Shown here: positions 1-41,722 of the stretch, in pieces
How the letters are laid out: each line of letters opens with the position of its first letter
Numbering within the stretch: the first letter of the stretch is position 1
The notes under the pieces: generated by a model
Database searches by the model: none
What the model was told of the DNA's origin: nothing
Seen by the model: the letters and a program-made list of their open reading frames with translations, nothing else
Assembly: GCA_900620265.3 (NCBI GenBank)
Contig: UYNY03000040.1
Location: forward strand, 1 to 41,722
Direction: 5' to 3'
Length of the DNA: 41,722 nucleotides
From: Nitrosopumilaceae archaeon
GTDB taxonomy: Archaea > Thermoproteota > Nitrososphaeria > Nitrososphaerales > Nitrosopumilaceae
Made by a program: the position numbers and the translations under genes

Positions 1-555
1 AAGCCCGACGTGCCGCACGTCGGCCACCTTTTTGAGGGCGGCGGCGATGTCGACGTTAAGCTTGTTGTGGCATGCCGAGACGGCAAAGTCGTCCACCGTC
101 ATCTTTGGCACCGTGTCCTCGATGATCCTCTTTGAGATGAGGCGCAGGTCGCGCTGCCTCGAGGCGTTCAGCTGCCTCTTTGTGAGCGCCAGCACCTTTA
201 TGCGGAAGACGTGCCCGTCGGACGTCCGCGTATCTATTACAAAGTTGATCTTTGAGGATCCGCGCCTTACCAGGCTGCGGAGGAACTCCTTCGAGTACTC
301 GAACCTCTTGAAGATGGTCGTGGCAGTCTCGCCGTCCACCTTGTCTATCTGAAAGTACACCTTGTAGTTGTGCTGGGCCGGCTCGTCGCCGAGTATGTCG
401 TACAGGGTCACCTCGACGACCCTGCCGGGGGCCACCTCGTCGCCGGTTATCGGGACGTACGCCAGCTCCATCCCCTTGAAAGACTCGGGGGCCATCACGT
501 GCACCCAGCGCTTCTCGCGCCACTTGTCCTTTACGCGGCCCTTCCTCCGTACCAA
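1..555 (-). CDS. rps3ae: 30S ribosomal protein S3Ae (3' end outside window)
   Basis: Small-subunit ribosomal protein of the S3Ae (eukaryotic S1A) family, found in archaea and eukaryotes only. The minus-strand frame reads MVRRKGRVKDKWREKRWV at its start, then VPITGDEVAPGRVVEV and FVIDTRTSDGHVFRIKVL, all typical of the family. 185 residues are visible and the frame is still open at the left edge; the family is usually about 200-220 residues, so only a short C-terminus is missing. The start is a TTG at 553-555: no ATG or GTG lies nearby in frame, and the family begins at this point. It follows serS on the same strand after 77 bases, so it may be the last gene of the rps15-DHH-pcc1-serS cluster or have its own promoter. 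Confidence 0.93.
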   Translation of the reverse strand, partial: MVRRKGRVKDKWREKRWVHVMAPESFKGMELAYVPITGDEVAPGRVVEVTLYDILGDEPAQHNYKVYFQIDKVDGETATTIFKRFEYSKEFLRSLVRRGSSKINFVIDTRTSDGHVFRIKVLALTKRQLNASRQRDLRLISKRIIEDTVPKMTVDDFAVSACHNKLNVDIAAALKKVADVRHVGL

Positions 556-632
556 CTGCCGCCGCCGGCCCCGGCTAAAATATAAGGGTATGTTGGCGGT
601 CCCTCGGGATCCGCGCGCCGGCGGCCCGCCCC

Positions 633-1895
633 TCAGATGTGCGTGGCCCCGCCCATGTACCCCTGCAGGGCCCGCGGGATCGCCACCGAGCCGTCCTTCT
701 CCTGCATGTCCTCCAGTATCGCCACCATCACCCTGGTGGTGGCAGCCAGCGTGCTGTTGAGCGTGTGGAGGTACTCGGTCGGCGCGTCCGTGCTGGGCCT
801 GTACCTTATCCCCAGCCTCCTTGCCTGGTAGTCGAGGCAGTTCGAGCAGGATACGACCTCGCGGTAGGCGCCCTGGCCTGCCATCCACGCCTCGATGTCG
901 TACGTCTTTGCGGACACCTTGCCCATGTCGCCGGAGGAGAGCAGCATGGTCCTGTGCGGGATCCCAAGCTCCCGGTAGAACGACTCGGCCACCCCGAGCA
1001 TCCGCTCGTGCTCTGCGCCAGAGTCGCCGGGCCTCGTGAACGCGAACATCTCGACCTTTTCAAACTGCCTGACCCGGAATATCCCCTTCTGGTCTGCGCC
1101 GTGCGCCCCGGCCTCCTTCCTAAAGCACGGGCTGCACCCGGCATACCTGACCGGCTCCTTGAGCCCCTCCATTATCTCGCCCGAGTGCATGGCTGCCATC
1201 GCGTGCTCGGACGTCCCGACCAGGTAGAGGTCCTCCCCCTCGACCCCGTATATGACGTCCTCAAAGTCCTCGGCTATCACGGCGCCCTCCATCGAGGCGC
1301 GGTTTATCATGTAGGGCGGCTGCACCGCCATATATCCGGCCTCCCCCGCGCGGTCCATCGCGAGCCTGATGATCGCCTGGTTGAGGCGCACCATCTGGCC
1401 GCGCAGTATGTAGAACCGGGCCCCCGCTATCTTTGCGGCCCTCGGCAGGTCCGCAAGGCCGCGCGCCGACATTATCTCGACGTGGTTGCTGGGCGACTCG
1501 ATCGCCGGCCTCTCCCCCCACGACCTCACCTCGACGTTGCTTGACGCGTCGGGCCCCACCGGCACCGACTCGTCTATCATGTTGGGCAGGGCCATCGCCA
1601 TCCTCTTGCATGCCTCCTCGACCCCGGCCAGCTCCGTCTCGATCTCCGCCAGCCTCGAGTTTATCCCCTCCATCTCGGCCATCGGCCCGGACGCGTCCCC
1701 GCCCGCCTTCTTTGCCGCCGCGATGGCCGCCCCCGTCCTGTTCCTCTCGGCCCTGGTATCCTGGACCTGCGGTATCAGCTCCAGCCTCCTCGTGTTGGCC
1801 TCGAGCAGGGCGTCAAGGTCGAACGCCGACCCCCTGGCCTTGAGCATGCGGCGGACCTCCCCGTGCCTGTCCCGTATCGCCTTTGGGTCGATCAC
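633..1895 (-). CDS. serS: Seryl-tRNA synthetase
   Basis: Charges tRNA-Ser with serine in the cytoplasm. 420 residues, normal length for the common class II SerRS. The N-terminal coiled-coil arm (about residues 1-110, with RAERNRTGAAIAAAKKAG) is followed by the class II catalytic core. Visible motifs are GTSEHAMAAMHSGEIM, the motif 2 region FRKEAGAHGADQKGIFRVRQ, CSNCLDYQARR, and motif 3 NSTLAATTRVMVAILEDMQ near the C-terminus. It is not the rare methanogen type. The GTG start overlaps the stop of the upstream Pcc1-like gene by 4 bases (1892-1895), suggesting coupled translation. Same operon as rps15, DHH and pcc1. Confidence 0.96.
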   Translation of the reverse strand: MIDPKAIRDRHGEVRRMLKARGSAFDLDALLEANTRRLELIPQVQDTRAERNRTGAAIAAAKKAGGDASGPMAEMEGINSRLAEIETELAGVEEACKRMAMALPNMIDESVPVGPDASSNVEVRSWGERPAIESPSNHVEIMSARGLADLPRAAKIAGARFYILRGQMVRLNQAIIRLAMDRAGEAGYMAVQPPYMINRASMEGAVIAEDFEDVIYGVEGEDLYLVGTSEHAMAAMHSGEIMEGLKEPVRYAGCSPCFRKEAGAHGADQKGIFRVRQFEKVEMFAFTRPGDSGAEHERMLGVAESFYRELGIPHRTMLLSSGDMGKVSAKTYDIEAWMAGQGAYREVVSCSNCLDYQARRLGIRYRPSTDAPTEYLHTLNSTLAATTRVMVAILEDMQEKDGSVAIPRALQGYMGGATHI

Positions 1896-2128
1896 TCCCT
1901 GATCGCCCCCAGGGCCGCCTGGGCGTGCCCGAGCATCTCGTCGGCCGTCGAGGCCAGCTGCAGCATGTTGTCGCCGGCCAGCTCTATCCGGAGCCCCCCG
2001 TCCCCGGCGTCCACCGAGATCGTCATGCCGTCGGGGATCCCCGTGTTGTCGGGCCCGAGGGCCGCCAGGAGGGCGCGCGCCCGGGCGGCCGGCATCTCAA
2101 GATCCAGCAGTATCCTGCACGCTTGCAT
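1892..2128 (-). CDS. Pcc1-like KEOPS subunit
   Basis: Small protein (78 residues from ATG at 2128) with the Pcc1 pattern: an N-terminal beta strand (CRILLDLEMP), ALLAALGPDN, a strand pair with DGMTISVDAGDGGLRIELAGDN, and a C-terminal helix beginning LQLASTADEML. Pcc1 is the dimerising subunit of KEOPS, which makes the t6A modification of tRNAs that read ANN codons. Its position between a DHH protein and serS, with rps15 upstream, fits a translation role. It overlaps the DHH gene by 32 bases and serS by 4. A TTG at 2131 is an alternative start. Family assignment rests on length, pattern and context, because Pcc1 proteins are poorly conserved. Confidence 0.75.
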   Translation of the reverse strand: MQACRILLDLEMPAARARALLAALGPDNTGIPDGMTISVDAGDGGLRIELAGDNMLQLASTADEMLGHAQAALGAIRE

Positions 2129-3497
2129 CAAGATACTTCAGGAACTCGTCAAGGCGCTCCCTTGAGACCTTTGCGCCGGCCGCCGCGTCGTGCCCGCCCC
2201 CGATCCCGTCGAACTTTTCGGCGCCCGACCTCATTATCCGGCTCAGGTTGATCCCGGGGCTGCAGCCGGGCGCCTTGCGGGAGGAGAACTTTACGGCGTT
2301 CTCCTCGGCCCGGGTGTGCAGTATCACGACCTTGCCGGCGTTCCTCGGGGATCCGGCCATCAGGGACGATATGGTGCCCGTCATCGACTCTGGTATGACG
2401 TCCTGGCCGTTGACGACGACGTGCCTCTCCCCCTCGGCGAACCTCCACCTCTGCCCGCCGAGCATCTCCATGTAGTCCCTTATCTCCGTCCTGTACCTGG
2501 CCAGCACCCCCTCGGCCTCCCTCAGCATATCGCCCCTCTCCCCCATGCAGACTGCCATGCCGGCCCCCGCCCTCTTGGCGCGCCCGCACGAGTTGAGCAT
2601 GGTGGCAAACTCGCGCCCGTCCCGGAGGAACCCGCGCCCGTCCTCGCCTGGGAACGTATACGCGTAGCCTATCATCCCGGCGGTGGCCGCCGCCCCGCCG
2701 CCGGCGGACCTTGCGACCTCCTCCATCACCCTGCCCTTCTCGTCCTGGTCCAGCTCGGCAGGCACGCGCCACCTGCCGCCCTCCTTTAGGCTGACCCCGG
2801 CCGACTCGAGGGCCGCCGCGCAGGCGTCCCTGTTCCAGGTCAGCCCCTCGATGAACGGCTGGGACGTGAACGCCAGGGCGTCGGCAAGCGGGCGCGTCTC
2901 CCTGCCGACAAGCAGCAGGTCCAGCCCGGACTCGAGCAGCCCCGCCCCCCTTGCCTCCTCTGCTATCTCGTGGTTCTTGCCCGTCAGGGACCTCCTCTCC
3001 CCAGCGTCCTGCCGGTCCCCGAGGGCGGCCACCACGGCGGCCCCGGCAAGGTCCGTGTTGGCATCGTCCATCGCGCGGGCCGCAAGGTACGCCATGCCGC
3101 CGCCGCAGACCTCCGTGCCCCCGTCGATCCCGAACCTCCAGGCGTTGACGACCCGCTCGTTGTCAGCCTCCCCGTCGGGTATCTGGTGGTGGTCAAGTAT
3201 TATCCAGGAATCGCCCAGCTCGCGGTCAAGCTCCGCCGCGAACCCGCCCCCGAGGTCGGTGATGATGTGCAGGTCGCGCGGGTCCGACTTTAGGGACGCT
3301 ATCAGCCCGCCGCTGAACTCGTCTGCCGTCCTGGTGGCGTACCTTGTCCCCCTCCTTGAGAGGGCCTTTGTGATGATGGCCCCCGCCGCTATCCCGTCGC
3401 AGTCGGTGTGGGTGGTGACCCTGACTGACCTGCCGGCCCTCGTGCAGTCGGCCACCCTGTCCCTGACATATGAGAGAGACTCGTCCAGCTGCGCCAT
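2097..3497 (-). CDS. DHH-family phosphoesterase (archaeal RecJ-like)
   Basis: 466-residue DHH/DHHA1 phosphoesterase related to archaeal RecJ/GAN proteins, which act as manganese-dependent single-strand nucleases and can associate with the replisome. The N-terminal half has the DHH metal motifs in order: THTDCDGIAAG (about residue 30), ITDLGGG (about 100) and ILDHHQIPD (about 120). The C-terminal DHHA1 domain ends in the glycine-rich GIGGGHDAAAGAKV. The start ATG overlaps the rps15 stop codon by one base (TAATG), so the genes are probably cotranscribed. Exact substrate (DNA or RNA) cannot be told from sequence. Confidence 0.88.
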   Translation of the reverse strand: MAQLDESLSYVRDRVADCTRAGRSVRVTTHTDCDGIAAGAIITKALSRRGTRYATRTADEFSGGLIASLKSDPRDLHIITDLGGGFAAELDRELGDSWIILDHHQIPDGEADNERVVNAWRFGIDGGTEVCGGGMAYLAARAMDDANTDLAGAAVVAALGDRQDAGERRSLTGKNHEIAEEARGAGLLESGLDLLLVGRETRPLADALAFTSQPFIEGLTWNRDACAAALESAGVSLKEGGRWRVPAELDQDEKGRVMEEVARSAGGGAAATAGMIGYAYTFPGEDGRGFLRDGREFATMLNSCGRAKRAGAGMAVCMGERGDMLREAEGVLARYRTEIRDYMEMLGGQRWRFAEGERHVVVNGQDVIPESMTGTISSLMAGSPRNAGKVVILHTRAEENAVKFSSRKAPGCSPGINLSRIMRSGAEKFDGIGGGHDAAAGAKVSRERLDEFLKYLDASVQDTAGS

Positions 3498-3946
3498 TAC
3501 TCGAGCTGCGCCACGACTGACTTATATTTCCAAGTACCGGGTATCCTGCCTATCCTCTTGTAGTATACGGAGAGCCGGTGCACCTTTGCCTCGATCAGCT
3601 CCAGGGACCGGACGTTCCTCTTGTCCCCCTTGTTCTCCTTTAGGTGGCGCTGGAGGCCGACGGCCTTCCTCACCATGTTGTCAAGGTCCTCGGGCATCTC
3701 GGAGACGAGCCCCTTGTCGGCAAGCGTCTCGCCGATCCCCCTGCCGGTGATGACCCTGGCCAGCGGGACGGCGTGCTGGTCCCTCAGCCTGATCCCTATC
3801 TGGCTGGGGGTGAGCCCCTCCTTTGCATACTCTGTTATCATCTCCTCGATCCTGGCGGCATCGGGCACCTCCCACGCGGGTGCCCTTGGCTCGGCGGGCC
3901 TGATCGAGTGCGACTTGCCACGCCTGTGGGTGTGCATGCGTCCCAT
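3497..3946 (-). CDS. rps15: 30S ribosomal protein S15
   Basis: 149-residue archaeal S15, starting MGRMHTHRRGKSHS as in the family (archaeal S15 starts near MARMHTRRRGKS). The core contains EGLTPSQIGIRLRDQ and ends with the S15 signature region HRLSVYYKRIGRIPGTWKY. The frame is open further upstream, but the start at 3946 is preferred because it matches family N-termini and because a TATA-like stretch (GTTTAATT on the minus strand, 3973-3980) lies about 32 bases before it, as expected for a leaderless message. First gene of the cluster rps15-DHH-pcc1-serS. Confidence 0.96.
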   Translation of the reverse strand: MGRMHTHRRGKSHSIRPAEPRAPAWEVPDAARIEEMITEYAKEGLTPSQIGIRLRDQHAVPLARVITGRGIGETLADKGLVSEMPEDLDNMVRKAVGLQRHLKENKGDKRNVRSLELIEAKVHRLSVYYKRIGRIPGTWKYKSVVAQLE

Positions 3947-4044
3947 GGGGGGCGTGCCCCGGGGCAGCGGAATTAAACGTTTGTAGGCGTGGGGGCCGGC
4001 CACGCCTGCGATATGCGGACTTGATCCGTACGACGCGGCAAGGG

Positions 4045-4052
4045 TTAAATAT
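4045..4052 (+). promoter_or_regulatory. TATA box of the 4074 gene
   Basis: TTAAATAT lies 29 bases before the ATG at 4074. This spacing recurs before most genes in the window and puts the transcript start at or next to the start codon. Confidence 0.65.
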
Positions 4053-4073
4053 CAAGGGTCAGGCAAGGGCCCC

Positions 4074-4406
4074 ATGACGACTAGGACGCTCATGGCAGCT
4101 GTCATGCTGTCAGTAGTCTTCCTGGGTGCCGTAGGTTCCGCCGGCACCGCGTTCGCCGCATACCTTGGCAACGTGGGCGCAGGTGGCGAGACCGGCCAGA
4201 ACACGCTGGAGGAGATACTAGAGATCCAGCAGAGGCGCATCCAGGCCGTGCAGGACAACCCCGGAGCGGGCTCTGGGACCCCATACCTTGATGCCGACGG
4301 CGTGGTGGGAGCCACGGTGATATCGGCGGCAGTCTTTGGCGGCATCGCCGGCGCCCTCTTCCTGAGGGGCAGGTCCGGCAAGTACGCCGCGATGGGCAGG
4401 GGCTGA
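4074..4406 (+). CDS. Small membrane protein, candidate extra AMO subunit
   Basis: 110 residues. An N-terminal hydrophobic segment (about residues 5-28, MAAVMLSVVFLGAVGSAG then TAFAAYLG) looks like a signal peptide or first helix. It is followed by a polar loop with an amphipathic stretch TLEEILEIQQRRIQAVQ (about 44-60), a second membrane helix (VVGATVISAAVFGGIAGALF, about 77-97), and a basic tail GRSGKYAAMGRG. Own TATA box and downstream T-run make it a single-gene unit. It lies beside the amo genes with another small membrane protein. Archaeal AMO is known to contain, beyond A, B, C and X, two small membrane subunits named AmoY and AmoZ; by size, topology and location this is a candidate for one. 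That identity is inference. Confidence 0.8.
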   Translation: MTTRTLMAAVMLSVVFLGAVGSAGTAFAAYLGNVGAGGETGQNTLEEILEIQQRRIQAVQDNPGAGSGTPYLDADGVVGATVISAAVFGGIAGALFLRGRSGKYAAMGRG

Positions 4407-4421
4407 TCATCCCGCTCACTC

Positions 4422-4430
4422 CCTTTTTAT
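4422..4430 (+). terminator. T-run terminator after the 4074 gene
   Basis: A T5 run in a C-rich context (CCCTTTTTAT), about 16 bases past the stop codon; archaeal-type intrinsic termination is the likely role. Confidence 0.5.
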
Positions 4431-4480
4431 CTCACCCCCTAGTGATACTGATCTCGCACATGGGGGCCCGGGAGGGAAAT

Positions 4481-4488
4481 CTATATAA
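4481..4488 (+). promoter_or_regulatory. TATA box of the 4512 gene
   Basis: CTATATAA lies 30 bases before the ATG at 4512 and selects that ATG over the upstream in-frame GTG at 4506. Confidence 0.7.
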
Positions 4489-4511
4489 CGCACCGCCGGG
4501 CCGGGGTGGCA

Positions 4512-4778
4512 ATGGCTCTAGTGGAAGTCATCCTGAGCATCCTGTCGGCGCTGACAGGCCAGCTCGGACCCGGGTACGACCCCCTGTTCTACGACGTGAT
4601 GATCTACATCTTTGGGACCATCATGTTCACCGTCTTCCTGCTGGGAATCATATCGTTCTGGCTGAGGGTTCACGGATGGGCGTACAAGGACAACAGGGAG
4701 AGATGGGTCGACGAGCTTGACAGGCACTTTGAGCGCGAGGGCATCGGCCTCATTCCGGACAACGGAAAGTACTGGTAG
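4512..4778 (+). CDS. Small membrane protein, candidate extra AMO subunit
   Basis: 88 residues from ATG 4512. A hydrophobic N-terminus (MALVEVILSILSALTGQLG), a strong membrane helix (MIYIFGTIMFTVFLLGIISFW, about residues 31-52), then a charged C-terminal tail of about 35 residues (DNRERWVDELDRHFEREG) ending in GLIPDNGKYW. Promoter and terminator arrangement is the same as for the neighbouring 110-residue gene and the amo genes. Codons are dominated by the preferred GC-ending set, typical of a highly expressed native gene. With its neighbour it is a candidate for AmoY/AmoZ, the additional small subunits reported for archaeal ammonia monooxygenase. Which one it is cannot be decided from this sequence. 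Confidence 0.82.
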   Translation: MALVEVILSILSALTGQLGPGYDPLFYDVMIYIFGTIMFTVFLLGIISFWLRVHGWAYKDNRERWVDELDRHFEREGIGLIPDNGKYW

Positions 4779-4788
4779 TCCCGCCGCC

Positions 4789-4800
4789 TTTTTCTTTTTT
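4789..4800 (+). terminator. T-rich terminator after the 4512 gene
   Basis: TTTTTCTTTTTT about 10 bases past the stop codon. The following 125 bases to the next gene hold only GC-rich self-complementary stretches (repeated CCGGCCGGG and GGATCC blocks) with no gene visible. Confidence 0.65.
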
Positions 4801-4925
4801 CACGGACGCCACGGCGTCCGTTCCGTCCCGCGCCAGGTCCTGGGGGGCGGGGGATCCCGGGACCAGGCTCCGGCCGGGATCCCCTAGCCGGACTCTGGCT
4901 CTGGATCCGGAGGGGCCCGGCCGGG

Positions 4926-5447
4926 CTAGGAGTCGGGGGGCAGAAAGTCGCGGTCCTCCGAGCTGTCAAACGCCTTTGTGGTAAAGACGGCCTTGTAGTG
5001 GAGCCCGTCCTGGAGCGGGTGCGAGATAAAGTGCGGGGACTCGGTGCCGTCCACGTAGATGGCCGACTTTGACTGCTCCATCTCCCGGAGCGGGAACTCC
5101 CACATCCACAGAAAGTGGCCTATCTCGAACGGGTACTCCTCGCTCCAGTCGGCGTGGATGGTCCCGCCCCCGGTGCTGTACATGGTCCTGTCGCAGGCGG
5201 GGCTCTCGCGGCCGATGCCCGGCGGGATCTCGACCCTCTCCCCGTCCACCTCCATCTCGAGGGTGGCCGTTATCCTGTGGGTGATCTGCCTGTCGTTGGT
5301 GCACGCGTAGAGGGGGTTGTCGGTGTTGAGGTAGCTCTGGACCGCCGTGCTCGCGAGACCGACCGATATGGCGATGACCGCCGTGATGCCCAGGAACTTG
5401 AGGGTCTTCTTGCGCTTTGCGGGGTCCCCCATCCCTGGCCATATCAT
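4926..5447 (-). CDS. Membrane-anchored extracytoplasmic protein, unknown function
   Basis: 173 residues with one N-terminal anchor (about residues 17-40, LKFLGITAVIAISVGLASTA) preceded by a basic cytoplasmic stretch (PAKRKKT). The outside domain has Cys49 (YACTND) and Cys85 (SPACDRTMY), the only two cysteines, a likely disulfide pair, and beta-rich sequence with RITATLEMEVDGERVEI, EYPFEIGHFLWMWEF and HYKAVFTTKAF. A second ATG at residue 6 is an alternative start. A TATA-like TTTAATGA lies about 30 bases before the first ATG. It sits immediately downstream of amoB on the same strand, separated by the amoB terminator. I do not recognise the family; its place in the amo locus suggests a role in the cell-surface side of ammonia oxidation, which is inference. 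Confidence 0.8.
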   Translation of the reverse strand: MIWPGMGDPAKRKKTLKFLGITAVIAISVGLASTAVQSYLNTDNPLYACTNDRQITHRITATLEMEVDGERVEIPPGIGRESPACDRTMYSTGGGTIHADWSEEYPFEIGHFLWMWEFPLREMEQSKSAIYVDGTESPHFISHPLQDGLHYKAVFTTKAFDSSEDRDFLPPDS

Positions 5448-5517
5448 GGATACGGGCCCGCCCGATATTCATTAAAGTCTTTTCGGGGGAGCGGCGCCTC
5501 CCCCCATCCATCCGGGC

Positions 5518-5534
5518 AAAAAAGGCGGCAAAAT
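5518..5534 (-). terminator. Terminator after amoB
   Basis: On the minus strand GCCGCC is followed by a T6 run, 6-22 bases past the amoB stop codon. Confidence 0.6.
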
Positions 5535-5539
5535 GGTAA

Positions 5540-6109
5540 TCAGATTACCTGCCAGGGGCGAGTCGCAAAGGTGATCACATAGCCCACGCCGATGATTATC
5601 GACTGGTACGCGATGTTGGTGTACGGGATGGGCTTTATGATCGGCTCGCCGGCCACGACTACCGTCTGTCCCGGACCGAGCCCGGGGCCGACGGAGGCCA
5701 CGTTCAGCTGGGTGTGCACATGGTACACGCCCGCCTCGAGGGCCTTTGCGCTCAGGGTGTAATCGAGCTGGTCGTTCCCTGAAATGTCAAAGACGTTCCC
5801 GGGGGGGTCCCTTGAGAGCATCTCCCACCTGTTGCCGGCGTTGGTCGACTCTGAAAAGATAGAGAGCCATCCGCGCAGGTCCCTCTCTACCAGGCTGGTG
5901 AGCGACCCGGACACTTCCAGGGTCTCCCCAGTCTGCAGTGACTGCCTGTTAAAGGTCTCACCCTCTATCTTGATGAAGCGGCTCTGGAGCTGGGCCTGGA
6001 CCCCGTGCGCCTCGGCCCCGGGCACTATGGTCTCAACCCAGTTGAAACCCAAAGTCCCCAAAGCCAGCACCGCTGCCAGTCCCGCTGCCATGATCCTCTT
6101 TTCAGCCAT
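5540..6109 (-). CDS. amoB: Ammonia monooxygenase subunit B
   Basis: Copper-binding subunit of archaeal ammonia monooxygenase, which oxidises ammonia to hydroxylamine. 189 residues, the short archaeal form: one cupredoxin-like domain and one C-terminal membrane helix, unlike the roughly 400-residue bacterial form. The signal peptide (1-34) ends GAEA, so cleavage would make His35 (AEAHGVQ) the new N-terminus. His130 and His132 (YHVHTQ) supply the rest of the known copper B site. The C-terminal helix is about 163-183 (YQSIIIGVGYVITFA). The gene is on the opposite strand to amoC, amoX and amoA, so it diverges from amoC across a 265-base region. TATA box 29 bases upstream gives a leaderless message. 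Confidence 0.97.
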   Translation of the reverse strand: MAEKRIMAAGLAAVLALGTLGFNWVETIVPGAEAHGVQAQLQSRFIKIEGETFNRQSLQTGETLEVSGSLTSLVERDLRGWLSIFSESTNAGNRWEMLSRDPPGNVFDISGNDQLDYTLSAKALEAGVYHVHTQLNVASVGPGLGPGQTVVVAGEPIIKPIPYTNIAYQSIIIGVGYVITFATRPWQVI

Positions 6110-6132
6110 CTGCCCGGCCCCGTGGACGTCTC

Positions 6133-6140
6133 GTTATATG
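6133..6140 (-). promoter_or_regulatory. amoB TATA box
   Basis: CATATAAC on the minus strand ends 24 bases before the amoB ATG, with its first base about 30 bases before it. The 200 bases between this box and the amoC box are AT-rich for this genome (especially 6190-6300) and carry GATTATCAGCA and GTTTATCATG stretches that could be regulator sites; no gene was seen there. Confidence 0.65.
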
Positions 6141-6343
6141 TTTTACCTTGGCGGCGTGGATCGGGCAGGCACGGGCCATATCCTGCCCCATGCCTAGTGA
6201 TTATCAGCATTGTTTATCATGGGTAGGAAAGATTTTGACGTGTAAGATATTCAATAAGGCGTATCTGAAATTGTAAATATTCCAAATATCTGTCGTATCT
6301 TGCGTCCGGTGTGGTTGCCACCAGCCATGATTTTGAGCTCTTG

Positions 6344-6351
6344 CTTTATAT
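6344..6351 (+). promoter_or_regulatory. amoC TATA box
   Basis: CTTTATAT begins 31 bases before the amoC ATG at 6375, the leaderless spacing seen for the neighbours. Confidence 0.7.
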
Positions 6352-6374
6352 TCAAATGTCACGTCAACCCGCCC

Positions 6375-6938
6375 ATGGCACAGATGCCAGCACTCATCCC
6401 AAAGGAGGTCGAGATCCAGAGACTCAAGAAGATCTGGCTCATCGTCATCGCCATGGGATCCACTGCAGCATCAGTCGAGGTAGACAACTTCGTAGACGGT
6501 TCTCTACACCAGACGTCCATCAGAGACAGTGCGTTCACACCGGCGCACTGGTGGCTCTACTCCCACTTCGTGGCCCTGCCACTGGGTTGGGGTGCGGCTG
6601 CCATCTATGATAGGAAGGTGCCCGTCCTGAGGGGCCCGAACAACTCGATGAACACCGGCCTCAAGATGACCATCCTTGGTTATCTTGCGACCATGTTCAC
6701 GATCGGGGTCAACGAGATGTGGCACTTCTGGTTCGTGGAGGAGATCTTCGCGGTTCCGAACCACTGGATGTTCAACATGGGTGTCGTCGTGGCATTCATG
6801 GGTGCACTTGCCTACGTAGTCAGGGTTTACGCCCGGCTGGTAGAGCTCGGCGCCGAGACTCCGGGCGAGAACCCGTACGTCGCAGAGATGTACAAGATGG
6901 CCCTCGAAGGAAAGCTGTACAGCAGGTCCATACCTTAG
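6375..6938 (+). CDS. amoC: Ammonia monooxygenase subunit C
   Basis: Membrane subunit of ammonia monooxygenase, 187 residues beginning MAQMPALIPKEVEIQRLKK. The frame is open upstream, but the ATG at 6375 matches known archaeal AmoC N-termini and the TATA box spacing. Helices are visible at about 18-36, 54-76, 97-114, 131-152. The metal site region is IGVNEMWHFWF...PNHW: His117 and His130 are 13 residues apart like His160 and His173 of bacterial PmoC. Asn113 occupies the position of PmoC Asp156. The C-terminal tail is charged and ends KLYSRSIP. Followed by a T-rich terminator, so amoC has its own transcription unit. Confidence 0.97.
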   Translation: MAQMPALIPKEVEIQRLKKIWLIVIAMGSTAASVEVDNFVDGSLHQTSIRDSAFTPAHWWLYSHFVALPLGWGAAAIYDRKVPVLRGPNNSMNTGLKMTILGYLATMFTIGVNEMWHFWFVEEIFAVPNHWMFNMGVVVAFMGALAYVVRVYARLVELGAETPGENPYVAEMYKMALEGKLYSRSIP

Positions 6939-6952
6939 GACCTGTGCTCTCC

Positions 6953-6966
6953 TTTTTTTCATTTTT
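6953..6966 (+). terminator. Terminator after amoC
   Basis: T7 then T5 in TTTTTTTCATTTTT, about 15 bases past the amoC stop. Confidence 0.65.
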
Positions 6967-6990
6967 CACCCACGCCTGGTGCCGCGCCCA

Positions 6991-7024
6991 TGCCTGCCAG
7001 CCGTGCCTACCAGCCGTGCCTGCG
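6991..7024 (+). repeat. 13-bp direct repeat upstream of amoX
   Basis: Two 13-base units (TGCCTGCCAGCCG, TGCCTACCAGCCG) plus a partial third, in tandem, ending about 33 bases before the amoX TATA box. The GTGCCT core is the reverse complement of the AGGCAC core of the array before amoA. Confidence 0.7.
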
Positions 7025-7057
7025 TAGATCGCAGGTTTGCCAAATACCTAGGAAAGA

Positions 7058-7065
7058 CTTAAAAG
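7058..7065 (+). promoter_or_regulatory. amoX TATA box
   Basis: CTTAAAAG begins 33 bases before the amoX ATG. Confidence 0.6.
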
Positions 7066-7090
7066 GATTAGTCCGGCCCCGCCCGTCGTA

Positions 7091-7456
7091 ATGACTCTAC
7101 CAAAGGGGTTCGGTTCCGGCGGGGCTGGGGGATCATCCAGCGCCGACGTGGAGCGGATGATTGGTCGACGCGTTGAGAACATGACGGGCCTGATTACTGT
7201 CTCATTCTGGGCAGCCTGGCTCGCGACCTTTGGCGGCACTGCCGCGGGGTACTTTTACTACCCCTGGGCATACCCGACGCCTAGCGGTCACTATGCGTTC
7301 ATCGTGCTGACCATCATAGAGGCGATAGGGTACATCTTCTGTGTAAAGGTCATGGAAGAGGGCTCGAACAAGAACAGCAACGGGATCGTGGCAGGCAGCG
7401 TCGCAGGCGTGGCCGTGGGCACGATACTCATATCGCTCTTCGTAGGAAACAGCTAG
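7091..7456 (+). CDS. amoX: AmoX, small membrane subunit of archaeal AMO
   Basis: 121-residue membrane protein between amoC and amoA, the position of AmoX in Group I.1a archaea. A flexible Gly/Ser-rich N-terminus (FGSGGAGGSSSADVERM) precedes three predicted helices: about 32-56 (GLITVSFWAAWLATFGGTAA), 67-86 (HYAFIVLTIIEAIGYIFCV) and 98-118 (GIVAGSVAGVAVGTILISLF). AmoX is known as an archaea-specific AMO subunit of unknown catalytic contribution. Own TATA box; TTATTTTT at 7479-7486 serves as a weak terminator. Confidence 0.9.
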   Translation: MTLPKGFGSGGAGGSSSADVERMIGRRVENMTGLITVSFWAAWLATFGGTAAGYFYYPWAYPTPSGHYAFIVLTIIEAIGYIFCVKVMEEGSNKNSNGIVAGSVAGVAVGTILISLFVGNS

Positions 7457-7518
7457 GGTCCGCCCATCTGGGCCTGTTATTTTTGCCGCCTTCAGGGGTG
7501 CCTGTACGGGCGGGGTCC

Positions 7519-7573
7519 GGGCACGGTGCAGGCACGATCCAGGCACGGCCTAGGCACGATCTAGGCACGATCT
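7519..7573 (+). repeat. Five tandem 11-bp units upstream of amoA
   Basis: Five head-to-tail units of the form RGGCACGRTCT (7519-7529, 7530-7540, 7541-7551, 7552-7562, 7563-7573; the last two identical). They stop 17 bases before the amoA TATA box. An 11-base period places the units on one face of the helix, which suits a regulator array, but a neutral minisatellite is possible. Confidence 0.8.
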
Positions 7574-7590
7574 CCGGCGCCCCCTAAAAT

Positions 7591-7598
7591 CTTATATA
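7591..7598 (+). promoter_or_regulatory. amoA TATA box
   Basis: CTTATATA begins 30 bases before the amoA ATG, giving a leaderless or nearly leaderless message. Confidence 0.75.
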
Positions 7599-7620
7599 CC
7601 GACCCTCCCGCCCCCCGCCC

Positions 7621-8271
7621 ATGGTCTGGTTGAGGCGATGTACCCACTACCTCTTCATCGTAGTGGTAGCAGTGAATTCCACGCTGCTCACCATCAACGC
7701 AGGGGACTACATCTTCTATACCGACTGGGCCTGGACATCGTTTACGGTATTCTCAATATCGCAAACCTTGATGCTCGTCGTGGGTGCCACATACTATCTC
7801 ACGTTCACGGGCGTTCCAGGAACAGCTACGTACTATGCCCTGATCATGACGGTGTATACGTGGATAGCAAAGGGTGCTTGGTTTGCACTCGGCTACCCGT
7901 ATGACTTCATCGTGACCCCGGTTTGGCTCCCGTCAGCAATGCTGCTGGATCTGGTCTACTGGGCGACGAAGAAGAACAAGCACTCGTTGATCCTGTTCGG
8001 GGGTGTACTGGTAGGGATGTCACTGCCCTTGTTCAACATGGTGAACCTGATAACCGTAGCAGACCCGCTTGAAACGGCATTCAAGTACCCAAGGCCCACG
8101 CTGCCGCCATACATGACGCCAATCGAACCGCAAGTAGGCAAGTTCTACAATAGTCCGGTTGCGTTAGGCGCGGGGGCAGGCGCCGTCTTGTCTGTGACAA
8201 TGGCTGCGCTAGGCGTAAAGCTGAACACTTGGACGTACCGCTGGATGGCCGCATGGTCAAAGTGGGACTGA
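7621..8271 (+). CDS. amoA: Ammonia monooxygenase subunit A
   Basis: Membrane subunit of ammonia monooxygenase and the usual marker gene for ammonia-oxidising archaea. 216 residues, full archaeal length, starting MVWLRRCTHYLFIVVVAVNS and ending RWMAAWSKWD. Six membrane helices are apparent. Conserved segments include DYIFYTDWAWTSF, TYYLTFTGVPGTATYY, KGAWFALGYPYDF and PLFNMVNLITVADP. Codon choice is a little less GC-biased than in neighbouring genes. Lies after amoX with its own TATA box, a repeat array in front and a strong T-run behind. Arrangement amoB(-), amoC, amoX, amoA(+). Confidence 0.98.
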   Translation: MVWLRRCTHYLFIVVVAVNSTLLTINAGDYIFYTDWAWTSFTVFSISQTLMLVVGATYYLTFTGVPGTATYYALIMTVYTWIAKGAWFALGYPYDFIVTPVWLPSAMLLDLVYWATKKNKHSLILFGGVLVGMSLPLFNMVNLITVADPLETAFKYPRPTLPPYMTPIEPQVGKFYNSPVALGAGAGAVLSVTMAALGVKLNTWTYRWMAAWSKWD

Positions 8272-8278
8272 CAGGCTC

Positions 8279-8285
8279 TTTTTTT
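8279..8285 (+). terminator. Terminator after amoA
   Basis: T7 run (CTTTTTTTATTT context) eight bases past the amoA stop, followed by a GGGGACCCCTCCCC hairpin-like stretch. Confidence 0.65.
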
Positions 8286-8392
8286 ATTTAAAGGCCCCGG
8301 GGGGACCCCTCCCCCGGGGATTAAAAAATACTATACGTCTTGTGATCTTTTCTTGCCCTCCCTGACAATATGCCGGATCGTGAGGCCCCCCC

Positions 8393-9235
8393 ATGCAGTA
8401 CCAGGTGCTCGGGGCCCCGAGGCCGTTCGTAAAGTGGGCCGGCGGCAAGAGGCAGCTCCTCCCCGTCCTGCAGGAGTCCCTGCCGGGCTCCTTTGGGGCC
8501 TACCACGAGCCGTTCCTCGGGGGAGGGGCCCTCCTCTTCCAGATGGTCTCGGCCGGCCACCGGCGGAGGTTCCTGGCCTCCGACCTCAACCGGGATCTTG
8601 TGGACGCGTACGTGGCGATCCGGGACAGGATAGACGAGATGGTGCGGTCCCTCGAGGCGCACGACGGGGCGTACCGGGACGACCCGTGCGGCTATTACTA
8701 CCGGGTCCGGGACGCGAGCCCCCGGGGCGCCATAGCGAGGGCCTCGCGGCTCGTCTTTCTCAACAGGACCTGCTTTAACGGGCTGTACCGGGTCAACAGC
8801 AGGGGCAGGTTCAACGTGCCGCTCGGAAGGTACGCCAACCCCGCCATCGTCAACGAGGGGAACCTGCGGGCCGTCAGCGCCGCGCTCCGGGCCGGCCAGG
8901 TGGACATCAGGTGCCGCGACTTTGGGGCGGCCATCAAGGACGCCCGTCCGGGCGACCTCGTGTACCTTGACCCGCCGTACCAGCCGGTGGACGGGACCGG
9001 GTTCACCAGCTATACGAGCCGCGACTTTGGGATGGATGACCTCGGGCGGCTAGCAGAGGCGTGCCGCGAGCTTGACGGGCGGGGCTGCCTCGTGATGCTC
9101 TCAAACTCGGACTCGAGGGAGGTCTCGAGGCTCTTTCCGGGCTGGAGGATCCGGCGCGTCCGGGCCCGGCGGGCCATCAACTCGGACTCTGGGGGCAGGT
9201 CCGGCCACCGCGAGCTGCTCATCAGGAACTACTAG
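8393..9235 (+). CDS. Dam-type DNA adenine N6-methyltransferase
   Basis: 280-residue class D12 adenine methyltransferase. Motif X and I: PFVKWAGGKRQLLPVL (about 10-25) and EPFLGGGALLF (about 41-51). Motif IV is DPPYQPVDG (about 192). LVFLNRTCFNGLYRVN and SNSDSREV are further D12 marks. The family includes Dam (GATC) and type II modification enzymes such as DpnM. No restriction endonuclease gene is visible beside it, so it looks like an orphan methylase; the target cannot be read from the sequence. It ends one base before the 3' end of tRNA-Ala, a common landing site for acquired DNA. No TATA box sits at the usual leaderless distance; ATTAAAAAATACTATA at 8320-8335 is the nearest candidate. Confidence 0.92.
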   Translation: MQYQVLGAPRPFVKWAGGKRQLLPVLQESLPGSFGAYHEPFLGGGALLFQMVSAGHRRRFLASDLNRDLVDAYVAIRDRIDEMVRSLEAHDGAYRDDPCGYYYRVRDASPRGAIARASRLVFLNRTCFNGLYRVNSRGRFNVPLGRYANPAIVNEGNLRAVSAALRAGQVDIRCRDFGAAIKDARPGDLVYLDPPYQPVDGTGFTSYTSRDFGMDDLGRLAEACRELDGRGCLVMLSNSDSREVSRLFPGWRIRRVRARRAINSDSGGRSGHRELLIRNY

Positions 9236-9236
9236 G

Positions 9237-9310
9237 TGGACCGGACGGAATTTGAATCCGCGACCCCCCGCGTGCAAGGCGGGTATACTACCAGGCTATA
9301 CTACCGGCCC
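9237..9310 (-). tRNA. tRNA-Ala (UGC)
   Basis: 74 bases with a full cloverleaf. Acceptor GGGCCGG/CCGGTCC plus A, D stem GTAT/GTAT with two wobble pairs, anticodon stem CCCGC/GCGGG around loop CTTGCAC (anticodon TGC), variable AGGTC-type five bases, T stem GCGGA/TCCGT with loop TTCAAAT. No intron and no encoded CCA. Confidence 0.95.
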
Positions 9311-9380
9311 ACGGGGCGCGGCGCCCCCGCCGATGATTTTAAGCTAAGGGTTTTATTGCCGGCGGCGGGGCACGGGGTCC

Positions 9381-9929
9381 ATGGCACTGATGGAGTCGCA
9401 GGCGGCGCTCGGCAAGGGGGATGTTGCCCCCGACTTTGACCTGCCGGGCATCGACGGGGAGAGGCACCGGCTCTCCGAGTACTCTGCCCGCGGGTACCTT
9501 GTGATATTCATGTGCAACCACTGCCCCTACGTAAAGGCAAAGTCGGACGTCCTCAACGGGCTCCACTCGAGGTTCGGCGGCCAGATCGCCATGATCGGCA
9601 TCAACAGCAACGACGCCGTAAAGTATCCGGACGACAGCTATGAGGCCATGAAGGCGACGGCGGCCGAAAAGGGCTTCAAGTTCGACTATCTGGTGGACGA
9701 GACCCAGGAGGTTGCCAGGGCGTACGGGGCCACGTGCACCCCGGACCCGTTCCTCTTTGACTCTGAGAGGCGGCTCGTCTTCCACGGCAGGCTTGATGAT
9801 GCCATGAAGCCGGGGGACGCGGCGACGGAGGAGACGATGGCCGGGAACATACAGAGGCTGCTTGACGGCCGGCCGATCGAGAAGGACTTTGACCCGTCGA
9901 TAGGCTGCTCGATAAAATGGAAGGCTTAA
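9381..9929 (+). CDS. Thioredoxin-fold (AhpC/TSA-like) protein
   Basis: 182 residues of the thioredoxin-like/peroxiredoxin-related group. VAPDFDLPGIDGERHRLSEY is the usual N-terminal strand and loop. The active site is FMCNHCPYVKA with Cys45 and Cys48. The cis-proline region is YGATCTPDPFLFD, with a further Cys, then RLVFHGRLDD. This MCNHCPYV type occurs widely in bacteria and archaea and is annotated as thioredoxin family or redoxin; a thiol-disulfide or peroxide-detoxifying role is likely, substrate unknown. GGTTTTATT about 30 bases before the ATG is the probable promoter element. Confidence 0.85.
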   Translation: MALMESQAALGKGDVAPDFDLPGIDGERHRLSEYSARGYLVIFMCNHCPYVKAKSDVLNGLHSRFGGQIAMIGINSNDAVKYPDDSYEAMKATAAEKGFKFDYLVDETQEVARAYGATCTPDPFLFDSERRLVFHGRLDDAMKPGDAATEETMAGNIQRLLDGRPIEKDFDPSIGCSIKWKA

Positions 9930-9956
9930 AAGGCTCGCGGGGGAAGGATCCCCCAT

Positions 9957-10031
9957 GGGCTCGTAGCTCAGCTTGGCTGGAGCGTTCGACTGATAATCGA
10001 AAGGTCATGAGTTCGAATCTCATCGGGCCCA
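9957..10031 (+). tRNA. tRNA-Ile (GAU)
   Basis: 75 bases. Acceptor GGGCTCG/CGGGCCC with discriminator A, D stem GCTC/GAGC, anticodon stem TTCGA/TCGAA around CTGATAA (anticodon GAT), T stem ATGAG/CTCAT with loop TTCGAAT. CCA follows in the DNA (10032-10034). A GCTTAAAAG box at 9923-9931, overlapping the end of the preceding gene, is a likely promoter. Confidence 0.96.
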
Positions 10032-10086
10032 CCACGGATACACGGGGGGACCCCCCCTGACGTTCACGCATGTCGGGCGCCCCGAG

Positions 10087-10764
10087 ATGGCCGTCCCAAG
10101 GTTGTCCTACAGGAACGGGAGGCACTACGAGCATGACGGGCAGCGGTACAGCAGCGTCACCGAGGTGCTCGGGATATTGTCCCGGGAGGGGCTGGCCGCG
10201 TGGAGGGAGGGGCTCTGCGCCAGGCTGGGGAGGGAGGCCGGGATGGCCGAGGCAAGGAGGATAAGCGCCGGCTCGTCGGCCGTCGGCAGGTCGCTGCACA
10301 AGATGATAGAAAAGTACGTGGGCAACGAGGACCCGGGGGATGACCCGGAGGGGCTCGAGGTCTCCGCAAGGTCGCTGCTCGGGGCGGCCATGCCGTACCT
10401 GTCCAGGATTGACAACGTGGCGGCCCAGGAGCTCCCCATGCTGAGCCGGAGGTGGAGGGTGGCCGGGACCGTCGACTGCGTCGCCGAGTACCTCGGGAGG
10501 CCGGCCATAATCGACTTTAAGAACTCGCGCCGCCCAAAGCGCCGCGAGTACCTCGAGGGCTATATGCTGCAGACGGCCTGGTACTCGATGATATGGGAGG
10601 AGAACACCGGGCAGCGGATAGACGACCTGGTGGTGGTCGTCTGCAACTGGGACATGACGGTCGACGTCGCGTGCGGCAGGAGGGCCGCCTACGAGGCGGG
10701 GGTCGAGGACGTGGTGGAGAGGTGGAGGGCCGAGCGGGCCGGTTCCGGCGGCGAGTCAGGTTAA
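10087..10764 (+). CDS. PD-(D/E)XK superfamily nuclease
   Basis: 225 residues resembling the RecB/Cas4-like and MGME1-like branch of the PD-(D/E)XK nucleases. GRSLHKMIEKY (about 75-85) gives the early helix with His. AGTVDCVAEYLGRPAIIDFKNS (about 122-143) gives the metal-binding Asp and the D-F-K signature (motif D...DXK). GYMLQTAWYSMIWEENTG supplies the following Gln/Tyr helix. The N-terminus YRNGRHYEHDGQRYSSVTEVL is typical of this exonuclease group (SVTxxL). Likely role is processing of DNA ends in repair or replication. It stands alone between tRNA-Ile and the TPR gene; no recombinase or helicase partner is adjacent. Confidence 0.8.
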   Translation: MAVPRLSYRNGRHYEHDGQRYSSVTEVLGILSREGLAAWREGLCARLGREAGMAEARRISAGSSAVGRSLHKMIEKYVGNEDPGDDPEGLEVSARSLLGAAMPYLSRIDNVAAQELPMLSRRWRVAGTVDCVAEYLGRPAIIDFKNSRRPKRREYLEGYMLQTAWYSMIWEENTGQRIDDLVVVVCNWDMTVDVACGRRAAYEAGVEDVVERWRAERAGSGGESG

Positions 10765-10771
10765 TAGTCGG

Positions 10772-11728
10772 GTGCGCCATATGCGCCACCGGATGGGGAT
10801 ACGGCGCACGAGGCGGGGCAGGTCCGGGAGGGACGATCCGCGGGACGATCCGCGGGACGATCCGCGGGACGATCCGCGGGACGATCCGCGGGACGGGGCC
10901 GCCAGAAAGGCCGAGCGCCTCTGCGAGACGGGCCGGTTCGAGAGTGCCCTTGAGATCTGTGAAAGGGAGCTCAAGTCCGGGGTGCGGCTGCCATGGGTCT
11001 TTACGGTAAAGGGGCGCTCGCTGGTGGGCCTCGGGAGGGCCAAGGACGCGCTGCGCGCGGCCGACCTCGGGCTGGAGGAGCACCCGGGCAACCCCGGGCT
11101 GCAGGAGGTCAGGGCCGCCTCGCTCCTCTCCATGGGAAAGAACAAGCAGGCTGCCAGCTCCATCAACGAGTCGATCACGTCGGAGCAGGCGGGCCCGGGA
11201 TCGCTGAACACAAAGGCCGGCGCCCTGCTTGGGCTCAAAAAGTACAGGGAGGCAGTCGAGTGCGCCGAGGACGGCCTCCGGAGGGCCGCCTCCGGCGGGG
11301 GCTCGCGCGCGGCCGTCTCGGCCCTCCACAATACCAGGGCGATGGCGCTTGAGAGGATGGGGAGGCACGAGGAGGCGCTCCAGGGCTATGCGCAGTCCGC
11401 CGAGGCCGACCCCACGACGGCCGACCCCCTCATCAAGGCGTCCCGCCTGGCAGGCAGCATCGGGATGCTCAGCGAGTCGTACGAGATCTGCAGGAAGGTA
11501 CTCCGGATAGCGCCGAGGGACCACGGGGCCCGGGTGATGATGGCGGCCCTGACGGCCCAGATGGGCGACCCAGAGGGGGCGATCCGGGCCTGCGAGTCCG
11601 TGCTGGCCGAGGATCCGGGCAACAGGAACGCGCGGGTCGCAAAGGCCAGGGTCGAAAAGCTGATGAGGAACCCGGGGTACCTGGCGGAGGTGGCCCGGAT
11701 AAAGAGGGAGGCGGCAGGCCTTGGGTGA
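10772..11728 (+). CDS. TPR-repeat protein with DDPR-repeat N-terminus
   Basis: 318 residues. The N-terminus is very basic (RHRMGIRRTRRGRSGR), followed by five DDPR/RDDP repeats coded by perfect 12-bp DNA repeats. From about residue 48 it is a helical tetratricopeptide array: units such as AERLCETGRFESALEICERE, LVGLGRAKDALRAADLGLEE, ALLGLKKYREAVECAEDGL, ALERMGRHEEALQGYAQSAE and RVMMAALTAQMGDPEGAIRA. TPR proteins are scaffolds for protein-protein contacts; no enzyme motif is present. The GTG at 10772 is used here; ATGs at 10781 and 10793 are also possible, and the TATA-like GTTAATAG at 10760 fits 10793 best. It begins eight bases after the nuclease stop. Confidence 0.82.
   Translation: MRHMRHRMGIRRTRRGRSGRDDPRDDPRDDPRDDPRDDPRDGAARKAERLCETGRFESALEICERELKSGVRLPWVFTVKGRSLVGLGRAKDALRAADLGLEEHPGNPGLQEVRAASLLSMGKNKQAASSINESITSEQAGPGSLNTKAGALLGLKKYREAVECAEDGLRRAASGGGSRAAVSALHNTRAMALERMGRHEEALQGYAQSAEADPTTADPLIKASRLAGSIGMLSESYEICRKVLRIAPRDHGARVMMAALTAQMGDPEGAIRACESVLAEDPGNRNARVAKARVEKLMRNPGYLAEVARIKREAAGLG
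10831..10890 (+). repeat. Five perfect 12-bp tandem repeats
   Basis: GGACGATCCGCG five times head to tail inside the TPR gene, coding (DDPR)n. The unit contains CGCGGGACG/GATC and could expand or contract by slippage in steps of four codons without breaking the frame. Confidence 0.95.
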
Positions 11729-11759
11729 GGCGGTCCGGGGACGGCGCGCGGCGGTCCGA

Positions 11760-11903
11760 GTGAAATGATTTCGGGATAGCACGTAGCGATCCGGCCCTGT
11801 GAAATGATTTCGGGATAGCACGTAGCGATCCGGCCCTGTGAAATGATTTCGGGATAGCACGTCGATCCGGCACTGTGAAATGATTTCGGTATAGCAGACC
11901 CGG
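11760..11903. repeat. 39-bp tandem repeat array with palindromic core
   Basis: Two identical 39-base units (11760-11798, 11799-11837), a third of 37 bases missing AG (11838-11874), and a diverged partial fourth (11875-11903). Each unit begins GTGAAATGATTTCGGGATAG and carries the perfect odd palindrome GAAAT-G-ATTTC. It fills most of the 244-base gap between the convergent TPR and regulator genes. The units are contiguous, with no spacers, so this is not a CRISPR. Candidate roles: binding-site array, bidirectional terminator or structured RNA, or passive minisatellite. Confidence 0.9.
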
Positions 11904-11972
11904 CAACCGGGAGCTTGAGGGGATGAGGTCGGATCTGATGGGCGCGTCCGCGGCGGCCTGACCTGCCGCGCC

Positions 11973-12851
11973 CTAGCCCGCCGCGCCCTGGCCCGCGGCC
12001 CGGGCCGTCCCGGACCACCTCACCAGCTCGCCAAGCGATGATGCCCCGAGATCGCACCCCGGGATGCCGCCCGTCCCCGGGCCGCAGAGCGCCAGCCTCA
12101 TGAACGGGGACCTCTTGCGCGCCGGACCCGCCGCGTCGGCAAAGAGCCTGGCGCCCTCTGTGGTCGACGAGAACGCGGCGACGAGCAGCAGCCCGCCCCT
12201 CCTCTTCCAGACGCGGCCTATTATCCTCCCAAGGTCGGTGTCAAGAAGCCCGTCGGCGGCGCCCGACAGGTCCCCGACGCACCACGTGCTCCAGCCGGAC
12301 GCGCGGTATGCCGCGGCGGCCGCCTCTGCATCAAGCGCCGCGTCGGGATCCGTCGCCGCCACGAGCGCCCCGAGGGACGGGTCCGGGGCGCCATCCACCA
12401 GGCGCAGCGATCCTGATATCGACTGGCGCATCAGCCCCCTCTCGGCAGATCCTATCTTGCCCTCCTCGTAGAGCTCCCCGACGCCGCGTATGGCAGGCTC
12501 CACCACCTCGAGGACCAGCCTTGCCGGGTCGGCGCCCGACTGGAGGCAGTCGCGGACAAGGGCGCCTGCATCACCCAGGTCCGAGACTAGGCGCATATAG
12601 TCGTCGGCGGCCCTGAAATAGTCGTCCGGGAACCCGTACGTCGAGCGGCCCGGGGCCAGGGTCCAGAGGATGGCCCCGCCGGCGCCCCTCCTCCTGAGGA
12701 ACCCCTCGGAGGCGAGCCTGTCAAGGTGCCTTGCCATGGTTATCCGGCTGACCCCGACCCGGCCCGCAAGCTCGGTGCCGGGCATGCCGTCAGAGTCCCG
12801 GAGCGCCTCTGCCACCATGCCCCTTATCTGGCCCGCCGTGTACCTTGCCAA
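11973..12851 (-). CDS. Winged-helix regulator with degenerate B12-binding-like domain
   Basis: 292 residues. Residues 1-65 form a winged helix-turn-helix: GTELAGRVGVSRITMARHLDRLASEGFLRRRG. Residues about 75-165 resemble the four-helix cap of cobalamin-binding regulators and methionine synthase (VLEVVEPAIRGVGELYEEGKIGSAERGL). The following Rossmann-like part (GALVAATDPDAALDAEAAAA, SGWSTWCVGDLS) lacks the DxHxxG cobalamin-ligand motif. So it has the build of MerR/CarH-like B12-domain regulators but probably not His-on B12 binding; ligand unknown. TTG start supported by a TATA box (TTTATAC, minus strand, near 12880) and by an inverted repeat between box and start. Convergent with the TPR gene. 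Confidence 0.75.
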   Translation of the reverse strand: MARYTAGQIRGMVAEALRDSDGMPGTELAGRVGVSRITMARHLDRLASEGFLRRRGAGGAILWTLAPGRSTYGFPDDYFRAADDYMRLVSDLGDAGALVRDCLQSGADPARLVLEVVEPAIRGVGELYEEGKIGSAERGLMRQSISGSLRLVDGAPDPSLGALVAATDPDAALDAEAAAAAYRASGWSTWCVGDLSGAADGLLDTDLGRIIGRVWKRRGGLLLVAAFSSTTEGARLFADAAGPARKRSPFMRLALCGPGTGGIPGCDLGASSLGELVRWSGTARAAGQGAAG

Positions 12852-12873
12852 CGCCCGTGCGTGGGGACGGGCG
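12852..12873 (-). promoter_or_regulatory. Operator-like inverted repeat at the regulator's own start
   Basis: CGCCCGT at 12852-12858 and ACGGGCG at 12867-12873, a perfect 7-base inverted repeat with an 8-base spacer, lies between the TATA box (minus strand, 12877-12885) and the TTG start at 12851. A repressor bound here would block transcription, so autoregulation is plausible. Confidence 0.6.
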
Positions 12874-13013
12874 TGTATAAATCGGTATGAGTCCGGGACG
12901 CTGCCGGGCGGCCTGCAGGCGTGCCGGCCGCTCCCCGGCGCCCGGGCCCCGCCCCGTCAGGCATAAATCGCTTGCAAAGCGTTAAATAGTGGTACCCCGG
13001 CGTACCTTACCGT

Positions 13014-13400
13014 ATGCCCAAGGAAGGCTTCAAGTCGATAACGGTCTCGGAGAGCGTCTATGACCGGTTCTACGACACGTACGCAAAGAGCAAGAAGGCC
13101 CTCTCAAAGAAGGGGGTCAACAGCTTTGCCGGCTATGTGACCTACATGCTAGAGGACGCCATGGAAAAGGACCGCATCCTGGCCCGGCACGCCCCCCTGA
13201 TGGAGAGCATATCGGTGGACGGCGAGATGATAGTCATAAAGGACAACGGCAAGAAGAGGATCGCCGAGGTCACCGTCCGGAACGACAAGCTCTACTGCCA
13301 GCTCTGCGAAAAGGGCGACTGCGTCCACATCGGGTTCGCGTTCTCGCTGCCCGAGGTCCACGAGGCAATGTCCTCGCGGGGCGTCAGGAACCCCCGCTGA
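13014..13400 (+). CDS. Conserved-looking small protein with Cys/His cluster
   Basis: 128 residues, family not recognised. The N-terminus GFKSITVSESVYDRFYDTYAKS has the strand-helix look of ribbon-helix-helix or antitoxin-like DNA-binding proteins (SITVSESVYDRF). The C-terminal part has CQLCEKGDCVHIGFAFS: three Cys and one His closely spaced, a possible zinc site. A helix with DAMEKDRILARH joins the two. TATA-like GTTAAATAG at 12978-12986 lies about 30 bases before the ATG. It ends directly at the 3' end of the convergent tRNA-Leu. A DNA- or RNA-binding regulator is a reasonable guess, not more. Confidence 0.78.
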   Translation: MPKEGFKSITVSESVYDRFYDTYAKSKKALSKKGVNSFAGYVTYMLEDAMEKDRILARHAPLMESISVDGEMIVIKDNGKKRIAEVTVRNDKLYCQLCEKGDCVHIGFAFSLPEVHEAMSSRGVRNPR

Positions 13401-13506
13401 TGGAGGGGGCGGGATTCGAACCCGCGAACCCCTAAGGGACCGGATCTTAAGTCCAGCGTCTCCACGGGCCTGGCGGCCCACTTTGGCCGGGCTAGACTAC
13501 CCCTCC
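13401..13506 (-). tRNA. tRNA-Leu (UAA) with D-arm intron
   Basis: 106 bases unspliced, 85 mature. Acceptor GGAGGGG/CCCCTCC plus A; anticodon stem CTGGA/TCCGG with loop CTTAAGA (anticodon TAA); class II variable arm with CCC-TTA-GGG; T arm GCGGG/CCCGC with TTCGAAT. A normal D arm (GTCT, AGCCCGGCCAA, AGAC) appears only if 21 bases (13460-13480) are removed, so an intron there is inferred. Confidence 0.92.
13460..13480 (-). other. Inferred noncanonical tRNA-Leu intron (21 nt)
   Basis: Removing it restores the D stem GTCT/AGAC and an 85-base tRNA. It contains the hairpin GGGCC-GCCA-GGCCC, expected for a bulge-helix-bulge substrate. The exact cut can shift by two or three bases because AG flanks both ends. 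Confidence 0.8.
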
Positions 13507-13581
13507 GGGGGGGCCGCCCCGGGCGCGCCGATTTAACTCTAAGGAATGAGTTATAAGCAAACGGGGGGCCCGCCATGTCGT

Positions 13582-13655
13582 GCTTCGGTAGCTCAGCCTG
13601 GTAGAGCGTTACCTTGGTAAGGTAAAGGTCGCGGGTCCGGATCCCGTCCGAAGCT
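13582..13655 (+). tRNA. tRNA-Thr (GGU)
   Basis: 74 bases. Acceptor GCTTCGG/CCGAAGC with discriminator T, D stem GCTC/GAGC, anticodon stem TTACC/GGTAA around TTGGTAA (anticodon GGT), T stem GCGGG/CCCGT. The T loop is TCCGGAT rather than the usual TTCGAAT, a small oddity. No intron, no encoded CCA. Confidence 0.94.
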
Positions 13656-13738
13656 CTACACCCCTGGCGGGCGCGGCCCGTTCCCGTGCCTAGGGATGTG
13701 GGCGCAGGTTTATAATCGAATTTTGCCACCACCGGATC

Positions 13739-15712
13739 ATGCGGTACGTGGCTGCCGTCCTGCTGGTCCTGGCCGCCCCCCTGGTCCTGGCCGTCCCCAT
13801 GCACGCCCACGGGGCCGACCTCGTGGTGGCGGGGCGGGATGCGGGCTCGGAGGTCTCGATATACCTGGAGGACGGCAGGGCCACGTACGAGGCCAGGGTC
13901 GGCACCGGGCTTGACGCGGTCAGCCTGGAGGGCGGGGCCGACCTCGCGGTGCGGGGGTACGGGTTTGTCATATCGGACAGGGACGGCGGGTTTGTCGCCG
14001 CCGTAAAGAACGAGGGGGCGGGGTACATCGTGACGGCCCGGATGGACATCGGGCGGGATGTCGTGGTAAAGAGGTACGTCGTCGGCGGCGGGACGGGCGG
14101 CGGCCCGGCCCTTGATACTGCAGAGGAGGCAAAGCGGCTGCTGGACGAGGCTTTGGCAAAGCTTGAGCGCGTCAACCGGGACCTTGACGGGACGGCCGGC
14201 AAGAACATTGATCTCACCTACGAGGAGTACAAGGACCAGTCCTATGACCGCGACCTTGGCAAGGTGCCGGACATCAAGGTGGTGGCCAAAAAGGCCCCCT
14301 CGCTGCGCGTCTTTGTCACGGTGGCGGGGCAGGTCGAGTGGGGGCACGAGCTGCGATACAACGTAAAGGTGACCGACTCTGGCCGCTCGGAGTACCTGCA
14401 AGAGTTCGCCTCGTTCGTAGGCGAGCCTATCCAGGGGGCGAGGGTGCAGAGCGTGGTGACCGACGCGTACGGCAAGGTGGTAAGCAGGCTGTCGGGGACC
14501 GTCGATGATGAGGGCAACTGGGAGGGGGACGGCCACGTCATCGAGGACAACTCGGCCTCGCACAGGCCGCACGTCATCACGGTGACGGCCACCTCGGTGT
14601 CGGACGGGACGCAGCTGTCCGACTCTGCGACGGCCGAGTTTTACTCTGTGGCCGAGGCCGAGAACAACTCGCCGCCCGTGGCGATACTGAAGCTGAATGG
14701 CTCTGGCGTGGAGGGGATCCCGATCCCCCGCGAGGCGCCCAAGGATGTGGATAAGATCGAGCCCAAGGAGGCGGATGGGTGGCCCAAGGTGGAGTACTAC
14801 TCCAATAATTGCCTGCTTGCCAACCTGACAAATTCGGCCGGGCTTAAGCCGGTGGGTATCAACGAGGATTTCGGCATCGTGCTTAGCGGCAATGGGATGG
14901 ACAACCTCCAGTGCAGCATCAGGGAGGGCGTAGAATTCAAGATGGATAGCGGCTCGATAAAGTTCAATGATGAAAATGATACTCCCATGCGCTTTACATT
15001 CAACATCGGGGGTATAGATATACGTAACTTTAACAGCAGTGAGGGGTTCAAGTATAAGGCCGGTGTGCCGGAGATCGGTACAAAGCTCTTGGCCCTGTTA
15101 CTGCTTGGCGGTAGTGAGAACGATACGCTGGCTATGTCTAGGACTATAAATGCCGCCAGTGGCCACGAGGTGACGGTATCTGCGCCTATGGGATATGGTG
15201 GGAAGAAACTGCTTGAAAAACTTGCAAGCGATGAGATACTGACATTTAACAAGAGCAACGCGGTAAACGAGGATGGATATGTTTTCATAGCGAATCCAAC
15301 TGGTTTCGAAAATCTGCTGACAGACAGCGTCAACGACAAATTCATGTATCCCAAAAAGAGCCTTACCCTTGTCGGCAGCGACAGCTATGACCCGGACAAC
15401 CACGATCTGAGGCTCAGGTGGTCCATCTATGGCCAGGACAGGGATACACCTAGACTGGATATAAAAAAGCCGGAGGACTTGTTCAAGGCTCCCAATGATA
15501 AAGCTACGTACCTTGAACTGGGCAAAGTATACGAGGCGGTCAACCCGTACAGAGGTATGAAGGGCGCCTCCGAAAAGACGCTTGAGATGGAGTTCGCCCG
15601 CGCCGAGGATAAAAAGAGGGTTTGCTTCCAACTGGACGTCCGGGACACCCTGGGGGCGAGAGACGTCACCATACTCTGCGTCGATCTAGTCCCCCTTAAA
15701 CCGGCATCCTGA
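13739..15712 (+). CDS. Large secreted protein with Ig/PKD-like segments
   Basis: 657 residues, exported: signal peptide about 1-25 (VAAVLLVLAAPLVLAVPMHAHG). Then a beta-rich domain (about 26-105), a Gly-rich linker (VVGGGTGGG), a helical stretch (AEEAKRLLDEALAKLERVNRD), a beta domain with ITVTATSVSDGTQLSDSATAEF (about 200-305), and a C-terminal domain with LTLVGSDSYDPDNHDLRLRWSI, the PKD-like pattern. Two Cys near the end (VCFQLDVRD, ILCVDLV). From about 14810 to 15590 the DNA is clearly less GC-rich with AT-ending codons, unlike the first third, suggesting a mosaic gene. TATA box TTTATAAT about 30 bases before the ATG. Likely cell-surface protein; ligand unknown. Confidence 0.85.
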   Translation: MRYVAAVLLVLAAPLVLAVPMHAHGADLVVAGRDAGSEVSIYLEDGRATYEARVGTGLDAVSLEGGADLAVRGYGFVISDRDGGFVAAVKNEGAGYIVTARMDIGRDVVVKRYVVGGGTGGGPALDTAEEAKRLLDEALAKLERVNRDLDGTAGKNIDLTYEEYKDQSYDRDLGKVPDIKVVAKKAPSLRVFVTVAGQVEWGHELRYNVKVTDSGRSEYLQEFASFVGEPIQGARVQSVVTDAYGKVVSRLSGTVDDEGNWEGDGHVIEDNSASHRPHVITVTATSVSDGTQLSDSATAEFYSVAEAENNSPPVAILKLNGSGVEGIPIPREAPKDVDKIEPKEADGWPKVEYYSNNCLLANLTNSAGLKPVGINEDFGIVLSGNGMDNLQCSIREGVEFKMDSGSIKFNDENDTPMRFTFNIGGIDIRNFNSSEGFKYKAGVPEIGTKLLALLLLGGSENDTLAMSRTINAASGHEVTVSAPMGYGGKKLLEKLASDEILTFNKSNAVNEDGYVFIANPTGFENLLTDSVNDKFMYPKKSLTLVGSDSYDPDNHDLRLRWSIYGQDRDTPRLDIKKPEDLFKAPNDKATYLELGKVYEAVNPYRGMKGASEKTLEMEFARAEDKKRVCFQLDVRDTLGARDVTILCVDLVPLKPAS

Positions 15713-15727
15713 ATCCAGTCCCGGCGC

Positions 15728-16012
15728 TCACTCATCGGCGACGGCCTTGAGTATATCGACGCCGTTCTCCTTCCTCATCAGTGCAACCTGCATGCCCATC
15801 CACGTCACCTCGTACAGCCTGCCCTCGACCATGTCGGCCCCCTTGTAAACCAGAACCTCCTTGCCGTCCCTGATCGTGGTATAGACGGGCGTCGCCGGGA
15901 CGCGGACGGCGGTGCCCCCGCCGCCATGGTTTGACAGATTCATGTCCAACCCGTCTTTTGGATCCGTGACCCTCGTCACGCCCCCTCCGGCATCCCCCGT
16001 CCCGGCTCCCAC
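15728..16012 (-). CDS. Hypothetical protein
   Basis: 94 residues, family not recognised. The first 35 residues are Gly/Asp-rich and probably disordered (GAGTGDAGGGVTRV, SNHGGGGTAV). The remainder is a compact beta-rich module: VYTTIRDGKEVLVYKGADMV, GRLYEVTWMGMQVALMRKE. The GTG start at 16012 is supported by a TATA-like GTTTTAGA on the minus strand about 25-30 bases upstream; an internal ATG at residue 24 is an alternative. Convergent with the secreted-protein gene, 15 bases apart. Confidence 0.6.
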   Translation of the reverse strand: MGAGTGDAGGGVTRVTDPKDGLDMNLSNHGGGGTAVRVPATPVYTTIRDGKEVLVYKGADMVEGRLYEVTWMGMQVALMRKENGVDILKAVADE

Positions 16013-16168
16013 GACCCTGCTGCCCGGCCGTGCTCTAAAAACATTTCATATCTCACGCCTGGCCTGCCCATCCGGCGGCCCACACATGCCCTGATCCGGC
16101 CCCCCGTGCCCGTGCCTGATCGCGGCCCCCTTGATTGGTTTAAATAGGAACGATCCGGCCCGGCCCCC

Positions 16169-16270
16169 ATGGCAAGCGTAGTGGACGGATGGCCCGTCTG
16201 GATACCCCTCATTGTCGGGCTCGCACCAGGCCTGGTATACTGGCTGGCGATCACGGCAAAGAGGAACTAG
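16169..16270 (+). CDS. 33-residue single-helix membrane peptide
   Basis: MASVVDGWPVWIPLIVGLAP followed by GLVYWLAITAKRN: one hydrophobic helix with a basic C-terminal end, likely inside-facing. The TATA-like TTTAAATA at 16139-16146 begins 30 bases before the ATG, the leaderless spacing used by verified genes here, which argues for real expression. Function unknown. Small single-helix proteins often act as accessory subunits of membrane complexes; nothing in the sequence says which. Confidence 0.65.
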   Translation: MASVVDGWPVWIPLIVGLAPGLVYWLAITAKRN

Positions 16271-16343
16271 TCCGGCAGGTCTGATCGCTGTTTTGGCGCG
16301 GGGATGCGCGCCCCATATAAGGGGCCTCGTACAAGCCGCGCCC

Positions 16344-17387
16344 ATGATATGGGGAGCCGTGGTGGTCGGCATTCTGGCGATAGCCGGGGCCGCGCACGCC
16401 CAGGAGTACCTTGACACCCTCCCCACCCTCACGGTCCAGATAGTCGAGGGATCCCAGTACGTCTATGTCGAGGACGGGTACGCCGTCATGGCAGGCGAGG
16501 TCGAGAACACCGGCATGTCCCCGGTGGCCGACGTGCGCATACAGGCAAGCTTCTTTGACGCGACGGGGGCGCTCCTCGAGGTGGCAGAGGGCGGGACGGC
16601 CCTCGACGTGATACCTGCCGGCTCAAAGTCGCCGTTTGCCGTGCGCACGAACGGCACCATAGACGGCGTGACGGACGCGTCGGCGCGCTTTGCCACCGGC
16701 TTCAAGGCGTCTGCCGACAAGGCGGGCCTGCTTGCAATATACAGCACGGACGTCGACCACGGGGAGTCGTTCCGTGCCGCCGGCGAGGTGAGGAGCGGCG
16801 GGGCGCCCGAGCGCGACGTGCGCGCCCACGCGGCGCTCCACGACGGGTTCGGCCGCGTCCTCCGCGTCCACACGTTCGAGCTCGGCGACATGCTGCCAAA
16901 CTCCAGGGCACAGTTCGAGGTGGACGGCCTTGCTGACACGCGCGGCGCCTCGCTGGTCCTGTACGCGGAATCAGAGTCATCGTACGCCCCCGGCAGGGCG
17001 CTCGTCGAGGTGCCGGCCCCCGGCCCGAGCGGCCACACCTCGTCGGCCCGGATAACTGACGTATCGGTCGACGGGGCCGGGCCCGACGGCACCGTGCAGG
17101 AGGGGACGATCGCCACGATCACCGCCGACGTCGAGCATACGGGCGGGCCGGCCACCGGCTACAACGTCTACGTGCAGATAAGCGAGTCCGAGCGGGGGGC
17201 GGCGGGCACCCTAAAGTACATCGTGTATGTTGACGGCGAGACCGGGCGCCTTGGCAGCGACGGGTCGGTCTCCGTCGAGTGGGTGGCGGACAGGACCGGC
17301 CTCTTCAACGTCGAGACGTTCATCTGGGACCCGTCCGGGATCCCGCTCGGGAACCAGGGGCCGCTGCTCTTCTTCCCGGTGGGCTAG
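16344..17387 (+). CDS. Secreted beta-domain protein (FxLYD-like and CARDB-like)
   Basis: 347 residues from ATG 16344. The signal peptide is about 1-19 (WGAVVVGILAIAGAAHAQ). Domain one (about 20-110) has the FxLYD-type pattern AVMAGEVENTGMSPVADVRI...ASFFDATGALLE with IPAGSKSPFAV; a second similar domain follows (about 120-215, AGEVRSGGAPERDVRAHAAL, LHDGFGRVLRVHTFELGDML). The third (about 235-345) resembles CARDB-type domains: GTIATITADVEHTGGP, VSVEWVADRTGLFNVETFIW, ending LLFFPVG. The upstream frame is open but the TATA box CATATAAG at 16313-16320 selects this ATG. Probable envelope protein. The stop codon abuts the coaD start, so the two may be cotranscribed. Confidence 0.85.
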   Translation: MIWGAVVVGILAIAGAAHAQEYLDTLPTLTVQIVEGSQYVYVEDGYAVMAGEVENTGMSPVADVRIQASFFDATGALLEVAEGGTALDVIPAGSKSPFAVRTNGTIDGVTDASARFATGFKASADKAGLLAIYSTDVDHGESFRAAGEVRSGGAPERDVRAHAALHDGFGRVLRVHTFELGDMLPNSRAQFEVDGLADTRGASLVLYAESESSYAPGRALVEVPAPGPSGHTSSARITDVSVDGAGPDGTVQEGTIATITADVEHTGGPATGYNVYVQISESERGAAGTLKYIVYVDGETGRLGSDGSVSVEWVADRTGLFNVETFIWDPSGIPLGNQGPLLFFPVG

Positions 17388-17873
17388 ATGGGGACGGCGG
17401 CTCTGGGCGGCACGTTTGACGGGATACACAGGGGGCACCTGGCGCTCATCGGGCGGGCCCTCGAGATATCTGACGGGATCATCATCGGGCTTGCAAGCGA
17501 CGTCCTTGCAAAGAGGCGCGGCAAGGCGCCCACCATGCCGTACGAGGAGAGGCTTGAGGGGCTGCGCCGCGCAGTCGACTCCGAGTTCCCCGGGGCCACC
17601 TATGAGATAGCCAGGCTCGATGACATATTCGGGCCCGCCGTGCTGGATGGGCGGGTCGACGCGCTCGTGGTCAGCGAGGAGACGGCGGGCGCCGGGGACG
17701 ACCTGAACCGCCTCCGCGCTACGAGGGGCGTCCGGCCCGTCAGGGTGGTCGTGGTGCCCATGGTGGCCGCCGAGGACGGCTCGCCCATATCCAGCACCCG
17801 GATCCGGGCGCGCGAGGTGGACGCCGAGGGAAGGTTGACAGGCGGCGGGGCAAATGTTGAGCCGGGCGCCTAA
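17388..17873 (+). CDS. coaD: Phosphopantetheine adenylyltransferase (archaeal type)
   Basis: 161 residues. Transfers AMP from ATP to 4'-phosphopantetheine in coenzyme A synthesis. The nucleotidyltransferase HxGH motif is GGTFDGIHRGHLALI (about 7-21), and the second signature is SPISSTRIRAREV (about 135-147). YEERLEGLRRAV and VSEETAGAGDDLN fit the archaeal PPAT family. The ATG at 17388 follows the preceding stop codon with no gap. Cytoplasmic housekeeping enzyme placed in an otherwise envelope-related run. Confidence 0.93.
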   Translation: MGTAALGGTFDGIHRGHLALIGRALEISDGIIIGLASDVLAKRRGKAPTMPYEERLEGLRRAVDSEFPGATYEIARLDDIFGPAVLDGRVDALVVSEETAGAGDDLNRLRATRGVRPVRVVVVPMVAAEDGSPISSTRIRAREVDAEGRLTGGGANVEPGA

Positions 17874-17897
17874 GTGCGCCGCCCGCGTCATCCGCCC

Positions 17898-18221
17898 ATG
17901 CTCGATGCCATGCTCAGGACCGCCGCCGGGGACGTGTCCTGGTACGCCGGCGGGCTGCAGCCGGACGTCCTTGCCGCCTGGTACGAGAGGATCATCGCCG
18001 ACACGGTCGAGATGGCCCCGCCCTGGCTGGCCGACAAGGTCTCGGTGAGGCAGGATCCCGTCCTGCCCATGAGGTTCTCGCTTGACATCTCAAAGAGGGC
18101 CGTCAGATACTTTATGGTCGCAGTCGATAACAACCTGGAGAGGATGCCCTACACGACCGGGCTCTACTTTCTAAAGGTGCAGGAGGAGCTTGCCTCCGAG
18201 ATGGACCGCTCCCTAGTATAG
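17898..18221 (+). CDS. Hypothetical cytoplasmic protein
   Basis: 107 residues from the ATG at 17898 (a GTG at 17874, directly after the coaD stop, would add eight residues). Mostly helical: MLDAMLRTAAGDVSWYAGGL, LAAWYERIIADTVEMAPPWL, then a strand pair QDPVLPMRFSLDISKRAVRY and a C-terminal helix YFLKVQEELASEMDRS. No signal or membrane segment. Family not recognised. It probably shares a transcript with coaD. Confidence 0.72.
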   Translation: MLDAMLRTAAGDVSWYAGGLQPDVLAAWYERIIADTVEMAPPWLADKVSVRQDPVLPMRFSLDISKRAVRYFMVAVDNNLERMPYTTGLYFLKVQEELASEMDRSLV

Positions 18222-18257
18222 CCTCAGTCTATATGCGGGCGGGCGCGGCGGCGCCGC

Positions 18258-19331
18258 ATGGCGGGCAGGGAGGACAGGCCAAAGTGGGTCTCAAAGAGGG
18301 TCAGGGGCAAGGGATCCACAAAGCCGCCCGGCAAGGGATCCTTCAAGGGATCGGCCAAGGGATACCCCAAGGGCCGCAGGGGGCCCGGCAGGGGGCCCGG
18401 CGGGGACGGCGGCGGGGAGCGCGACTATGGCGGAAGATACGGCGGCAAGCACGGCGGCGGGGACCGCGGCGGGGACCGCGGCGGCGGGCGGGGCCGCGAC
18501 TATGGGCGTGATGATAGGCGCGGCGGCCGGGATCATGGCCGGGACCGCGGCGGGGACCGCGACAGGGATCGTGACAGGGGCCCGCGCGGAAAGGATTACG
18601 GAGGGCGCGGCGGCCGCGATTACGGCGGTGGCCGTGGCCGCGACTATGGGCGTGATGATAGGCGCGGCGGCCGGGATCATGGCCGGGACCGCGGCGGGGA
18701 CCGCGACAGGGATCGTGACAGGGGCCCGCGCGGCAGGGATTACGGTGAAAGGCGCGGAGGCCGGGATCATGGCCGCGACCGCGGCGGCGGGCCGCGCGGC
18801 GGATCACGCGGCGGACCGCGCGGAGGCCGCGACCGCGGGGGCTGGGACGGCGGCCCGCGCGGCCGGGACCGCGGCGGGGGATACGGGGCAAAGCGCGACT
18901 ATGGAAGGCATGATGGAAGGCGTGATGAAAGGCGCGGCCGGGACGAGGGCCGCCCGGGCTGGCGCGACGCCCGCGGCCCAAAGCGCGGCGCCTGGCGCGA
19001 CTCTGGACAGAAGGGCTGGCACGACGCCCGGCGTGATGCAAAGCGCGATGCCCGGAGGGATGCCCGGCGCGACGAGCTGCTCGATGATCAGCGGGATGAT
19101 CGTCAGGATGATCCGCGCGGTGATCCGCGCGGTGATCGGCGCGATGATCCGCGCAATACCGCACGCGATCAGGAGGGGGGCCGCCCCGAGACCGGCGCCG
19201 AGGGCCCCTGCTCCTACTGCGGGTACAGGAACCCGAGGGCCCTCGTGCGCAGCGGCGGCCAGACCCTCTGCCTCAACTGCGACGCCACCGGGGCCGCCCG
19301 CCCCCGCAAGGAGCACCGCTTTCCAAGATAA
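18258..19331 (+). CDS. Arg/Gly/Asp-rich repeat protein with C-terminal zinc ribbon
   Basis: 357 residues. A basic N-terminus ([20 protein letters not shown]) precedes about 250 residues of low-complexity RGG, RDRD, RDYG and [10 protein letters not shown] repeats, then [19 protein letters not shown] and [10 protein letters not shown] repeats. The end is a compact zinc ribbon: [20 protein letters not shown] then CLNCDATG, four Cys in two CxxC pairs. RGG-type tails bind RNA and promote condensation; the zinc ribbon is of the type found in small archaeal RNA- or ribosome-associated proteins. TATA-like TCTATATG at 18228-18235 gives 30-base leaderless spacing. Another frame is also open through the repeats, a by-product of GC-rich repeats. 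An RNA-binding or RNA-chaperone role is inference. Confidence 0.8.
18492..18733 (+). repeat. Perfect 98-bp duplication, period 144 bp
   Basis: 18492-18589 and 18636-18733 are identical over 98 bases, lying inside the repeat protein gene. Perfect identity within a coding repeat suggests a recent duplication or ongoing conversion; 144 is a multiple of three, so the frame is kept. Confidence 0.95.
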
Positions 19332-19361
19332 CTTGAAATTGGACGCCCCCGCCGCCCCCGC

Positions 19362-19445
19362 ATGGACAGCGACCACAAGGGGATAGCCGCCTCGCTGATC
19401 GCCATAGTGGCGATCGCCACGGCCTACGGCTTCCTATCCCTTTGA
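19362..19445 (+). CDS. 27-residue single-helix membrane peptide
   Basis: MDSDHKGIAASLIAIVAIAT followed by AYGFLSL: a charged N-terminus and one hydrophobic helix. An AT-rich ACTTGAAATT stretch lies about 30 bases before the ATG. Its last 12 bases overlap the 3' end of the convergent minus-strand gene. Evidence is limited to topology and promoter spacing, so it is a candidate gene. Confidence 0.5.
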   Translation: MDSDHKGIAASLIAIVAIATAYGFLSL

Positions 19446-19703
19446 GAGGACGATGTGCGGCCCGTCGGCGTCCGCCCCGGCTAGCCGGTGCCGCCCGTCG
19501 AATATCGACTGGAAAAAGTCGGCAAGCTCCCCGGCCTCCACCCCGCCGCGCATCAGGATGCTGTGGGCCGAGCCGTCCTGCAGCCCCACGACCACCTCCT
19601 CCCCGATGACATCGAGGATCGATGATATCCCCGGGCCCCGGCCCCCCGCCAGCCCGGCCAGCTTTTGCGCCTCGTACTTGTCGGCGCACTCGATGCGGGC
19701 CAT
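19434..19703 (-). CDS. Hypothetical protein, translationally coupled to trpS
   Basis: 89 residues from the ATG at 19703, which overlaps the trpS stop codon by one base (TGATG). Pattern of alternating strands and helices: RIECADKYEAQKLAGLAG, ISSILDVIGEEVVVGLQDGS, ELADFFQSIFDGRHRLAG and the terminal strand HIVLSKG. No membrane segment. It has the look of a small alpha/beta RNA- or ligand-binding fold; the family is not recognised. Coupling to trpS argues it is real. Confidence 0.75.
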   Translation of the reverse strand: MARIECADKYEAQKLAGLAGGRGPGISSILDVIGEEVVVGLQDGSAHSILMRGGVEAGELADFFQSIFDGRHRLAGADADGPHIVLSKG

Positions 19704-20824
19704 CACCCGAACATGTAGCTTCCCAGATCCGGCCGGATCTCCTCCCTCCTGGCGCGGTGCTCCTCGAGGAACCCGTTGGCCTTCTCGATCAGGATCTGCT
19801 TTAGCTCGCCCGTCAGCATCCTGCCGGACGCGTACTCCTCGCGCAGCCGCTCCAGCTTCGAGTCGTCCGGCTCGAAGAGGAACCTCAGATACTGGAACGA
19901 GACGTCCACGTCGGGGTCGCCGCCGAGCCTGCGGTGCTCTGCCACGTCCGTCCTGCCGCCGGAGAAGGCCCTCTTTTTTATCTTCTTCTCGACCGTCCTT
20001 GGATCGTCAGATAGCAGTATCGCGTCGTCCCCCGACGATGACATCTTGCCGCCGCCGCCCCCGAGCCCCGGCATCATCATGCTGTGGATTAGCGCCGGCT
20101 TTGGCTTTCCGAGGACGGGCGCCACGTCGCGCGTCAGCCGAAAGTGGGGGTCCTGGTCGACGCCGAGCGGTATAAGCACGGGCGCGTCCTCGATAAAGCA
20201 CGGCGCCGACTGGAGCGCCGTATAAAATATCATCCCGATGTTCGTCTCGCCGGTGAACCCGAACGTGGCCTTTGTGCTCGAGAACGTGATCTTTTTGGCG
20301 ACGCGCGCCGCGATCGGATACAGCGCCGCGATGTCCCTGGTATCTATCATTATCCTGGTACGGTCGGGATCAAAGCCGAGCGCCGCAAAATCCAGCGCGT
20401 TGTCCAGCGCGTGCCCGCCGGCCTCCTCGAGGGTCAGCCCCGGCTTTGCAAAGAACTTTTCATCGTCGGTCAGCTGGAAATAGACAGTCGCGCCGAACCT
20501 CTCCTGCAGCCACCTTGCCAGTATCCACGGGACCAGGTGCCCGATGTGGGTGGTCCCCGACGGCCCCCTCCCCGTATACATGAAGAACCTGCCGCCCCCC
20601 TCGGCCGTCTTCAGTATGGCGTCAAGGTCCCGGTGCGAGAAGAATATCCCCCTGTCTATGAGGTGGTGGGACCCGCCGGCGGCGCGGGCCAGCCTCGCCC
20701 GGACATCCCCGGTCATCCTCCTGACCCCGAACCGCTCGACCAGCCTGTCATAGTCGATGACCCCCTCCACCTTCCACGGGGTTACCGTAAAGTCGTCCAC
20801 AAGCCGGCCCCGGGCGCGGGGCAT
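19703..20824 (-). CDS. trpS: Tryptophanyl-tRNA synthetase
   Basis: Class I synthetase charging tRNA-Trp. 373 residues from ATG 20824, the archaeal/eukaryotic type with an N-terminal extension (DDFTVTPWKVEGVIDYDRL). The HIGH-type motif is GRGPSGTTHIGHLVPW, the Trp-pocket region YFQLTDDEKFF, and the second signature is KMSSS in GGGGKMSSSGDDAI. A TTG at 20854 is an alternative start; the ATG is preferred because family proteins begin shortly before VDDFxVTPW. It diverges from pheS: the box GTTTTTTAAGCC at 20854-20866 reads as a TATA element in both directions. Its substrate tRNA, with introns, is at 33.7 kb. Confidence 0.94.
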   Translation of the reverse strand: MPRARGRLVDDFTVTPWKVEGVIDYDRLVERFGVRRMTGDVRARLARAAGGSHHLIDRGIFFSHRDLDAILKTAEGGGRFFMYTGRGPSGTTHIGHLVPWILARWLQERFGATVYFQLTDDEKFFAKPGLTLEEAGGHALDNALDFAALGFDPDRTRIMIDTRDIAALYPIAARVAKKITFSSTKATFGFTGETNIGMIFYTALQSAPCFIEDAPVLIPLGVDQDPHFRLTRDVAPVLGKPKPALIHSMMMPGLGGGGGKMSSSGDDAILLSDDPRTVEKKIKKRAFSGGRTDVAEHRRLGGDPDVDVSFQYLRFLFEPDDSKLERLREEYASGRMLTGELKQILIEKANGFLEEHRARREEIRPDLGSYMFG

Positions 20825-20888
20825 AAAAAGGCGCTTCCCTGCGGCCCGATCCAAGGCTTAAAAAACGACCCCCCGTATGGGGCGCGGC

Positions 20889-22250
20889 ATGGTGCTGCAC
20901 GATATCGAGAGGAGGATGCTCGGGGCGCTCGGCTCGCCGTCCGACCCCGACCGCATATGCGAGGAGACGGGCCTCTCGCCGGACCAGGTCCGGCGCGGCA
21001 TGGAGTGGCTAAGGCACAAGGGGCTTGCCGAGATATCCGAGGAGAGGACGGAGGTCGTCTCGCTCGGCAGGAACGGCCTCGAGGCGCTAAAGAAGGGCAT
21101 GCCCGAGAGGCGCCTTGCCGAGCTGCTCGGCGCGGGCCCCATGGAGATGTCGCGCGTGCAGGAGGAGCTTGGCGCCGCGTTCGGCCCGGCCGTCGGCAGG
21201 GCGCGAAAGTCCGGCTGGCTGTCCTCAAAGGGCGGCATGATCTCGCTGTCAGGCAGGCCCGGCGAGATACCGGGCGAGGAGGCGCTCGCCGCCATCGGCG
21301 CAAAGAGCGTGCCGCGCGGCTCCGTACCCGGGATAGAGCCGCTGCTTGACCGGCCGGGGTTCATCACCGCGGGGCACGAGTCCTCGTACTTGATATCTAT
21401 CACCGATGCGGGCAGGGAGGCCGCCGCCTCGCGCGGGGAGGGCGGCGCCATCGACGTGGAGGCCGACGCGCCGCGCGTCTTTGCGGCAAGGCGCCACCCG
21501 CTGCGGGAGGTGATGTCCGAGGTGCGCGAGGCGTTCGTGGCGCTCGGGTTCGAGGAGGTGCGCGGCCCGCAGGTCCAGTCGAGCTTTTGGAACTTTGACG
21601 CGCTGTTCACGCCGCAGGACCACCCCGCCCGCGAGCTCCAGGATACCTTCTACCTTGACGGCATGGGGCCCGGCGGCGACATCGCGACGGCCGAGCAGAA
21701 GAAGAGGATCACCACCTCGCACAGGAAGGGGTGGAGGTACGAGTGGGACGAGGGCGAGTCAAGGCGCATGTTATTGAGGACGCACACCACCTGCGTGACG
21801 GTCCGCCACCTGGCAGACGGAGCCGGCGACGGGCGGTTCTTCTCGCTCGGGCGCGTCTTTAGGAACGAAAAGCCCAGCTACCGCCACCTTGCAGAGTTCC
21901 ACCAGGTCGAGGGGGTCGTCGCCGAAAAGGACGCCTCGCTGCGCGGCCTGATGGGGATCCAGCGCGAGTTCTACAGGAGGATGGGGCTGCCGAGGGTGCG
22001 GTTCTGGCCCACGTACTTTCCATACACGGAGCCCTCGCTCCAGTCGATGGTATACGACGAGGGGCGAAAAAAATGGGTCGAGCTCTTCGGGATGGGCGTG
22101 TTCAGGCCCGAGGTGACGCGCCCGCTCGGCATATCAAGGCCGGTGCTCGCATGGGGCGGCGGCCTCGAGAGGGTCGCGATGCTAAAGCTCGGGGTGGACG
22201 ACGTGCGCGAGTTCTATGGCAACTCGCTGGGGTGGCTGCGGTGCCGGTAG
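20889..22250 (+). CDS. pheS: Phenylalanyl-tRNA synthetase alpha subunit
   Basis: Catalytic subunit of the alpha2-beta2 PheRS. 453 residues from ATG 20889, chosen over the ATG at 20877 because of the TATA box at about 20857. The N-terminal winged-helix part (about 1-150, CEETGLSPDQVRRGMEWLRH) is typical of archaeal and eukaryotic PheS. Class II motifs follow: HPLREVMSEVREAFVALGFE, DTFYLDG, motif 2 LGRVFRNEKPSYRHLAEFHQ, and motif 3 WGGGLERVAMLKLGVDDVRE. Overlaps pheT by 10 bases. Confidence 0.96.
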   Translation: MVLHDIERRMLGALGSPSDPDRICEETGLSPDQVRRGMEWLRHKGLAEISEERTEVVSLGRNGLEALKKGMPERRLAELLGAGPMEMSRVQEELGAAFGPAVGRARKSGWLSSKGGMISLSGRPGEIPGEEALAAIGAKSVPRGSVPGIEPLLDRPGFITAGHESSYLISITDAGREAAASRGEGGAIDVEADAPRVFAARRHPLREVMSEVREAFVALGFEEVRGPQVQSSFWNFDALFTPQDHPARELQDTFYLDGMGPGGDIATAEQKKRITTSHRKGWRYEWDEGESRRMLLRTHTTCVTVRHLADGAGDGRFFSLGRVFRNEKPSYRHLAEFHQVEGVVAEKDASLRGLMGIQREFYRRMGLPRVRFWPTYFPYTEPSLQSMVYDEGRKKWVELFGMGVFRPEVTRPLGISRPVLAWGGGLERVAMLKLGVDDVREFYGNSLGWLRCR

Positions 22251-24031
22251 TATCGCTCTCGTACGGCCGCCTGCAGGAGCTCACCGGCGCCCCGCGCAGG
22301 GAGATCGAGGCGTCCCTGCCGCACCTGGGGCTTGACATCGAGGGGGGCGGTGATGACACCGTGCGCGTCGAGTACAGCCCCAACAGGCCCGACTATTCGA
22401 CAGAGTACGGCGTGGCCCTGGGGCTGCAGGGGCTGCTCGGGACGGCGGAGGGGCCGGTACCCCTCGAGGCGGCGCCGTCCGGCCGCCGGATAACGGTAAA
22501 GCCGGCAGTCTCAAAGGTGCGCCCGTTCATCACAGCGATAGCGGCGACCGGCGGGCGCGTCGACGACCTGCTGCTGGCGCAGCTCTCGTCGCTGCGCGAG
22601 GGGCTTGACGCGGGGCTCGGGCGCGGGCGCGTAAAGTCGTACGTCGGGCTGCACGACCTAAGGTCGCTGCGCTTTCCGCTGATGTACGGGAGCGCCACGC
22701 GCGGCCACAAATTCGAGCCGGCCGGCGGCAAGGAGGCCACCGTCGCGGACATGCTGGCGGATACAGAGTACGGCGCAAGGTACGGGTTCCTGCTCGGGGC
22801 CGGCTCGCGCGTGCCCGTCCTGCTTGACGCGGCGGACAGGACGGTCTCGCTGCCGCCCGTCGCCGGATCCTCGCGCACGGCCCCGAGGGCCGGCACGCGC
22901 GGGCTGCTTGCCGAGGTCACGGGGCTCTCAAAGCGCGGGGTCGAGGACGTCCTTGCGGTCGTCGCGCTCGTGCTCGCGTCGGCGGGCTTCAAGCTCGAGG
23001 CCGTCGATATCTCGGGGGTGCGCAACGCGGCGCCCGACCTTGCGCCGTCAAAGATGAGGGTGCCGGCCGAGTACGTCTGCCGGGCGCTCGGGCTCGAGAT
23101 CCCCGCAAAGCAGATGGTCTCGTGCCTGGCAAGGTGCCGCATAGGTGCCGAGGCGTCAGGCGGCTGGCTCGAGTGCATGATCCCGCCCTACAGGTTTGAC
23201 ATACTGGGGCCTGCCGACATCGCGGAGGAGGTGGCACTCGGGCTTGGGATAGGGTCGCTAAAGCCGGTGCTCGCCCCCACGCCCGTGACTGGGCGCGCCG
23301 ACCCGGCCACGCGCGTGCTGCGCACGATATCCGAGACGCTGACGGGGCTCGGGTATTCAGAGGCGCTCAGCCCCTGCCTTGCGACGGAGGTCCAGCTGTA
23401 CGGCGCGGACGGCAGGGACGCGTCGGCGGCCGTGCGCGTGCTGGAGCCGGAGGGCGAGGGCGCCGTCCTGCGCGACTCGCTGCTGCCGGGGCTGCTCGCG
23501 TGCCTCTCATCGAACATACACGAGCCGTACCCGCAGAGGATCTTCGAGACGGGGACCGTCTTTGCCGGGGACGGCCACGTGACGGAGTCAGAGCGGCTCT
23601 GCTGCGCCGTCTCGCACGGCGGCGCCTCGTACACGGAGGCAAAGTCGGTGCTGCAGGCGGTCGCCGCCTCGCTCGGTGACGCGTGCGCCACGAGGGCCGC
23701 CTCGGTCCCGTGGATGGAGCCCGGGCGCTCGGCCGAGATACTGGTCGGTGGCGCGACGGCGGGGTTCATCGGCGAGATATCCTCAAGGGAGCTTGCGAGG
23801 CTGCGCCTGCGCGAGCCGGTCGCCGCGTTCGAGCTGTCGACGGGCGGCTGGCTAGAGGCGGCGCGGTCGGCGGGCAGGGCTGCCGGCAAGGCGGCCGGCA
23901 AGACGGCCGGCAAGACGGCCGGCAGGGCAAGAAAGGCGCCCGGCGGGAAGGCCGGCGGGAAGGCAGGCGGGAAGACCGGCAGGAAGCCCGGCAAGGCGGC
24001 CGGCAGGGCGGCGGGGCGCAGGGCAAAATAA
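22241..24031 (+). CDS. pheT: Phenylalanyl-tRNA synthetase beta subunit with basic C-terminal tail
   Basis: 596 residues, starting at GTG 22241 (MPVVSLSYGRLQELTGAPRR), 10 bases inside pheS. Archaeal-type beta subunit: N-terminal fold with YSPNRPDYSTEYGVALGLQG, B5-like domain with KMRVPAEYVCRALGLEIPAK and YRFDILGPADIAEEVALGLG, and the synthetase-like C-terminal domain with LRDSLLPGLLACLSSNIHEP and YPQRIFETGTVF. The expected end of the family is near VAAFELSTGGWLEAARS (about residue 545). A tail of about 50 residues of AAGK, TAGK, GGKAGGK and AAGR repeats follows, with no acidic residue, like histone H1 or bacterial HU tails. No equivalent is usual in PheT. Confidence 0.95.
   Translation: MPVVSLSYGRLQELTGAPRREIEASLPHLGLDIEGGGDDTVRVEYSPNRPDYSTEYGVALGLQGLLGTAEGPVPLEAAPSGRRITVKPAVSKVRPFITAIAATGGRVDDLLLAQLSSLREGLDAGLGRGRVKSYVGLHDLRSLRFPLMYGSATRGHKFEPAGGKEATVADMLADTEYGARYGFLLGAGSRVPVLLDAADRTVSLPPVAGSSRTAPRAGTRGLLAEVTGLSKRGVEDVLAVVALVLASAGFKLEAVDISGVRNAAPDLAPSKMRVPAEYVCRALGLEIPAKQMVSCLARCRIGAEASGGWLECMIPPYRFDILGPADIAEEVALGLGIGSLKPVLAPTPVTGRADPATRVLRTISETLTGLGYSEALSPCLATEVQLYGADGRDASAAVRVLEPEGEGAVLRDSLLPGLLACLSSNIHEPYPQRIFETGTVFAGDGHVTESERLCCAVSHGGASYTEAKSVLQAVAASLGDACATRAASVPWMEPGRSAEILVGGATAGFIGEISSRELARLRLREPVAAFELSTGGWLEAARSAGRAAGKAAGKTAGKTAGRARKAPGGKAGGKAGGKTGRKPGKAAGRAAGRRAK
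23866..24028 (+). repeat. Low-complexity repeat coding the PheT tail
   Basis: Degenerate 12-base repeats around GCCGGCAAGGCG and ACGGCCGGCAAG (for example AAGACGGCCGGC twice in tandem), coding (K/R)-x-A-G units. Slippage of 12-base units would change tail length in frame. Confidence 0.8.
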
Positions 24032-24075
24032 CGGGCCGGGACTTGACTGCCCCCCGAACCGGGCCCGTGCGGCCG

Positions 24076-24140
24076 TCATGGCGCGGCGGGGGATCGCGCG
24101 GAATCCCGGCCCCTGATCAGGCCCTGCGCCGCGAACTCTG
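24076..24140 (-). pseudogene. Fragment of a second YwgA-like gene 3' end
   Basis: On the minus strand this reads EFAAQGLIRGRDSARSPAAP then stop, matching the C-terminus of the protein coded at 24821-25270 (EFAAQGLIRGRE). The 36 bases at 24105-24140 match 24832-24867 with three differences; homology stops abruptly at 24141. The 266-base gap 24032-24297 holds this fragment and an AT-rich stretch leading to the next promoter, and no other gene was seen. Confidence 0.75.
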
Positions 24141-24297
24141 CACGGATCTAGTCTGATATCAGATCGCCAATGTATCGGTAGGCGGGTGCTTCCGGTACGC
24201 AATTTTCAAAAAGTGAACAAAACGTATTTGTTCTGAGCCTGATTGTGACGGATCACTATTCGACAGGATTAAATCAGACCTCTACGGGGCGCGCCCG

Positions 24298-24843
24298 TTG
24301 GCTGACGGGACACCCTGGGAGGATCTGATAGGTATGTTATGGCCCGATCTTGTCGGGGTATTCGGAATAAGTGGGACGTTCGGAATACCCGTCTACATAT
24401 ACCTCAGAGGCCGCCGCAGTGACGGCAAGATTCGGAGGCAGATTATCGGATTCATGCTTGACTGGCTGGAGGACTGTACCCACTATAGGAGATACAGCGC
24501 TGGAGACGCCAAGATCCGGCTGTTAAAGACCCTGGTCGAAAAGCGTGACGCCTCCTATGACCTCCTGTTGACCCACGCCCAGGCCTTTGCAGTCAACTCT
24601 GTCACTGAGATGGTTGACACCCTGCGGGCAATCCGTGCTCACTTTGACATCCTTTCGGAAAGACCAGACGACGCCAGCCAGAACGTAGCCTTCAACGAGC
24701 ACGTAGAATACATAAAGCAGTATCTACATGACGCGTACCCGCGGGAGTACCGGGATTTCCGGCTCAAGCTGGAGGAGCGGAGGGTAACACAGAGGTGGGG
24801 CTTCCAGTGGTCGATAGCCTCTAGTGATCCTCCCGACCCCTGA
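24298..24843 (+). CDS. Hypothetical membrane-anchored protein in accessory segment
   Basis: 181 residues from a TTG at 24298; TATA-like GATTAAATC at 24267-24275 gives leaderless spacing and supports this start. A single hydrophobic segment near the N-terminus (LVGVFGISGTFGIPVYIYL, about 18-37) is followed by a helical cytoplasmic-type domain: GKIRRQIIGFMLDWLEDC, RLLKTLVEKRDASYDLLLTH, TEMVDTLRAIRAHFDILSE, HVEYIKQYLHDAYPREYRDF. Family not recognised. Codon use is less GC-biased than the genome core. It lies exactly between the two 36-bp direct repeats and overlaps the convergent YwgA-like gene by 23 bases, so it looks like inserted cargo. Confidence 0.7.
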   Translation: MADGTPWEDLIGMLWPDLVGVFGISGTFGIPVYIYLRGRRSDGKIRRQIIGFMLDWLEDCTHYRRYSAGDAKIRLLKTLVEKRDASYDLLLTHAQAFAVNSVTEMVDTLRAIRAHFDILSERPDDASQNVAFNEHVEYIKQYLHDAYPREYRDFRLKLEERRVTQRWGFQWSIASSDPPDP

Positions 24844-25270
24844 TCAGGCCCTGTGCTGCGAACTCTGGATAGTCCCAATACACCTGCTTTAGGACGGTCA
24901 TGAGTGAGAGCCCCTGCAGGTGCTTTATCAGCTTCTGCATGTCCTCCAAAAACCCCTTCTCCCTTTTTAGCTCCTTGTATTCCTTGGACGCCTCGACGGA
25001 GAGGCGGTACTTTTTGAACTCTGTGCCGCTCTTTTCGTCCCGTATCTCAATGAGGTGCCCGTCTCGTACGGCCGCATCAATGCCGTCCGCCAGCTCCTGG
25101 CTGTACGGCCCAAAGTGGTTCGGTTTCCAGTCGGTGTAAAACCCGTATTCGTCCACCACCGGGTACTTTTGGTATATGTAGAACCCGTATTTCTGTATGC
25201 GCGTCCTGCCGCCTATTGTCTGATCCTGTATTATGAGCAACAGGCGCCGGTCGCACCCCGTACCCTCCAT
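24821..25270 (-). CDS. YwgA/SocA-like protein
   Basis: 149 residues from ATG 25270; GTATTAAT at 25293-25300 is a TATA box at the right distance. The pattern is that of YwgA and the SocA/DUF4065 group: LLLIIQDQTIGGRTRIQKYG, FYIYQKYP, KPNHFGPYSQELADGIDAAV and RDGHLIEIRD, then a helical C-terminus (LQGLSLMTVLKQVYWDYPEF). The same GxTRIxK...FGPYS...G pattern forms the first half of the two putative antitoxins at 28.4 and 29.9 kb, but here the UPF0175-like C-terminal part is absent. Proteins of this fold are often antitoxins or regulators. No PIN gene is adjacent. Its 3' end is duplicated at 24105-24140. Confidence 0.78.
   Translation of the reverse strand: MEGTGCDRRLLLIIQDQTIGGRTRIQKYGFYIYQKYPVVDEYGFYTDWKPNHFGPYSQELADGIDAAVRDGHLIEIRDEKSGTEFKKYRLSVEASKEYKELKREKGFLEDMQKLIKHLQGLSLMTVLKQVYWDYPEFAAQGLIRGREDH
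24832..24867. repeat. 36-bp direct repeat (partner 24105-24140)
   Basis: CCCGACCCCTGATCAGGCCC and onward; 33 of 36 bases match 24105-24140 in the same orientation. Distance between copies 727 bp. It frames the 24298-24843 gene and includes the 3' end of the YwgA-like gene. Confidence 0.88.
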
Positions 25271-25419
25271 GAGTCGATCTTCACCTGATACTGTATTAAT
25301 GTTATCGGTAGTATATAAGGCGTTTATGTCGAGCCTGTCCCCGCCCACGCTCGATCCCGACTCTCAGATCCCGCCCTGCTACGCCTACCAAAATATGGGG
25401 CGGCTTTTCCCCAGACGTC

Positions 25420-26142
25420 GTGATCACGAGGCGGGCCGTGCCGGGGGACGTCGGGACGGTGCGCCGGATATGCCGCCGGATATACCCGCGCGGCGACTAT
25501 GTCGAGGACGCGCTCGGCTCGTGGATCCGCGCAGGATCGCTCTACGTGGCAGAGGAGGGCAAGATGCGCGGCATCTTTGCACTTCATATTGAGGGGGACG
25601 CGGCCTGGCTGCACGGGGCGCGCGTCGACCCCGGGTTCCAGGGGATGGGGCACGGCACCGCCATGTACCTGGCCGCCGAGGGGCTGGCGCGCGGGGCCGC
25701 CCGCATGAGGGCGTTCGCGGCGCCGCGCGGGTCCCGCATACTTGAAAAGCTGGGGTACCGCAGGATTTCATCGGTCGGCGCGTTCGTGGCGGGGGACGGC
25801 GCGGAGCCTTCCTGGGACGGGTTCTCCGGCCCAGAGTATGATCCGGGGATATCCGTGATGGACTCGTGGATGATGGTGCGCGGCGGGATGGCGCTCTCCC
25901 TCGGATCGCTGTCAGTATCGCTTGCAAGGTCCCGCTTTACGTCCGGCGTCTCGCTCACGCTGCTGCGCGGGGACCCTGCCGACCTGTGGGGGTATGTCGC
26001 GCCAAGGATCGACGCGCGCGGCAAGGCCGCCTACAGGTGGTGGACGCGCCTAGAGGTGCTCTGCGCCGGGCCCGACCCCGGCCTTGAGCGCGCGGGGTTC
26101 CAGGATGTGGGCAGGTACGCGCTGTATGAAAAGGCCATCTAG
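25420..26142 (+). CDS. GNAT-family N-acetyltransferase
   Basis: 240 residues. The first 115 residues show the GNAT fold: ITRRAVPGDVGTVRRICRRI, YVAEEGKMRGIFALHIEG, then the acetyl-CoA loop ARVDPGFQGMGHGTAMYLAA (V-x-P-x-x-Q-G-x-G-x-G/A) and RMRAFAAPRGSRILEKLGYR. The second half (about 120-240) is a less conserved extension that may be a substrate domain. The GTG start at 25420 is supported by CAAAATATG about 30 bases upstream. It could acetylate a small molecule, protein N-terminus or aminoacyl-tRNA. Overlaps the convergent EVE gene by 4 bases. Confidence 0.88.
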   Translation: MITRRAVPGDVGTVRRICRRIYPRGDYVEDALGSWIRAGSLYVAEEGKMRGIFALHIEGDAAWLHGARVDPGFQGMGHGTAMYLAAEGLARGAARMRAFAAPRGSRILEKLGYRRISSVGAFVAGDGAEPSWDGFSGPEYDPGISVMDSWMMVRGGMALSLGSLSVSLARSRFTSGVSLTLLRGDPADLWGYVAPRIDARGKAAYRWWTRLEVLCAGPDPGLERAGFQDVGRYALYEKAI

Positions 26143-26552
26143 CGGGACATCCTGTCGATCATGTCCCAGATCCTCTTTGGGACGGGCAGGACCGACAGCC
26201 GCGATATCCTCAAGAGATCCCACCCCTCGAACCTCGGGTCCGCCTTTATCTCCTGCAGGGTGACGGGCCTCTTGAAGGTACTCTTGTACTTTACGTCGAC
26301 GACGACGAACCTCTCGTCGTCCTCCTCCGGGTTCGGGTACGGCCTTGAGGTGACCTGCATCGTGCCGACGGCCTGCCTCTCGTCCCCCGTGTGGTAATAT
26401 ATGACGAGGTCGCCGGGCGACATGGACCTGATGTGCTTGAGGGCCAGGTTGTTGTGGACGCCGTCCCAGACCGTCCTGCCGTCCTTCTTTAGGCGCGAGA
26501 GGGGATAGCCCCGCGGGCCGGACGGCTCCTGCTTTGCAAGCCAGTACTTCAC
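26139..26552 (-). CDS. EVE-domain protein
   Basis: 137 residues, one EVE domain of the PUA-like fold: MKYWLAKQEPSG, WDGVHNNLALKHIRSMSPGD, LVIYYHTGDERQAVGTMQV, FVVVDVKYKSTFKRPVTLQE, ISRLSVLPVPKRIWDMI. EVE domains are thought to read modified bases in RNA or DNA and are often found near restriction or toxin genes. GTG start with a TATA-like TCAAATAA about 30 bases upstream on the minus strand. Single-domain, full-length. The 267 bases from 26553 to 26819 hold this promoter and that of the Lrp-type gene; no tRNA or further gene was seen. Confidence 0.92.
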   Translation of the reverse strand: MKYWLAKQEPSGPRGYPLSRLKKDGRTVWDGVHNNLALKHIRSMSPGDLVIYYHTGDERQAVGTMQVTSRPYPNPEEDDERFVVVDVKYKSTFKRPVTLQEIKADPRFEGWDLLRISRLSVLPVPKRIWDMIDRMSR

Positions 26553-26819
26553 GTGCCGCGGCCCGCCGCGGCGTTATTTGAATGTCCCCCGGTCCTGACC
26601 CGCCCTGCCTCATCGGCGTCTAGCCTGTGCCTCCCAGGGTTCTTTAACCGGGGCTTGCCCTGTGCCGTGACTGGGTGAATCGGGGATCACTGGTATCCGG
26701 ACGATCGGCTCAGCCCGATCCGTCTCCACGGTTGCTCTAGGGGCGCCACGCCCGCCGGCCCGCGCATAATTAACCGTTGGGGGGATCTGTTGATATAGCC
26801 CCTGATTCTGGTATCTGGC

Positions 26820-27059
26820 ATGGCCACCGCCTACGTGCTGATAAACTGCGAGCTGGGCTCCGAGGAGTCCATAATAGATAGGCTGAGGGGGCTCGAGGGG
26901 GTGGTCGAGGTCCACGGCACGTTCGGGGCGTACGACATCCTGGCAAAGATCGAGTCGCCCAGGGTCGAGGCGCTCCGCGAGACCATCACCTGGAAGATCC
27001 GCAAGATAGAGAAGATCCGCTCCACGCTGACCCTCATGGGGATCGAGGGGCAGGCATAG
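26820..27059 (+). CDS. Stand-alone Lrp/AsnC effector (RAM) domain protein
   Basis: 79 residues: TAYVLINCELGSEESIIDRL, GLEGVVEVHGTFGAYDILAK, KIRKIEKIRSTLTLMGIEGQ. This is the alpha/beta RAM domain of Lrp/AsnC regulators without the helix-turn-helix, a form common in archaea that binds amino acids and can modulate full-length Lrp proteins by mixing. TTGATATAG at 26789-26797 is the TATA box, about 30 bases upstream. Confidence 0.92.
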   Translation: MATAYVLINCELGSEESIIDRLRGLEGVVEVHGTFGAYDILAKIESPRVEALRETITWKIRKIEKIRSTLTLMGIEGQA

Positions 27060-27068
27060 CTCCCCGGC

Positions 27069-27617
27069 ATGCTGCTCCACTTTATCTTCATGGCAAAGGA
27101 GGGTGACGTGGACAGGCGCGGCCCGGAGTTCGAGTACGTGCGCGGGATGGCCGGCTTTTACGGGCGGTGGCTGAAGGACGAGCTCGGGGTCACCTATGAG
27201 ACCCGGTGCGACCTGATGCCGACGCGCCCGCGCGGCATGCTTGAGCGCCTTGACACGCACGTGCTGCTGCGCGACCACGCGGCGCGCGGCGGGGGCGCGC
27301 ACAGGATGTACCTTGCGCACTTTCACCCGCTGTGGACCGACTGCACGTGCGAGGGGTACCACGCCGAGGACTTTGGGATGGCGTTCTGGCCGGAGCCCAG
27401 GGACGACGGGGGCCTCGCCAGGAACTGCAGCGTCGTCTCGCACGTGCTGCTGCACGAGGTGCTGCGCAGGCGCGGCGAGAGGGAGCACGCGCGAAAGGTG
27501 CACGACCTGTGGACAAAGCACCTCTTTGACGACCTCCCCTTCCTGATGTATGACGCAGAGTATGAAAGGACGGACGCGGACCCGGTCTACATGGCGATGG
27601 ACGTCTCGCGCCTCTAG
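27069..27617 (+). CDS. Hypothetical protein with conserved-looking His/Cys residues
   Basis: 182 residues. MLLHFIFMAKEGDVDRRGPE begins the protein, a likely beta strand and not an export signal. His-rich stretches include RLDTHVLLRDHAARG, YLAHFHPLWTDCTCEGYHAE and CSVVSHVLLHEVLRRRGERE. The HVLLHE segment with nearby His and Cys could be a metal site, but the spacing is not a standard HExxH zincin. Family not recognised. It follows the RAM gene by 9 bases, so they may be cotranscribed. Overlaps the convergent gene by 4 bases. Confidence 0.78.
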   Translation: MLLHFIFMAKEGDVDRRGPEFEYVRGMAGFYGRWLKDELGVTYETRCDLMPTRPRGMLERLDTHVLLRDHAARGGGAHRMYLAHFHPLWTDCTCEGYHAEDFGMAFWPEPRDDGGLARNCSVVSHVLLHEVLRRRGEREHARKVHDLWTKHLFDDLPFLMYDAEYERTDADPVYMAMDVSRL

Positions 27618-28279
27618 CACCTTGTCACGGTGTATATGTTGTTCTCAAAGCTGGCCGTCTTAAAGTCGAGCCTGTTCTCGTCGTGGTCGCCGCCGGACCT
27701 GCTTAGCGCCGAGAGCTCGGGGACGGCGTCGTCCCTGAACCCGACCGACGAGGCGTAGACCGCGTCGGCGAGCATGGTGCCGTGCTCGCCCTCCTTGATG
27801 TCGCGCACGGCCCTGTAGAACCTGGCCACGTCGCGCTTGTTGACCGGTGTGCCCGTCGCCTTGTTGGTGGCGACCGCCACGTACATGCCGCTGCTCTTGA
27901 CCGCCGTCTGCATCTTGTGGTTCTTGCCGGACCTGCCCGGGACGCTCTCGTTGACGAGCACCTGGCACTTGTGGAACATGCTGGAGACGTACGCGTAGAA
28001 CCTGTACTGGGCGTACTTGCCGGCCTCGTCCACCTGGCAGTCGACGAACACCTTGTGCAGCATGGCGAGCGCGTCGTCGTTCATGCTCTGGAGGCGGTCG
28101 TCTATGCGGCCGCGGTTTACCAGCTCCGAGTCGCAGTCCTTTGCGACCATCGCGAGCACAAAGTCCGGGAGGTTGTAGTTCTTGAGGGCGGTCACGGCCG
28201 CCCCGGACTGGGTGAGGCCGAACTTTGGGAACCCCTTGTTTACCACGCCCGCGGAAACGGGGGTTTGCTTATAATTCAT
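27614..28279 (-). CDS. Hypothetical soluble protein
   Basis: 221 residues from the ATG at 28279 (MNYKQTPVSAGVVNKGFPKF). No signal or membrane segment. Segments: TALKNYNLPDFVLAMVAKDC, LVNRGRIDDRLQSMNDDALA, AQYRFYAYVSSMFHKCQVLV, SSGMYVAVATNKATGTPVNK, VPELSALSRSGGDHDENRLD, ENNIYTVTRC. The last Cys is at the very C-terminus. Family not recognised; weak resemblance to nucleic-acid enzymes cannot be established by eye. Frame-wide codon bias matches native genes. Confidence 0.75.
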   Translation of the reverse strand: MNYKQTPVSAGVVNKGFPKFGLTQSGAAVTALKNYNLPDFVLAMVAKDCDSELVNRGRIDDRLQSMNDDALAMLHKVFVDCQVDEAGKYAQYRFYAYVSSMFHKCQVLVNESVPGRSGKNHKMQTAVKSSGMYVAVATNKATGTPVNKRDVARFYRAVRDIKEGEHGTMLADAVYASSVGFRDDAVPELSALSRSGGDHDENRLDFKTASFENNIYTVTRC

Positions 28280-28398
28280 CCGGCCCGCGCCCCCCGGTGG
28301 CCGCTTATGGGCGGGCCGCCCGGACCGCACTCCGGGGGCGGGCGCGGCGGCGCCCCCCGTACAAACGGGTTAAATGGGGAGTGCCGGATGCCCCCGGC

Positions 28399-28992
28399 AT
28401 GGCCCTGCAGCTGGAGGTGGACGAGGCGAGGCGGGACATGTACCTGCTGCTCCGGGCGACAGAGTTTGAGCGCGGCTCTGAAAGGATCACAAGGGCCGAG
28501 AGGATCCACGAGGCGCTGTTCGTCCTTTGGAGCCGCAGGGGGCTTGCGGCCGGCGACTTTGAGATCAAGAGGGACGGTTGCCGCAGCCCGTCGCTTGCGC
28601 ACGCGCTGGAGGAGGCGGTGCGGTCCGGCGAGGTCGTGCACGAGACAGACGCCGGCCTTGACACGTACTCGCTGACAGACAGCGGGATCGCCGCGGCAGG
28701 GGAGGCGTGGGACGCCGCCGGCATTGACGAGAGGGCCGATGCCTCCGAGGCAAAGTACGCGGTCAGCGGGATAAGCGGAAGGGAGCTGGCCTCGTTCCTG
28801 TACGCGGCGTTCCCAGAGGTGTGGAACGATCCGGCGGCCCGGGCAGAGGCGGCCCGGGGGGGATTTGACGCGGCGTGCTCGATGTACGACAAGGGCAAGA
28901 TAACGATCAGCAGGGCGGCGTCCATGGCCGGCATGGGGTACGAGGAGTTCATGAGGGCGTTCCAGGCTACCGGCAAGCCGTTATCCGGCTAG
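28399..28992 (+). CDS. Putative two-domain antitoxin (YwgA-like plus UPF0175-like)
   Basis: 197 residues from ATG 28399; a GGGTTAAATG box at 28369-28378 gives leaderless spacing. N-terminal half (about 12-105) has the YwgA/SocA-like pattern ITRAERIHEALFVL...SPSLAHALEEAVRSGEVVHE with a YSLTDSG end. A linker contains SGRELASFLYAAFPEVWND (126-144). The C-terminal 40 residues, SMYDKGKITISRAASMAGMG and YEEFMRAF, match the UPF0175 antitoxin pattern (YxxGKIxxxxAAxxAGxxxxEF). The next gene, 22 bases on, codes a PIN nuclease. The same architecture and order recurs at 29865-30967. A DNA-binding antitoxin role is inferred from domains and context. Confidence 0.75.
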   Translation: MALQLEVDEARRDMYLLLRATEFERGSERITRAERIHEALFVLWSRRGLAAGDFEIKRDGCRSPSLAHALEEAVRSGEVVHETDAGLDTYSLTDSGIAAAGEAWDAAGIDERADASEAKYAVSGISGRELASFLYAAFPEVWNDPAARAEAARGGFDAACSMYDKGKITISRAASMAGMGYEEFMRAFQATGKPLSG

Positions 28993-29014
28993 ATGATGGA
29001 AGATATCAAGATGG

Positions 29015-29530
29015 ATGCGTTTGATAATTCTGGTTGACGCCGATATTTGGATTTGCCCTTACGTGGCGGGATTGATCGGCGTAACGGGGGAAATCGTGGC
29101 GGTACTTGGACACAGGATCTGTATAACAGGCGGGGTGCTGGACGAGCTTGGAAGGAAGTATGACGGCGCATGCATAAGCGTGAAGAAGATGGCGGAGGCC
29201 GGGACGATCACCGTTGTCAAGGTCCCGTCCCGGTACTGCGGCAGGCGGATGATTTACAAGGATGCCGAGGACGAGCTGATCGCCGTGGCAACGTGCTCCG
29301 AGGCCGGCATGCGCGATCACTACCGGCTTGTTACAAACGACAAGGCCGCCCGGAAGAGATGCGATAGGAAGCAGATACCCTCGCTTGGAATACTCGGATT
29401 CCTCGTGTGGTGCCGCAAGAACGGCCTTCTTTCGCACGACGATCTGGCAGGCGGATATGACAGGATGGTGGAGGACGGCACGGTCTTCAAGACGACAAGG
29501 GACAGGTTTCTTGCAGGGATTGTAGACTAG
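29015..29530 (+). CDS. PIN-domain ribonuclease (VapC-like toxin)
   Basis: 171 residues. PIN pattern: IILVDADIWICPY with Asp8, ITGGVLDELGRKY with Glu44, YKDAEDELIAVATCSE with Asp83/Glu85/Asp86, and LVTNDKAARKRC with Asp109, which supply the acidic metal site. The end (SLGILGFLVWCRKNGLLSHD) is the usual last helix region. PIN toxins cleave RNA when freed from their antitoxin. Start at ATG 29015 because other nearby ATGs are out of frame. It follows the putative antitoxin by 22 bases and is probably cotranscribed. Confidence 0.85.
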   Translation: MRLIILVDADIWICPYVAGLIGVTGEIVAVLGHRICITGGVLDELGRKYDGACISVKKMAEAGTITVVKVPSRYCGRRMIYKDAEDELIAVATCSEAGMRDHYRLVTNDKAARKRCDRKQIPSLGILGFLVWCRKNGLLSHDDLAGGYDRMVEDGTVFKTTRDRFLAGIVD

Positions 29531-29644
29531 GCCGGTCCCCGTTTCCGGGCGGGCTAAATACGGGTGTGCCGGGACCCGCGGCACGTACGTGCGGCAGGGG
29601 GCGTCACACGTGCATGCCGTCCCCGGCGCGGGACGGACCCCCGG

Positions 29645-29812
29645 GGTTCTGTTGAAAATTCGTGAGCCGGTCCCGCCTGCCGTAGAATGCTCCCGGGCCG
29701 GCCGCCCGGAGCCCGGCCTGCAGGACGCGGGAGGGCGGATCGGACTGGCTGCAGGCCGGATCCCCCGGCGAGGTCTGCCTAGCCCGCGCCTCCGCGAATT
29801 TTCAGCAGAACC
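29645..29812. mobile_element. MITE-like element, 168 bp, 18-bp terminal inverted repeats
   Basis: Left end GGTTCTGTTGAAAATTCG (29645-29662) and right end CGAATTTTCAGCAGAACC (29795-29812) are inverted repeats matching 17 of 18. The interior is GC-rich with GGGCCGGCCGCCC-type palindromes and no credible gene. Its first 105 bases recur inverted at 31232-31336 with nine differences. It occupies the gap between the first and second toxin-antitoxin pairs (29531-29864); the rest of that gap holds the promoter of the next gene. No target-site duplication was recognised. Confidence 0.82.
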
Positions 29813-29834
29813 GTGACGCAAAAAGTATGGTTGG

Positions 29835-29859
29835 TATATATACACGGCCATACGGAGGT
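29835..29859 (+). promoter_or_regulatory. TATA box and Shine-Dalgarno-like site of the second module
   Basis: TATATATA at 29835-29842 begins 30 bases before the ATG at 29865, and GGAGGT at 29854-29859 lies 5 bases before it. Most genes in this window have the first signal without the second. Confidence 0.65.
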
Positions 29860-29864
29860 TTGAC

Positions 29865-30455
29865 ATGAACACAGTAGACCAAGGGACCACTTGCTTTGGA
29901 AAAGCCGGTAATGAGATCGGCATGGCCGTACTCAAACTGCTCGAGAAATACGAAAAGCCCATGAACAAGACCAGGATCCACAAGACATTCTTCATCATGA
30001 CAAAGGATATGACACGCCTTGCACCGGATTTTGACTTCAAGCCCGACGATTATGGCCCATTCAGCCAGGTCTTGGAATCCACGCTTCGTGGTCTGAAAAA
30101 TGATGGGCTTGTGTACTACAATGAAAAGTCCAAATATGCAAAGCCGGTCAGCCTTGAAACTGAGGGTAAAATCGTCTGTGATGAGGAAGGAAACAAATTA
30201 GACAAGGAAATAATCGAACGGTTTCCAGATTACATTGAGATATTTGAAGGATTGGAGCATGATGAAATGCTGGCATTTGTTGATTCTATGTTTCCAGAAA
30301 TGGCCGTAAATTCCAAAAAATTCAAAAACGAGATAGAGCCACATCTCCAAACGTTCATTGTAAACTTGATAAATAAAGAAAAAATAACCGTAGGTCGTGG
30401 TGCCCAACTGTTGAAAATACCATACAGTGAAATGAAGGACCATTTGAGAGAATAG
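29865..30455 (+). CDS. Putative two-domain antitoxin, second copy, AT-rich
   Basis: 196 residues. Matches the 28399 protein region by region: KPMNKTRIHKTFFIM and DDYGPFSQVLESTLRGLKND with GLVYYN (YwgA/SocA-like half, about 20-105); EHDEMLAFVDSMFPEMAVN (131-149); and NLINKEKITVGRGAQLLKIP with YSEMKDHL (UPF0175-like half, 167-194). Overall identity is low but the order, spacing and length are the same. Codons are strikingly AT-ending from about 30120 on, unlike the host, a sign of recent transfer. The stop TAG at 30453-30455 overlaps the reading frame of the following PIN protein. Confidence 0.78.
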   Translation: MNTVDQGTTCFGKAGNEIGMAVLKLLEKYEKPMNKTRIHKTFFIMTKDMTRLAPDFDFKPDDYGPFSQVLESTLRGLKNDGLVYYNEKSKYAKPVSLETEGKIVCDEEGNKLDKEIIERFPDYIEIFEGLEHDEMLAFVDSMFPEMAVNSKKFKNEIEPHLQTFIVNLINKEKITVGRGAQLLKIPYSEMKDHLRE

Positions 30456-30967
30456 GTGGTTGTCTGTATATTCTTGATTCATCATGCATAATAACAATAT
30501 TTGAAGAATCTGATTTTCCAGAACTTATGGATTTGATACTTAAATTGGATGATATTGGGGTGCCAGAATTATTAATCAGGGAAGAATTACAAAGCCACGG
30601 ACGTCAAACTATATCTGGAGAACGTATAGAACAATATGTTAATGATAATAAAGTAATATTGTTGAAGAACAGTCAGTGGGACATAATTCAGTTCATAAGT
30701 GAACTTCCTTATATTAAACAGACACAGTTTGGGCCCGGTGAAATTTATGTGATGTGCGCATACAAGTATAACAATACTGGTTTCGACGTTTGCTGTGTTA
30801 TTGATGAAGACAAGGCTACCAAATATTCAAAGGAGCAAGGATACGCCCATGTCAATACTGATTATTTGTTGAGGCGCCTTTTGGTTGAAGGACACGTTAA
30901 TAACCGGCAATTTGATAAAATACGCAGGAATATACGGAATAACCAATCAAATCAACGAAGACCATGA
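30452..30967 (+). CDS. PIN-domain VapC-like toxin, start codon unresolved
   Basis: The open frame runs from 30431 to 30967 and reads YILDSSCIITIFEESDFPEL, then VPELLIREEL, FGPGEIYVMCAYKY, CCVIDEDKATKYSKEQGYAH and NTDYLLRRLLVEG. These match the PIN motifs: first catalytic Asp at codon 30476-30478, Glu in REEL, and Asp in IDEDKA. The first ATG in frame (30527) would delete the first Asp, and there is no in-frame ATG, GTG or TTG before the motif. ATA at 30452-30454 overlaps the antitoxin TAG stop and would give 171 residues, the same as the other PIN protein. Alternatively a GTG at 30457 plus one extra base explains it, meaning a frameshift or inactive gene. Very AT-rich. Partner of the preceding gene. 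Confidence 0.7.
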   Translation: MGGCLYILDSSCIITIFEESDFPELMDLILKLDDIGVPELLIREELQSHGRQTISGERIEQYVNDNKVILLKNSQWDIIQFISELPYIKQTQFGPGEIYVMCAYKYNNTGFDVCCVIDEDKATKYSKEQGYAHVNTDYLLRRLLVEGHVNNRQFDKIRRNIRNNQSNQRRP

Positions 30968-31231
30968 TGTTGGGTATTATTGATAATGGGCGTAATATTG
31001 AACTTGATGATTTCAAACGATAAAGGGTACTCCGCAAGATGGGAAAGATTGACGGTGCAGGTGCAAGCCTCCGGCAGTGCCTCGCCATACCTGACTCTGG
31101 GTGTTTTTATGGGAAACGGCGTGCCGGTTTGTGGTGTAGGCTGGCTTGCGGAAGAGATTCCGGAATGGCGGAACCGCCCAGGGGCGGTACTCGTGCCCCC
31201 ATCCAACAGATCTCCGAGGTATCCGACCCGG
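30968..31231. other. Composition boundary, no gene recognised
   Basis: AT-rich to about 31060, then a sharp return to GC-rich sequence. Short open frames occur, including one reading VQVQASGSASPYLTLGVFMG and GVPVCGVGWLAEEIPEW, which could be a gene remnant, but no start signal, family or conserved motif supports a gene. It ends at the truncated repeat element. Confidence 0.5.
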
Positions 31232-31336
31232 GCCAGTCCGATCCGCCCGCCCGCGTCCTGCCGGCCGGGCTCCGGGCGGCCGGCCCGGGAACGGTCTGCG
31301 GCAGGCGGGGCCAGATCACGAATTTTCAACAGAACC
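31232..31336. mobile_element. Truncated inverted copy of the MITE-like element
   Basis: Reverse complement matches 29645-29749 at 96 of 105 positions without gaps. The outer end CGAATTTTCAACAGAACC (31319-31336) is an exact copy of the other element's left terminus inverted; the inner terminus is missing. The two copies face each other around the AT-rich toxin-antitoxin pair. The element ends 13 bases before the aconitase ATG. Confidence 0.85.
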
Positions 31337-31349
31337 GGGGCCGGCACCC

Positions 31350-33626
31350 ATGCAAATCTTAAAAGCGGCGCCCCCCGCCGCGCCCCCCGTGGAGATAGCT
31401 ACCACCCCGGGCATGGCAGAGGCAGTATACGGGAGGATCCGGGACAGGATTCCGGCGTTCCGCAGGCTCGCCGGCAGGCCCCTGACCCTCACCGAGAAGA
31501 TACTGGCAGGCCACATGGACGAGCCGTCCTCCCTGCCGCGCGGCGGCGCCGACTATGTCTCGCTGCATCCCGACCGCGTCGCGCTGCAGGATGTCACGGG
31601 CCAGACCGTCATGCTCCAGTTCATGCAGGCCGGGCTGGACCGGTCCCGCGTGCCGACCACCGTCCACTGCGACCACCTGATACGGGCGAGGGTCGACGGC
31701 GACACCGACATGAGGGACTCGCTTGACGAGAACAGCGAGGTGTTCAGGTTCCTCGAGTCCGCCTCTGCGAGCTTTGGGTGCGGGTTCTGGAGGCCGGGCG
31801 CCGGGATAATACACCAGGTGGTGCTGGAGAACTATGCGTTCCCCGGCGGGCTCATGATCGGGACCGACTCGCACACGCCCAACGCCGGCGGGCTCGGCAT
31901 GCTGGCAGTCGGGGTCGGCGGGATGGACGCGGCCGAGGTGATGGCCGGGCTCCCGTGGGAGCTCCTGTACCCGAGGAGGATCGGCGTCGAGCTCACGGGG
32001 TCGCTTGCCGGCTGGGCGGCGCCAAAGGACGTCATACTGCACGTGGCAGAGCAGCTGACAGTATCCGGCGGGACGAACCACATACTGGAGTACTTTGGGC
32101 CCGGCACAACGTCGATAAGCTGCACGGGCAAGGCTACCATCACCAACATGGGGGCCGAGATCGGCGCCACCTGCTCGATATTCCCGTACGACAAGAGGAT
32201 GGCCGCCTACCTGCGGCAGACGGGGCGCGCCGGCATCGCGGACCTTGCCGACGCGGCCGGCGGCCTGCTGGTGCCGGACCCCGGATCAGAGGCCGGCTAT
32301 GACAGGATAATACGCATAGACCTTGACAGGCTCGAGCCGCGCATAGCGGGCCCGCACACGCCGGACCTTGCAAGGCCGATATCGAGGCTCGCCTCGGACG
32401 CGGCCACGTCGGGGTACGAGGAGCGCATCTCGGCGGCGCTGGTGGGCAGCTGCACCAACTCGTCGTACGAGGACATGTCGCGCGCGGCCGACGTGGCGCG
32501 GCAGGCCGCCGCGCGCGGCGCCAGGGCCGCCTCGCCGCTGCTGGTGACGCCGGGATCCGAGCAGATACGCGGCACCATCGAGCGCGACGGGCAGATGGAG
32601 TCGCTAAAGTCGATCGGGGCGACCGTCCTTGCCAACGCGTGCGGCCCGTGCATCGGGCAGTGGAGCAGGCCCGAGCTTGCCGAGGACCAGGAGAACACGA
32701 TCGTGACGACCTTTAACAGGAACTTTCCGGGCAGGAACGACGGGCGGCGCAGCACGCTCAACTTTATCGGGAGCCCGGAGATGGTGACGGCGCTGGCGCT
32801 CGGCGGCAGCATATCGTTCAACCCCGTGACCGACGAGCTCGTGGGATCGGACGGCAAAAGGTTCAGGCTCGAGCCGCCGCGCCCGGCGCCGGAGGTGCCG
32901 CCGGGCGGCTTTGAGATCCCCGACGGCGTCTACGTGGACCCTCCGGAGGGCGGCGCCGAGGTGGTGATAAGCCCCGGCAGCGGCAGGCTGCAGAGGATAG
33001 AGCCGTTCCCGGCGTGGGACGGGCGGGACCTTGAGGGGATGCCGGTGCTGGCAAAGGCGCGCGGCAAGTGCACCACGGACCACATATCGCCGGCCGGCGC
33101 CTGGCTGTCCCTGCGGGGTCACCTTGACCGGCTCAGCGACAACATGCTGGCCGGCGCCGTCAACGCGCACACGGGCGGCGTCGGGACGGGGCGCGCGGAG
33201 CCGGGCTCGGAGCCCGAGGGGTTCTCGGTGATAGCCAGGAGGTACAAGGCGGACGGCACGAGGTGGGTGATAATAGGGGACGGCAACTATGGCGAGGGGA
33301 GCAGCCGCGAGCACGCGGCAATGTCGCCAAGGTACCTCGGGTGCGCCGCCGTCGTGGCGCGCAGCTTTGCGCGGATCCACGAGACGAACCTCAAAAAGCA
33401 GGGGATACTGGCGCTCACGTTCTCGGATCCGGCCGACTATGACATAATCGGCGAGCACGACCGGATATCGCTGGTGGGGCTCGAATCCCTTGCGCCCGGC
33501 GGCCCCGTCAGGTGCATGGTATCTGGCCCCGGCGGGGAGCGGGAGATCACCCTGGACCACTCGTACAACGAGGCGCAGCTGGGCTGGTTCAGGGCCGGCT
33601 CCGCCCTGAACGTGCTGAAGGGGTGA
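31350..33626 (+). CDS. acnA: Aconitate hydratase
   Basis: 758 residues. Interconverts citrate and isocitrate in the cytoplasm (oxidative TCA cycle segment). Iron-sulfur cluster ligands are in VGSCTNSSYED and ANACGPCIGQW (three Cys). TDSHTPNAGGLGMLAVGVGG, the substrate loop GEGSSREHAAMSPRYLGC and KARGKCTTDHISPAG are further signatures; the small domain is at the C-terminus. The frame is open upstream, but ATG 31350 precedes the conserved EIATTPGMAEAVYGRIRD start region. The AATTTT in the repeat-element terminus (31321-31326) sits about 29 bases before the ATG and is the only visible TATA-like sequence. Confidence 0.95.
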   Translation: MQILKAAPPAAPPVEIATTPGMAEAVYGRIRDRIPAFRRLAGRPLTLTEKILAGHMDEPSSLPRGGADYVSLHPDRVALQDVTGQTVMLQFMQAGLDRSRVPTTVHCDHLIRARVDGDTDMRDSLDENSEVFRFLESASASFGCGFWRPGAGIIHQVVLENYAFPGGLMIGTDSHTPNAGGLGMLAVGVGGMDAAEVMAGLPWELLYPRRIGVELTGSLAGWAAPKDVILHVAEQLTVSGGTNHILEYFGPGTTSISCTGKATITNMGAEIGATCSIFPYDKRMAAYLRQTGRAGIADLADAAGGLLVPDPGSEAGYDRIIRIDLDRLEPRIAGPHTPDLARPISRLASDAATSGYEERISAALVGSCTNSSYEDMSRAADVARQAAARGARAASPLLVTPGSEQIRGTIERDGQMESLKSIGATVLANACGPCIGQWSRPELAEDQENTIVTTFNRNFPGRNDGRRSTLNFIGSPEMVTALALGGSISFNPVTDELVGSDGKRFRLEPPRPAPEVPPGGFEIPDGVYVDPPEGGAEVVISPGSGRLQRIEPFPAWDGRDLEGMPVLAKARGKCTTDHISPAGAWLSLRGHLDRLSDNMLAGAVNAHTGGVGTGRAEPGSEPEGFSVIARRYKADGTRWVIIGDGNYGEGSSREHAAMSPRYLGCAAVVARSFARIHETNLKKQGILALTFSDPADYDIIGEHDRISLVGLESLAPGGPVRCMVSGPGGEREITLDHSYNEAQLGWFRAGSALNVLKG

Positions 33627-33665
33627 ACGTGGGGCCGACCGGAATCGAACCGGCGACCTACGGGT

Positions 33666-33721
33666 CACTACAGCTCCAAACCCACATCATCCCCTCGGGT
33701 CAGTTTCAGCTTGCTTCCCTT
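33666..33721 (-). other. Inferred canonical-position intron of tRNA-Trp (56 nt)
   Basis: At position 37/38. Contains two CTGA boxes, an ATGATG box, and GGGTTTGGAGC, which can pair with the spliced anticodon region GCTCCAGACCC (one G-U pair). These recall box C/D guide elements in some archaeal tRNA-Trp introns, but box order is irregular. Confidence 0.75.
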
Positions 33722-33730
33722 CTGGAGCCC

Positions 33731-33746
33731 TTAGCGGTGACTTACT
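33731..33746 (-). other. Inferred intron in the anticodon stem of tRNA-Trp (16 nt)
   Basis: AGTAAGTCACCGCTAA on the minus strand. Removing it joins GAC to GGG and completes the stem ACGGG/CCCGT. Its GTCAC can pair with GTGAC at the end of the larger intron, so the larger intron may need to stay until this one is cut. Confidence 0.7.
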
Positions 33747-33861
33747 GTCGCCCTACCAGGCTAGGCTACGACCCCACGCCGGTGCCCCGGCGCACTAGGA
33801 TTTTAACCTATTCGGGGGCGGCGCGTGCGTGGGTTATATTGGGACCCCATCCGTGGCCGCC

Positions 33862-35946
33862 GTGCGGCATCTGGCGGCCCTTGCGGCGTGCGTGGCAGTC
33901 TGCATGGCGGCGGCCCCCGGGGCCGCGCTGGGGCTGGAGCCCCAGGACCTGCTGGTGACGGCCAACCCGCCGGCCACGTACGAGCTCGAGGACTCGTACC
34001 TCGTGGGCGTCAGCCTGACAGTCACCAACGTCGGCGACGACAACCTCGTCCTGCTGCATGATAACTTTGTATTGTACACGGATCTCACGCACTACGGATC
34101 CGCCCCCCTGTACTTTATGGATGACGGGTATGGCGATCGCTGTGACAGGGCGCGGGACAGGATGAGCATCGGCAAGAGGGACTCGGGCAGCGCGGTGGCC
34201 TGCTTTGAGGTGCCGGGGTACGCACTGGATCGCATAGAGGGGATGCTGTACATAGATCCGGGGATGCCTGGCGTGCCGCTCATAGACGCGGACATTAGCC
34301 GGCATGACTGGAAGAGGGACATCCAGGTGATACCCTCGCCGCCGGGCATAAGGGTGGATCACCGCATCCTGCACGCGGGACTCGCGGACATTGACGCGTA
34401 CGACCTGCCGAGGGAGCGCCACCTGGTGCACGCGGTGCTGGAGGTTGAAAATACCGGGGCCGAGGAGGCCGTGCTTCGCCCCGACATGCTGTTCCTCCAG
34501 AACTCGGGGCTCGGCTCCCACAAGTCCGTGGCGTGGGATACTGAGTGGCGGCGGGGCAACCACATCCCCGCCGGCATATGCGATGCAGGCAGCGTGGAAG
34601 TCCGAATACCGCCGTCGGAATCGGCCCGGATTGAGGCGTGCTTTGCGGTGCCGAGGGGCGACCCCGGGCTCGCGGCAGAGATTGTATACGATCCAAAAAA
34701 TACGGCGGTGCCGCTGCATGCCGTGTTCTTTGACGCCGGTGACATAGGGAACATCGTAATGCCAGCCGCCCCCGGCAACCTGGAACTCGAGCCGTCCGGC
34801 GCGGACGCGTACCCGATGGATGGATCGTACGCCGTTCTGGTCAAACTTGCGGCATCAAACGCCGACAGCTCCGCCGTCACGCTCTCCCCCGAGCACCTGG
34901 TGCTGTTTGACTCTGAGAACGCGTGGTACCGATACTCGACCGGCGATTTCCTGCAAGGGCGCGGGGCCGCCATACCCGACGGCAGGTGCCCGGCCGGCGC
35001 CGAGGTCAGGATAAACCCCGGGCTTGCAATGGACGTGGAGGCGTGCTTTGAGGTCCCCGAGTCCGTGGTGGGGATGATATCCGGGGTGTCATACGAGCGG
35101 CCGGGCACCGGATGGCCCGTGGGCGCCTCGCTTGAGGACGTGGAAGTCAGCATGATGGATCCGGTATCCGCGGACGCGCCGGAACCGGCCGATACGTCGC
35201 CCGCCGATGATCCCGGATCCGCGGACGCGCCGGAACCGGCCGATACGTCGCCCGCCGATGATCCCGGATCCGCGGACGCGCCGGAACTGGAGCCTGCCGG
35301 TACAGGGCCCGCCGGGGATCCCGCATCCGGTGACGCGCCAGGATCCGCCGATACAGAACCGGCCGATACGGGGCCTGCCGATCCAGAACCGGCCGGGGAT
35401 CCCGTATCCGCCGACGCGCCTGGACTGGAGCCCGCCGATCCAGGGCCCGCCGGGGATCCCGCATCCGATGACGCGCCGGAGCAGGCCGTCAAAGGACCCG
35501 CGGATGCCGCGGACATGCCGGCCGATGCCGATGCGGGCGCCCCGGCGCCCGCAGGCAGCGGGGGCGGGTGCCTGATAGCTACGGCCGCGTACGGGACCGA
35601 GCTGGAGCCGCGCGTACAGGCGCTCCGCGAGATGCGCCAGAACGTCGTGATGAGCACGGGATCCGGCGCGTCGTTCATGGCATGGTTCAACGACGTGTAC
35701 TATTCGTTCTCGCCCGCGGTGGCCGACCTGCAGCGCGAGCACCCGGCGCTCCGGGAGGCGGCGCGGATCGCCCTGGCCCCGATGCTGTACTCCCTGGACC
35801 TGGTGGGCCTTGCAGAACCGGGATCGGAGGTGCAGGTGGCCGGCCTCGGGATCGCCGTCATATCGCTCAACGCCGCGCTCTACGTGGCCGCCCCCGCCGC
35901 CACCGCCTGGAAGATCGGCCGCGCCATCAGCTCCAAATCCTTTTAG
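33862..35946 (+). CDS. Secreted surface protein with CFI-box-type C-terminus
   Basis: 694 residues from GTG 33862 (GTG 33853 is also possible; the TATA box TTATATT at 33834 favours 33862). Signal peptide about 1-27. Three repeats of a beta domain of about 140 residues follow, each with a TYELEDSYLVGVSLTVTNVG / HLVHAVLEVENTGAEEAVL / GSYAVLVKLAASNADSSAV strand and an ACFEVP or ACFAVP element. Then about 130 residues of Asp/Pro/Ala repeats (PADTSPADDPGSADAPEP) form a flexible stalk. The C-terminal domain starts GGGCLIATAAYGTELEPRVQ and contains NVVMSTGSGASFMAWFNDVY and a last hydrophobic helix, the CFI-box-type domain known from thaumarchaeal surface proteins. Probably cell-wall exposed. Confidence 0.85.
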   Translation: MRHLAALAACVAVCMAAAPGAALGLEPQDLLVTANPPATYELEDSYLVGVSLTVTNVGDDNLVLLHDNFVLYTDLTHYGSAPLYFMDDGYGDRCDRARDRMSIGKRDSGSAVACFEVPGYALDRIEGMLYIDPGMPGVPLIDADISRHDWKRDIQVIPSPPGIRVDHRILHAGLADIDAYDLPRERHLVHAVLEVENTGAEEAVLRPDMLFLQNSGLGSHKSVAWDTEWRRGNHIPAGICDAGSVEVRIPPSESARIEACFAVPRGDPGLAAEIVYDPKNTAVPLHAVFFDAGDIGNIVMPAAPGNLELEPSGADAYPMDGSYAVLVKLAASNADSSAVTLSPEHLVLFDSENAWYRYSTGDFLQGRGAAIPDGRCPAGAEVRINPGLAMDVEACFEVPESVVGMISGVSYERPGTGWPVGASLEDVEVSMMDPVSADAPEPADTSPADDPGSADAPEPADTSPADDPGSADAPELEPAGTGPAGDPASGDAPGSADTEPADTGPADPEPAGDPVSADAPGLEPADPGPAGDPASDDAPEQAVKGPADAADMPADADAGAPAPAGSGGGCLIATAAYGTELEPRVQALREMRQNVVMSTGSGASFMAWFNDVYYSFSPAVADLQREHPALREAARIALAPMLYSLDLVGLAEPGSEVQVAGLGIAVISLNAALYVAAPAATAWKIGRAISSKSF
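35167..35287 (+). repeat. 51-bp tandem repeat coding the acidic stalk
   Basis: Units at 35167-35217 and 35218-35268 plus a partial third, 17 codons each, coding the SADAPEPADTSPADDPG motif. Degenerate versions continue to about 35480. Confidence 0.88.
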
Positions 35947-35969
35947 GCGTCCTCCCTGCCTGCTAGATC

Positions 35970-36311
35970 ATGATGCCTGACGTCCATGCGTGGAACACGG
36001 CGGCGGGTCTTTCCGAGATGGGGCGGGACGCGGCCACCATGACGGAGGAGCCCGGGTTTGAGAACCGCGGCGACGACAAGATCCCGGATCATGCCAGAAG
36101 GAACGGCCCGGCGGCGGTCACGGACGACAAAAGGCCCGTAAAGCGCCCGCAGGAGGCCGGGATGCCAGCTGCCGCCATGTCGCTTGCCGACAGGCTGATG
36201 GCGGCGCACAGAAGGCCCGAGTCGATGGAGGCGTGCACACGTGTGCCCGGATCCGGACGGGCCCGCCGGAATGCCGTCCCTTCTAACGGACTCGTCCCCG
36301 GTGGTCAATGA
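35970..36311 (+). CDS. Small hydrophilic protein upstream of the recombinase
   Basis: 113 residues, very polar, rich in Arg, Pro, Ala and Met, probably mostly disordered (EEPGFENRGDDKIPDHARRN, KRPQEAGMPAAAMSLADRLM). A CTTTTAGG stretch at 35939-35946 lies about 30 bases before the ATG. Its stop TGA overlaps the recombinase ATG (ATGA at 36308), indicating coupled translation. Family not recognised. It could be an excision factor or accessory protein by position only. Confidence 0.5.
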   Translation: MMPDVHAWNTAAGLSEMGRDAATMTEEPGFENRGDDKIPDHARRNGPAAVTDDKRPVKRPQEAGMPAAAMSLADRLMAAHRRPESMEACTRVPGSGRARRNAVPSNGLVPGGQ

Positions 36312-37435
36312 TGAGAAAGCTGACACAGATGGACATAGCGGTAGACTGTGACGCGGGCCGAAGCGCCATGGACCTCTTCCGCCTTGGTATAAAGTCAGGG
36401 GAGACGCGCAAGTGCTACGGGCGCAAGCTAAGGCAGGTCTTGTGCCATATCATCGGTGACGACGTGCTGCAGGGGGACCTTGATGAGCGTGCGGAACAGC
36501 TTGTAAGCATCGCAAGGGAAAACCCCGGGTCGGCTGTAAACATCATGCTGGGGCTGTCCGGCCTGCTGCGCGAGAGGGCGGGCCTGCCAAAGACGCACCC
36601 CGAATACCTGAACCCGTCGTCCATGCCCAACTTTTTCAAGCCGGTCAAAAAGCTCCTAAAGATGAACGGCGTGACGATCAACTGGGGGGTGGTCGAGTCG
36701 ACGTACGCCGAGGTCTACAACGTCGCGGAATCGCGCGGGTGGTCAAGGGAGGAGATCCGGGGGATGCTGCGGTTTGCAACGGGGGCCGTGGACAGGGCAG
36801 CCGTCCTGATAGCGGCAAGCTCCGCGATACGGGCCGGGGCCTTTGGCATAAGGTGGAAGGACATCCGGCACGTCTACAAGAACGGGGACGACCTCTCATT
36901 TGAGAAGGGGGAGGGATCCGAGGTCGCGTGCGCGATGCTCACCGTGTACCCCGGGACCCGCTAGACATACTCGGCGTTCATAACGCCCGAGGCATGCAGG
37001 GCGCTCGACGCGCTGCGCATCGCGTGGGCCTACGACGTGGGAAGGGAGCCGCGACCGGACGACCCCGTCTTCAAGAGGGCGGGGACCCTCCCGACAGCCA
37101 TGGCGCCGCACTCGGTGCGAAACCGGATATCCCGGATGGCCGGCAAGGCCGGGTACAGGATCCGGGACGGCAAGAAGCAGAAGCGGTTCGTGGTACCCCT
37201 GATGAACGGGTTCCGGAGGTTCGCTGACAAGGCGTACAAGAAATCGCTGTCGAAGGACTCTACGATCGCGAGGGCGATAATGACAGAGTACATGATGGGG
37301 CGCCGCGGTTTTACCAGCCTTGATCGCAATTATTTCAAGGCGCACCCCTTGGAGCTGGCAAGGGAGTACCTCAACGCGGTTCCCGGCCTCGCCATAGACG
37401 GCACGGAGAGGCCGCGCCAGGGCTGCCCCGGATAA
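36308..37435 (+). pseudogene. Tyrosine recombinase (integrase) interrupted by in-frame TAG
   Basis: One frame of 375 codons broken only by TAG at 36962-36964 (codon 219). Before it: an N-terminal helical core-binding domain (LGIKSGETRKCYGRKLRQVL) and the first catalytic region SSAIRAGAFGIRWKDIRHVY with Arg175. After it: TYSAFITPEACRALDALRIA, MAPHSVRNRISRMAGKAGYR, the second Arg region LMNGFRRFADKAYKK, EYMMGRRG in place of the usual LMGH box, and the nucleophile Tyr342 in LDRNYFKAHPLELAREYL. Homology runs straight through the stop, so a point mutation (for example GAG, CAG or AAG to TAG) is the simplest cause. Likely an integrase remnant of a mobile element; no attachment site was found. A restart at GTG 37037 would lack the first Arg. 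Confidence 0.82.
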
Positions 37436-37743
37436 AGAGACTTCGGGCGGCGCTGCGGAATCTCCCCAGAGGCAGGGAAGCACGGTGCCCGAGTCCCGGA
37501 TCCAGGACGCGCCCCTGAAGGCCATGCTGGAACCATGTCCCCGCAACACTTTAAGCACCTGCCCCCCGCCCCCGCCCCGCGGGACGCCCTCCCTGCCATG
37601 ACGCAACAGGGGAGGGAGGGCGGCACGCATCTGTTTGGTTCGCGCCCCGTGCTTATATTGGGGGGGGGGCGATCAGCCGCATTCAGGGATTGTCTTTTAT
37701 ACCCTGAGCCGTTCCGTCCCGCGATGCGCCATGGTGGCACCCC
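37436..37743. other. Intergenic region with G10 tract and TATA boxes
   Basis: 308 bases without a convincing gene. A run of ten G (37660-37669) follows CTTATATT (37652-37659). A second TATA box CTTTTATA at 37694-37701 lies about 45-50 bases before the ATG at 37744, which would leave a leader of about 20 bases. ACTTTAAG at 37548 is a further AT element. Confidence 0.55.
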
Positions 37744-40700
37744 ATGACGTCAGGGCGGCCCGCGGACGGGCCTAGGGCGGATCGGACGCCTCTTGCGGTC
37801 CTGATCCTAGCGTTAGCTGTCGCGCTAGCGCCGGCGCACGCCGAGCTGCTCGTGGTGCTTGACGGGCCGGCGCACGTGGTCGTGGCGCCGGGGACGTACG
37901 TGGAGCGGGGCGCCGCCTGCATAGAGAACGGCGCCGTGACGGGGCGCGCAGGCATCGTCGGGGAGGAGGTGCAGCCAAACGTGCTTGGCACGTACAGGCC
38001 CATCTACTCGTGCGTGTCAGGCTCGCCGGATGTTGATCCCGTGAGCGTGGAGAGGGTCGTGACGGTGATTGACGGCGGTGGCGTGGAGGGGATATCGGGG
38101 ACGGCGGCCGCGTGCGGGACGTCAAGGTCGCAGCTCTGCGCGCCGACCGTGATCCCGCGGTGCGCCATTGACGACTCGTCGGCCGAGGGGACGGTCGCCT
38201 ATTCGGACGGGCTGGCGGTGACGCGGCTGCCCGGCGGGTACGTCTACATCGAGCACACGCCCGACGGCGTGCTGCCCTCCTACTATGAGGTGAGGTCGTC
38301 GATGACTGGGCGCGCCGCCCAGGTCTTCAACTATACGTACGTGGAGGACCGGGATCCGGACGTGATGGTGGCAGTCCCGCCCGGCCTGCTCTCTGATATC
38401 TCGGGTGACCCGGAGTATGACTCGTTCACGGCCAGGGCGGTGTACGTGCGGGCCTCGACCAACTATGGGGACAGCACGGCCATCAGGGTGGTGCCCAACC
38501 CGGGGATCACGTTCGACGAGTATCTGACGTTCACGTCGTTTACCGGGCCGGCGGCGCTGAGGACTGACGGGTCCGAGTATATCGTGGATATAGTGGACGA
38601 GGCAAAGACGGTGATCACGGACACGAGGTTCACCGTGGGCGCGCAAAAGCAGCAGTGCGTGATGTCGGAGGACTATCCGTTCGAGCTGGATCCGCCGAGG
38701 TTCGAGCCTATCGACGTGGAGGGATTCGGGCCGACTCCTATAAACGACGCGGACCTGGATGACTGGGCGTTTGGAGATCCGTTCCCCGAGGCGTGGTGCG
38801 AAGACGACCAGGACGATCGGATCCAAGCGGTCGCCGGGCCGCTCGAGACTCTTCCACACCCCCTTGGCCCTGAATTTCGTGATATCGACGCTGCAAGATA
38901 CGTGTGCACCGACTCTCACGGAAACTCTGTAACTGCCCACAGGGAAGTGCCATTTGACCTCTCTGATGCCTCTATATGGCGGTCGGAGATACCCGACCCG
39001 ATACGGGTAGCGGTGGGAGCCCCCTATGAGCTGCCGCCGGTCTTTTGCGAGAACGCACTAGGTGATAAAAAGCATCTTGCGTATTTCAGCCATAGGCCCG
39101 TCCTTCTGTTTAGCGACAGGAATCCCGAAAACACGGTTCGGCAGCTTGTTAATTTGGAGCGCGGGATTAAGATATACATTAATGCCACTGCCCCGACCAA
39201 TAGCGAGAGCTTTTGGTACTCCTGCGACTATATCAGCCTCCGCAACGAGGTTTACTTTGACGTCATAGCTGTCGAGAACGACCGCACGCCCCCCGTGATG
39301 GAGCTTCACGGGTACGACGTGATGAGACACGTCAAGGGCGAGCCGTTCATCGACCCACTGGCCTCATGCGTGGACGCCACCTCCGGGGCCGCCGCCGTCT
39401 CCTCCTCCGGGCTCGATGTGGACATGGTGGGCAACCACACCGTCCGGTACTGGTGCGACGACTATGCCTCCAACAGGGCCTTTGCCACCCGGATCGTGGA
39501 GGTGGCCGAATCCTTTGATCCGGACACGGCGCTCCCCGAGCTCGAGCTGCTCAACGCGACGGCCTCCGTCCCCCAGTATACGCGGTACGATGGCGGTGCG
39601 ACCTGCACCGACGCGGTGAACGGCCGGGTATACCACGTCTCAGAGTCCGTCAAAAAGGACGGGTCGTTCACGCCGAGGAACATCACAGACACCACCATGC
39701 ACGGCACGTACGAGATAACCTACTCTTGCACGGACCAGGCCGGCAACACCGGCACTATCTCCCACGAGCTAGAGGTCACGCGGGCGGACAAGCCTGCAGA
39801 GGACGCGGAAAAGCCGCTTGCGCGCCTGGATGGCGCGCCGTCCGTCTCTGTCCTGCCCGGCGACAGGTTCCAGGATCCGGGCGCCACGTGCGTCTCTGAC
39901 GAGGGGGTCGAGGCGGCGCCCGCCGCCCGGGTCGACACGACCCGGTCCGGCCCGCAGATCGCCCAGTACGTCTGTGGTACCGGCGATGACACCGAGACCG
40001 CGTACCGGACGGTCACCGTGCTTGACAAGGCGCTGGCGTTCCCCGACGAGATATACCTGCACGGGTACGAAAGGACGCACCACAGGACGGGCACCCTCTT
40101 TATCGACCACGGCGCCACGTGCATCGGCAGGCTGGACGGGGCGCGCGTGGCCGACGTGGAGGGCGAGGTGGATGATGCGGTGCCGGGCGAGTACGAGCTC
40201 ACGTACACGTGCCCCATCGGTGACGCGTCCATAACCCGCACGGTCATCGTGGCAGATGCGAGGCCGGCCGACTCTGACCCGCCCGTCATGCGCCTCAACG
40301 GCGACCGCCTCGTCGACATCCTCCAGTACAGGCCGTACCGCGACGCGGGCGCCACGTGCACGGACCTGCAGGACGGGGCGCTCAACCCGCTCGTACAGGT
40401 CCAGTACACGGGCGCGGGCGGCTCTAGGCCGTTTGCCACCGACGAGGTCGTGAATCCCACGGTCGCGGGCACGTATACGATCCGGTACACGTGCACCGAC
40501 TCTGCCGGCAACGAGGCGCGCGGGATCACCGAGCGGCTCGTGCGGGTCGAGCCGTCAGAGCGCCCCGCGTCGGACCTCGGGAGGCCGTCAATCTGGCTGG
40601 TTGGCAGCACGGGCGTCGACTTTACAGAGTTTAACCGGTTCTTCCCGTACCTGGATCCCGGTGCAAAGTGCGCCGACGACCGCGACGGCGTATATGACGC

Positions 40701-41722
40701 GACCGCGTCAGGCACGGTCGTCAGGAACAGCCGGGATCCCGCCACGTACCTGCTTACATACACGTGCCCCGACTCTGCCGGCAGCGTTCCGGCCGTCGCT
40801 GCCCGCTCCGTCGTCCTCCCGATCTCGGACGAGGGGGATCCTGAGATCATAATACGCGGCTTTTCGCGGGTGCTGCACACGCTCGGCGAGCCGTACGTCG
40901 ACCTGTCCGCCTCGTGCATCGACCACGAGGAGGGGGCGCTGCCGCTGACCACGCGCGGGAACGTCACCGCGGACGTGGCCGGCACCTATTCCATCGAGTA
41001 CTCGTGCGCCGACTCTGCCGACAACCGGGCCTCGGAGTCAAGGACGGTGATAGTGGCAGCCCAGTTTGCCGCCGACACGACCCCGCCGGTGATCACCCCG
41101 GGCGGCACGATGGGGGTGACGCAGGTGTATGAATCGCACAACGGCCCGCCCCCGCTCTCGCCGCTGCCTACCTGCACCGACACCACGAACAACGACATAT
41201 CCCAGGTGACCACCACCACGTTCGTCTACAACGACGGGCGCACGGTGTTCTACTTCCAGGAGGACTATCTGGTGCCGAACCTGCTGCCGCACCGCGACCA
41301 CGTGCTGGTCCACACGTGCACCGACCAGGCCGGCAACACGGCCTCTACCACGGTGGTCGTCGACCACATAGGAGGATTCGAGGCGTTCCTCAACCCGCCG
41401 TCGATCCTGCTGCGCGGGCAGGACGTAATACTGCACCCGCTCGGCGACCCCTTTGTGGACCCGGGCGCCTCTTGCGCCGACGACCGCGACGGCAGGCTGC
41501 CCACCGAGGCGCACAGCAGCGTGGACGTTGAAAAGCTGGGGATCTACGGGGTCGAGTACTCGTGCACCGACTCGTATCAAAACACCGTGTACGCGCACAG
41601 GGTCGTCAGGGTGGTGCCGCCCGACTCCCCGGTCGCCTTCCTCAACGGCGAGGAGGACGTCCCGCACAGGACTGCCTCGCTGCCGGGGGAGGAGGGCTAC
41701 TATGAGGATCCCGGCGCGACGT
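37744..41722 (+). CDS. Giant secreted protein with Cys-containing Ig-like repeats (3' end outside window)
   Basis: At least 1326 residues, open at the right edge. N-terminal export segment about 18-34 (LAVLILALAVALAPAHA). From about residue 500 the protein is a string of Ig-like (HYR/DUF5011-type) domains of about 90-100 residues, each with a DPGATC-type start and a YTCTDSAGN-type end, for example RDAGATCTDLQDGALNP with YTIRYTCTDSAGNEA, and VDPGASCADDRDGRLP with YGVEYSCTDSYQN. Each repeat keeps two Cys at fixed places, a probable disulfide. The N-terminal 500 residues hold more divergent versions (YVERGAACIENGAVTG, ARYVCTDSHGNSV). Probably a stalk-like adhesin or cell-surface layer protein; very large surface proteins are known in sponge-associated Cenarchaeum. 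The region 38850-39250 has somewhat lower GC. Confidence 0.88.
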   Translation, partial: MTSGRPADGPRADRTPLAVLILALAVALAPAHAELLVVLDGPAHVVVAPGTYVERGAACIENGAVTGRAGIVGEEVQPNVLGTYRPIYSCVSGSPDVDPVSVERVVTVIDGGGVEGISGTAAACGTSRSQLCAPTVIPRCAIDDSSAEGTVAYSDGLAVTRLPGGYVYIEHTPDGVLPSYYEVRSSMTGRAAQVFNYTYVEDRDPDVMVAVPPGLLSDISGDPEYDSFTARAVYVRASTNYGDSTAIRVVPNPGITFDEYLTFTSFTGPAALRTDGSEYIVDIVDEAKTVITDTRFTVGAQKQQCVMSEDYPFELDPPRFEPIDVEGFGPTPINDADLDDWAFGDPFPEAWCEDDQDDRIQAVAGPLETLPHPLGPEFRDIDAARYVCTDSHGNSVTAHREVPFDLSDASIWRSEIPDPIRVAVGAPYELPPVFCENALGDKKHLAYFSHRPVLLFSDRNPENTVRQLVNLERGIKIYINATAPTNSESFWYSCDYISLRNEVYFDVIAVENDRTPPVMELHGYDVMRHVKGEPFIDPLASCVDATSGAAAVSSSGLDVDMVGNHTVRYWCDDYASNRAFATRIVEVAESFDPDTALPELELLNATASVPQYTRYDGGATCTDAVNGRVYHVSESVKKDGSFTPRNITDTTMHGTYEITYSCTDQAGNTGTISHELEVTRADKPAEDAEKPLARLDGAPSVSVLPGDRFQDPGATCVSDEGVEAAPAARVDTTRSGPQIAQYVCGTGDDTETAYRTVTVLDKALAFPDEIYLHGYERTHHRTGTLFIDHGATCIGRLDGARVADVEGEVDDAVPGEYELTYTCPIGDASITRTVIVADARPADSDPPVMRLNGDRLVDILQYRPYRDAGATCTDLQDGALNPLVQVQYTGAGGSRPFATDEVVNPTVAGTYTIRYTCTDSAGNEARGITERLVRVEPSERPASDLGRPSIWLVGSTGVDFTEFNRFFPYLDPGAKCADDRDGVYDATASGTVVRNSRDPATYLLTYTCPDSAGSVPAVAARSVVLPISDEGDPEIIIRGFSRVLHTLGEPYVDLSASCIDHEEGALPLTTRGNVTADVAGTYSIEYSCADSADNRASESRTVIVAAQFAADTTPPVITPGGTMGVTQVYESHNGPPPLSPLPTCTDTTNNDISQVTTTTFVYNDGRTVFYFQEDYLVPNLLPHRDHVLVHTCTDQAGNTASTTVVVDHIGGFEAFLNPPSILLRGQDVILHPLGDPFVDPGASCADDRDGRLPTEAHSSVDVEKLGIYGVEYSCTDSYQNTVYAHRVVRVVPPDSPVAFLNGEEDVPHRTASLPGEEGYYEDPGAT

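What the first reader, a model, noticed from the sequence alone, without database searches (positions are those of the whole stretch)
28399..30967. Two copies of an apparently new toxin-antitoxin architecture: YwgA/SocA-like + UPF0175-like antitoxin with a PIN nuclease
Two adjacent gene pairs share an unusual order and domain build. The first protein (197 and 196 residues) joins a YwgA/SocA-like winged half to a UPF0175-like C-terminal half. The second is a PIN nuclease (171 residues in both, if the second starts at 30452). The pairs are very diverged from each other and differ strongly in base composition, so they were not made by a recent local duplication. A third YwgA-like protein stands alone 3 kb upstream. 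UPF0175 proteins alone are known antitoxins of PIN proteins; the fusion to a YwgA/SocA-like domain, a fold otherwise linked to other toxins or to proteolytic adaptors, suggests a composite antitoxin with an extra sensing or degradation input.
Basis: partly seen in the sequence, partly recalled or inferred. Interest (0 to 1): 0.82.

Follow-up and report, generated by a model that had tools for sequence, protein, structure and literature searches.

The report
DarG-like fused antitoxins with PIN toxins
This archaeal genome, probably from a marine sponge symbiont, carries about 37 copies of a two-gene "poison and antidote" module whose antidote fuses two known parts in an uncharacterised way, and relatives pair the same antidote body with three unrelated poisons by changing only its tail.

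Summary
Window 28399-30967 holds two antitoxin-PIN pairs. Each antitoxin (197 and 196 aa) has an N-terminal YwgA / DarG-C-terminal-domain-like winged helix (about residues 1-155) and a C-terminal UPF0175-like HTH (about 40-45 residues, not half the protein). Each toxin keeps the four acidic PIN residues and belongs near the DUF3368/COG2405 PINs. The genome has about 37 loci: 12 with an apparently intact PIN, 2 fused to a PIN fragment, a few with PIN debris, about 20 with no PIN, and no PIN without an antitoxin. Outside this genome the fusion is sparse across Thermoproteota and normally single-copy. Of 42 such loci, 37 lie directly upstream of a toxin gene or its remains. Most are PIN, but the partner switched at least three times, to ParE/RelE (4 loci) and MazF (3). 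Every switched antitoxin has a longer tail behind the HTH (58-68 residues against 15-47), while the body is kept. UPF0175-PIN is a known toxin-antitoxin (TA) pair. I found no description of the N-terminal fusion, the expansion or the tail switch. Best reading: a type II TA variant with a conserved body and a tail that sets partner specificity. No function has been tested.

The parts
28399..28992 (+). Antitoxin A1 (197 aa): DarG-CTD/YwgA-like winged helix + UPF0175-like HTH, A-type subfamily
   Evidence: UPF0175 24.1 bits at residues 157-190; AF2 model pLDDT 83.2, best PDB match DarG C-terminal domain 7yk3_B, E 1.3e-3, prob 1.00; a dozen close paralogues, dN/dS median 0.42
29015..29530 (+). Toxin T1 (171 aa): PIN nuclease, DUF3368/COG2405-like
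   Evidence: D8, E44, E85, D109 conserved in the PIN alignments; PADLOC PDC-S70 6.6e-7; profile matches VapC6 2lcq
29865..30455 (+). Antitoxin A2 (196 aa), B-type subfamily, AT-rich (GC 0.42)
   Evidence: NCBIfam DarG 31.1 bits at residues 21-149, PADLOC DarG 41.8 bits at residues 20-158; AF2 pLDDT 81.4
30464..30967 (+). Toxin T2 (167 aa from CTG 30464; no ATG/GTG/TTG before the first PIN Asp)
   Evidence: PIN alignments with all four acidic positions; PIN profile E 2.7e-50, this sequence being one of the rows of that profile
28352..28398 (+). Probable leaderless archaeal promoter of A1 (GGGTTAAATGGGG, TATA-like, about 25 nt before ATG)
   Evidence: The same element stands at a similar distance upstream of most A-type copies; inference from sequence
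29645..29749 (+). Left arm of inverted repeat flanking the AT-rich A2-T2 pair
   Evidence: 105 nt, 91% complementary to 31232-31336
31232..31336 (-). Right arm of the inverted repeat
   Evidence: Apart from a 22-nt exact match on contig C43, the repeat occurs at only these two places in the genome
24821..25348 (-). Stand-alone YwgA/DarG-CTD-like protein without UPF0175 part
   Evidence: NCBIfam DarG 19.1 bits; antitoxin profile E 1.2e-4

Best explanation
Both pairs are members of one archaeal type II toxin-antitoxin family. The downstream gene is a PIN (VapC/DUF3368-like) ribonuclease toxin. The upstream gene is an antitoxin made of a DarG-CTD/YwgA-like winged-helix body, a UPF0175-like HTH and a short C-terminal segment. 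Most likely the body and HTH dimerise and bind the operon's own promoter, and the HTH plus the segment behind it bind and block the toxin, so that the last part sets partner specificity. Shown: gene order, domain homology, active-site residues, conserved linkage in many genomes, purifying selection, partner switches that go with tail changes. Inferred: toxicity, neutralisation, complex formation, autoregulation, and the division of labour between body and tail. In this genome the module has multiplied. Many toxins were lost or fused while antitoxins stayed, as expected when losing the antitoxin first is harmful.
For: Domains: UPF0175 over cut-off in relatives; DarG-CTD by profile (7yk3_B 4.4e-7) and by fold; HTH match 2cob 0.007. 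Toxin: DUF3368 over cut-off in L118 and L120, VapC6, catalytic residues. Linkage: 24 intact and 6 broken or partial PINs, 4 ParE/RelE and 3 MazF among 42 loci outside this genome (families). Tails: PIN partners 15-47 residues after the anchor, ParE/MazF partners 58-68, no overlap. The tree needs 3 partner changes; one starred clade (100/99) holds PIN, MazF and ParE partners. dN/dS medians 0.42 (antitoxin) and 0.33 (toxin), none above 1. Toxin loss without antitoxin loss.
Against: No experiment. PIN-paired antitoxins, A2 above all, have almost no residues behind the HTH, so the tail cannot be the whole PIN-binding surface; the winged-helix body may do it, as the DarG C-terminal domain does with DarT. 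The tail comparison rests on few independent events (about three). A1 itself is below Pfam's UPF0175 cut-off, and neither T1 nor T2 passes a Pfam PIN cut-off.
Confidence: 0.85

Rival explanations
1. The winged-helix body itself is the neutraliser, as DarG-CTD is for DarT or Panacea for many toxins; the HTH and tail only bind DNA or stabilise. Partner switching then reflects a promiscuous body. (A rival on mechanism inside the toxin-antitoxin reading.)
For: Best fold and profile match is the DarT-bound DarG C-terminal domain; PIN-paired tails can be nearly absent; Panacea shows that such promiscuity exists (PMC8832971).
Against: Within one clade (A9: L101, L123 PIN; L131 RelE/ParE; L124 MazF) the body stays 44-52% identical while only the part behind the HTH is added or replaced.
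Confidence: 0.35
2. The winged-helix body is a sensing or proteolytic adaptor input, as in SocA; degradation or ligand binding there releases the toxin.
For: YwgA/SocA-type domains are linked to adaptors (PMC8832971 on SocA); the domain is kept in all copies.
Against: No DUF4065/SocA match in any Pfam scan; no ligand site was sought; nothing in the data tests it.
Confidence: 0.15
3. Not a toxin-antitoxin pair: a transcription factor with a PIN RNase used for RNA processing in normal regulation.
For: Both parts of the first protein are HTH-type folds; about 20 antitoxin-only loci in this genome.
Against: Exchange of the PIN gene for ParE/RelE or MazF genes, toxins of unrelated fold, in the same position; patchy distribution; toxin decay without antitoxin decay.
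Confidence: 0.08
4. The many antitoxin-only copies in this genome are assembly errors or foreign contigs.
For: 113 contigs; contamination estimate 2.67%.
Against: Copies lie on many contigs, most with GC near the genome's, including inside long contigs with other genes; most open frames are intact.
Confidence: 0.05

Closest known systems
COG2886 (UPF0175)-PIN toxin-antitoxin pair (COG2405/DUF3368 PIN); PADLOC candidate PDC-S70
   Same: UPF0175 HTH antitoxin upstream of a DUF3368-like PIN toxin, in archaea; COG2886-RelE pairs also known in cyanobacteria (PMC2701414; PMC6929052; PADLOC)
   Different: Here only the HTH part of UPF0175 is present, fused behind a DarG-CTD/YwgA-like domain of about 155 residues
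DarTG: DarG C-terminal domain
   Same: Same domain by profile and fold
   Different: No macrodomain and no DarT; a UPF0175-like HTH is attached; toxin is a PIN (or ParE, MazF)
YwgA (Bacillus)
   Same: Antitoxin profile finds the YwgA-like genes of Paenibacillus and Pullulanibacillus at E 1.9e-9 and 4e-9 (the gene name comes from my own knowledge of the ywfO-ywgA order)
   Different: YwgA lacks the UPF0175 part and is not beside a PIN gene
Panacea / DUF4065 antitoxins (incl. SocA)
   Same: One antitoxin domain meets many toxin folds (PMC8832971)
   Different: No DUF4065 match in any scan; partner change goes with a tail change
paREP6 of Pyrobaculum
   Same: Described as distant COG2886 relatives beside PIN genes, repeated within genomes (PMC2701414)
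   Different: Could not test whether it is this same fusion; no paREP6 sequence was at hand by name

Membership tests
Type II toxin-antitoxin (general) | Two-gene operon, antitoxin next to toxin, conserved across genomes | tested here: met
   37 of 42 loci outside this genome, mostly overlapping or within 20 nt
Type II toxin-antitoxin (general) | Toxin inhibits growth; antitoxin binds and neutralises it | not testable with these tools
   needs expression assay
COG2886/UPF0175 antitoxin | UPF0175 domain | tested here: inconclusive
   HTH part only; A1 24.1 bits against cut-off 27.9, A2 no hit; relatives over cut-off; 19 of 22 members match at E<=0.01
DUF3368/COG2405 PIN toxin | PIN fold with four acidic residues | tested here: met
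   D8, E44, E85, D109 in T1 and equivalents in T2; VapC6 match 5.6e-4
DUF3368/COG2405 PIN toxin | C-terminal DUF3368 segment | tested here: inconclusive
   over cut-off in L118 and L120, weaker in further relatives, absent from the T1 and T2 scans
DarG (DarTG) | DarG C-terminal domain | tested here: met
DarG (DarTG) | Macrodomain and DarT partner | tested here: not met
   no macrodomain match in the antitoxins; partner is PIN
Panacea/SocA (DUF4065) | DUF4065 domain | tested here: not met
   no match
VapBC | Toxin with PIN domain | tested here: met
VapBC | Antitoxin binds own promoter | not testable with these tools
   TATA-like element about 25 nt upstream of most copies is a candidate site only

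The most novel reading that the evidence does not exclude
The DarG-CTD/YwgA-HTH body is a general archaeal antitoxin platform onto which toxin-specific tails are grafted, so that one platform controls PIN, ParE/RelE and MazF toxins. In one lineage it has spread to about 37 loci, whose antitoxin-only members act as a pool of cross-protecting or regulatory antitoxins.
Probability: 0.3. Interest if true: 0.8.

Novelty: new variant of a known kind. Interest (0 to 1): 0.6.

Why it matters
It joins two antitoxin domains known from different systems (DarG-CTD/YwgA and UPF0175) in one archaeal family. It also offers natural pairs in which the same antitoxin body meets three unrelated toxins with only the tail changed, a ready experiment on what sets antitoxin specificity. 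The expansion, with toxins dying while antitoxins persist, is a visible record of how such modules decay in a probable animal symbiont.

Tried and rejected
Named genome scan with the mixed alignment A1 failed for lack of conserved stretches; A3 found nothing (own genome withheld); A4 gave 11 named loci. Viruses: no relatives with A4 or A3. Plasmids: none for L125, one N-half-only hit for L118. SocA/DUF4065 reading rejected (no Pfam match). Foldseek on the A2 model gave only generic winged helices, none significant; the A1 model gave DarG. Local duplication of the two pairs rejected (about 20% identity, different clades). paREP6 identity could not be settled. The window's genome could not be named; GC about 65% and 2.0 Mb fit sponge symbionts such as Ca. 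Cenporiarchaeum (66% GC, PMC6697440), inference only.

Full report
**What is there.** The window is contig C40 of a 2.0 Mb genome in 113 contigs, 96% complete. At 28399-30967 lie four genes on the plus strand: A1, T1, A2 and T2. A1 and A2 are about 20% identical. The last gene has no standard start codon in front of its first catalytic Asp.

**Domains of the antitoxins.** UPF0175 matches A1 at residues 157-190 with 24.1 bits, below the cut-off of 27.9. It passes the cut-off in paralogues (44.9 bits on C56) and in relatives L086, L118, L120, L121 and L125. A2 residues 21-149 match DarG (31.1 bits; 41.8 bits over 20-158 with PADLOC). A profile of 27 members finds the solved DarG C-terminal domain 7yk3_B at 4.4e-7 in its N-terminal part, and an HTH (2cob, 0.007) in its C-terminal part. 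AlphaFold models of A2 and A1 (pLDDT 81.4 and 83.2) agree: winged helix, helical linker, C-terminal HTH. The best PDB match of the A1 model is again 7yk3_B (E 1.3e-3, probability 1.00, TM 0.47-0.49); the A2 model gave only weak winged-helix matches. The SocA/DUF4065 label does not hold (no match). The UPF0175 part is about 40-45 residues, so "half and half" is not exact.

**Domains of the toxins.** No Pfam PIN model reaches its cut-off for T1 or T2. The alignment keeps all four acidic PIN positions, a 26-member profile matches VapC6 2lcq (5.6e-4), and PADLOC's PDC-S70 PIN matches T1 (6.6e-7). Relatives pass the DUF3368 cut-off (L118 38.7 and L120 27.6 against 27.3 bits).

**Copies in this genome.** The antitoxin profile gives 45 matches at E<=0.01, about 37 of them clear members by score; the PIN profile gives 16. 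Twelve PINs are apparently intact, counting T1 and T2, and all sit directly behind an antitoxin. Two are fused to the antitoxin as fragments (C54, C23). One is truncated at its start (C69:58946), some are debris (C25, C113:24.5k), and one is cut by a contig end (C47). About 20 antitoxins have no PIN within 1.1 kb that is not another copy's partner, and no PIN lacks an antitoxin. C113 has an array of eight antitoxins with five PINs; C55 and C17 have three antitoxins each. Most copies carry a TATA-like TTAAATA element about 25 nt before the start codon, which suggests leaderless promoters (inference). dN/dS has a median of 0.42 for antitoxins and 0.33 for toxins, with no pair above 1.

**Elsewhere.** In the same family 13 of 250 genomes have a match, in the class 17 of 400 sampled, in the phylum 29 of 398 sampled; some of these weaker matches cover the N-terminal part only. 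After this genome the highest number is 7 (G013); nearly all others have one. Named loci are Nitrosopumilus, other Nitrosopumilaceae and further Thaumarchaeota. I counted 42 distinct loci outside this genome with both parts: 24 with an intact PIN, 6 with a broken or partial PIN, 4 with a ParE/RelE gene (L097, L098, L115, L131), 3 with a MazF gene or its remains (L124, L151, L152), and 5 with nothing recognised (families). MazF in L152 scores 94 bits; in L124 and L151 the frame is broken. The tally was made by hand from those outputs.

**Tail and partner.** Counting residues from the Ile/Val that opens the HTH, PIN-paired antitoxins have 15-47 and ParE/MazF-paired ones 58-68, without overlap (Mann-Whitney p 7e-5). 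The sequences are related, so the p-value is not to be taken at face value. A tree of the bodies, tails left out, needs three partner changes, and one strongly supported clade (100/99) holds PIN, MazF and ParE partners. In that clade bodies are 44-52% identical while the tail is absent (PIN) or about 40 residues of toxin-specific sequence. I take this as the best evidence on mechanism. It does not explain PIN binding by A2, which ends at the HTH.

**Compared with what is known.** COG2886(UPF0175)-PIN pairs were described in 2009, together with COG2886-RelE in cyanobacteria and the paREP6 relatives of Pyrobaculum (PMC2701414). Geobacillus has COG2886 with a COG2405/DUF3368 PIN (PMC6929052). One domain meeting many toxins is known for DUF4065/Panacea (PMC8832971). 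I found no paper on the DarG-CTD/YwgA-UPF0175 fusion; the library lacks most subscription journals, and paREP6 may prove to be the same fusion. Reported TA enrichment in sponge Thaumarchaeota is ambiguous: the abstract of PMC7848895 says enriched, its text says not.

**Verdict.** A real, widespread and apparently undescribed architecture of a known kind of system, with a remarkable expansion here. Function is inferred throughout.

Noticed in passing
window 29645-29811 and 31211-31336: The AT-rich A2-T2 pair is flanked by an inverted repeat (105 nt, 91%). The left copy is a 166-bp element with its own inverted ends (GTTCTGYTGAAAATTCG), a motif not found elsewhere in the genome; it may be a mobile cassette.
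   Followed up: partly
L015:2617-3636 (C54) and L062:1559-2836 (C23): Natural fusions of the antitoxin to a PIN lacking its N-terminal part, so without the first catalytic Asp.
   Followed up: partly
L009:3414-12317 (C113): Array of eight antitoxins and five PINs; preceded, like the C55 array, by a very long repeat-rich surface-type protein with the same C-terminal region.
   Followed up: partly
L105: Thaumarchaeal-type fusion antitoxin (58% identity) on a contig labelled Acidimicrobiia bacterium: mis-binned contig or transfer.
   Followed up: no
L074:1315-1770 and window 24821-25348: A second family of stand-alone YwgA-like proteins (FYEDWK...GPYS and similar) without UPF0175 part or toxin neighbour.
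   Followed up: no
window 26139-26552: Minus-strand ORF that reads like an EVE-domain protein (recognised by eye, not searched).
   Followed up: no

Follow-up and report, generated by a model that had tools for sequence, protein, structure and literature searches.

Two inverted IS6-like miniature elements beside the promoters around an AT-rich toxin–antitoxin module in a Nitrosopumilaceae archaeon

IS6-related non-autonomous miniature elements (MITEs) have been named MITEBth2 and MITEHarch3, and the source naming them gives the TIR consensus of IS6/IS26 as GGTTCTGTTGCAAA, which begins with GG (PMC6807381). In the pseudo-compound transposons of IS6, the flanking copies are described as standing in direct repeat, and inverted pairs are described as arising by replicative transposition within one molecule (PMC7986276). 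Two-MITE cassettes (PMC3934969) and mobile insertion cassettes (PMC3913671) are reported for bacteria, so that a bold reading of the locus described here, in which a module is carried between two such elements, has precedents. Among archaea, the count of insertion sequences given for Cenarchaeum symbiosum A is none (PMC6563490), and our literature searches retrieved no paper describing MITEs in Cenarchaeum-like archaea.

The window, meaning the whole stretch of 41,722 nucleotides analysed here, is an entire contig (C40) of a Nitrosopumilaceae genome of 1,996,680 bases in 113 contigs, which is 96% complete. It contains two miniature elements, denoted E1 and E2, together with the following features.

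28280..31388, no strand: insert segment between divergent conserved genes, a 238-aa gene on the left and aconitase on the right
28396..29530, + strand: first module, G+C 62%, UPF0175-like antitoxin and PIN-like protein; precedes E1 within the same 3.1-kb insert
29645..29812, + strand: E1, complete miniature element of 168 bp whose inverted ends are 18 bp long; a full-length diverged relative lies on contig C90
29645..29662, + strand: E1 left end, GGTTCTGTTGAAAATTCG (+TGA); 13/14 to the IS6/IS26 TIR consensus, 20/21 to an end in a congener (G534)
29795..29812, − strand: E1 right end; differs from the left end at one position and lies 52 bp upstream of the antitoxin ATG
29835..29842, + strand: antitoxin TATA-like box TATATATA, 22 bp beyond the E1 right end
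29865..30455, + strand: antitoxin-like gene (196 aa) of the second module, with a DarG C-terminal-like region
30464..30967, + strand: PIN-like toxin gene of the second module, with an acidic D...E...GxGE...D pattern common to homologues
31207..31336, − strand: E2, truncated E1 copy in inverted orientation, inner end lost; 96/105 without gaps, and with gaps the match reaches about E1 position 130
31319..31336, − strand: E2 outer end, same 18-mer as the E1 left end; the TATA-like box of aconitase follows after 21 bp
31358..31365, + strand: aconitase TATA-like box CTTAAAAG, intact despite E2, 21 bp off

The region between the 238-aa gene and aconitase is an insert, because these genes are divergent neighbours only 62–139 bp apart in 31 of 32 distinct genomes, as against 3109 bp in the window. 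This comparison comprised 29 of 84 other genomes, each with an aconitase match, and five hand-chosen regions, of which G019 was dropped (both genes were not reached) and G519 was already in the sample. The exception, G025, has the two genes 678 bp apart and carries no E1-type end at that locus at up to five mismatches. The first-pass annotation suggested looking for empty sites; what the relatives lack is a segment of 3.1 kb rather than E1–E2 alone: its left edge lies approximately 1.3 kb left of E1, so that the first PIN-like module is included as well as the AT-rich island (a coarse comparison, aconitase being only about 73% alike even in the nearest relatives). The same annotation described the elements as enclosing the second module and a sharp AT-rich island, and this was confirmed by a G+C content of 38.8% between E1 and E2 against 64.5% for the window, with the island edges coinciding well with the two elements. 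E1 and E2 themselves have a G+C content of 70–72%, and together with the relative on C90 of the same genome, this suggests that the MITEs are native to the lineage and that the module came from outside. No RNA family was detected at 28000–32000.

The structure of both elements agreed with the first reading, which had recorded a complete 168-bp element with 18-bp inverted ends, a 105-bp copy in opposite orientation with 96 matches, and identical inverted outer 18-mers. The ends of E1 (29645–29662 and 29795–29812) are complementary at 17 of 18 positions, and the inverted pair 29645–29749/31232–31336 is 91% complementary over 105 nt (96/105). When gaps were allowed, the match extended to E1 position 127 of 168 with 87% identity (31211–31336). 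The outer 18-mers of E1 and E2 are identical, and the 18-mer was found three times in the window at ≤3 mismatches, a number never reached in 100 shuffles (mean 0.04). The inner end of E2 is unrecognisable, its best candidate being equalled by 118 of 500 shuffles. The single-strand folding of E1 was far better than that of shuffled sequences (z −5.2).

The MITE-like nature proposed from the window was supported by defined ends and further copies elsewhere in the genome. The E1 end gave 7 matches in the own genome at ≤2 mismatches and 17 at ≤3 mismatches, while the reversed-pattern control gave 0 in both cases; a degenerate form of the end gave 28 matches at ≤2 mismatches (control, 2). Several of these ends pair inversely over spans of 85–509 bp, and about ten further mini-elements with inverted ends were recognised. 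The element is hence not confined to the window, since a 167-bp full-length relative of E1 with both ends present lies at C90:4989–5155, though it is only 72% alike. This relative was found by the end pattern and missed by a plain DNA search with E1, for which E1 and E2 were the only real matches in the own genome and which gave 0 matches in 60 relatives. A 22-bp match on C43 (E 1.5e-4) was rejected, as it lacks ends and lies inside an open reading frame. Across the phylum, the 18-mer at ≤1 mismatch was found in 5 other genomes of 398, with one match apiece; four were taken as unrelated, lying in gene-dense DNA with no close inverted partner, and so was the fifth (L042), which has a weaker second match 140 bp off on the same strand. 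E1 is thus a transposase-less element of 168 bp with ends matching at 17/18 and with E2 and the C90 element as relatives, and its copy number is low.

Other miniature elements of this genome carry genes. Homologous inverted-ended elements at C61:22860–23368, C108:4637–4971, and C61:6797–7125 each hold a TATA-like box and a tRNA-like gene, of which the first scored 48 bits and the second 40 bits against the Rfam tRNA model, with none listed for the third; two of the three have 9-bp duplications. Inspection by eye indicated that, in these elements, their own anticodon-arm sequence is duplicated upstream of the tRNA, and that both copies co-vary between the three. Direct pairs of mini-elements with exact 9-bp outer duplications surround tRNA-Leu(CAG) at C36:13952–14712 and tRNA-Ile(GAT) at C87:1339–1939, both called by ARAGORN and not in the Rfam listing; these tRNA genes have apparently moved as composite units. 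Another direct pair, consisting of 132-bp mini-elements at C90:7019–7850, surrounds two small ORFs that by eye resemble a toxin–antitoxin pair, and has no target duplication. A 387-bp inverted-ended element at C47:2650–3036 contains one small ORF (~78 aa) with its own TATA-like box, whose product is possibly membrane-bound.

The E1 end matches 13 of the 14 bases of the IS6/IS26 consensus. In the congener G534, an end on C12, GGTTCTGTTGCAAATTCGTGATATGG, adjoins an IS6-like transposase gene and agrees with E1 at 20/21 and with E2 at 24/26 positions. The partner transposases of this congener matched NF033587 with E-values of 4e-30 and 2e-31, at 105 and 109 bits that stay below the NCBIfam cut-off of 125, and matched PF13610 at 38.8–44.1, above the cut-off of 27; they possess an N-terminal zinc-binding-like region. 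G534 C110 (L123 1491–5345) further holds a 3855-bp transposon that is bounded by two identical 26-bp ends in inverted orientation and has an exact 8-bp duplication; its cargo is an IS6-like transposase gene together with one for an HNH-domain DNA methylase. A transposase beside nearly the same ends, of the kind that the first-pass annotation proposed to seek, therefore exists in a congener, and none was found in the own genome by family or congener-protein search (best E 0.116). Movement would consequently need a transposase in trans, as had been anticipated, and the assignment of E1 and E2 to a trans-dependent MITE of IS6-like type is well supported. PF13610 is present in 70 of 250 family genomes, and in 30 such loci E1-type ends at ≤4 mismatches nowhere formed an inverted pair; the matching loci were reached via the end pattern. 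Among named genomes, a collection that may exclude the own genome, two contigs of RHO2_bin_25 carry the exact 21-base end; it also stands at the terminus of one contig binned as Hyphomicrobiaceae (the binning is taken as given) and there delimits a 136-bp mini-element. No viral contig contained it.

Target duplications were searched for at each element. The outer flanks of E1–E2 matched at 4/9 and 4/8, E1 alone at 3/9, and the C90 relative of E1 at 2/9, indicating no duplication at any of them; decay or replicative routes could have removed it. Four units in the own genome have 9-bp duplications, namely C108 and the C36 and C87 pairs (9/9 each) and C61-329 (8/9), and none was found at the single elements C90, C47, C61-509, C89, C72, and C80 or at the second C90 pair. 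The duplication length was 8/8 at the G534 transposon and 9 bp in related elements of the own genome and of G460. The copies of the C36, C87, and second C90 pairs are in direct repeat, whereas E1–E2 are inverted. The inverted target copy that the intramolecular route would leave beside E1 was not seen (2/9, counted by hand), and the alternative place for it falls at the lost inner end of E2. No second E1-module-E2 unit was found among the own-genome paralogues.

Both elements stand close to promoters. An outward TATA-like box lies within 50 bp of 7 of 25 element flanks, compared with 2.0% of random 50-mers of the own genome, an enrichment that is an upper bound and overstated for intergenic elements because the background includes coding DNA. 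Five of these seven ends belong to own-genome elements other than E1 and E2. A comparable position was observed for related antitoxin genes, 7 of 22 of which have an end at ≤4 mismatches within 330 bp upstream (the window itself, five in G460, and one in G458), a count in which the window is included and most genes come from a single genome, G460. Controls gave 0/22 for the reversed pattern and 9 matches in 140,260 bp elsewhere in the same loci. End and ATG are separated by 52 bp both in the window and at the own C25 paralogue (a 5-mismatch end), by 39–50 bp at the five G460 genes, and by 49–163 bp at the G458 gene, which has several possible ATGs. In this comparison of 15 genes including the window, an end is located 39–52 bp before the ATG in 7 of the 14 other antitoxins, if the C25 and G458 ends are counted. 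One antitoxin with such an upstream MITE end belongs to another genus. Seven other own-genome paralogue places have no end, even at 5 mismatches. C25 is the closest antitoxin paralogue (45%); upstream of it, no MITE body in the E1 orientation was detected (score 27 vs a shuffle maximum of 41), and in reverse orientation the scores were 44 vs 41 for shuffles at C25 and 58 vs 44 at C47. Complete MITEs of ~212–221 bp precede three of the six antitoxins in G460. Two of its loci, C308 and C44, share a promoter region, and only C308 has a 221-bp MITE, with an 8/9 nine-base duplication; this represents a filled and an empty site, indicating that the MITE was inserted beside the promoter of an existing module. 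At C202 and C304 of the same genome, MITE and module are common to both as paralogous copies.

Both modules at 28396–30967 share one layout, in which an antitoxin with a UPF0175-like tail is followed by a PIN-like protein; the tail was recognised by Pfam in the first module and by eye only in the second, and one module has a host-like G+C content while the other is AT-rich. The antitoxin of the first module matched PF03683 with an E-value of 3.1e-5, which is below the cut-off, and its PIN-like protein matched PADLOC PDC-S70 at 6.6e-7. For the antitoxin of the second module, scores of 1.4e-7 (NCBIfam DarG C-terminal-like), 2.3e-11 (PADLOC DarG), and 5.1e-12 (PDC-M19A) were obtained. Its relatives occur in 9 of 400 genomes of the order, a count to which the own genome belongs; this genome contributes 8 matches and G460 another 6, and none was found in named genomes or viral contigs. 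For the PIN-like protein itself, Pfam, PDB, and PADLOC gave no match, and one of its homologues matches DUF3368 at an E-value of 0.058 only. Single-sequence models of the two proteins gave mean pLDDT values of 40 and 34, too poor for structure searching. The PIN-like gene starts with CTG in the window (30464), with TTG in four other genomes, and with ATG in the own C47 and C113; because of this CTG start, the window toxin may be weakly made or dead. In the own C25 paralogue, the PIN-like gene is broken.

Our leaning, held with moderate confidence, is that E1 and E2 are promoter-proximal MITE insertions, or that one is an inverted replicative copy of the other, beside an acquired module and with no working cassette. 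Promoter-proximal insertion would account for both elements without a cassette. This reading is favoured by the outer flanks (4/9) and the inverted rather than direct orientation, and also by the 21–22-bp spacing to the TATA-like boxes, the G+C contrast, and the MITE ends before related antitoxins. It is weakened by the state of the ends, since the outer 18-mers are perfect, the E1 inner end has one change, and the E2 inner end is lost; use of the outer ends would favour such a pattern. It is weakened further by the exact 9-bp outer duplications of C36 and C87, from which pairs can evidently move as units in this genome, by the fit of the island edges to E1 and E2, and by the fact that E1 alone also lacks a duplication (3/9). 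The composite cassette of the first-pass annotation would be a transposase-less "mobile insertion cassette" of 1692 bp formed by E1, module, and E2, on whose identical outer ends an IS6-like transposase would act in trans. In its favour are the identical inverted outer 18-mers, the coincidence of the island with the bracket, the C36 and C87 pairs with their tRNA genes and exact 9-bp outer duplications, and the congener transposon that carries cargo between identical inverted ends with an exact duplication. We nonetheless consider it rather unlikely and do not uphold it, since no duplication is present at 29645/31336, the pair is inverted and E2 truncated, the relatives lack 3.1 kb starting left of E1, and the G+C content of E1 and E2 is unlike that of the module.

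Less probable still is a one-sided unit, in which the antitoxin family travels with, or is controlled via, a MITE approximately 50 bp before its start, and E2 is uninvolved. The ends upstream of 7/22 antitoxins against 0/22 in the control, the identical 52-bp distances in the window and at C25 with 39–50 bp in G460, and the paralogous MITE-module copies at C202 and C304 are consistent with it, but five of the seven belong to the single genome G460, seven own-genome paralogue places have no end at 5 mismatches, at C25 the end carries 5 mismatches and no MITE body could be aligned in the E1 orientation, and the MITE of G460 C308 arrived after its module. A chance inverted repeat or an assembly artefact might be imagined for a genome in 113 contigs, where repeats can be misassembled, but is very improbable given a 105-bp match of 91% with defined ends, the C90 relative with both ends, and the same ends adjoining a transposase in another assembly; with 9 differences over 105 positions, E1 and E2 are not a single copy assembled twice.

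On the promoter-proximal reading, the following course of events can be postulated. E1 and E2 are copies of the same MITE, which derives from an archaeal IS6-like insertion sequence and would once have been mobilised by a trans-supplied transposase, of which none was found in the own genome. The AT-rich antitoxin/PIN-like module would have been acquired between two divergent housekeeping genes, and resident MITEs of this G+C-rich lineage would have come to lie immediately before the promoters of the antitoxin (E1) and of aconitase (E2), either as independent arrivals or with one as an inverted copy made by replicative transposition within the chromosome. The identity of the elements and of their ends, the further copies, the lack of a transposase in a genome 96% complete, the lack of the insert in relatives, and the placement near promoters are established by the data; we infer that the two elements arrived independently and that the bracket reflects where such elements insert and is not a working cassette.

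An inverted MITE pair around an island is accordingly not by itself a transposon. If such elements do move passengers in trans, they would offer a route for small stabilisation or defence modules into archaea that are seemingly free of insertion sequences, and the promoter-upstream placement together with tRNA units having clean 9-bp duplications makes target choice and cargo capture testable. It is conceivable, though in our estimation doubtful, that one group of IS6-like miniature ends in sponge-associated and related thaumarchaea constitutes a cassette system mobilised in trans in genomes that have no transposase of their own, in which these ends, alone or paired, carry antitoxin/PIN modules and tRNA-gene units to places closely upstream of promoters.

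Compared with the known systems, the E1–E2 pair resembles the reported product of IS6 intramolecular replicative transposition in being an inverted bracketing pair without ordinary flanking direct repeats (PMC7986276), and differs from it in that the inverted target copy is not seen beside E1 (2/9 by hand). The mobile insertion cassettes MIC231 of Bacillus cereus and the qnrD mic are alike in their inverted ends, passengers, lack of a transposase, and dependence in trans (PMC3913671); as described there, they usually have a target duplication, which E1–E2 lack. Acinetobacter integrons flanked by 439-bp MITEs and carrying blaPER-1 similarly place two MITE copies around passengers, with a 5-bp duplication in the reported case (PMC3934969), whereas the pair described here is inverted, has one truncated member, and has no duplication. 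From the IS6/IS26 family itself, the elements differ in that no transposase was found in the own genome and E1/E2 have no duplication, that some related mini-elements show 9-bp instead of the typical 8-bp duplications, and that the partner transposases fall below the NCBIfam IS6 cut-off and bear the N-terminal zinc-binding-like region. They share with that family a TIR matching at 13/14; in a congener, near-identical ends lie beside IS6-like PF13610 transposases, and one transposon there carries the 8-bp duplication typical of IS6.
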